Shown piece by piece: positions 1 through 36,523 of a DNA stretch of 36,523 nucleotides. The position numbers were made by a program, and so were the translations under genes. A model generated the notes under the pieces. The model had not been told where the DNA came from. It was given only the letters and a program-made list of their open reading frames with translations, and made no database searches. Source of the stretch: Gemmatimonadota bacterium. GTDB lineage: Bacteria; Gemmatimonadota; Gemmatimonadetes; Longimicrobiales; Gaopeijiaceae. Each line of letters opens with the position of its first letter. Within the stretch, counting starts at the first letter, position 1. The stretch spans positions 1-36,523 of the forward strand of contig JAUIKL010000014.1 of the NCBI GenBank assembly GCA_030430625.1. Direction: 5' to 3'.

Positions 1-546
1 CTGGTCACCCATAACGAGGTTGACCGCCGCATTCTGATGGAGGGCGATCTCGTCGAGGGTCTCCGCGCGCTCCTGATAGAGGACGTAGAGGCCGGTCGAC
101 ATCGGGAGGACGTCACGACCGTCCCGTCCGTTGTGACTCAACGCGACGAGCTCCTCCGGCGCGTCGTACGGCAGCGGCGAGAGCAGCACGCCATCGACCA
201 GGGTGAAGACCGCCGTGTTCACACCGACCCCGAGGGCGAGGGTCCCGACCGCGATCGCCGTGAACGCGGGGTATCGCAGCAGGCCTCGCAGTGCGAGGCG
301 AAGGTCGTTGAGAAGCCCGGTCATCGTCATCGTCTGTCTCCACTCCACGAGGGCATCGATCCAGCAGGTCAGTGTTCGTAGCTGTAGCCGGAGTCGCCGG
401 AAGAAGCCGGGGCGACCATCGGCCTGAAGGCGCTGCCATGCGTAGGCCACCTCGGCCTCCCACTCGCGGCGCCACGCCGCCCGTCGGGCCTCGGGCACCA
501 GCCTCGAGGCTCGGGCGATCGTCCGGAACCCGGGAGGTCGACTCAC
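1..546 (-). CDS. ADOP/MacB-like ABC permease, N-terminal part (runs off left edge)
   Basis: The reading frame is open from a GTG at 546 to the window edge, about 182 residues, with no stop. After about 70 residues of charged N-terminal segment comes a MacB-like permease start: a short amphipathic stretch (LRLALRGLLRYPAFT), then a hydrophobic helix (residues about 90-110, VGTLALGVGVNTAVF) and the pattern LPYDAPEELV. This is the usual beginning of ADOP-family (acidobacterial duplicated orphan permease) inner-membrane proteins, which resemble MacB/FtsX permeases but lack a linked ATPase. The N-terminal extension ahead of the permease core is also typical of ADOP members. Its GTG overlaps the PadR stop (GTGA, 543-546), so the two are translationally coupled. 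The periplasmic domain and remaining membrane segments lie outside the window. The substrate cannot be read from the sequence. Confidence 0.82.
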   Translation of the reverse strand, partial: MSRPPGFRTIARASRLVPEARRAAWRREWEAEVAYAWQRLQADGRPGFFRRLRLQLRTLTCWIDALVEWRQTMTMTGLLNDLRLALRGLLRYPAFTAIAVGTLALGVGVNTAVFTLVDGVLLSPLPYDAPEELVALSHNGRDGRDVLPMSTGLYVLYQERAETLDEIALHQNAAVNLVMGDQ

Positions 547-863
547 GCCGTGCCCGGTTCGGCGCCGAAGATCTTCGGCAGGGTGGGGAAGCGATCGAGC
601 ACCTCTTCGATCGACGCCTCCCCCACGGGTGTCAGGGCGTAGTAGCGACGCTGCGGCCGGTGTTCGGCGCGGGCCTTCGCCTCGTCCTCCCACTGCCCCT
701 CGAGCACACCGCGGCGCTCGAGCCGCCGAAGGATCGGGTAGACCGTTCCGTCGGGTAGTCCCGTCACGTCCATGATGTCGAAGCCGTAGCAGTGCCCCTG
801 TCGAACGGCGAGCAGCACGGCGGCCGTCGGGTACGTCAACGAAAAGAGTCGGCCCATGGTCAC
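543..863 (-). CDS. PadR-family transcriptional regulator
   Basis: This 106-residue protein is nearly all one PadR winged helix domain: an N-terminal helix followed by GHCYGFDIMD, the wing region LPDGTVYPILRRLERRGVLEG, and RRYYALTPVG at about residues 72-81. PadR proteins bind DNA as dimers and commonly repress the gene next to them. Here the neighbour is the overlapping ADOP permease, a very common pairing in Acidobacteria and Gemmatimonadota. The start is either GTG at 863 or ATG at 857; neither has a clear ribosome binding site. A minus-strand TAGGAT element at 872-877 would place the transcript start almost at the start codon, so a leaderless message is possible. Autoregulation is likely by family precedent only. 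Confidence 0.88.
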   Translation of the reverse strand: MTMGRLFSLTYPTAAVLLAVRQGHCYGFDIMDVTGLPDGTVYPILRRLERRGVLEGQWEDEAKARAEHRPQRRYYALTPVGEASIEEVLDRFPTLPKIFGAEPGTA

Positions 864-866
864 AGT

Positions 867-878
867 CTAGAATCCTAG
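867..878. promoter_or_regulatory. Symmetrical CTAG-AATC-CTAG element between divergent genes
   Basis: The 12-bp element reads CTAGAATCCTAG: CTAG arms around a 4-bp centre. It gives a -10-like hexamer on both strands (TAGAAT on plus, TAGGAT on minus), between the PadR gene (minus) and the ArsC-like gene (plus). The inner decamer TAGAATCCTA recurs at 13121-13130 between another divergent gene pair. It may be a bidirectional promoter core, or the PadR operator. Confidence 0.35.
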
Positions 879-954
879 GTAGCCCGTCTCTGGTTATGAT
901 GTGTCCAGCGCGGGAAGCGTTGCCTCCACTTCCCATGGTTTTCGGAGTCGTGTC

Positions 955-1554
955 ATGTCACGGACCGTTGAAGTCGTAGTCGGAAGCGCCGGAGTCCCGG
1001 ACCTGCTCGAACGGGCGGCCGAGCACCTCGGTGTCGAACTCTCGAAGACGTCGGGCGCGGGGAACGAGACCCGCCTCGGTGATGTCGTATTGACGCAGGA
1101 TGCGCCGGATTGGGCCTTCGAGGCCGCTCTGTTGAGAGCGCTCGGTCCTAAGCACCTGCTCTTTTTGTGCGTCGCGAACTCGGCCCGTTCCCAGATCGGA
1201 GAAGGGGTGGCGCGCTCCCTGGCACCGGCCGAGGTGAAGATCTCGTCGGCGGGGTCGGAGCCGACCCGTGTCCGGCCCCAGGCCATCCAGGTGCTCGACG
1301 AGGTCGGGATCGACGCGTCGGGTCACGAGTCGAACGGGGTGGACGAGATCGAGCGGACGGTCGACTCGGTCATCACCCTGTGCGCCGAAGAGGTCTGCCC
1401 GGTCTGGTTGGGGAAGGCTGACCGCCTGCACTGGGGGCTCCCCGACCCGGCCGGCTCGAGTGAGGATCCGGACGAGGAGCTCCAGGCCTTTCGAGATGTC
1501 CGCGACGAGCTGACGCGGCGCCTGCGGGTGCTGTTCGAGGGCGGGCGCGTGTAG
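955..1554 (+). CDS. ArsC-like arsenate reductase (LMW-phosphatase fold) with N-terminal extension
   Basis: This is a 199-residue protein. Residues about 68-197 match thioredoxin-coupled arsenate reductases, which have the low-molecular-weight tyrosine phosphatase fold. The catalytic loop CVANSAR gives CX5R at C72-R78. The two relay cysteines are present at C143 and C148 in VITLCAEEVCPVW, and the acid loop LPDP contains D164. In this family the first Cys attacks arsenate and the other two pass the disulfide to thioredoxin. A phosphatase role is less likely because all three Cys are kept. Residues 1-67 are an extra segment not normal for ArsC and I do not recognise it. The start is ATG 955, with GGAG at 944-947; an in-frame GTG at 901 lacks such a site. 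No arsR or arsenite pump is nearby. Confidence 0.78.
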   Translation: MSRTVEVVVGSAGVPDLLERAAEHLGVELSKTSGAGNETRLGDVVLTQDAPDWAFEAALLRALGPKHLLFLCVANSARSQIGEGVARSLAPAEVKISSAGSEPTRVRPQAIQVLDEVGIDASGHESNGVDEIERTVDSVITLCAEEVCPVWLGKADRLHWGLPDPAGSSEDPDEELQAFRDVRDELTRRLRVLFEGGRV

Positions 1555-1562
1555 CTTCAGCC

Positions 1563-3152
1563 ATGGTGACCAACGCCCGCCCGGTGAAACGGATCCTGTG
1601 GGTCGACGACGAAATCGACCTGCTGAAGCCCCACCTGCTCTTCCTGCAGGCCCGGGGGTACCACGTCGACGCGATCGCGAACGGTGACGACGCTCTCGAG
1701 CTGATGGACGGGGCGCCGTACGACCTCGTTCTGCTCGACGAGCAGATGCCGGGTCGGAGTGGTCTGGAGGTTCTGGAGATCATGCGCCGGGCGGACCCGC
1801 ACCAACGGGTCGTGATGGTCACGAAGTCGGAGGAGGACCACACGATGACCGAGGCGATCGGGCGTCGGGTGGACGACTACCTCGTGAAGCCGACCTCCCC
1901 GCGTCAGGTCCTCTCGGTCGTGACGCGCATCCTCGAGGGGTCCTCCATCCGGCAACAGCGGGTCGCGCAGGACTTCGCGGCACGCTTCGGCGCCCTTTCC
2001 CAGGACGCCGCCCACGCGCGTACGCCGACGGAGTTCGCAGAGGTGTACGCCGAACTGGTCGACTGGCAGCTCCGTCTCCGCGACGCGGGGGAGGCGGGGC
2101 TGCTCGACTCGGTCCATGCGATTCTCGTCGACCTGCGCCGCGACTTCGGGGCGATGGTCATGCGCGAGTACCCGGGCTGGGTCGACGACGCCCCGGATCG
2201 TCCGCGTCTCTCGGTGGACCTCGTCCGCGAGTTTCTGCTGCCGCGGCTCGGCCAGGATCCGGTCTACTTCGTCGTGCTCGACTGCATGCGGCTGGATCAG
2301 TGGAAGGCGATCGCACCTCTGCTGGCCGAGTACTTCGAGATCGAGGAAACGCTGCACTACTCGATCCTGCCTACGGCCACACCGTACGCGCGCAACGCGA
2401 TCTTCTCGGGTCTGTACCCCGACCAGATCGCCCAGCGCCGACCGTCGTGGTGGGACGGCTCCGACGACGAGGGCAGTCTGAACTCGTTCGAGGACGAGCT
2501 GCTGGCGGAGCAGCTCCAGCGTCTCACCGGTCGGGACGTGCCGGTTCACTACGAGAAGATCTTTTCGGACCGCCAGGGTGAGCAGGTGCGCGGCCGTGTG
2601 AACTCGGCGGCCAAGACACCGGGTGCCGTGATCGCGATGGTCTTCAACTTCGTGGACCTCATGACGCACGGTCGGTCGGAGTCCCCGATCCTCATGGAGG
2701 TGGCCCGGGACGAGGCCGCACTGCGCGACCTGACACGTTCGTGGTTCGAGCGCTCCACGGCCTTCGACGTCCTGCAGCAGGCAGCCCGGCGTGGACACCG
2801 GGTCATCCTCACGACGGACCACGGCTCGATCCTTTGCCAGCGGCCGTCCACGGTGTTCGCACGGCGCGACGCCACGAGCAACCTGCGCTACAAGTTCGGG
2901 CAGGACCTCCGGGCGGAGCAGGCGGACACCGCGTACGCCACGAGGGACGAAACCGACCTCCGCCTCCCGTCCGGCCGCCTCGGGATGTCGTACCTCGTCG
3001 CGCTCGACGACTACTTCTTCGTCTATCCGACGAAGCTCCGCGAGTACCAGGCGCGCTACCGTAACTCCTTCCTGCACGGCGGCATCTCCCCCGAGGAGAT
3101 GATCGTTCCGGTCGTGAGCCTGACGCCGCGGAGCGCGCGAGCGCTCGACTGA
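1563..3152 (+). CDS. porX: PorX-like response regulator with PglZ/alkaline-phosphatase-superfamily output domain
   Basis: This 529-residue protein has a receiver domain at about 1-125, with acidic pocket D15/D16, phospho-acceptor D59, T87 and K109. A helical linker follows at about 130-225, then a PglZ domain at about 230-520. Metal-site residues of the alkaline phosphatase superfamily are visible: D240 in VVLDCMRLDQW, the nucleophile region LPTATPYARNAIFSG (T271/T273), D365 and H369, D419-H420 in TTDHGS, and H505 in FLHGGISPEE. This is the architecture of PorX, which with the kinase PorY controls type IX secretion in Bacteroidota and whose PglZ domain is reported to act on oligonucleotides. 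No PorY kinase lies in the window. It starts nine bases after the ArsC-like stop and ends two bases before the ABC exporter, so it probably shares their transcript. Whether T9SS exists here is unknown. Confidence 0.88.
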   Translation: MVTNARPVKRILWVDDEIDLLKPHLLFLQARGYHVDAIANGDDALELMDGAPYDLVLLDEQMPGRSGLEVLEIMRRADPHQRVVMVTKSEEDHTMTEAIGRRVDDYLVKPTSPRQVLSVVTRILEGSSIRQQRVAQDFAARFGALSQDAAHARTPTEFAEVYAELVDWQLRLRDAGEAGLLDSVHAILVDLRRDFGAMVMREYPGWVDDAPDRPRLSVDLVREFLLPRLGQDPVYFVVLDCMRLDQWKAIAPLLAEYFEIEETLHYSILPTATPYARNAIFSGLYPDQIAQRRPSWWDGSDDEGSLNSFEDELLAEQLQRLTGRDVPVHYEKIFSDRQGEQVRGRVNSAAKTPGAVIAMVFNFVDLMTHGRSESPILMEVARDEAALRDLTRSWFERSTAFDVLQQAARRGHRVILTTDHGSILCQRPSTVFARRDATSNLRYKFGQDLRAEQADTAYATRDETDLRLPSGRLGMSYLVALDDYFFVYPTKLREYQARYRNSFLHGGISPEEMIVPVVSLTPRSARALD

Positions 3153-3154
3153 TC

Positions 3155-4963
3155 GTGGGGTCGTACGCCCGCATTGCCGGCTATGTCCGTCCGCACGGCG
3201 GGTCCGTCGTGCTGGCCGTGCTCGCCGCGGCTCTCTACGCCCTCTTCGACACCGCGGCGTACGTCCTCCTGATCCCCTTCGTCGACGCGGTCTTCGTCGG
3301 AGGGGGTGCGTCCCACGCGAGCGTCGGCAACCGGATCGAGGGTCTGCTGAACGCCACGGTGTACCGGTGGGTGGATCTGGACGCAGACCCCCTTCAGGCC
3401 ATCGGACTCATCATCGTCCTCATCGTCTCGACCTTCCTGGCCAAGAACGTCTTCGGCTTCGCGCGGTCGTACCTCCTGGCGCGGGCGGAGCAGGGGGTGA
3501 ACCGGGACCTCCGACGCGAGGTGTACGACCACCTCCTGGAGCTGGACCTGGCGTACTACGCCCGCACCCGCACGGGGCAGGTCGTGAACCGGCTCACGAC
3601 CGAGGTCGAGCACTTCCGCACGCTGGTGACACGTGAGCTGTCCAAGCTGGTCGGTGCGGGGTTCGAGTTTGCGGTGGCCTTCTCCGCCATGCTCCTGATT
3701 TCGTGGAAGCTGACGCTGGCGGCGTTCGTGGTGATCCCCGCAGCGATGGCGATCTGGGGTCCTCTCGTCGGCGTGCTGCGGCGGCGGGACCGCCAGGTGC
3801 TCCACCTCGGCGGTGAGGTGGCGGCACACGTCGAAGAGACGTTGTCGGGGATCCGGCTCGTGAAGGCGTCGTCCGCCGAGGGCCGGGAGCGAACACGCTT
3901 CCGGGCACTGACCGAAGAGTACTTCGAGCGCTTTTTGCGTGCGGAGGTCGCGCGTTCGTTCGCAGCGCCGATGACCGAGATGTTGGCTGCGGCCGGGACG
4001 GTGGTCCTGCTCTGGTTCGGTGCGCGCCTCGTCGTCTCCGGTGAGATGACGGGCCCCCAGTTCGTGGGCTTCCTCGGTCTCTCCCTGAAGCTGTACGCGC
4101 CGGTGAAGAACGTGGCCAAGTTCCCGGCGATCGCGCAGCCCGGGCTCGTGGCCGCGGAGCGGATCTTCGAGTTGCTCGACACGGAGCCGACGATCGTCGA
4201 TCGACCCGGGGCCCGCCCGCTCTCCTCCTTCGACGACCGCATCGACTTTTGTTCGGTGTCGTTCGCGTACGGGGACGATCCGGTGCTGACCGACATCGAC
4301 TTCACCGTACCGAAGGGGTCGGTCGTCGCGCTCGTCGGGCCGAGCGGTGCCGGGAAGACGACGATCGTCGACCTCCTGGCCCGCTTCTTCGACCCGACGA
4401 GCGGATCGGTGAGCATCGACGGTGTCGATGTGCGCGACCTCGAAGCGCATTCGCTGCGCGCGCGGCTCGGGATCGTCTCCCAGGAAACGATCCTCTTCCA
4501 CGACACGGTCCGTGCGAACATCGCGTACGCGCGCCCCACCGCCACCGGCGGTGAGATCGCGGAGGCGGTGCGCGCCGCCCATGCGGAGGACTTCATCGCG
4601 CGCCTGCCGCTGGGGCTCGACACGGTGATCGGCGAGCGGGGTGTCCAGCTGTCGGGTGGAGAGCGTCAGCGCGTGGCGATTGCCCGAGCCCTCCTGCTCG
4701 ACCCTCCGATCCTCGTTCTCGACGAGGCCACGAGTGCGCTCGACTCGGAGTCCGAGCGGCAGATCCAGGGGGCGATCGAGGAGTTGTTGGAGGGCCGCAC
4801 CGTCCTCGTCGTGGCGCACCGCCTGTCCACCGTTCAACGAGCCGATCAGATCCTGGTCATCGACGGCGGGCGGATCGTCGAACGCGGGGACCACGGCACG
4901 CTGATGGCTCGGTCCGGCCTGTACCGAAGGCTGCACGACCTCCAGTTCGCGCCGGCGGAATGA
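3155..4963 (+). CDS. MsbA-like lipid/multidrug ABC exporter (fused membrane and ATPase domains)
   Basis: This 602-residue half-transporter has a six-helix exporter membrane domain at about 1-320. A nucleotide-binding domain at about 345-595 has Walker A GPSGAGKTT (around 395-403), ABC signature LSGGERQR (around 499-506), Walker B ILVLDEATSALD (around 519-530) and H-loop VVAHRLS (around 551-557). It would work as an inner-membrane homodimer. The LpxL-like acyltransferase gene overlaps its stop by 4 bp (ATGA), which favours a role in flipping lipid A-core, like MsbA, over drug export. The GTG start at 3155 has no obvious ribosome binding site and follows the porX stop by two bases, consistent with coupling. 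The family is certain; the substrate is inferred from context. Confidence 0.9.
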   Translation: MGSYARIAGYVRPHGGSVVLAVLAAALYALFDTAAYVLLIPFVDAVFVGGGASHASVGNRIEGLLNATVYRWVDLDADPLQAIGLIIVLIVSTFLAKNVFGFARSYLLARAEQGVNRDLRREVYDHLLELDLAYYARTRTGQVVNRLTTEVEHFRTLVTRELSKLVGAGFEFAVAFSAMLLISWKLTLAAFVVIPAAMAIWGPLVGVLRRRDRQVLHLGGEVAAHVEETLSGIRLVKASSAEGRERTRFRALTEEYFERFLRAEVARSFAAPMTEMLAAAGTVVLLWFGARLVVSGEMTGPQFVGFLGLSLKLYAPVKNVAKFPAIAQPGLVAAERIFELLDTEPTIVDRPGARPLSSFDDRIDFCSVSFAYGDDPVLTDIDFTVPKGSVVALVGPSGAGKTTIVDLLARFFDPTSGSVSIDGVDVRDLEAHSLRARLGIVSQETILFHDTVRANIAYARPTATGGEIAEAVRAAHAEDFIARLPLGLDTVIGERGVQLSGGERQRVAIARALLLDPPILVLDEATSALDSESERQIQGAIEELLEGRTVLVVAHRLSTVQRADQILVIDGGRIVERGDHGTLMARSGLYRRLHDLQFAPAE

Positions 4964-5862
4964 GTCTGCGGCACAGGGCCGAGCACCTGGCCTTCGTGCT
5001 CGTGCGGGCCAAGTGGCGCCTCCTCCCCGAGTCGTGGGCCGCGCGTACGGGTTCGTTCGTCGGTTGGCTGGCCGGTGTGGTCCTCCGCGTGCGTCGATCG
5101 GATGTCGATGCCCACCTCGACATCGCCTTCCCCGAGCGGGACCCGACGTGGAAGAGGCGGGTGGCCGTGCAGAGCTATCGGCACCTCGGACGGGAGGCGG
5201 CCACCCTCTTCCGGATGGTCCGCTGGCGGCCGGACGACATCGTCGAGCGCGTGACCTTCGAGGACTTCGACGAGGTCGACGAGGCCGTGCGTTCGGGTCG
5301 GGGAGTCGTCGTCCTCACCGCACACCTCGGCAACTGGGAGGTGGCGGGCGCAGCGCTGGCCGCGCGCGGCTACCCGATCGACGTCGTGGGAAAGGGGATG
5401 TCGAACCCCCTCTTCGAGGCCGAGCTGGATCGGACACGCGCGGGACTGGGTCTGTCGGTGATCCCGATGGGAGAGGCACCGCGCGAGGTGCTTCGCTCTC
5501 TCGAACAGGGGCGGGTGGCGGCTCTGCTCGGAGACCAGAACGCACACAGGGGCGGGGTCTTCCTTCCCTTCTTCGGTCGGATGGCTGCCACGCACCGCGG
5601 CCCCGCGCTCTTCGCGCTCCGCAAGGACGTGCCGGTCTTCGTGGGCTTCGCCGTCCGCGCCGGGAGGGCTCCGGCCGCGTACACACTCCGCGCGCACCGG
5701 CTGGATGTGGAACGGACCGGGGACCTCGATGCCGATACGGAACGCCTGCTGATGGCGTACCACCGGATCCTCGAGGGGGCGATCCGGGACTGGCCGGAGC
5801 AGTACTTCTGGCAACACCGGCGCTGGAAGACGCGCCCTCCGGAGGAGAACGGCCCCCGCTGA
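4960..5862 (+). CDS. LpxL/LpxM (HtrB)-family Kdo2-lipid A acyltransferase
   Basis: This 300-residue protein belongs to the lysophospholipid acyltransferase family that adds secondary acyl chains to lipid A. The signature HLGNWE (residues 122-127) carries the catalytic His and Glu of the HX4D/E motif. Other landmarks are an N-terminal hydrophobic stretch (about 24-43), LLGDQNAHRGGVFLPFFG in the middle, and the C-terminal ending WPEQYFWQHRRWK seen in LpxL/LpxM homologues. The family acts at the cytoplasmic face of the inner membrane. It overlaps the exporter gene by ATGA (4960-4963), so acylation and export of lipid A are probably co-expressed. Which secondary position it acylates cannot be told. 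Confidence 0.9.
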   Translation: MSLRHRAEHLAFVLVRAKWRLLPESWAARTGSFVGWLAGVVLRVRRSDVDAHLDIAFPERDPTWKRRVAVQSYRHLGREAATLFRMVRWRPDDIVERVTFEDFDEVDEAVRSGRGVVVLTAHLGNWEVAGAALAARGYPIDVVGKGMSNPLFEAELDRTRAGLGLSVIPMGEAPREVLRSLEQGRVAALLGDQNAHRGGVFLPFFGRMAATHRGPALFALRKDVPVFVGFAVRAGRAPAAYTLRAHRLDVERTGDLDADTERLLMAYHRILEGAIRDWPEQYFWQHRRWKTRPPEENGPR

Positions 5863-5931
5863 CAGTGGATCGGGTCGTGGTTGACCCACCGCGGCGAACC
5901 CGGACCCCCTGAGGAACAGCGCCGGGGACGC

Positions 5932-5937
5932 TAGGTT
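5932..5937 (+). promoter_or_regulatory. Possible -10 element upstream of the glycosyltransferase gene
   Basis: The 140-bp gap 5863-6002 is the only sizeable break in the plus-strand run of LPS genes. It holds TAGGTTA at 5932-5938, also seen at 14055-14061 in another gap. A TTGACC at 5880-5885 sits inside a short hairpin (GGGTC/GACCC) but is too far away to be its -35. Weak evidence only. Confidence 0.22.
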
Positions 5938-6002
5938 ATTACGCTCTCCACGATCCGCGTGGCGCAGGTTGCGCGGATACCACCCGAACTCGTTACAGAA
6001 CC

Positions 6003-6752
6003 GTGATTTACGTCTGCATCCCCACGCGCAACGAGGCCGAAACGATCGGCGTTCTCCTATGGAAGACGCGCAAGGCGATCGGCGAGTTCGGTCGGGACTA
6101 TCGTGTGATCGTGCATGACGACGCGTCCACGGACGGGACGGCGCAGGTCCTGCACCGCTACCGGACCTCCGTGCCGCTGACGGTTCTGCGCTCCGACACC
6201 CGCATCGGGTACGGGCGCTCGGTGGAGAAGCTGCTTCGCTACGTCCACGATGAGGCGACGTATCCGAAGCGTGACTGTGCTGTCGTGATGCAGGCCGACT
6301 TTTCGGAGTCGCCGGACGACGTGGTGTCGCTGGTGAAGATCCTCGAAGGGGGCGCCGACATCGTGGCCAGTGACATCTCCGAGCAGGAGCTGCCCGTACG
6401 CGGGATGCGGATCGTTCGATGGGCCGTCGATCGCTACCTCGGCAAGATCGAGGAGGGCGCACCGGTTCGTGACCCGATGGCCGGACTTCGGGCGTACCGG
6501 TTGATCGTCCTCAAGAAGGCGCTCCGGGATCGGCCGGAGGAGCTGCCGTTGATCCGTTGTGATGGCTGGGCTGCCAACGTCGAGCTGCTCGGCGCTCTCG
6601 CCCCGCACGCGCGTCGCATTGCCGAAGTACCGACGGAGCTCCGCTTCGACCTACAGGCCCGCCCGTCCCGCTTCCGTACCTGGAAGACACTGGTCGGGCT
6701 GGCTCGTCTCCCGGGTACGATCTGGAGATCGCCCGGTCCGGAGGCCGCATGA
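6003..6752 (+). CDS. Family 2 glycosyltransferase (GT-A fold)
   Basis: This 249-residue soluble GT2 protein starts directly with the nucleotide-sugar binding strand IYVCIPTRNEAETIGVLL, has the conserved HDDASTDGT acidic motif at about residues 38-46, and a QADFSES segment at about 98-104 in the DxD-like position. Distant dolichyl-phosphate-mannose-synthase-like transferases look similar, but there are no C-terminal membrane helices. The start is GTG at 6003. Its stop overlaps the next gene by ATGA (6749-6752). Because it lies between lipid A and LPS core genes, it most likely transfers a sugar to a lipid-linked or core acceptor; donor and acceptor are not readable. Confidence 0.85.
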   Translation: MIYVCIPTRNEAETIGVLLWKTRKAIGEFGRDYRVIVHDDASTDGTAQVLHRYRTSVPLTVLRSDTRIGYGRSVEKLLRYVHDEATYPKRDCAVVMQADFSESPDDVVSLVKILEGGADIVASDISEQELPVRGMRIVRWAVDRYLGKIEEGAPVRDPMAGLRAYRLIVLKKALRDRPEELPLIRCDGWAANVELLGALAPHARRIAEVPTELRFDLQARPSRFRTWKTLVGLARLPGTIWRSPGPEAA

Positions 6753-7687
6753 AGATCCTGACCCGTGTGTTGACGCTTTCGGCGCTGACGGCCGGGCTCG
6801 TAAGCCCCGCGGTCGCGCAGGACCCGACCGAACGGGACATCCTGGTCGACTCGCTGCGCACGACGTGGCCCGTCTCGGACGGGGTCGTCTCCTTCACCGC
6901 GGACGAGGTCGAGGTCGACCCCTTCGCGGCACGCGCGCCCTTCGGACCCGGCGAGCACCTCGTCTACAAGGTGAAGGTCGGCATCTTCGGCGTGGGTGAG
7001 GGCTACATGGCCGTCACCGGTGTCGAGGACCACGAGGAGAACCCCTCGTACAAAGTGGAGATGGCGATCCACGGCAGCCTCGGTCCGGCCAAGCTGAACG
7101 ACGTGTACCAGAGCTGGCTCGACGTCACGACGCTGCAGACGTGGCGGTACGTCCGTGACGTCGACCAGGTCGGCTACCAGAGCTACCGGCACTGGCAGTT
7201 CTTCCCGGAGCGGATGCGGTGGGAGCGTCAGGACAACGACGAAGCCGGCGACCTCGGTTCGGCTCTCCCGTTGGACGAGATCGCCTTCATCTACTTCATC
7301 CGCACGCTGCCTCTCGAGGTCGGGAAGTCGTACACGTACAATCGGTACTTCAAGGACGACGGGAACCCGGTGACGGTCCGTGTACTGCGTCGCGACCAGC
7401 GTGAGGTCGAGGGCGTACACTACAACACGATCGTGATCGCTCCGGAGATCCAGACGGACGGGCTCTTTGCCGAGGGCGGCGGGGCCGAGATCCACCTGAC
7501 CGACGACGAGCGGCGGATTCCGGTCTACGTGAAGTCCGATCTGCCGAACTTCCCGGGGTCACTCACACTCCACCTCCGGTCGGTGCAGAGCGGCCACCCG
7601 CTCCACCCCGAGTCCCGCGCGACGGCCGTGGCCGCAGCCCGTGCCGCCGACGCCGCGAGCCAGGGAGGCAGCGGCAACGAGCGGTGA
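6749..7687 (+). CDS. DUF3108 family exported protein
   Basis: This 312-residue protein has a clear signal peptide: K-R near the N-terminus, a hydrophobic core LTLSALTAGLVSPA, and a likely signal peptidase I site after AVAQ (around residue 24). The body matches DUF3108: PFGPGEHLVYKVKVGIFGVG, then repeated beta strands of the type YQSYRHWQFFPERMRWERQ, and PVYVKSDLPNFPGSLTLHL near the end. DUF3108 proteins are periplasmic or outer-membrane-associated beta-rich proteins without an established reaction. The C-terminal 35 residues are Ala-rich and low complexity. It overlaps the glycosyltransferase upstream and the methyltransferase-like gene downstream (both by 4 bp), so all three act as one translational unit, presumably in envelope biology. 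Confidence 0.8.
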   Translation: MKILTRVLTLSALTAGLVSPAVAQDPTERDILVDSLRTTWPVSDGVVSFTADEVEVDPFAARAPFGPGEHLVYKVKVGIFGVGEGYMAVTGVEDHEENPSYKVEMAIHGSLGPAKLNDVYQSWLDVTTLQTWRYVRDVDQVGYQSYRHWQFFPERMRWERQDNDEAGDLGSALPLDEIAFIYFIRTLPLEVGKSYTYNRYFKDDGNPVTVRVLRRDQREVEGVHYNTIVIAPEIQTDGLFAEGGGAEIHLTDDERRIPVYVKSDLPNFPGSLTLHLRSVQSGHPLHPESRATAVAAARAADAASQGGSGNER

Positions 7688-8292
7688 GGCCGACGCTCAG
7701 GAAGATCCGCCTCCGGGCGGTCTGGCTGATCGTCGTCCCCTTCTTCCTTTTCGCCCGACCCACGACGGCGTCGATTGTCGTGGGTTCGGTCATTGCCTTG
7801 CTCGGGCTCGCCCTGCGCGGGTGGGCGGCCGGCACGATTCACAAGGACGAGCACCTCACCGTCTCGGGTCCGTACGCCCACCTCCGACACCCCCTCTATG
7901 TGGGGAGTCTGGCGCTCGGGATCGGGGTGACGGTCGCCGGTGGGTCGTGGATCTGGCCCACCCTCTTCCTCCTCTTCTACGGCGCGGTCTACACCCGCGT
8001 CATGCAGGAGGAGGGGCGGAGGTTGGGCGAACTCTTTCCCGCGGACTTCCCGAGCTACAGCGCCGAGGTCCCGGCCCTGGTGCCCCGGCTTCGGCCGTAC
8101 GTGGGCCCGACGCGTCCGGCTGCGGCCTCGCCGGCGCGAACGGCATCCAGCGCCTCGCCGGCGCCGACCACGACCGCCCGCTTCGCGTGGCGCCAGTACC
8201 GTCGCAACCGTGAGTGGGAGGCCGCGCTGGGAACGGCGGCGGCGTTCGCGCTGCTCGCGGTGAAGGGGTGGCTCGGCTCGGGGACCCTCTAG
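7684..8292 (+). CDS. Isoprenylcysteine carboxyl methyltransferase (ICMT/PEMT)-like membrane protein
   Basis: This 202-residue integral membrane protein has hydrophobic segments at about 11-25, 30-48, 70-88 and 89-105, and a final one near 178-195. The family signature GPYAHLRHPLYVG (around 62-74) is the S-adenosylmethionine-binding HP motif, followed by the cytosolic EEGRRLGELFPADFPSY segment, as in ICMT/NnrU-type bacterial methyltransferases. Residues about 140-170 are an Ala/Pro/Thr-rich linker before an extra C-terminal helix not usual in the family. GTG start, overlapping the DUF3108 stop (GTGA, 7684-7687). It probably methylates a lipid or isoprenoid-type substrate. Its stop TAG shares the palindrome CTAG (8289-8292) with the stop of the convergent next gene. 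Confidence 0.8.
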   Translation: MRPTLRKIRLRAVWLIVVPFFLFARPTTASIVVGSVIALLGLALRGWAAGTIHKDEHLTVSGPYAHLRHPLYVGSLALGIGVTVAGGSWIWPTLFLLFYGAVYTRVMQEEGRRLGELFPADFPSYSAEVPALVPRLRPYVGPTRPAAASPARTASSASPAPTTTARFAWRQYRRNREWEAALGTAAAFALLAVKGWLGSGTL

Positions 8293-9158
8293 CCGGCGAC
8301 GCCGAGAACGGAAGTCGCAGCCTCGAGTGCCCCTTCGATGAAGCCGACCACCCGGGCCCGCCGCTCCGACGGCGGCGCCGACAGGACGTCGTCCGCCGTG
8401 AGGACCGCGCCGGTCCACCCCTCCGTGTGCCAGCCCCCCGGTCCGTCGATCGGCGGCAGTGCGTCCGAGTCGTCCGGGTAGGGGTACGGGGTCACGTACC
8501 AGTACCAGTCGTCGTAGCCGCCGCCCATCGGCGCCATGCCGATGCCGACGGTCTTGGTGTCGCCATCGGAGCCACCGTCCTCGACGGTCAGGAGGGTGGC
8601 GATGTCGAAGTGGTGCGGCCAGCACCGAACCTCCGACGCCTCGGGGTGGGCTGCCGCGATCTCTTCGAGGATCCCGGCCGCCGTCGCGTACAGTGCGTTC
8701 AGCGTTCCGGCGTCTCCGCTGTCGAGGCCGAAGCGCTCCTGGCCCGACGAGACGGGGTGCTCCGGCATCTCGTACTCGGGCCGTTCGATCTTCGGGAGAG
8801 CGCCGCCCAGGTAGGTGGCCACCCCGGCGGAGAGCCACTCGTACCCCTCGTCGCGAAGCACGCCCTGGAGCGGTAGCGCGCCGAGCACCGAGTCGGTTCG
8901 GTCGACGAGGAGGAGGGTGAGGTCCGCGGGCCGAAGGGCGGTCCGGAAGGGGTACGGCCCGGCCATGGGTGCGCTCACGAAGGCGTGCAGGCCCTCGTTC
9001 CAGACGGTGGCTCGATGGCTGTCGTCGTCCGCAGGCTCCGAGAAGGTCTGCCCCATCGACGCGAGGTACTGCAGTGCCCAGTGCAGCTGGAGCGTGGGGT
9101 CTTCGAGCTCGGAAGGTGAGGTGGCGCCGATGTCGTCCCAGAGGTCCGGGGTCGTCAT
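8289..9158 (-). CDS. Conserved hypothetical protein (WPHHFDIATL motif)
   Basis: This is a 289-residue soluble protein with no signal peptide or membrane segment. I do not recognise a named family. Notable parts are RCWPHHFDIATLLTVEDG (around 183-200) and DWYWYVTPYPYPD, followed by GGWHTEGWTGAVL (around 245-257). The paired His residues and aromatic clusters suggest a conserved ligand or metal pocket, but this is inference. It is the last gene of the minus-strand LPS-core run, and its ATG overlaps the stop of the glycosyltransferase (ATGA, 9155-9158). Its own stop overlaps the stop of the convergent plus-strand gene within CTAG. Confidence 0.75.
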   Translation of the reverse strand: MTTPDLWDDIGATSPSELEDPTLQLHWALQYLASMGQTFSEPADDDSHRATVWNEGLHAFVSAPMAGPYPFRTALRPADLTLLLVDRTDSVLGALPLQGVLRDEGYEWLSAGVATYLGGALPKIERPEYEMPEHPVSSGQERFGLDSGDAGTLNALYATAAGILEEIAAAHPEASEVRCWPHHFDIATLLTVEDGGSDGDTKTVGIGMAPMGGGYDDWYWYVTPYPYPDDSDALPPIDGPGGWHTEGWTGAVLTADDVLSAPPSERRARVVGFIEGALEAATSVLGVAG

Positions 9159-10252
9159 GGTCGAGCGTGGGTTCGTGGATCGAGGTAGCGATCGATGGCG
9201 AGCGACACCTTGGACAAGACATCGTCCGCGGTGATGCGTTCCATCCCCTTCCTGTACACCGGAGCGAGCGGGTAGTCCTCACCAGGGTATTCGGCGTAGC
9301 CGTCGACGATGAGATCCTCGTACGCCCGCCAGGGGCCGGTGCGCTTGGGGTTGGTGTAGCCGAAGAGGCTGACACACGGGGTGCCGAGCGCGCGGGCCAT
9401 ATGGAGGGGGCCCGTGTCGGGGGTGAGGACGAGGGCGCTGCCATCCAGGAGCCACACGAGTCGTCGGAGGTCGTCGCCCAGGGCGTCGACGACCGGAACG
9501 GTCGTCCTCTCGAGGATGTGGTCCGCCACCGTGCGCTCGGCGCTCGACGGTCCCCCGACGAGGACGGGCTGCAGACCGAAGCGGGTGTGCAGCGCCTCGA
9601 CGACTTCCAGGTATCCGGCGGTGTGCCAGTTCTTCTCCGCCTTGCTCGTGCCGAGGACGACGGCACACGAGGGTCGGTCGATGGCCGAGAAGAAGTCCGA
9701 CTGGGCGCGGCGCTCCTCGTCCGTGAGGTCGAGGCCCCACATCACCGGCTCGGCCGGGACGCCGAGCGCCTCGAGGAACTCGAAGTACTGGTCCTGGACG
9801 TGCCTCTGGCCCCGGGCGGGAATCCGGTGGGTCGTGAAGAGCCATTGGGCATCCCGGGCCCTAACCCGATCGAAACCGAGCTTCACACGTGCCGGGGTCA
9901 TGGCGGTGATGACACCCGCCTTCAGATAGACCTGTAGGCCGAGCAGGAGGTCGAAGCGGCGGTCGGAGAGGGCTCGGCGGACCGCCCGGAACTCGGCCAG
10001 GCCGCGGAGCCCGCGCTTCCGGTCGAAGACGATGAAGTCGTCGATGGCCGGGTGGTCCCGCACCATGAGGTGGGGGATGGGCTGAATGACCCAGGTGATC
10101 CTGCACTCCGGCCACGCCCGCTTGAGCGCGTTGGCCACCGGGAGCACATGAACGGCGTCTCCGATGGCGGAGAGCATGACGATGCACACCTCGCGCGGGG
10201 GAGGGCCGCGCCAGCCCTCGGCGGTGAGAGTGCCCGGGGACTCGGAGGTCAC
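9155..10252 (-). CDS. Family 9 glycosyltransferase (ADP-heptose:LPS heptosyltransferase type)
   Basis: This 365-residue protein is a GT-B fold GT9 enzyme. Near the N-terminus is the acceptor-side loop IVMLSAIGDAVHVLPVANAL, with the invariant Gly-Asp. In the C-terminal half are VLGTSKAEKNWHTAGYLEVV and the donor-binding signature ALVLTPDTGPLHMARALG. Such enzymes add heptose to the LPS inner core at the cytoplasmic face. The frame is open much further upstream, but the real start is GTG at 10252, because it overlaps the kinase stop (GTGA, 10249-10252) and the upstream extension lies antiparallel to nothing conserved. Pairing with a KdkA-like kinase supports inner-core assembly. The exact sugar is uncertain. 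Confidence 0.88.
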   Translation of the reverse strand: MTSESPGTLTAEGWRGPPPREVCIVMLSAIGDAVHVLPVANALKRAWPECRITWVIQPIPHLMVRDHPAIDDFIVFDRKRGLRGLAEFRAVRRALSDRRFDLLLGLQVYLKAGVITAMTPARVKLGFDRVRARDAQWLFTTHRIPARGQRHVQDQYFEFLEALGVPAEPVMWGLDLTDEERRAQSDFFSAIDRPSCAVVLGTSKAEKNWHTAGYLEVVEALHTRFGLQPVLVGGPSSAERTVADHILERTTVPVVDALGDDLRRLVWLLDGSALVLTPDTGPLHMARALGTPCVSLFGYTNPKRTGPWRAYEDLIVDGYAEYPGEDYPLAPVYRKGMERITADDVLSKVSLAIDRYLDPRTHARP

Positions 10253-11022
10253 GGGCGACGGCTCGGTGGATGCAGGGCGGCCATGACCTCCCGGATGCCG
10301 ATCGGCTCCCCCGTCGGGGTGCCGACCTTCACGATCGAGCGGCTGAGCCGCGCGGTCATCCGGTCGGCCACCGTTGCCGAGGAGCCGCGCAGCACCCGCG
10401 CGCGGTCGAGGTCGATGGCCCACGCCTCGATCTCTTCGCCTTCCGGCAGGACGATGTTGTGGGCGTTCAGATCCACGTGGTAGATGCCGGCCTCCGCCAA
10501 CCGATCGATCAACCGACCGGCCGCTCGCATCGCCTCGACCCAGGCGCGGCTGCCGTCCGTCCGGTGCAGCACCTCCGAGAGAGGGCGCCCGCCGTCGACG
10601 AACTCGGTGACGAGGTCGCACCGGTAGAAAGCGCCGTCCGGGTACGACACGCCAGCGATCACCGCGGGTGTCGGGATGCCTCGCTCTCGCGCCACCACGC
10701 TGGCGCGCGTCTCACGGATGGGCCGCGGCCGACCGACCCTGAGGTACCGGTCGACCAGCGCACCCTCCATCGCCCCACCCCGCCGGTAGTGACGCACGGC
10801 CCAACGCTCGGCACCGTCGGGGCCCGCGAACGGGGCCGGCACCGTGAAGACGGTGCCGCGACCCTTGTACGGCTCGGCGTGCGGTCGGGATGCCGCCCAC
10901 GTGTGGAGCGACTCCGCACCGGCGAGGGCGTCGTCGAGCCACGTAGACGCACCCTCCAGAACGACGGAGCCCCACCGACCGGACACGGCTTCGTAGCCGG
11001 TCGGTGGGCGCCGTACGCTCAC
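10249..11022 (-). CDS. KdkA/WaaP-like LPS core kinase
   Basis: This 257-residue protein has the compact protein-kinase-like fold of 3-deoxy-D-manno-octulosonic acid kinase (KdkA). The catalytic loop YHVDLNAHNIVL puts the base at D184 and the metal-binding Asn at N189. The second metal site is AIDLDRARV (D204/D206), matching the DFDRG motif of KdkA. The substrate-side basic patch RHYRRGG (78-84) is also family-like. It would phosphorylate Kdo or heptose of the LPS inner core on the cytosolic side. It is flanked by a 4-bp overlap on each side: with the DUF6941-like gene upstream and the GT9 gene downstream. Kdo versus heptose specificity cannot be settled from motifs. Confidence 0.85.
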   Translation of the reverse strand: MSVRRPPTGYEAVSGRWGSVVLEGASTWLDDALAGAESLHTWAASRPHAEPYKGRGTVFTVPAPFAGPDGAERWAVRHYRRGGAMEGALVDRYLRVGRPRPIRETRASVVARERGIPTPAVIAGVSYPDGAFYRCDLVTEFVDGGRPLSEVLHRTDGSRAWVEAMRAAGRLIDRLAEAGIYHVDLNAHNIVLPEGEEIEAWAIDLDRARVLRGSSATVADRMTARLSRSIVKVGTPTGEPIGIREVMAALHPPSRRP

Positions 11023-11432
11023 GCCGGGGCGGACTCCTCGGGTACCTCGAGCAGATAGATGCCGGGCCCGTCGAGGGTCTGTCCCTTCACGCGGACGCGG
11101 AAGGTGTATTGGCCGGCCTTCGGGAAGATCACGCCCTGCATCGGCATGATCAGGGGGCTGCGCGCCGGGGGCTGTTCGGGATCGGTCTGGTGGACCTCGG
11201 TCTCACCCTCCACGGTCAGGGAGATGTCTCCCGACTCGTGTTCGAGGTCGGCCTTGAAGAGGTAGCGACCGTGGTCGGCCCGATCCCACTCGAGAACGAG
11301 GACCAGAACGAGTTGGTCCTGCTGGGCCGGGAAACCCGGTGCCGAGAGATCGTGGAAGACGCCCTGAACGTCGACCTTGCCGTCCGGGGTCGGGCGGGCG
11401 TCGTCGCAGACGGCGGCAAATCGCAAACGCAT
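11019..11432 (-). CDS. DUF6941-like small beta-sandwich protein
   Basis: This 137-residue protein has no signal peptide and looks all-beta. Its pattern is a start RLRFAAVCDDARPTPDGKVDV, then GVFHDLSAPGFPAQQDQLVLVL, and an ending FPKAGQYTFRVRVKGQTLDG. This resembles the uncharacterised DUF6941 family (proteins beginning with a data/parameter strand, then G-I/V-F-D, ending in the edge strand G.Y.F.v...g). No function is established. The ATG at 11432 is 36 bp after the HyuB stop, and its stop overlaps the kinase start by 4 bp. A link to LPS-core phosphorylation is suggested only by position. Confidence 0.65.
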   Translation of the reverse strand: MRLRFAAVCDDARPTPDGKVDVQGVFHDLSAPGFPAQQDQLVLVLVLEWDRADHGRYLFKADLEHESGDISLTVEGETEVHQTDPEQPPARSPLIMPMQGVIFPKAGQYTFRVRVKGQTLDGPGIYLLEVPEESAPA

Positions 11433-11468
11433 GCTGTTCCTATGAGGTCGGAATCGGTACGGGGAGAA

Positions 11469-13067
11469 TCACGCCGAATCGGGTGTGCCCCAACCCCCTC
11501 CGCCCGGTGATCGGATACTGATGATGTCACCGGCGTCGACGGAAAACGACGCCTTGCCCGAAATCGGCTGCTCGGCCCCGTTCCGGATCAGCACGTTTTC
11601 GCCGCACGCTCCGTCCTCGCCGCCGCGCGCACCCGACGGTCCCCGGGTGCGCCGCTCGCAAAGAAGTGCCACGCGGGCCGGCGCCAGAAGCTGGAGATCG
11701 CGGCGCAGGCCGTCGCCACCGCGGTGGAGACCGTCGCCGCCCGAGCCGCGGCGGATCGAGTACGCCGTCACTCGAAAGGGGTAGGCGTGTTCGAGCGCCT
11801 CCACCGGGGTGTTCAGCGAGTTCGACATGTGGACGTGCACGGCGCTCAGGCCGGGCCCCGACGGACCGGCGCCCATTCCTCCGCCCACCGTTTCGTAGTA
11901 GGCGAAGGACCCGCCGGTGCGAGGATCGGTGCCCCCGACCGTGGTGTTGTTCATCGTTCCCTGGGACAGCGCGGGCATGAGGTCAGGGAGGGCCTCGCCG
12001 AAGGCTCGGAGGAGCACGTCGGTGATCCGCTGACTCGTCTCGACGTTGCCCGCGGCCACGGACGCGGGCCAGCGGGCGTTCACGAGCGAGCCCTCCGGCA
12101 TGTGCGTCCGGACGGCGCGCATCGATCCGCCACCGGCAGGGAGCGGCTCACCGAGGATCGCCTCGACCACACAGCGCACGACGTACCGGATGGCGGACGA
12201 GGTGATGGCGGCCACCGCGTTGACGCCCCCCGGGACCTGTGCCGACGTCCCGGTGAAGTCGATCGACAGGTCCGACCCGTCGAGGGTCAGCCGGGCGCGG
12301 ATGGGGACGGGACCCGAGCCGAAGCCGTCGTCCTCGATCCAGTCCTCCGCTTCGTAGACACCGTCGGCGATCTGTTCGAGTCCGGCTTCGACCAGGCGGT
12401 CGGCGTAGACGATGAGTGCGTCCATGGCCGAGAGGGTCGCCTCGATGCCGCGGCGCTCCGCGATCTCGAGGAGGCGGGTGCTCCCGGTGTGGAGAGCGGC
12501 GATCTGGGCATCGAGGTCGCCGGCTCGCTCCTCCGGTGTGCGGACGTTGGCCAGGAGGAGACGCCAGAGGTTGTCGTCCCGGACACCGTCCTTCCACAAG
12601 AAGACGGGTGGGATGCGGAGCCCCTCTTCGAAGATCTCCCGGGCCAGCGGCATCGAGCCCGGCGTCGACCCGCCGACGTCACTGTGGTGGGCGCGTGAGG
12701 CGACGTACCCGAGCAGTCGGCCTTCCGACGAGAAGACGCCGGAGATGAGCGTGATGTCGGGGAGGTGCGTTCCGCCCCGGAAGGGGTCGTTCAGGCAGAC
12801 GACGTCTCCGGGCCCGAGATCACCCAACTCGTCCAGGGCGGCCTCCACACTCATCGGCATCGCCCCGAGGTGCACGGGCATGTGGTCCCCCAGGGAGACC
12901 GCGCCACAGTCCGGGCTGAAGAGCGCGCACGAGTAGTCCCGGCGCTCCTTGATGTTCGGTGAGAAGGAGGCCCGCTTCAGCGCGGCACCCATCTCTTCGG
13001 CAAGCGCCGTGAAGAGGTGTCGGAAGACTTCCAGCTCTACGGCGTCGGGACCTTCGTGACCAGACAA
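11469..13067 (-). CDS. Hydantoinase B/5-oxoprolinase subunit (HyuB family)
   Basis: This 532-residue protein matches the full length of HyuB proteins. Conserved blocks are NIKERRDYSCALFSPDC (around 34-50), GDHMPVHLGAMP, the ligand-binding LNDPFRGGTHLPDITLI (around 91-107), SRAHHSDVGGSTPGSMP (around 124-140) and the Gly-rich C-terminal end GGGGWGTP. HyuB acts with HyuA in ATP-dependent ring opening of hydantoins, 5-oxoproline or related lactams, and in acetone carboxylase-like enzymes. No HyuA gene is present on either side here. The start is TTG at 13067, supported by AGGA seven bases upstream. It is first in the minus-strand run, 36 bp ahead of the DUF6941-like gene, so it may share a transcript with the LPS genes. 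Confidence 0.9.
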   Translation of the reverse strand: MSGHEGPDAVELEVFRHLFTALAEEMGAALKRASFSPNIKERRDYSCALFSPDCGAVSLGDHMPVHLGAMPMSVEAALDELGDLGPGDVVCLNDPFRGGTHLPDITLISGVFSSEGRLLGYVASRAHHSDVGGSTPGSMPLAREIFEEGLRIPPVFLWKDGVRDDNLWRLLLANVRTPEERAGDLDAQIAALHTGSTRLLEIAERRGIEATLSAMDALIVYADRLVEAGLEQIADGVYEAEDWIEDDGFGSGPVPIRARLTLDGSDLSIDFTGTSAQVPGGVNAVAAITSSAIRYVVRCVVEAILGEPLPAGGGSMRAVRTHMPEGSLVNARWPASVAAGNVETSQRITDVLLRAFGEALPDLMPALSQGTMNNTTVGGTDPRTGGSFAYYETVGGGMGAGPSGPGLSAVHVHMSNSLNTPVEALEHAYPFRVTAYSIRRGSGGDGLHRGGDGLRRDLQLLAPARVALLCERRTRGPSGARGGEDGACGENVLIRNGAEQPISGKASFSVDAGDIISIRSPGGGGWGTPDSA

Positions 13068-13118
13068 TGGCTGTCCTGTTTATCGAACGTGCGTTCCGAG
13101 TTACGTTATACGGCTGAA

Positions 13119-13150
13119 GGTAGAATCCTACCAAAGCGCACTGAAGTGCG
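13119..13150. promoter_or_regulatory. Two dyads in the hyuB / small-gene divergent promoter region
   Basis: GGTAG-AATC-CTACC spans 13119-13132, and CGCACT-GA-AGTGCG spans 13137-13150. The first contains the decamer TAGAATCCTA also found at 868-877. On the minus strand TTGGTA, 18 bases, TATAAC gives a reasonable promoter for hyuB; on plus TAGAAT at 13121 could be the -10 for the small gene at 13181. The second dyad may be a regulator site. Visible symmetry, inferred function. Confidence 0.4.
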
Positions 13151-13180
13151 TTCGCATTCACCCGACGAACGGAGGGAGAC

Positions 13181-13441
13181 TTGTCTCACGAGAAGCTTCT
13201 CGACAGAGCTCGTGACGAGCTGTTCAGTCACGTGCACCGCTGTGGGGTGCTGGAGGCGGAAGAAGACGACCAGAAGCACTGGATGAACGAGACCATCGAC
13301 TACATCGGGGAGCGTTATCCCGATTTGACGGATGCGGATCTGCGGAATCTCCACCAGATCGGCACCCGTTTTTGCATGCCGGCCATCGAACACGGCTCGG
13401 CCAGCGCTACGAGGACGATGGAGGAAGCGCCGGTCGCCTGA
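13181..13441 (+). CDS. Small conserved-looking hypothetical protein, 86 aa
   Basis: I do not recognise this protein. It is acidic and mainly helical by composition, with a segment IDYIGERYPDLTDADLRNLH (around 40-59) and CMPAIEHG near the end; the last 17 residues look disordered. Coding status is supported by a strong ribosome binding site (GGAGGGA at 13171-13177) five to six bases before a TTG start, codon-position GC bias like its neighbours, and two strong hairpins just after the stop. There is no membrane segment or signal. It is transcribed divergently from hyuB and is followed by a 243-bp gap, so it is probably a single-gene transcript. Confidence 0.68.
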   Translation: MSHEKLLDRARDELFSHVHRCGVLEAEEDDQKHWMNETIDYIGERYPDLTDADLRNLHQIGTRFCMPAIEHGSASATRTMEEAPVA

Positions 13442-13453
13442 CGGACCGAGCGC

Positions 13454-13512
13454 GCCGGGAACTCCCGGCTGCATCTATGGACGGAGGCGGGGTCGAGAGA
13501 CCTCGCCTCCGT
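13454..13512 (+). terminator. Tandem strong hairpins after the small gene
   Basis: The first hairpin is GCCGGGA-AC-TCCCGGC (13454-13469). The second has a 14-bp stem, 13481-13494 with 13499-13512 (one G-U pair), closed by a GAGA tetraloop. Neither has a T run after it, so this may be a rho-aided terminator or an mRNA 3' end protector. The remaining gap to 13684 includes TATACT at 13600-13605 as a possible -10 element. Confidence 0.45.
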
Positions 13513-13684
13513 TCGTGCATCCGGGGGTGAACCGACTCCGTCGATTCGTGTCGGCACCACGACAGTTGTAGCCGGGTAGCGCTTCGCGTGGCGGCTTTCT
13601 ATACTTCCGCCCTCATTTTTTCGGCAGAAGCGGGCCACCAGGCGAAATCGCGCCGCCCGCGGCCGTTCCGTATCGGGGTCGAAC

Positions 13685-14023
13685 GTGGGCGAAGCTCTGC
13701 AACTGGACAGTGCGAAGCAGCTGCTGAAGCAGTACTACGCAGGACAGAGGATGCCGTCCCCGAGCGGGGGCTTCCTTATGCCTCTCGGTATCCGACCCAC
13801 GGACAAGGGCTCGGCGGTCGGGATCTTCGAATGCAGTGTGTCGTCGCTGCGATACGAGTTGGAGATCCCGAAGGCCACCCGGACCGAACGCAAGAAGGTG
13901 AAGGAGGAGATCGAGGCCGGCCGGGATCCCGACTGCCCCCGTCACGGCCCGGGCACACGGCTCACGCGGGCCGGGAAGCAGCTCGTCTGCCGCGCGTGCG
14001 GTGTCGCCTACGGGAAGGCCTGA
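13685..14023 (+). CDS. Small zinc-finger-like protein, 112 aa
   Basis: I do not recognise a named family. The N-terminal two thirds are mixed charged sequence with an aromatic/Pro-rich stretch (YYAGQRMPSPSGGFLMPLG). The C-terminal third carries CPRHG (C84, H87) and CRAC (C102, C105), a classical four-ligand zinc-binding knuckle pair separated by 14 residues. This suggests a nucleic-acid or protein interaction role. The start is GTG 13685 with GGGG at 13675-13678. It is separated from the downstream TPR gene by 94 bp holding a TAGGTT element, so the two may be separately transcribed. Confidence 0.65.
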   Translation: MGEALQLDSAKQLLKQYYAGQRMPSPSGGFLMPLGIRPTDKGSAVGIFECSVSSLRYELEIPKATRTERKKVKEEIEAGRDPDCPRHGPGTRLTRAGKQLVCRACGVAYGKA

Positions 14024-14031
14024 CAACAGGC

Positions 14032-14060
14032 TGGTTCCCCTTTCGGGCCAGCATTAGGTT
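14032..14060 (+). promoter_or_regulatory. Possible promoter for the TPR gene cluster
   Basis: TGGTTC at 14032-14037, 17 bases, then TAGGTT at 14055-14060, 58 bp before the TPR start codon. The -10 matches the TAGGTTA seen at 5932. The -35 is weak. The sequence in front can also fold (GCTGG/CCAGC), which could be the end of the previous gene's message. Confidence 0.28.
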
Positions 14061-14117
14061 AGGCGTATCCATCCAAGGTCCTCTCCATGGACCCGCCGAA
14101 GACGGAGCTCGACACGT

Positions 14118-15218
14118 ATGCCCGAAGGATTCCTCAGTTCCGAGGAATACGACGAGCAGGCCCACAAGCTCTATAACGACGGCGACTACGACGGTGCCCT
14201 CGAGTTGCTCAAAGAGGGCCTGGCGATCTATCCGAACGCGGTCGAGTTGTACGTCGGTCTCGGCTACGCCCGGCTGGCCCGAGAGGAGTACGCCTGGGCC
14301 CGCCACGCCTTCGAGAGGGCCGCGGTGCTCGACCCCGCCCACGAGGACGCCCTCGTCGGTCTCGGGGAGACGCTCCTCCGCTTCGGCGAACGCGCGGAGG
14401 CCGTGCGCCTCTTCCGCGAAGTGGCCGGGATGGGCTTCGAGGACGACATCGAACTCATGCTGACGATGGGGCGGGCGCTCTACCGCTCGTCCATGTACGC
14501 CGAGTGCCGGGACATCTTTGCCAGGGCGGCCGCGTGCCGACCGGACAGCGCGGAGGCCGCGGCCTCTCTCGGCTATGCGCTCCACCGTCTGGGCGACAAC
14601 GTCGGAGCCGGTCGTCAGATCCGCAGAGCGCTTCGCCTCGATGGAGATCTGCACGAGGCACGGATCTACCTCGGACACCTCCTCTACGATCGCGGTGACT
14701 GGGAGGGCTCGCTCCGCGAGTTCGAGCGGGTCTCGCCCCAGGAGCATTGGGACCCGCTGGCCGTTTGGCGGCTGATGGAATTGAAGCGCCAGCTGTGGCA
14801 CCTCGACCTCGGGGACCCGCGCCTGGCGCCCTGGGAGCAGCGACTCCGGGAGCTCGAATCCCTCGAGGACCCGATCGATCGGCTGCTGGCCGACGTCGAG
14901 TCCCGGATGGGCTCCACCCAGCCGGATCACTACTTCGATCCGAGTCAGCTGGAGTTGTTCGAAGGGGCGGACGACCCTCAGGTAGAGAGGAAGGTGCGGC
15001 TGGCCGATGGTCAGGTGTTGCGGGGGAACTGGATCGAGATCGTTCGCCAGATGAGAGATCTGGCCGGCTTCTCGCACGAGTCGCTGTCCCAGTACATGCG
15101 GCGTGCGGCGGAGCGGTGGCACGAGCGATATTCGGTCGAGATCCCCTTCGCCGACCCGCGCAGCTTCCTCCGGGCGGCCCTGAAGGCCGGACTCATACGA
15201 CTGGAAGCGGAGGATTGA
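14118..15218 (+). CDS. Tetratricopeptide repeat protein
   Basis: This 366-residue cytosolic protein has no signal peptide. Residues about 12-215 form six or so TPR units; clear ones are AHKLYNDGDYDGALELLKEG, AVELYVGLGYARLAREEYAWA, and AEAAASLGYALHRLGDNVGA. The C-terminal part (about 225-366) is not TPR: it contains WEQRLRELESLEDPIDRLLA and ends in a helical domain with GNWIEIVRQMRDLAGF. TPR arrays hold protein partners. The next gene, a zinc-ribbon protein, begins five bases after its stop, so the pair is probably translated together and the proteins may interact. No known complex is recognisable. Confidence 0.82.
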   Translation: MPEGFLSSEEYDEQAHKLYNDGDYDGALELLKEGLAIYPNAVELYVGLGYARLAREEYAWARHAFERAAVLDPAHEDALVGLGETLLRFGERAEAVRLFREVAGMGFEDDIELMLTMGRALYRSSMYAECRDIFARAAACRPDSAEAAASLGYALHRLGDNVGAGRQIRRALRLDGDLHEARIYLGHLLYDRGDWEGSLREFERVSPQEHWDPLAVWRLMELKRQLWHLDLGDPRLAPWEQRLRELESLEDPIDRLLADVESRMGSTQPDHYFDPSQLELFEGADDPQVERKVRLADGQVLRGNWIEIVRQMRDLAGFSHESLSQYMRRAAERWHERYSVEIPFADPRSFLRAALKAGLIRLEAED

Positions 15219-15223
15219 GCGGG

Positions 15224-16030
15224 ATGTCGGACCAGGTACTCGAGCGGTTTCACCGCGCGCTGATCGAAGAGATCCAGACGCAGCGGCCCGACTATCTCAC
15301 GGCTCCCTTCACCGTGGCCGAGATCTACCAGAACCTCGTGCCGTACGGCTCCCACCGGGACCGGATCGGCGTCGAGATGAACGGTGACTACGAGGACGCG
15401 CTGATCCGCCTCCTGGCCGGAGAGGGCGGCTACCTTCTGCTCGACTCCGAACACGCCCTGCGGGACCTCCGAAAGGAACTCGAGGCGCCCAACCCGAACA
15501 CGGGTCTGTACCGTGAGTTCGCGGCCGTCGACGTGCGACTGAACCAGGCCTACCTGGACCTCTCTGCCGCCGCGATGGACCAGCTTCCCGACCTCGTGCA
15601 CGAGTTGGAAGCCGAAGACCCGATCCAGCTCCACGAGCTGGCACCCGACCAGAATACCCCGACTCCTCAAGACCTCGGCATCGTGCCGCCCGGTGTGGAT
15701 ATTTTCGACGATGCGAACGGGCGTCCGGAGCCGGCCACCCAACCGACCTTCATGCCCGAGACCGAACGCGCCCGAACGCCGCTGGCCCCCGAGTTCGTCG
15801 AGGAGGAGGCGGCGCCCCCCGCTCCCCCGGAACCACCGGCGGCCGACGGTCGTGGTGAGGGATCGCGGCCGTGCGCGTGGTGCACCGGCGCACTGCCGGA
15901 GCGTGACGGGGTGAATTTCTGCCCCCACTGCGGCGTCGACGTGACGCTCACCCCGTGTCCAGCCTGCGGAGACGCCATCGAGGCCGGCTGGAAGTTCTGC
16001 GTTGCGTGCGGGGCCGAGGCGCCTGTTTGA
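15224..16030 (+). CDS. Double zinc-ribbon protein with helical N-terminal domain
   Basis: This 268-residue protein has three parts. Residues 1-125 are a helical domain with PFTVAEIYQNLVPYGSHRD and YEDALIRLLAGEGGYLLLD. Residues about 130-212 are a Pro/Glu/Ala-rich, probably disordered linker. Residues 217-262 have four CxxC pairs (C217/C220, C233/C236, C245/C248, C259/C262), two adjacent zinc ribbons of the kind seen in many bacterial adaptor proteins. The ATG at 15224 with GAGCGGG just before it is chosen; the frame is open upstream but overlaps the TPR gene. It overlaps the lipoprotein gene after it by TTGA. Function unknown; a scaffold or adaptor role is inferred. Confidence 0.78.
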   Translation: MSDQVLERFHRALIEEIQTQRPDYLTAPFTVAEIYQNLVPYGSHRDRIGVEMNGDYEDALIRLLAGEGGYLLLDSEHALRDLRKELEAPNPNTGLYREFAAVDVRLNQAYLDLSAAAMDQLPDLVHELEAEDPIQLHELAPDQNTPTPQDLGIVPPGVDIFDDANGRPEPATQPTFMPETERARTPLAPEFVEEEAAPPAPPEPPAADGRGEGSRPCAWCTGALPERDGVNFCPHCGVDVTLTPCPACGDAIEAGWKFCVACGAEAPV

Positions 16031-16512
16031 GCCGGGACGTTTCCGTCCCCTCCCCCCCGGGTCGCTCGGCTCTCTTCGCACTCGCAACGATCGGCCTCGT
16101 GCTGGTCGCGGCGTGCGAACCCACGGATCCCGCACTGATCCCGGACGCCGTCCTCCAGGCGGAGCTGGGCCTCACCGAGCGGGACCGCGTCTACACCGTC
16201 ACGGTGCGGACCGGTGTCGGCGAACGCGCTACGCCGGACTCGGTCGTCGTCGAACAGGGCGACTTCGTCCAGTTCGTTTCGGACGATCACTTCGTGCACG
16301 AGGTGCGTTTTCAGCTGGACGCGCTGTCGCCCGCACAGCGGGCCTTCCTGACCGGGACCGGGCAAGACGCGTCCTCGCCCCTGCTCCGTCGAGGAGCCCG
16401 TTTCGTCCTCACCCTGCTCGACGCTCCTCCGGGCTCGTATCCGTACGCACTCGAGGGGAACCGGGCGCCCGGCTCCGGGGTGCTCGTGGTGCGCGACCCG
16501 GCGGACTCGTGA
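16027..16512 (+). CDS. Lipoprotein with cupredoxin-like domain lacking the copper loop
   Basis: This 161-residue protein begins at TTG 16027, overlapping the previous stop (TTGA). Residues 14-29 are a hydrophobic signal and LVLVAAC gives the lipobox with the lipidated Cys at C30. The rest is a beta-sandwich of the plastocyanin/cupredoxin type: DSVVVEQGDFVQFVSDDHFVHEVRF (written here as a region, around 71-95), then GSYPYALEGN and the edge strand GVLVV. In copper-binding members the loop after the penultimate strand has Cys-His-Met. Here that loop (about 135-152) has none of them, and only H91 remains, so type 1 copper binding is unlikely. A structural or partner-binding envelope lipoprotein is the simplest reading. 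Confidence 0.7.
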   Translation: MSRDVSVPSPPGRSALFALATIGLVLVAACEPTDPALIPDAVLQAELGLTERDRVYTVTVRTGVGERATPDSVVVEQGDFVQFVSDDHFVHEVRFQLDALSPAQRAFLTGTGQDASSPLLRRGARFVLTLLDAPPGSYPYALEGNRAPGSGVLVVRDPADS

Positions 16513-16545
16513 CGGCGGCCCTCTCTCCTTCCACGAACTGACTCC

Positions 16546-17604
16546 GTGCCCCGAATCGCACTCATCCCCGGTGATGGAATCGGCATCGAGGTCGTCCGAG
16601 AGGCGCGCCGCGTCCTCGAATGCCTCGCCGCTCGGGAATCGCTCGACATCGAACTGACGGACTGGGATCTCGGTGCGGAGCGCTTCCTGCGGGACGGCGT
16701 CACGATCACCGACGAGGAGTTCCGTGTGCTCGACGAGGAGCACGACGCCGTGCTGCTCGGCGCTCTCGGGGACCCTCGCGTGCCGACCAACCAGCACGCC
16801 AAGGACATCCTCCTGGGGATGCGTTTCCGCCTCGACCTGTACGTGAACTACCGGCCGAGCACGCTCCTCTTCCCCGAACTCTCACCCCTGCGGGACGCGA
16901 AGCCCTTCCGGATCGACATCTTCCGGGAGAACACCGAGGGCGAGTACACGGGCATCGGTGGCAGCTTCAAGACCGGGACGCCCGACGAGATCGCACTTGA
17001 GGAGAACGTCGCGACCCGGAAGGGTGTAGAACGCATCGTCCGCGCGGCGTTCGACTTCGCCCACAAGCAGGGGCGCTCCAGGGTCACCCTCGTCGACAAG
17101 TCCAACGCCATGCGACACGTGGGTGGGCTCTGGCGGAGGGTCTTCGCGGAGGTGGCCGAGGAGTACTCGGGAATCGAGACCGACGCGATGTACGTCGACG
17201 CCATGGCGATGGATCTCGTGCGCCGACCGGAGCGCTACGAGGTCGTCGTGGCCGGAAACCTCTTCGGCGACATCGTCAGCGATCTGGCTGCGGAGGTGAC
17301 AGGTGGGCTGGGCATGGCCCCGTCCGCCAACGTGCACCCCGGGAAGAACGCGCTCTTCGAGCCGGTCCACGGCTCGGCCCCGGACATTGCCGGGCAGGGT
17401 GTGGCCAATCCGCTGGGCGCCATCCGGTGCGTCGGACTCCTCTTCGAGCACTTCGGTCACCCGACGGCGGCACGACACATCGAGGACGGGGTGCGGGCGT
17501 CGTTCGCATCCCGGGACACGACGCAGGATCTGGGCGGCACGCTCACCACGGAGGAGGTCGGACGTTGGTTCGTCGATTACCTGGAGAAGGCGTACTCGGC
17601 ATGA
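16546..17604 (+). CDS. Isocitrate/isopropylmalate dehydrogenase family enzyme (LeuB-like)
   Basis: This 352-residue enzyme is of the beta-decarboxylating dehydrogenase family. It has the N-terminal IALIPGDGIGIEVVREA, the substrate-side arginine segment MRFRLDLYVNYRP, FRENTEGEY (around 127-135), the catalytic Lys in VTLVDKSNAMRH, the metal Asp in DAMAMDLVRRPERYEVVV and NLFGDIVSDLAAEVTGGLG, and the cofactor loop HGSAPDIAGQGVANP. The ENTEGEY form and the YRP arginines occur in isopropylmalate, tartrate/malate and homoisocitrate dehydrogenases, so the exact 3-substituted malate is open; LeuB is the most common. No leuC or leuD is present to decide. GTG start at 16546, 33 bp after the lipoprotein gene. 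Confidence 0.88.
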   Translation: MPRIALIPGDGIGIEVVREARRVLECLAARESLDIELTDWDLGAERFLRDGVTITDEEFRVLDEEHDAVLLGALGDPRVPTNQHAKDILLGMRFRLDLYVNYRPSTLLFPELSPLRDAKPFRIDIFRENTEGEYTGIGGSFKTGTPDEIALEENVATRKGVERIVRAAFDFAHKQGRSRVTLVDKSNAMRHVGGLWRRVFAEVAEEYSGIETDAMYVDAMAMDLVRRPERYEVVVAGNLFGDIVSDLAAEVTGGLGMAPSANVHPGKNALFEPVHGSAPDIAGQGVANPLGAIRCVGLLFEHFGHPTAARHIEDGVRASFASRDTTQDLGGTLTTEEVGRWFVDYLEKAYSA

Positions 17605-17629
17605 CGCCCATTCACGCGCGGAGCCGACG

Positions 17630-18889
17630 ATGAGTGAGCGCCGAACGATCGGACAGATCCTCACACACGCCGGACGGATCGACGAAGAGGGAGTCGCCCG
17701 GGCGCTGGAGTACCAGCGCGAACACGGCGGCTTCTTCGGGCAAGCCCTGGTCGGGTGCGGACTGATCACAGCCGAAGAGTTGGAGTGGGGCCTGGCATCC
17801 CAGTTCGACCTCCCGTTCGTCTTTCCGGACCCCGATGCGGTCGACCTCGATACGTGCGCCCTGGTCGAGCCGGAGTGGGCACTTCGTCACATGACTCTGC
17901 CCATCCTGGTGACCGGGTCGACGATGCAGGTTCTCGTCGACTCCCCCTTGAAGAGCGATCCGATCGAGGAGTTGGCGGAGCGGACGGGTCTCACGATCGA
18001 GCGTTCGCTGGCGATGCCCCAGTCGATCCGCTCCCTCATCCGGGAAGTCTTCGCCCGGATCGCGGCGCGCGACGAGCCCTCACGAGACCCCGTCTCCGTC
18101 ACGACCTTCATCGAGGAGGTGGCCGAGGCCGACTCGTCCCGATTCGGGATCTCGGTCCGCGGGTCCCTGGCGATGGCGTGGTGGCAGGGGGGTGGGTCGG
18201 TATCGCGGGCCCCGCTGACCGGGGGTTGGCACGCCGACCTCACCGATGCCTCGTCGCCGCCGCCGGACGAGGGGGCCGCAGGACGGAGTCGAGCCACCTG
18301 GTTGGCCGATCTCAGGGCGTCGGGTGTCACGATTCCCGTGAAGGTCGAGTTCATCGCCGACGAGTCGGGACGCGAGTACCTCTTCCGGCGTAGCGGGGCG
18401 GTCAAAACGCTGCACCGCCGCTTCACCGCGCCGCCGGAAGCCGTGCTCGACGAGGTCAGGATGTTGTGCCGGTCCGGGAAGGCGCGCTTCGTGGTCACGA
18501 CCGGGCCGGAGGACGTGGGCCACCAGATCCTGCCTCATCTACCGGACATCCTGCTCGACCCGCTCTGGCGGAGTCTCTACATCCACGCGGCGGACCAGCC
18601 GGCGGCGGACGAGGCCTTCAGTGTGGCCATGGACGACGATCCCGGGTCGTGGGGGGCGGAGATCGAGACGCTCCGCACCTTCCACTTCGACGCGGTGACC
18701 GTCGACCTCTCGGGCGGCAATTGGGAGTGGGCCGAGAGCTCACTCGACGTCGGATCGGTGGCCTTCCTCCTCTGGCCGGCGGATGAACTCCCGGCCGCGC
18801 GCAAGGCGGGCTTCCAGTGGCACCTGCACATCGACAGAGACGATCACGACGCGCTCGAGTGGACGCTCGAGCCGCTCGGAAACGGATAG
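17630..18889 (+). CDS. GspE/PilB-like protein with degenerate, probably inactive ATPase domain
   Basis: This is a 419-residue protein. Residues 1-145 are a GspE N-terminal (MshEN-type) domain: IGQILTHAGRIDEEGVARAL, GQALVGCGLITAEELEWGL, then VLVDSPLKSDPIEELAERTG. The second half follows the layout of secretion ATPases but the catalytic motifs are ruined. The P-loop position reads TGPEDVGHQ (291-299), where PilT has TGPTGSGKS, so the Lys is His and Ser is Gln. The Walker B position reads DAVTVDLSGGNW (354-365) with no VGEMRD. The Asp box and His box are not recognisable. It ends 10 bp before pilT, so a regulatory or structural partner of PilT is likely. At 419 residues it is much shorter than PilB (about 560). 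Binding of cyclic di-GMP by the MshEN-like domain is possible, not shown. Confidence 0.75.
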   Translation: MSERRTIGQILTHAGRIDEEGVARALEYQREHGGFFGQALVGCGLITAEELEWGLASQFDLPFVFPDPDAVDLDTCALVEPEWALRHMTLPILVTGSTMQVLVDSPLKSDPIEELAERTGLTIERSLAMPQSIRSLIREVFARIAARDEPSRDPVSVTTFIEEVAEADSSRFGISVRGSLAMAWWQGGGSVSRAPLTGGWHADLTDASSPPPDEGAAGRSRATWLADLRASGVTIPVKVEFIADESGREYLFRRSGAVKTLHRRFTAPPEAVLDEVRMLCRSGKARFVVTTGPEDVGHQILPHLPDILLDPLWRSLYIHAADQPAADEAFSVAMDDDPGSWGAEIETLRTFHFDAVTVDLSGGNWEWAESSLDVGSVAFLLWPADELPAARKAGFQWHLHIDRDDHDALEWTLEPLGNG

Positions 18890-18899
18890 AGGGGGCGGA

Positions 18900-19979
18900 A
18901 TGGCTCAGATCGATCAGTTCCTGAAGGTGCTCGTGGAGCAGGGCGGCTCCGACCTCCACCTCACGGTGGGATCGCCGCCCGTCATGCGCGTCCACGGACA
19001 CCTGCAGCGCATCAAGTTCCGTGAGCTCTCGAACGCCGACATGGAGGCGCTCGTCTACGAGATCATGGAGGAGGAGTGGCGGATCTCCTTCATCGATCGC
19101 CAGGACTACGACTTCGCGTACGAGATCGAGGGGCTGGCGCGCTTCCGCGTGAACGTCTTCTGGCAGCGGAAGGGGTTGGGGTGTGTCATGCGGACGATCC
19201 CTTCGACGATCCTGACCGCGGATCAACTCGGTCTTCCGGATGCGGTTCGTCGGCTGACGATGTTGACCAAGGGCCTCGTGCTCGTGACCGGACCGACCGG
19301 TTCGGGGAAGAGCACGACGCTCGCGGCTATGGTCGACCTCATCAACGAGTCCCGGGCCGATCACATCCTCACGATCGAGGACCCGATCGAGTTCGTGCAT
19401 CCGAACAAGAAGGCGCTGATCAACCAGCGGGAGATCCGCACGAATACGAAGAGCTTCTCGAACGCACTTCGGGCGGCGCTGCGCGAAGACCCCGACGTGA
19501 TCCTGGTCGGTGAGATGCGGGACCGGGAGACGATCGAGCTGGGGATCACCGCGGCCGAGACCGGACACCTCGTCTTCGGGACCCTGCACACGAACTCCGC
19601 ACCGAAGACGGTCGACCGGATCATCGACGTCTTCCCGGCCGACGAGCAGGAGCAGATCCGGTCGATGTTGGGCGAGTCCCTCAAGGGCGTCATTGCCCAG
19701 GTGCTCCTGCGGCACAAAGACGGCAAGAGTCGGATGGCCGCCATGGAGATCATGGTGGGCACCGCGGCCATCGGAAACCTGATCCGTGAGAACAAGATCC
19801 ATCAGATCCCGTCGATCATTCAGACGGGTCGAAAGGACGGGATGCAGCTGCTCGACCAGCACATCCTCGAGTTCCTGATGGCGGGCAAGATCTCGCCCGA
19901 GGAGGCCTACATGAAGTGCAACAACAAGCAGGCCTTCCTGCAGCACCTGCCGAAACCACCCGAGAACGAGTTCTCCTGA
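18900..19979 (+). CDS. pilT: PilT-family twitching motility ATPase
   Basis: This 359-residue protein is the normal size for the type IV pilus retraction ATPase. It has an N-terminal PAS-like domain with GGSDLHLTVGSPPVMRVHG, Walker A GPTGSGKST (131-139), the Asp box ILTIEDPIEFVH, Walker B DPDVILVGEMRDRET and the His box GHLVFGTLHTNSAPKT. The C-terminal NLIRENK segment corresponds to the AIRNLIRE motif needed for retraction. It works as a hexamer at the inner-membrane base of the pilus. The ATG at 18900 has a GA-rich ribosome binding site (GGGGGCGGA) immediately upstream. No pilB, pilC or pilin genes are in the window; only the degenerate PilB-like gene precedes it. Confidence 0.93.
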   Translation: MAQIDQFLKVLVEQGGSDLHLTVGSPPVMRVHGHLQRIKFRELSNADMEALVYEIMEEEWRISFIDRQDYDFAYEIEGLARFRVNVFWQRKGLGCVMRTIPSTILTADQLGLPDAVRRLTMLTKGLVLVTGPTGSGKSTTLAAMVDLINESRADHILTIEDPIEFVHPNKKALINQREIRTNTKSFSNALRAALREDPDVILVGEMRDRETIELGITAAETGHLVFGTLHTNSAPKTVDRIIDVFPADEQEQIRSMLGESLKGVIAQVLLRHKDGKSRMAAMEIMVGTAAIGNLIRENKIHQIPSIIQTGRKDGMQLLDQHILEFLMAGKISPEEAYMKCNNKQAFLQHLPKPPENEFS

Positions 19980-19981
19980 TC

Positions 19982-20551
19982 ATGCTTCCCGAGCGCCCGC
20001 AGGACATCGATCTCCTGATCGAGGAGATCGATCGGCAGATCGACCAGGTGCAGGGACTGATTTCGACGTACGACACGGAGGCGCTCAAGTGGCGCCCGAA
20101 CGAGAGTCGCTGGTCGATCACCGGGCAGATCGCGCACCTCATTCTGGTGAATGGCCCGTATCAGAAGGCAATGGTCGAGGTCGTCGCGGCGCAGCCGAAA
20201 GGGTCGAGTGCGGGGCCGTGGAAGCACCCCTGGTTCTCGCGGACCTTCGCCAAGTGGATGGAGCCGCCCGTGACCCGGCGGTACCGCACGATGAAGGCGA
20301 TGATCCCCGACATCGGGGCGGAGCCGGAGACCGAGGCCGAGGCCTTCTACACGCTCCAACGCGAGTTGCGGGACATCATCGACTCGGCCCGTGGGCTCGA
20401 CCTCGGACGGATCCGGCTGACTTCCCCCTTCGCGCGCCTGATGCGCTTCTCCCTGGGCGGGGCCTTCGGACTCGTCCTCGGTCACAACCGGCGGCACATC
20501 TGGCTGGCGGAAGAGGTCGTGGGTAGCCCTGGGTTTCCGGGGCGCGGCTAG
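19982..20551 (+). CDS. DinB-like four-helix bundle protein
   Basis: This 189-residue protein is of the DinB/YfiT superfamily: a four-helix bundle usually holding a metal with three His. Candidate ligands are His in GQIAHLILVN (around residue 52) and the pair in LGHNRRHIWLAEEV near the C-terminus. The N-terminal helix IDLLIEEIDRQIDQVQGLI and the segment LKWRPNESRWSITG match the family, including the W-R/S-P-x(3)-W-S pattern. Members include thiol-dependent S-transferases and many uncharacterised proteins. The ATG begins two bases after the pilT stop, so it sits in the pilT transcript, but no functional link to pili is known. Confidence 0.82.
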   Translation: MLPERPQDIDLLIEEIDRQIDQVQGLISTYDTEALKWRPNESRWSITGQIAHLILVNGPYQKAMVEVVAAQPKGSSAGPWKHPWFSRTFAKWMEPPVTRRYRTMKAMIPDIGAEPETEAEAFYTLQRELRDIIDSARGLDLGRIRLTSPFARLMRFSLGGAFGLVLGHNRRHIWLAEEVVGSPGFPGRG

Positions 20552-20634
20552 CGAGCTTTCGGGATGAACAGCGGCCGGGTCCGGGGGTAACCGAGGCTCC
20601 GCCGCACCCAGAAAACCACTTTGGCCGAGGTACC

Positions 20635-21843
20635 ATGTCCACGCAGGGTCACGCGCGCGACGTCGTCATTCTCTCCGGGAAACGCACCGGCTTCGGAACC
20701 TTCGGCGGCTCGCTGAAGGATTTCTCCGCCTCCGACCTCGGAGTCTTCTCCAGCACGGCCGCCATCGAGGCCGCCGGCATCACGGCCGACCAGGTGGACC
20801 ACACCTTCTTCGGCAACGCCCTCCAGACGTCGTCCGACGCCATTTACCTGGCGCGGCACGTCGCTCTCCGGTCGGGCATCCCGCAGGAGAAGGGTGCCCT
20901 CACGGTGAACCGCCTCTGCGGCTCCGGCTTCGAGGCCATCGTCCAGGGTGCCAAGGAGATCGTCCTCGGTGAGGCCGACGTCTGCCTGACCGGTGGAACG
21001 GAGTCGATGAGCCAGGCCCCCCACGTCGTCCGCGGCGCTCGCTGGGGCAAGCAGCTCCGGCTCGGACCGGCGGGCGGGCAGTTCGAGGACCTCCTGTGGC
21101 AGGCCCTGCTCGACACCAACTGCGACCTCACGATGGCACAGACGGCCGAGGAACTGGCCGACCGCTACGAGGTGACGCGCGAGGAGGCCGACCGGGTGGC
21201 GTACGACTCCCAGCAGCGGGCCAAGGCGGCCTGGGACGCGGGGCACTTCGACGCCGAGATCGCCGAGGTCGTCATCAAGTCCCGGAAGGGTGAGACGGCG
21301 TACGCGGCCGACGAGCACATCCGTCCCGAGACGACGATGGAGGTCCTCGGTGGGCTCCGCCCGTACTTCCGGAAGGACGGGCTGGTTACGGCCGGCAACG
21401 CGAGCGGCATCGGGGACGGTGCGGCGAGCGCGGTCCTGGCCGGCGCCGACTGGGCGGAGGCGAACGGCGTGAAGCCGATCGGTCGGATCGTCTCCTGGGG
21501 CTTCGTCGGCGTCGAGCCCAAGGTGATGGGGATCGGTCCGGCGCCCGCCGCGCGGCTCGCCCTCGAGAAGGCCGGGTTGTCCCTCGACGACATGGATCTG
21601 GTCGAGGTCAACGAGGCCTTCGCACCTCAGTACAAGGCGGTCGAGAAGGAGTTGGGTCTCGACCCCGAGAAGACGAACGTCAACGGCGGCGCGATCGCGC
21701 TGACCCACCCCCTGGCAGCCTCCGGCTCGCGGATCACGATCCACCTGGTCCACGAGCTTCGTCGACGCGGTCTGAAGTACGGCCTCGGTTCGGCGTGCAT
21801 CGGTGGCGGCCAGGGAGGCGCGGTGATCGTCGAGGCGTTCTAG
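20635..21843 (+). CDS. Acetyl-CoA acetyltransferase (thiolase)
   Basis: This 402-residue enzyme is a full-length thiolase. The nucleophile Cys is C95 in NRLCGSGFE. The catalytic His is H358 in ALTHPLAASGSR, and the second Cys is C388 in SACIGGGQGGA. The NEAF motif (VEVNEAFAPQ) is also present. It condenses or cleaves acetyl-CoA/acetoacetyl-CoA or longer 3-ketoacyl-CoA. A 3-hydroxyacyl-CoA dehydrogenase gene lies 0.9 kb downstream and an enoyl-CoA hydratase 7 kb away, so the organism has the chemistry for short-chain acyl-CoA interconversion. The 83-bp gap before it could hold its own promoter; nothing clear is visible there. Direction (degradation versus acetoacetyl-CoA synthesis) is unknown. 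Confidence 0.94.
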   Translation: MSTQGHARDVVILSGKRTGFGTFGGSLKDFSASDLGVFSSTAAIEAAGITADQVDHTFFGNALQTSSDAIYLARHVALRSGIPQEKGALTVNRLCGSGFEAIVQGAKEIVLGEADVCLTGGTESMSQAPHVVRGARWGKQLRLGPAGGQFEDLLWQALLDTNCDLTMAQTAEELADRYEVTREEADRVAYDSQQRAKAAWDAGHFDAEIAEVVIKSRKGETAYAADEHIRPETTMEVLGGLRPYFRKDGLVTAGNASGIGDGAASAVLAGADWAEANGVKPIGRIVSWGFVGVEPKVMGIGPAPAARLALEKAGLSLDDMDLVEVNEAFAPQYKAVEKELGLDPEKTNVNGGAIALTHPLAASGSRITIHLVHELRRRGLKYGLGSACIGGGQGGAVIVEAF

Positions 21844-21863
21844 AAGGTCGAGGCCACCGGATC

Positions 21864-22769
21864 GTGTCCGAGACGCCGGGGCGGGATCTCACCCGCCGCC
21901 AGTTCGACGCGGTCATTCGCCGCGCCGCCGAGTTGGCGGCGTCGGACCCGACGGGTGGGGAAGGCGCGCTGAGCGAGGGCGAACTCCTCCGCATTGCGGG
22001 TGAGGTCGGCCTTCCGGAGTCGCACGTCCGCCAGGCGCTCGCCGAGGTCCGATCCGGCGAGACCGGGGGCGGGCCGATCGACCGGCTCTTCGGCCCCGCC
22101 TTCGTGCGGGTGTCCCGCGTGGTTCCGGGTGAGGTCGACGACCTGGTGCTCGAGATCGACGACTTCCTCGTGGCCTCGCAGCTCTTGCAGCGCGTGCGGC
22201 GCGGCGTCGACGTCCTTCAGTACAGACCGGCCGTGGACTGGGCGTCCCAGGTGGCACGGGCGGCGAGCTTCTCCTCGAGGAAGTACTACATCAACTCGGC
22301 GAAGTCGGTCGAGGTCCGCCTCGAGGAGGTGGACGAAGGGCGCGTCCTCGTCGAGTTCGTCGTCGATCCCGGGACCCGGGGCGAGGCCCTCGGCGGGGCA
22401 TTCTTCGGCGGGGGCATCTCCGGCGGGACCGCGGGTGCCTTCGGGGGCGTGGCGCTCGCGAGCGTCGCGCCACTTGCAGTGGCCGTCGCTGGCGGCGCGG
22501 TCGTCGGAATCGGACTGTGGGGTGTGGTCGGCTGGGCGACCGGCCGGAGCCACCGCAAGAAGTTGATCGAGGTGGCCGACGAGATCGAGGGTGTCCTGGA
22601 CGTGCTCGAACGGGGCGATCCCCTCGAGCCCCCTCCGCCTTCGTGGCGGCGGTGGGTCAAACGTCACTTCCACGGCGTGGCCCGGGACCTGATCGGGGAC
22701 GCGGACGACTGGGGTGACGACGGAGAGGATGACAGTAGACGACGCCGGCGCCGAGGTCGGCGAGACTAA
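21864..22769 (+). CDS. Uncharacterised membrane protein with N-terminal helical domain
   Basis: This 301-residue protein starts at GTG 21864, 20 bp after the thiolase stop. Residues about 8-66 form a small helical domain: DLTRRQFDAVIRRAAELAAS, then LSEGELLRIAGEVGLPESHV and ALAEVRSG. This type of domain is found at the front of several uncharacterised membrane proteins and resembles a short SHOCT-like or winged helix unit. A soluble alpha/beta part follows (about 75-165). Residues about 180-235 are very Gly/Ala/Val-rich and should make two membrane helices (GISGGTAGAFGGVALASVAP; VAVAGGAVVGIGLWGVVGW). The end is Arg-rich (RRRRRRGRR). The role is unknown. Its position between thiolase and 3-hydroxyacyl-CoA dehydrogenase is close but may be accidental. 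Confidence 0.75.
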   Translation: MSETPGRDLTRRQFDAVIRRAAELAASDPTGGEGALSEGELLRIAGEVGLPESHVRQALAEVRSGETGGGPIDRLFGPAFVRVSRVVPGEVDDLVLEIDDFLVASQLLQRVRRGVDVLQYRPAVDWASQVARAASFSSRKYYINSAKSVEVRLEEVDEGRVLVEFVVDPGTRGEALGGAFFGGGISGGTAGAFGGVALASVAPLAVAVAGGAVVGIGLWGVVGWATGRSHRKKLIEVADEIEGVLDVLERGDPLEPPPPSWRRWVKRHFHGVARDLIGDADDWGDDGEDDSRRRRRRGRRD

Positions 22770-22787
22770 CACTCACGGAGGACGGGT

Positions 22788-23666
22788 TTGAACATCAGTA
22801 CGGTAGGTGTGGTCGGTTGCGGCCTCATGGGGAGCGGGATCGCGGAGATCGCGGCCAAGAGCGGCTTTGCCGTGAAGGTCCGCGAAGTGAACGCCGACGC
22901 GCTCGCGGCCGGGGAGAAGCGGATCCGGAAGTCGATGGACCGAGCCGTGGCCAAGGAGAAGCTGTCGGCCGAGGACCGGGACGCGGCGTGGGCTCGCTTC
23001 ACCTTCACGACCGAGGTGTCCGACCTGGCCGACTGCGACCTCGTGATCGAGGCGATCGTCGAGGAGTTGGAGGCGAAGAACGAATTGTTCGTGGCGCTCG
23101 ACGAGCTGTGTGGCGAGAACACGATCTTCGCGTCGAACACCTCGTCGCTCACGATCACCGACATGGCCGCGGCCACCCAGCGCGCGGACCGTTTCGTCGG
23201 GCTTCACTTCTTCAACCCGGTTCCGGTGATGAAACTCGTCGAGGTCGTGCGGACGATCGCGACGTCGGACGAGACCTTCGACCGCGCGTTCGCGTTCGCG
23301 AAGGCCCTGGGGAAGGTCCCGATCGCGGCCAAGGACAACTCGGGCTTCGTGGTGAACCTGCTCCTCGTTCCGTACATGCTCGACGCGATCCGGCAGCTGG
23401 AGCGCGGTGTGGCCTCGGTGGCCGATATCGACACCGGGATGGCCCTCGGCTGCGGCTACCCGATGGGGCCGTTCCTTCTATGTGACTTTGTCGGCATCGA
23501 TACGCTCTACAAGATCAGCGAGATCATGTTCGACGAATACCGTGAGGAGCGGTACGCACCCCCGCCGCTCCTGAAGCGGATCGTGACGATGGGACGATAT
23601 GGCCGAAAGACAGGCATGGGCTTCTACGATTGGTCGGGCGACGAGCCGGTACCGCTTCCGATCTGA
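22788..23666 (+). CDS. 3-hydroxyacyl-CoA (3-hydroxybutyryl-CoA) dehydrogenase
   Basis: This 292-residue protein is a stand-alone NAD-dependent 3-hydroxyacyl-CoA dehydrogenase of normal length. The Rossmann motif is VGVVGCGLMGSGIAE at the N-terminus. FASNTSSLTI holds the catalytic Ser, and GLHFFNPVPVMKLVEVV holds the catalytic His (H140). The C-terminal dimerisation domain contains DNSGFVVNLLLVPYMLDAI and CGYPMGPFLLCDFVGIDT. It interconverts 3-hydroxyacyl-CoA and 3-ketoacyl-CoA, the step between the crotonase and the thiolase also encoded here. The start is TTG 22788 with GGAGG at 22777-22781. A strong hairpin lies 22 bp after the stop. Confidence 0.94.
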   Translation: MNISTVGVVGCGLMGSGIAEIAAKSGFAVKVREVNADALAAGEKRIRKSMDRAVAKEKLSAEDRDAAWARFTFTTEVSDLADCDLVIEAIVEELEAKNELFVALDELCGENTIFASNTSSLTITDMAAATQRADRFVGLHFFNPVPVMKLVEVVRTIATSDETFDRAFAFAKALGKVPIAAKDNSGFVVNLLLVPYMLDAIRQLERGVASVADIDTGMALGCGYPMGPFLLCDFVGIDTLYKISEIMFDEYREERYAPPPLLKRIVTMGRYGRKTGMGFYDWSGDEPVPLPI

Positions 23667-23687
23667 TTCGGCGGAGGTGTGTGTGGT

Positions 23688-23721
23688 GGGCCCCGATTGG
23701 CGCGGTGCGCCGTCGGGGCCC
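23688..23721 (+). terminator. GC-rich stem-loop after the dehydrogenase gene
   Basis: A perfect 9-bp stem, GGGCCCCGA (23688-23696) with TCGGGGCCC (23713-23721), encloses a 16-base loop that can itself pair CGC/GCG. The following bases ATACTCATTT are only slightly T-rich. It could be a terminator for the thiolase-dehydrogenase unit or a leader element for the AraC-type gene at 23757. Confidence 0.4.
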
Positions 23722-23756
23722 ATACTCATTTCACCCCCCATGGAGCCCTTTTCGAG

Positions 23757-24542
23757 ATGATTGTCGTACAGGCGCACGACCCGAGTCTTCGCAAAGCAGC
23801 TGTGCGCGCGGCGCACAGTGAAGAGGACGTGATCTTCGAGGGTCGGCTTCTGCAGAGTGCGCTCGAGTACGGCTTCCCACGCCTGCTGGTCCGCGAAGGT
23901 GGGCGGCGTCCGGGCTTCACCCCCGTCGACGTACCGGTCCTCGAGATCGACGACGCCAAGCGACGGCGATGGGAGAGCGAGCGGCTGTCCGAGGAACTCC
24001 CCCGGACCCGGCTCGACCATCTGACGCAGCAACTCTCGATCGAGTTCGCTCGCGTCGGGCGGGGTGACTCCTGGGCCGACCGCGCGTTGGCGGATCTGTC
24101 CAGGGCGGCCGGTGCCCGGCTGCCGGGCTCTCTCCGGTCCTTCGGGCGCCGGATCATGGAGTATCCGGTCCACTACACGACACTTTTCCCGCTCGCCACG
24201 GCGTGCGGGACGACACGGGGCGCGCTCAAGGCTCGGTTCCGACGCCGCGGCCTACCGACCCCGTCGACCTACCTCCGGTGGTTCCGGCTTCTGGCCGTGG
24301 CCGAGGTGTTGTCGAACCACGACGTCACGGTGGCGGACGCGGCGCGCCGGTGTGGCTTCACGTCGGACGGAAACCTGTGCCGAATGATGGCCAAGGTCAC
24401 CTCGATGACGCCGACGGAGGCGCGCTCGCTGCACGGGCGCCGGACGATGCTGCTGGCCTTCGTGTGGAAGCACCTGCGCGTGGACGACCTGGAGGGGTGG
24501 GCCGCGCTCGACGACATCTTCGAGCAGAACCGCGTCGCATAA
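23757..24542 (+). CDS. AraC-type transcriptional regulator
   Basis: In this 261-residue protein the DNA-binding half is at about 155-230: TYLRWFRLLAVAEVLSNHDV, then the second HTH DAARRCGFTSDGNLCRMM and SMTPTEARS, which matches the two helix-turn-helix units of AraC/XylS proteins. The N-terminal half (about 1-115) is unlike a cupin sensor. It reads as an alpha/beta fold with HSEEDVIFEGRLLQSALEYG, more like a receiver-like remnant, but no phospho-acceptor is clear. After the HTH there is an extra 35-residue tail ending in DDIFEQNRVA, which is unusual. ATG 23757 is chosen; the open frame goes further upstream through the stem-loop at 23688-23721. Its stop TAA merges with the T tract of the convergent rpsU terminator. 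Confidence 0.75.
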   Translation: MIVVQAHDPSLRKAAVRAAHSEEDVIFEGRLLQSALEYGFPRLLVREGGRRPGFTPVDVPVLEIDDAKRRRWESERLSEELPRTRLDHLTQQLSIEFARVGRGDSWADRALADLSRAAGARLPGSLRSFGRRIMEYPVHYTTLFPLATACGTTRGALKARFRRRGLPTPSTYLRWFRLLAVAEVLSNHDVTVADAARRCGFTSDGNLCRMMAKVTSMTPTEARSLHGRRTMLLAFVWKHLRVDDLEGWAALDDIFEQNRVA

Positions 24543-24573
24543 AAAAACGGCCCTCTCCGAAGAGAGGACCGTT
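24541..24573 (-). terminator. Rho-independent terminator of rpsU
   Basis: On the minus strand an 11-bp stem (one G-U pair), closed by a stable cUUCGg tetraloop, is followed by a run of seven T. It begins 23 bases after the rpsU stop. The A run of the terminator overlaps the stop codon of the convergent AraC-type gene (24540-24542). Confidence 0.92.
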
Positions 24574-24595
24574 CAGGTTCCTACGAAGCCCGGAT

Positions 24596-24799
24596 CTACC
24601 GGCGCTTCCGACGCTGACGGCGACGCTCGCGTCGGATGGCCGCTTCCCGCTTCCGCTTCCGCTGCGCACTCGGCTTCTCGTAGTAACGGCGCTTCCGCAG
24701 TTCGGAATAGAGACCGGAGCGCTGGACTTTCCGCTTGAAGCGGCGCAGCGCGCGGTCGAGGCTTTCGTTGTCCTGAACGACGACTTCCAAGACGATCAC
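24596..24799 (-). CDS. rpsU: 30S ribosomal protein S21
   Basis: This is a 67-residue, very basic protein. [20 protein letters not shown] at the N-terminus and [17 protein letters not shown] in the middle are the S21 signature, followed by the usual Arg/Lys-rich tail. S21 sits on the 30S platform near the anti-Shine-Dalgarno region and takes part in initiation. The start is GTG at 24799; AAGGG lies close upstream. A longer open frame to 24865 lacks conserved sequence. It has its own strong terminator downstream. The gene upstream on the same strand (24877-25479) ends 77 bp before, so cotranscription with it is possible. Confidence 0.93.
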
Positions 24800-24876
24800 A
24801 CCCTTGGATTGAGCAACTATTGGTGACGAGCCAGAAAAGCTAAGCACGCACGATGGGAGTGGCAACGGGTCTGCCG

Positions 24877-25479
24877 TCAGGGGAGGCGACCACCCCGGTG
24901 GAGCGTGTGGGCGTAGAGACGGTAGGTGTCCGGGCGCGCCGTGTAGTCGGCGACCCAGCTCTCGAAGTCGGGGAGGGGGAGCCGCTCCTCGATGTAGTCG
25001 ACGACCATCCGCGCGAACTGGACCCGGTCACGGCTGCGGAAGTCGATCGACGCCCCGTCGAGGATACGGTCGACGGCTCCGTCGAAGTCGTCCGGGTCGA
25101 CGAGGCAGATGAAGTGGCATACCTGATCGAGGCGGTACGACTCGTACAGGGAGCGTAGGTCCGGCGTCCGGTCCACGGATGCAGCGACACCGACTCCATC
25201 GGCTCCGGCCAACTCCGAGGACGACTCGGCCAGGAGGGTTCGGAAGCGTCCCCTGAGGTGCGGCTCGTCACCGGGCACCTTGGCGGCGGTGTGCAGCGCC
25301 GAGTCGAGGAGTCCCCGCAGGAGCGGTCGGCCGAGGCTTCGCGCCTTGTCGTGGATGGCCGTCTCCGAGGCCTCCAGGAAGATGTCCGTCGTACGGACTT
25401 CGTCGGCTTCGACCTCGCTGTGGCTCGGCCGGAAGGAGAAGTAGCCGTGCCACCGGTTCGCTTCCGAGGGGAAGGTCAC
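24877..25479 (-). CDS. Unknown protein A: RT-IF module followed by YxxYxxxQ/LPxFxxW helical module
   Basis: I do not recognise a named family. From GTG 25479 it is 200 residues. The C-terminal half (about 111-190) is a helical module with YESYRLDQ (112-119) and [11 protein letters not shown] (169-179), shared with the proteins at 26636-27193 and 27897-28235. The N-terminal half contains [10 protein letters not shown] (29-38) and GLLDSAL (56-62), which align without gaps with the C-terminal end of the 26636 protein. The start is doubtful: in-frame protein-like sequence (TATRRGDSIVTVAPRERRR, WACFLV) continues upstream to 25620, but the only possible starts there are ATT 25620 or CTG further up. 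There is no ribosome binding site at GTG 25479. A minus-strand TACAAT at 25619-25624 may be its -10 element. There is no signal or membrane segment. Confidence 0.7.
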
Positions 25480-25739
25480 GAGGAAACACGCCCACGAATC
25501 CGAGTCGGACTCGAGGAAGGCTACGGAACGTCTGCGTTCCCGGGGAGCTACGGTGACGATGGAATCTCCGCGGCGGGTGGCGGTGAAAGTGCCTGTCGTG
25601 GAAGCGGTTAGCTCAGAAATTGTATCCGTTTGGCGACAACTGCAAGACAGATGTTTCCGGTGTTGGTTTTCCTTGCTCGCCGGGTAAACAGATTGTTATC
25701 GTGAGGATCCGCCCCTCATCCCCGCGTGTGAGACGGAGC

Positions 25740-26627
25740 ATGCAACTCGACACCAGTGCGGACGCCCGCCCCGAGGCCATGGGTGACGTCCCCGGCATCT
25801 GTGAGCTCCCCATCACCCGAGCGGTCGTCCAGTACCGAGACGTCCACGAGATGGACGCCCCCGGCGGCCGGATCGAGGACATCGGCCTCGCGCTCGTGGT
25901 GGACGGGCGCTACGCCGCCACCTCCGAAGCGATCGATCTGGGCAGCGGGCGGGTGAAGGTCCTCGACCTCAGCACCGAACTCGTCGTTCTCGACTGGGTC
26001 TACGAGCCGACCGTCGACCACGTCTCCGAACTCGTGACCGCCACGGCGGCCACGGGAGACGGTGTGAGCCTGGTCCAGTACAGCCGCCGGCTCGGTCTGC
26101 GCGTGCTGGAACGTGTCGGCTTCGGTCCGCTGACGAGGCCCACCTTCCTTCGTGTCGGGTTCCGCGACATCTGTCGCGATCTCGACCTGCACGAAGGTAC
26201 GTCGATCCGGATCGTTCTCGGACCGGGGCGCCTGACCCGGGCACAGCTCGACTACGACGCGTGTGCCCTCGAGTTCAGGACCGCCTTCCGCGAGGCCGAC
26301 CCCCAGCTCGAACACGCGCTGGCGGAGGCCTTCCCGAATGCCACCCTGCGCCGTCGTGAACCGACGACGGTCGCGGACGCCATCTCCTATCATGTCCGCT
26401 TCACCCTTCCGACGACGCTGCGCGAGACGCGGACGACGCTGGCAGAGATGCGGCGCGGGCTCGGCCTGCTGATCGCCCGCTTCGAGCCCGACCGGTACGA
26501 GACGATGGCCGAGATGCTCGAGACGTTCGGAGCTCGTGAGACGCTCGGCGGCCTCCACATCCACGAATCCATCGAGGACGTGGTCGCCGTCACCGCCCCC
26601 GGTTCGATCTCCCACGCGGTCCATTGA
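25740..26627 (+). CDS. Unknown protein D, about 295 aa
   Basis: I do not recognise this protein. It is soluble and mixed alpha/beta. Features seen are ELPITRAVVQYRDVHEMDAP (near the N-terminus), LSTELVVLDWVYEPTVDHV (around 75-95), a repeated VLERVGF/FLRVGFRDI beta segment, and a helical C-terminal part with FTLPTTLRETRTTLAEMRRG and IARFEPDRYETMAEML. Coding potential is clear from third-position GC and the absence of stops. The start is ATG 25740 or ATG 25779; the frame is open to 25620 but that part is AT-rich and looks like promoter. The next gene starts by overlap (TTGA, 26624) or at ATG 26636, so D and B are one unit. Confidence 0.65.
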   Translation: MQLDTSADARPEAMGDVPGICELPITRAVVQYRDVHEMDAPGGRIEDIGLALVVDGRYAATSEAIDLGSGRVKVLDLSTELVVLDWVYEPTVDHVSELVTATAATGDGVSLVQYSRRLGLRVLERVGFGPLTRPTFLRVGFRDICRDLDLHEGTSIRIVLGPGRLTRAQLDYDACALEFRTAFREADPQLEHALAEAFPNATLRRREPTTVADAISYHVRFTLPTTLRETRTTLAEMRRGLGLLIARFEPDRYETMAEMLETFGARETLGGLHIHESIEDVVAVTAPGSISHAVH

Positions 26628-26635
26628 GTTACGCC

Positions 26636-27193
26636 ATGGACCCGCGCGTGGCGGAGGAGCTGGCTCCTTCGACCGTCGACGAGGAGCGGGCGGAGTACGA
26701 GGCGTACCGAGCCCGACAGGCGCGCGCCCTGGTGGGCATGCTCCCGAGAGAGGCCGTGAGGCCCCTCTACCGCAAGGCACTCGAGAGTGGGCTCCCCCAC
26801 TCCGAGGACGACCCTCTCGGGACGCTGGCGGCGTTCTGTGAGTCGTTCCTACCCCTCCCGACCTTCGATGTGTGGCGGAGTGACCGGCGCGCGTACCCGG
26901 ACGCCCACATGGAGGACCTCGGTGAGGCCGCCGGCGCGCCCTCCGCGGCGGAGCCGGTGACGTTGGAGGCTCGGGTGCTCGCGCGGACGCAGGGCGCGTG
27001 GACGGCCCGTCTGAGGGGATTCCGGGACGAGGACGCCTGGCGCGGCTTCATCGCGTTCGAGGACGGCCGGTCGGGCCACGTGCACCGGACGGCGCTCATC
27101 TTCCGCGAACCCGACGCGGTCGAGCTGCGATCCCGCTTCCTCAGCTTCGAGCCTGCGACCCTCGAAGCCTTCCTCAGGTCCGCGCTGCCGTAA
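26636..27193 (+). CDS. Unknown protein B: YxxYxxxQ/LPxFxxW helical module followed by RT-IF module
   Basis: This 185-residue soluble protein has no recognised family. Its N-terminal half has the helical module: YEAYRARQ (21-28) and LPTFDVWRSDRRAYP (74-88), spaced as in proteins A and C. After an Ala/Glu/Pro linker (about 95-107) the C-terminal half contains AWRGFIAFEDG (134-144), RTALIFREPD (151-160) and ends FLRSALP. The last 34 positions from RT align ungapped with protein A with 11 identities, but in A this part lies before the helical module. The start is ATG 26636; TTG 26624 overlaps the stop of D and is an alternative. It probably forms one transcript with D. Confidence 0.72.
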   Translation: MDPRVAEELAPSTVDEERAEYEAYRARQARALVGMLPREAVRPLYRKALESGLPHSEDDPLGTLAAFCESFLPLPTFDVWRSDRRAYPDAHMEDLGEAAGAPSAAEPVTLEARVLARTQGAWTARLRGFRDEDAWRGFIAFEDGRSGHVHRTALIFREPDAVELRSRFLSFEPATLEAFLRSALP

Positions 27194-27216
27194 CGGAATT
27201 TTTTTGTAAATTCCGT
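27193..27216. repeat. Perfect 9-bp inverted repeat with T-rich centre
   Basis: ACGGAATTT (27193-27201), six bases, AAATTCCGT (27208-27216), starting in the last base of the stop codon of protein B. The T run is inside the loop rather than after the stem, so it is not a standard terminator. A second dyad CCGTG-T-CACGG overlaps it at 27213-27223. It could be an operator or an mRNA 3' structure. Confidence 0.5.
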
Positions 27217-27335
27217 GTCACGGAGGTCGGTTCGGACACCTCGACGAGCCCTCCCGAAACCCGGTGTGTGGCTTGGACTTCCGCCCCTCCGGCGCCCCCC
27301 GCGGCTACGCTGCGACCCACGTCGGGAACAGTTGG

Positions 27336-27391
27336 TTTTCCGATTTTTCCGAAATCTCAAATCGTTGCGGCGCAACGACTTACGAAATCTC
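27336..27391. promoter_or_regulatory. Clustered repeats upstream of the ribbon-helix-helix gene
   Basis: The gap 27194-27571 (378 bp) has no convincing gene and is AT-richer than its surroundings. It holds a tandem TTTTCCGA (27336-27343 and 27345-27352), two copies of CGAAATCTC (27350-27358 and 27383-27391), and between those a perfect dyad CGTTGC-GGC-GCAACG (27363-27377). Farther down, TTGCGG (27423-27428), 16 bases, TAGAGT (27445-27450) is a possible promoter. Short direct repeats and dyads of this kind are typical targets of ribbon-helix-helix repressors, and such a gene lies just downstream. The operator role is inferred. Confidence 0.45.
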
Positions 27392-27571
27392 CAGATTCGG
27401 GCGATTTGGCGCACATTGACCCTTGCGGCCCCGATCCGACGGCTTTAGAGTACATGCACTTCGAGGCTGCTAGCGCCTCCTGCCGTTGGCTCCGAACCAG
27501 CTTCGCGGAGTCGGGCACCCCCCAAGGCAAAGTGTGACTTTTTCATTTCAACCGATGGGCGAGGTGTGTCT

Positions 27572-27775
27572 ATGTGGGAGACGCGTTCCGTGCAACTTTC
27601 TGTCCGGCTTCCCCGCGATATCGCGGACCAGGCCGAGGAAGTTCAGGAGCAAGATCCGGAATTCTTGAGCCGGGTCGTGCTGTACGGCCTCACGCGTCGC
27701 TCCATCTACCGGCACCTGCGGGAGAACGATCAGGAGGACTCGATCGAGCTGGACGGACTTCAGGCGACGCCGTAG
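27572..27775 (+). CDS. Ribbon-helix-helix (CopG/Arc-like) DNA-binding protein
   Basis: This 67-residue protein has a predicted strand VQLSVRLP (7-14), helix 1 DIADQAEEVQE, turn, and helix 2 DPEFLSRVVLYGLTRRSIYRHLRE, the layout of ribbon-helix-helix proteins that dimerise and put an antiparallel strand pair in the major groove. The tail is acidic. The start is ATG 27572 with GAGG at 27561-27564; a GTG at 27566 is less well placed. It is not clearly an antitoxin: no toxin-like gene overlaps it, and the next gene is 121 bp away. It may regulate its own region through the repeats at 27336-27391. Confidence 0.68.
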   Translation: MWETRSVQLSVRLPRDIADQAEEVQEQDPEFLSRVVLYGLTRRSIYRHLRENDQEDSIELDGLQATP

Positions 27776-27896
27776 TCCTTCAAAACGCTTGCGTCGACAG
27801 GCCCTTCGGCTCAAACGTAGGCGCGCATCGCACAAAGCTTTACGCGAGCGCCCCTAGAGAGTCGGGGGCTTGTTCACGTCCGGTGGAGGCACCCCG

Positions 27897-28235
27897 GTGG
27901 ACGCAGGCCAAGGAGGCTCGCAAGAGTCGCTCAACGTCCTGCGCGCGAAGTATCACGACTACTGTTCCGCGCAGGTAGCGGATCTTCTCGTCTACATGAG
28001 TCCGGACGAGATCTACCTGCTGGCGCACCGCGCGCATCGAGAGGACGGCCGTAAGGGCGACGTCTCGTATGCCGAGATGGTGCGGGTCGCGACCGAGTGG
28101 CTGGCCAAACGGGTGGCCCTACCCCCCTTCGAGGTGTGGGTGGAGGACTACCGCGCGCACCCGGAGCAGTACGAGGAGTACTTCATGGGGCTGTGGCGCG
28201 ACGAGTTGGATGCCCGATCCGAGGCCTCGGACTGA
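27897..28235 (+). CDS. Unknown protein C: stand-alone YxxYxxxQ/LPxFxxW helical module
   Basis: This 112-residue soluble, acidic, all-helical-looking protein consists almost only of the module shared with proteins A and B: YHDYCSAQ (19-26), MSPDEIYLLAHRAH, then LPPFEVWVEDYRAHPEQY (75-92). The distance from the first Tyr to the Trp is 62 residues, against 63 in A and 59 in B. The start is GTG 27897 with GGAGG at 27885-27889. It is preceded by the ribbon-helix-helix gene and is convergent with ssb, with a 27-bp gap containing the short dyad AGCCGC-GA-GCGGCT (28241-28254). No function can be assigned. Confidence 0.72.
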   Translation: MDAGQGGSQESLNVLRAKYHDYCSAQVADLLVYMSPDEIYLLAHRAHREDGRKGDVSYAEMVRVATEWLAKRVALPPFEVWVEDYRAHPEQYEEYFMGLWRDELDARSEASD

Positions 28236-28262
28236 GCCGAAGCCGCGAGCGGCTACCCCCGA

Positions 28263-28709
28263 TCAGAAGGGCAGGTCGTCGTCCGGCTCGTTCATCGACG
28301 GACCGGGGCCACCGGACGGGGCCGAAGGCGTGTAGCCGCCACCCGAACCACCGGATCCTCCGGAGCCCTGACCACCCGTGGACCCGAGCATGACCATCTC
28401 GTTGACCACGATGTCGGTCCAGTACTTCGGCCCGCCGTCGCCTTCGGTCTGCGAGTACTCGATCCGCCCTTCGACGTAGAGCCGATCTCCCTTCTTCACC
28501 CACTGCTCTACGATGTCGACGAGACGTCCGAAGAAGGTCAGGCGATGCCACTCCGTCTTGTCGCGCTGCTGACCGGAGTTCCGGTCCGTCCACGTCCGGT
28601 TCGTCGCCAGCGAGACTTTTGCCACACGTGCGCCCGAGGTGGTCGAACGGATCTCGGGGTCGTTCCCGACGTTGCCGATGAGCATGACTTTGTTGAGGGA
28701 ACGACTCAT
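28263..28709 (-). CDS. ssb: Single-stranded DNA-binding protein
   Basis: This 148-residue protein is a standard bacterial SSB. The OB fold covers residues 1-108: SLNKVMLIGNVGNDPEIRST, then DKTEWHRLTFFGRLVDIVEQ and KKGDRLYVEGRIEY. A Gly/Ser/Pro-rich flexible linker follows (about 110-138). The acidic C-terminal tip is DDDLPF, which recruits replication and repair partners. It binds single-stranded DNA as a tetramer during replication, repair and recombination. The ATG at 28709 is chosen because conserved sequence begins there. It lies convergent to protein C and divergent from the enoyl-CoA hydratase gene. Confidence 0.95.
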   Translation of the reverse strand: MSRSLNKVMLIGNVGNDPEIRSTTSGARVAKVSLATNRTWTDRNSGQQRDKTEWHRLTFFGRLVDIVEQWVKKGDRLYVEGRIEYSQTEGDGGPKYWTDIVVNEMVMLGSTGGQGSGGSGGSGGGYTPSAPSGGPGPSMNEPDDDLPF

Positions 28710-28809
28710 GTGTTGGCGACTCCAGGCCGAAGGTTCCGGGGCCGAGCGCACCACCGCGAGCGAGTGCCGGGCGGGCTCGGCAGGCCCGAAGTTACATGAG
28801 CCCTCGTCG

Positions 28810-28839
28810 TTTCACCATCGGGAAACGGGTCGCTATCTT
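28810..28839 (+). promoter_or_regulatory. Possible promoter of the enoyl-CoA hydratase gene
   Basis: TTTCAC (28810-28815), 18 bases, TATCTT (28834-28839), 45 bp before the start codon, in the 174-bp gap divergent from ssb. A short hairpin GGGTC/GACCC lies between it and the start. Moderate match to a housekeeping promoter only. Confidence 0.3.
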
Positions 28840-28883
28840 GGGTCGTCGCGGATGACCCATCACGGAGTTTGGACGGTCCGACC

Positions 28884-29669
28884 ATGGCCGATTTGGAATA
28901 CGTACGTGTCGAGTGGGACGGGGACCTCGCGGTCGTCACCGTCGATCGCCAGGAGAAGCTGAACGCGCTCAACGCCGAGGTCGTCCGGGAGATCGGGACG
29001 GTTTTCGAGGAACTCCGCACGGACGACGACGTCCGCGGTGTCATCCTCACCGGCGCGGGTGACAAAGCCTTCGTGGCGGGTGCCGACATCGGTGAACTGG
29101 CCACGATGAACTCGGTCTCGGGTGTGCAGGTCAGCCGGGACGGTCAGGACGTCTTCCGCGCCATCGAGCGATTCCCGAAGCCGGTCCTGGCGGCCGTCGG
29201 CGGCTACGCGCTCGGCGGTGGCTGCGAGTTGGCCCTGGCCTGCCACATGCGCCTGGCCAGCGAGGGTGCTCGCTTCGGCCTCCCCGAGGTCGGCCTCGGC
29301 ATCATCCCCGGATACGGCGGCACGATACGGCTGGCCCGCCTCGTCGGACTCGGTCGCGCCATCGAACTGACGCTGACCGGCGACATGGTCAAGGCGGACC
29401 GCGCCCTCGACATCGGCCTCGTCTCGGCCGTCGTGCCCCAGGAGAACCTCCTGGACGAAGCCAAGGCCTTCCTCCGGAAGGTCACGAAGAACGGCCCCGT
29501 GGCCGTCCGTATGGCGCTCGAGTCGATCTACCGCGGCCTCGACACGGCCACCGGTGAGGCCCTCGACTACGAATCGTCCCTCTTCGGCCTCCTGGCCTCG
29601 ACCGACGACATGAAGGAGGGCATGCAAGCCTTCCTGGAGAAGCGGAAGCCCGACTTCAAGGGCAGCTGA
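28884..29669 (+). CDS. Enoyl-CoA hydratase/crotonase family protein
   Basis: This 261-residue protein is a standard crotonase. The oxyanion-hole segments are AFVAGADIGEL (around 62-72) and YALGGGCELALAC (around 108-120). The two catalytic Glu of true hydratases are both present: E115 and E135 (in FGLPEVGLGIIPGYGG), 20 residues apart as in the family. It hydrates 2-enoyl-CoA to 3-hydroxyacyl-CoA, the step before the dehydrogenase and thiolase encoded earlier in the window. The start is ATG 28884. The 106-bp gap after it carries the recF upstream region. Confidence 0.92.
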   Translation: MADLEYVRVEWDGDLAVVTVDRQEKLNALNAEVVREIGTVFEELRTDDDVRGVILTGAGDKAFVAGADIGELATMNSVSGVQVSRDGQDVFRAIERFPKPVLAAVGGYALGGGCELALACHMRLASEGARFGLPEVGLGIIPGYGGTIRLARLVGLGRAIELTLTGDMVKADRALDIGLVSAVVPQENLLDEAKAFLRKVTKNGPVAVRMALESIYRGLDTATGEALDYESSLFGLLASTDDMKEGMQAFLEKRKPDFKGS

Positions 29670-29711
29670 CCTCCCGCGGGTCGAGGGGCTCGGGCGCGGG
29701 CCTCCGGAGTG

Positions 29712-29739
29712 GAATCGCAGGGGCTGAATCGTTAGATTC
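29712..29739 (+). promoter_or_regulatory. Repeat/dyad and -10-like element upstream of recF
   Basis: GAATCG occurs at 29712-29717 and 29726-29731. The second copy forms a perfect dyad GAATC-GTTA-GATTC (29726-29739) that contains TAGATT (29733-29738), a possible -10 element 38 bp before the recF start. This could be the promoter-operator of the recF-dciA-gyrB unit. Confidence 0.32.
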
Positions 29740-29775
29740 TGCTATGGTTTATGCGACTTCCCGTGCCTCCGGACC

Positions 29776-33253
<3,478 letters not shown>

Positions 33254-33273
33254 TGTCGGTCGGTCTACCCCGA

Positions 33274-34686
33274 TCAGCGCCCCGTACCGAGGAGCGCGCG
33301 CGCGTCGACGAGTAGGGTGTCCCGCCGACGAGCCACGGTCCGCTTGAGGCTCGTCGGCGCGGGCCGCCCAGTGAAGATCACCCGGTGCCGGCCCTGCCGA
33401 CCGAAGCCGTACCGCGTGTGGGCCACGTCCTCTTCGAGGGCGGCCAACGCCCGGTCTCCGGCGCCGTCACGGCCGTGCCAGGCGCAGGTGCCGTAGAAGA
33501 CGGAGCCATTGCCGAGCACGCCGGCCACGGGGATGTCGACACCGTCTCCCCAGAGCCCGCCCGTAACCCGCGCCGATGCGCCGAACACCTCGATGGCGCT
33601 GTGCGCCATGTGCTGACGGGCCAGCGTCGGCATGACCGAGTCCATGTACGTCTCGATGCCCGGGCGAACGACCCGTGTGTAGTACGACCCCACCGCTTCG
33701 GGATCCGCCGTCAGCCGCCACGGGAGGACGAAGCGGAACCAGAAGCGGACGAAGGGATCGGGCACCTCGTAGCGGCGGGCCCGGGATCCGGGCTTCGCGT
33801 CGACCGAGACCCGGGTGTCGAGCCAGCCTAGAGCCGAGAGGCGATTCAGGTACGGGGCCAACTGACCGCTCCGTGAGAGGTCGGGCACTCCCTCGTGGAT
33901 CGTCGACCAGTCGGTGCTCCCGTCGGCCAGGACGGATAGGATGGCGGCGTAGCGGGACGGCGTCTGGACGAGTCGCTCGAGCCAGCTGAGCGGGAGGTCG
34001 GCCAGTGCGCCGTTCGGGTCGAGGAGGAGGCGCCGGACGTTGGTGCCGACCGTGACACTCTTGTCCAGCGTGGACAGGACGCGCGGGCTCCCGCCGAAGG
34101 CAGCATAGGCCCTCAGTCGGTGATGCGGACGGTTGCCGGGCAGGAATGGTGCGGCCTCCCGTAGGGTCAGGGGCGCGACCGGGAGGTGCTCGGCATCCTC
34201 CCCGAGTTCTTTCGCTTCGATGGCGGCCGCGTCTCGGCTGATGAGGACGATGTGCACGGGGGGCACACCCTCCACGTCCGCGCGGAGGGTCGCCAGCGCT
34301 CTCCGGTACCGGGCCCGTGCGTCTTGTAGTCGGTCCGCGTCGTCGAGGACGAGGACCCACGGCCGGTCCGAGTGCCGCCGGAGGGCGTCGATGGTGGTGG
34401 CCAGCTGCTCCCACGTCGGCGTGTCGGTCTCGGCCGCCGGGTCGAAGCTTTTCGCCTCTCCGGCGGCGTGTGCAAGGAGGGCGCGGTGCAGCGCCTGAGC
34501 CTGAATGGGCGCCGGCAGGGGAGGGCAGACGAAGTAGAGGCCGGGGTAGTCCCGCAGGGCGCGCCGGACGAGTGCGGACTTCCCGACACCGGGCGGTCCC
34601 GTGACACGGACGACCGAGGAGCGAGGCGCGTCCAGCAGCCCGCGCAACGCCCCAAGATCCCTGGATCTTCCGATGAAAGCGGCCAT
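33274..34686 (-). CDS. AAA ATPase with C-terminal DUF234-like domain
   Basis: This 470-residue protein is of the archaeal-type STAND/AAA ATPase_2 family. Walker A is TGPPGVGKSA (29-38) after the N-terminal FIGRSRDLGAL; Walker B is PWVLVLDDADRL (109-120). A winged helix region follows (SRYAAILSVLADGST to YLNRLSALGWLDTRV). The C-terminal DUF234-like part begins YEVPDPFVRFWFRFVLP and ends in VIFTGRPAPTSLKR. DUF234 belongs to the PD-(D/E)xK fold group, where the usual motifs are W..dG.E-D and E-C-K. Here they read GLWGDGVDIPV and GTCAWHG, so two acidic/basic catalytic positions are lost. The start is ATG 34686; a TTG at 34713 is in frame but unsupported. Role unknown; many relatives are selfish or defence-associated. 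Confidence 0.8.
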   Translation of the reverse strand: MAAFIGRSRDLGALRGLLDAPRSSVVRVTGPPGVGKSALVRRALRDYPGLYFVCPPLPAPIQAQALHRALLAHAAGEAKSFDPAAETDTPTWEQLATTIDALRRHSDRPWVLVLDDADRLQDARARYRRALATLRADVEGVPPVHIVLISRDAAAIEAKELGEDAEHLPVAPLTLREAAPFLPGNRPHHRLRAYAAFGGSPRVLSTLDKSVTVGTNVRRLLLDPNGALADLPLSWLERLVQTPSRYAAILSVLADGSTDWSTIHEGVPDLSRSGQLAPYLNRLSALGWLDTRVSVDAKPGSRARRYEVPDPFVRFWFRFVLPWRLTADPEAVGSYYTRVVRPGIETYMDSVMPTLARQHMAHSAIEVFGASARVTGGLWGDGVDIPVAGVLGNGSVFYGTCAWHGRDGAGDRALAALEEDVAHTRYGFGRQGRHRVIFTGRPAPTSLKRTVARRRDTLLVDARALLGTGR

Positions 34687-34829
34687 GGAATCGCCTGAAT
34701 ACCGTCTACCCAAGAAAGAATAGCGTAAATCAACTAATGCTAATATCCAAGGGTCGGGGGTTGAGGCCCTCTTCGACGGGGGCGAGGTTCCAAGCTCCGA
34801 TCACCACTCCTGCCACGTGAGTCCTTCGA

Positions 34830-36523
<1,694 letters not shown>

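Follow-up and report, generated by a model that had tools for sequence, protein, structure and literature searches.

The window analysed here, 36,523 nucleotides of a contig from a Gemmatimonadota bacterium, carries a block of five genes between rpsU and ssb. The question raised by this locus is whether three of its proteins (A, B and C), which carry the same short motifs on otherwise diverged sequences, are related, and what the block might do as a whole.

Organization of the locus

Gene A lies on the minus strand at 24877..25557 and encodes a beta-rich domain (approximately 25291-25527) followed by a helical module (approximately 24910-25164). The initial annotation had begun A at 25479; since A orthologues conserve a stretch (ERRRSV...) beyond that position, the start is probably about 78 bp further upstream, at a predicted GTG codon, giving a protein of 226 amino acids (24877-25557). 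The remaining genes are on the plus strand. Gene D (25740..26627) encodes a 295 amino acid protein, and its stop codon is separated by 8 nt from the start of gene B (26636..27193), in which the helical module (approximately 26678-26920) precedes the beta domain (26936-27190). An RHH-like gene of 67 amino acids (27572..27775) and gene C (27897..28235), which encodes the helical module alone, complete the block. The dN/dS values fall between 0.05 and 0.17 for all five genes (four closest pairs per gene), which suggests that each of them is a genuine gene under constraint. There is no tRNA gene in the window and no Rfam element within 23000-30000, where three sub-threshold matches were chance-like.

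The five window proteins, the 226 amino acid form of A included, fell below every curated cut-off of Pfam and NCBIfam, in keeping with the initial annotation, which had recognized no named family; among orthologues, the best Pfam matches rest on one or two members. Searches of PHROGs and PADLOC gave nothing under E 0.03 for the window proteins, and a PDB search by sequence with A, D and the RHH-like protein returned a best, chance-like E of 0.035. No title or abstract beginning covered by a literature search names these genes. A defence system was considered and set aside, the best PADLOC match being E 0.05, for A. A mobile origin was likewise rejected: the C and D profiles have no relative in viral contigs, a single C sequence was not found in plasmids and D was not found in phages. 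The clade-specific FESNov families of unknown function (PMC10849945) resemble the block in being confined to one clade as sampled, under purifying selection and with conserved neighbours; the block differs from them in its paralogous domain set with swapped order.

A helical module common to A, B and C

The motif YxxYxxxQ is found at residue 112 of A, 25 of B (21 from the ATG at 26636) and 28 of C (19 from the GTG at 27897), and LPxFxxWxxD at residues 169, 78 (74) and 84 (75), respectively, the shifts in B and C reflecting the choice of start codon alone. These positions reproduce the Tyr-to-Trp spacings reported in the initial annotation, namely 63, 59 and 62. Pairwise phmmer comparisons gave E values of 1.3e-11 (A-C), 3.1e-7 (B-C) and 3.9e-6 (A-B) against a database of the three segments; for a genome, these values would be approximately 1000 times larger. 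With orthologue profiles, hhalign returned 1e-11 (A-C), 2.7e-12 (B-C) and 7.2e-15 (A-B), and the isolated modules scored 68.3, 72.6 and 90.3 for the same pairs, where 100 column shuffles per pair reached no more than 25.7, 19.8 and 19.9, respectively. The B alignment omitted two fragments (L002 and L003); the C alignment omitted two loci cut by contig ends (L014 and L024) and used a shortened L027. Judged by these comparisons of sequence, A, B and C have one helical module in common.

A tree was built from 47 selected modules, for which 15 loci were chosen and six distant rows added. A forms one group (98/95) and B another (98/96), while C is not a single group; the bootstrap had not settled and long branches were flagged. 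The grouping of A and of B would make the copies older than the spread of the sampled lineage, which bears out the earlier view of an old local family rather than a recent duplication.

A beta-rich domain in opposite order

A second, beta-rich domain is common to A, where it is N-terminal, and B, where it is C-terminal (E 8e-12). The two versions score 65.0 against each other, compared with a maximum of 19.3 in 100 shuffles. An alignment of the beta domain was drawn from 8 of 23 A proteins, 10 of 19 B proteins and one free protein. The domain order is therefore opposite, beta-helical in A and helical-beta in B, with C helical only. In family f7 (such kinship-group labels, f1, f2 and so on, come from the tool and carry no taxon names), a free-standing beta-domain gene adjoins C on its downstream side in 14 of the 17 C-bearing genomes. 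The occurrence of C and the beta domain as adjacent, separate genes ties together the components of the A and B fusions; in nature, this domain pair exists apart, joined in one order and joined in the reverse order. Two unlabelled domain families are gained by this description. Structure models were made for A and D only, and a fold search with the model of A returned no match at E<=0.001.

The RHH-like gene and C as the widest core

A single scan of genome contigs with one C sequence yielded 27 related loci. The complete set of five genes was recovered in 16 of these, in support of the block as a set of neighbours, and the RHH-like gene and C were both detected in 26. Twenty-six loci are labelled as Gemmatimonadota or its orders and one as Gammaproteobacteria; the latter label is probably wrong, because a search with that genome retrieved an identical set of relatives' genomes. 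Within this sample, in which other phyla were covered by one single-sequence scan, the block is found only in Gemmatimonadota, as its suggested lineage-specific character would have it.

The widest core is the pair formed by the RHH-like gene and C, both present in 87 of 249 genomes of the phylum. C is present in every genome with the RHH-like gene (87/87), and the RHH-like gene in turn accompanied C wherever C was identified. Six C-profile matches without that gene were reclassed as not C: three as A-type by a neighbouring beta match (G143, G222 and G051), and three f5 proteins, namely G028 and G129, inspected as L060 and L059, and G171. By script count, 84 of the 87 genomes have the RHH-like gene immediately before C in the same orientation; of the remaining three, one (G187) shows a 3-nt overlap of the two matches and two carry them on different contigs. 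C is nearly always present once per genome; G139 has two strong matches. A, B and D are each absent from some genomes that retain the pair and are thus not needed for the core. The flanks of the block are conserved too, with ssb alongside, often followed by recF and gyrB; neither rpsU nor ssb was seen adjoining the pair in L044-L048 (f7/f9). This constant gene pair marks a large share of a poorly studied phylum.

The RHH-like protein and its upstream region

The small protein is tentatively assigned as ribbon-helix-helix from its motif pattern. It is similar to Arc/MetJ/CopG regulators (Pfam RHH_1 and Arc) in length, in having an upstream palindromic site and, judged by eye, in its strand-helix-helix arrangement (SVQLSVRLP and two helices). 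It differs in that the window protein lies below the Pfam cut-offs and its hhalign score against 12 RHH_1 members (L101, L103 and L112 omitted), 15.4, is within the range of 100 shuffles, which reached 17.3. Pfam Arc matches 2 of 27 RHH-like proteins with a best E of 0.0082; the single matches of other members include winged-helix families (HTH_29 at E 0.0015 in one of 27). The protein is variable past residue 50.

A conserved 25-bp palindrome of the type TAAGTCGTTG-N5-CAACGACTTA (27358..27382, no strand assigned) lies approximately 210 bp upstream of the RHH-like gene. It is preceded by a conserved box, GGAACAnwTGGwT (27325..27337, plus strand), and followed by a promoter-like TTGCGG-N17-TAGAGT element (27423..27451, plus strand). 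In the arms, 193 of 270 positions pair across 27 rows, against 93 for the second-best window and a mean of 64. At up to three mismatches the palindrome is a single site in its own genome (87.4% complete), and the reversed control gave 0. It is a putative operator, although its placement ahead of the promoter-like site is unusual for a simple repressor. The element at 27423-27451 is a putative promoter of the RHH-C pair, as is TTGC-N17-TTATC (25673..25701, plus strand) for D, which lies in the divergent region between A and D and is kept in a 20-locus alignment.

Compensatory change in the palindrome arms was rejected, since the 193 pairs compare with a shuffle mean of 188 and maximum of 203, nothing beyond column make-up. 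A structured leader ahead of the RHH-like gene was not convincing either, with an alifold z of -1.8 from 12 of the 27 loci. An inverted-repeat scan, which also missed many f1 loci, found none upstream of the RHH-like gene in L044-L048 (f7/f9). The initial annotation had not picked up the palindrome, the RHH-C core, the swapped beta domain or the upstream start of A.

The structure model of D

The second half of the D model has the element order a-b-b-b-a-b-b-a, which PMC3575483 describes as the topology of DR1245, YbjN and type III secretion (T3S) chaperones. The Foldseek list for D includes YbjN (6vu7), SigE (1k3s), AmyR (5fr7) and ExsC (3kxy), with a best E of 0.075 and TM on target of 0.30-0.43 for this fold. 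Nothing was returned at E<=0.001; a mitoribosome chain was the top match, with RNA polymerase subunits L/K ranked level with the chaperones. D differs from these proteins in that its weak scores are no better than those for unrelated folds, as well as in an extra N-terminal half and in the lack of sequence similarity. Homology to YbjN by sequence was rejected (hhalign 12.7 against 13 YbjN members, L092 and L099 omitted, inside the shuffles), and D of the window has no match to PF10722 (YbjN). The model lends weak support to a YbjN or T3S chaperone-like fold for the second half of D. The same genome encodes, away from D, a marginal YbjN match of 22.2 bits (cut-off 22).

Possible function and alternative explanations

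Our preferred reading, to which we give rather less than even confidence, is that the RHH-like protein and C may form an autoregulated DNA-binding pair, with A and B as fused accessory partners and a chaperone-like D. The RHH-like protein would bind as a dimer to the one palindrome that precedes its promoter, with C as its protein partner, which would make the core an autoregulated regulator of two proteins. Through the helical module, A or B would enter the RHH complex, instead of C or beside it; the beta domain, which the related family encodes as a gene of its own beside C, would serve as a partner or sensing domain, and D, encoded just ahead of B, as a chaperone-like scaffold. It is somewhat more doubtful, though conceivable, that Gemmatimonadota have here a regulatory system not described before: an RHH-like DNA-binding protein and its constant helical partner C, extended by two fusions of the helical module to a beta domain in opposite orders (A and B) and by the chaperone-like scaffold D, with exchangeable modules in competition for a single complex on DNA. 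The separate and fused forms give directly testable partner predictions: the RHH-like protein should pair with C, C should pair with the free beta protein, and A or B with either.

A role as replication or repair accessory, in which D would chaperone the neighbouring SSB (cf. DR1245 with the SSB-like DdrB of Deinococcus), A, B and C would be adaptors and the RHH-like protein would only tune expression, seems unlikely to us. The adjoining ssb, with recF and gyrB often after it, speaks for it, as do the YbjN and chaperone entries in the Foldseek list and the modelled element order of the second half of D, which agrees with the topology given for these proteins in PMC3575483. Those entries, however, include none at E<=0.001 and unrelated folds rank equally, the D-YbjN sequence score is inside the shuffles and the marginal YbjN match of the genome lies elsewhere; moreover, no ssb is seen by the RHH-C pair in L044-L048, and D of G075 is approximately 0.6 Mb from ssb. 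Translation offers another setting, since A is upstream of rpsU (bS21) on the same strand. Of 18 loci measured, 17 have approximately 82-164 nt between the A stop and an rpsU start estimated by motif; the value for the other locus is an ORF artefact. That A would be co-transcribed with rpsU and the block tune translation initiation is nevertheless very improbable, given that A is absent with rpsU in place in L005, L007, L020 and L022 and that rpsU is not seen by the RHH-C pair in L044-L048.

A small antitoxin gene, a small partner and an operator-like palindrome make up the layout of many type II toxin-antitoxin pairs, and the pair here, with its small RHH-like gene immediately ahead of another small gene and with such a palindrome, recalls it. 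We regard it as highly unlikely that the pair is a chromosomally fixed descendant, with an RHH antitoxin and C as toxin or former toxin. The spread usual for such systems, if not strictly defining, is mobile and patchy, whereas the pairing here is constant (87/87 co-occurrence), its place is stable in f1, and C is almost always single (G139 excepted). C was also not found in viral contigs by profile or in plasmids by single sequence, PADLOC offers only the E 0.05 match for A, and the RHH-like tail past residue 50 is variable, unlike a toxin-binding tail. Finally, RHH-C, D-B and A could be separate units held together by a stable housekeeping neighbourhood. The flanking genes are themselves conserved, and A, B and D are patchily lost while RHH-C persists; we still consider mere co-location improbable, as the units have domains in common and C and the beta gene are adjacent in f7.

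A helical module is shared by proteins A, B and C

Three proteins of the gene block, A (24877-25557, minus strand), B (26636-27193, plus strand) and C (27897-28235, plus strand), had been proposed in the initial annotation to be diverged paralogues with a common YxxYxxxQ ... LPxFxxWxxD segment, here termed the helical module. The motif lies where it had been placed in each protein, and homology of the modules is supported concordantly by phmmer, by hhalign with orthologue profiles and by shuffle controls. The phmmer E-values, for a database of the three segments, were 1.3e-11 (A-C), 3.1e-7 (B-C) and 3.9e-6 (A-B), and the corresponding hhalign values were 1e-11, 2.7e-12 and 7.2e-15; isolated modules scored 68–90 versus shuffle maxima of 20–26. 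Conservation among orthologues extends upstream of the originally annotated start of gene A, which should therefore be moved to about 25557.

A and B each contain a second, beta domain. The N-terminal domain of A has its homologue at the C-terminus of B (hhalign E 8.1e-12, with a score of 65.0 where 100 column shuffles reached at most 19.3), so that A is arranged as beta-helical and B as helical-beta. Other than this pair and the module pairs, domain pairs were at noise level in hhalign. In our judgement this swapped fusion is unusual. A tree of 47 modules, with the bootstrap unsettled and long branches flagged, places the A modules in one group (98/95) and the B modules in another (98/96), and supports the union of the two at 86/82; the C modules fall into more than one group. 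A and B could descend from one fusion protein whose domain order later changed. Two rows from kinship group f5 fall among the C modules on a very long branch.

In longer f5 proteins at two fetched loci (L059:7469-8257, minus strand, and L060:7024-7866, plus strand) the helical module is apparently N-terminal; the combined module profile matched them with E-values of 5e-7 and 3e-8, respectively. By eye both proteins look Rossmann/methyltransferase-like; Pfam returned TehB at only 0.035 for the first and no match for the second. A divergent neighbour in L060 starts MPELPEV and appears MutM-like by eye, with no family call.

Distribution of the beta domain

A beta-domain profile built from 19 rows matched 139 of 249 phylum genomes. 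The 20 further places fetched are mostly free-standing, with open frames of 95–169 aa and one of 300 aa, and the free proteins tested gave nothing convincing in family searches. In group f7 a beta-domain gene lies 75–146 bp downstream of C in 14 of the 17 C-bearing genomes, and the profile had no match in the other three (G120, G125 and G176). The window's own family, f1, has an additional free-standing beta-domain gene (loci L065-L068, L074, L080, L083 and others), whose recurring neighbours include an ABC transporter ATPase with an ABC-2 permease (Pfam, L066) and a TgpA-like transglutaminase (Pfam, L065); these clusters recur in 7–9 of the 20 fetched loci.

RHH and C form the conserved core of the block

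The block also includes D (25740-26627, plus strand; 295 aa) and a tentatively assigned ribbon-helix-helix gene, RHH (27572-27775, plus strand; 67 aa). Searching genome contigs with C yielded 27 loci, 26 of them labelled Gemmatimonadota or its orders. All five genes were detected in 16 loci (including L003, where B is a 46-aa fragment) and RHH with C in 26. Among the 27, A was undetected in L005, L007, L020 and L022, B in L013, L016, L018, L022, L025 and L027, and D in L025; L026 has A only. Where present, the genes follow the order rpsU, A, D, B, RHH, C, ssb, then often ech, recF and gyrB. In the window 8 nt separate the D stop from the B start. Measured from the D stop to the first B residue in the alignment, the distance falls between -8 and 7 nt in 15 of 20 loci, an approximate range as start codons were not called. 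For each gene dN/dS is 0.05–0.17 across the four closest pairs.

Across the phylum, the RHH profile matched 87 of 249 genomes and the C profile 93. C is present in all 87 RHH genomes, and in 84 of them RHH immediately precedes it on the same strand; G187 shows a 3-nt overlap of the two matches, and in G098 and G234 they sit on different contigs. Judging from coordinates and two reads, the six C matches lacking RHH seem to represent A-type or f5 fusion proteins. D matched only 54 genomes, which by a hand count from the listing comprise 53 of the 62 in f1 and one in f2. RHH-C is therefore the widest and most stable part of the block, and A, B and D are accessory.

Several further observations concern individual genomes. 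Locus L002, cut by a contig end, has B, RHH, C, ssb, ech and recF on a contig labelled Gammaproteobacteria; the label is probably wrong, because its genome drew the same genome set as the window's phylum. The single-contig genome G075 (loci L052 and L053) has the block divided between two places: at 2.16 Mb lie rpsU, D and a B helical module, and at 2.77 Mb the end of a B beta domain with RHH, C, ssb, recF and gyrB, as if a rearrangement had broken B. G139 yielded strong C matches on two separate contigs (G139:C2:43621-43941 and G139:C27:2836-3135). In several genomes of genus g2 the C match crosses one stop codon, probably by running beyond the natural stop.

Family searches and predicted structures

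The block proteins are unlabelled in the libraries searched: none, including the longer A, reached the Pfam or NCBIfam cut-off, PHROGs and PADLOC gave only E-values above 0.03, and orthologues gave scattered weak Pfam matches. The model of A was of moderate quality (pLDDT 73, pTM 0.48), with no fold match at E<=0.001. In that of D (pLDDT 79, pTM 0.78), the elements of the second half run a-b-b-b-a-b-b-a, the order described for DR1245, YbjN and T3S chaperones (PMC3575483), and D may thus resemble this fold. Foldseek listed YbjN, SigE, AmyR and ExsC, none significantly, with RNA polymerase subunits ranking equally high. Membership of D in the YbjN family fails on sequence, as hhalign against YbjN returned noise.

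A candidate operator and a possible mechanism

A palindrome at 27358-27382, upstream of RHH, is common to the window and 26 loci (27 rows). Its arms pair at 193 of 270 positions, versus 93 for the next best window and a mean of 64. Shuffling gave a mean of 188 and a maximum of 203, so the arms show no covariation beyond column make-up, and the palindrome therefore looks less like an RNA stem than like a candidate binding site. With up to 3 mismatches, this is the one site in the window's own genome (87.4% complete), and a reversed control found 0. An inverted-repeat scan upstream of RHH in f7 and f9 loci (L044-L048) returned no palindrome; absence there is not established, because the scan also missed many f1 loci.

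The palindrome itself, the homologies, the adjacency and co-occurrence of the genes and the fusions in both orders are shown by the data. The reading that we tentatively favour is that RHH and C would act as a pair at the palindrome and regulate their own expression, A and B would join as fused accessory partners, and D would serve as a scaffold; DNA binding, complex formation and the output of such a system are what we infer. A lineage-specific block of regulator and partners is an already known kind of arrangement. A role in SSB-linked repair is a rather doubtful alternative, and mere co-location of the genes is about equally so. Descent from a toxin-antitoxin system seems improbable, as does, to the same degree, a link of the block to translation.

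The block carries other DNA elements as well. The conserved box GGAACAnwTGGwT (27325-27337) precedes the palindrome by about 20 bp, and a promoter-like pair, TTGCG-N17-TA..T, follows downstream. The divergent region between A and D has a conserved TTGC-N17-TTATC element in the 20 loci compared.
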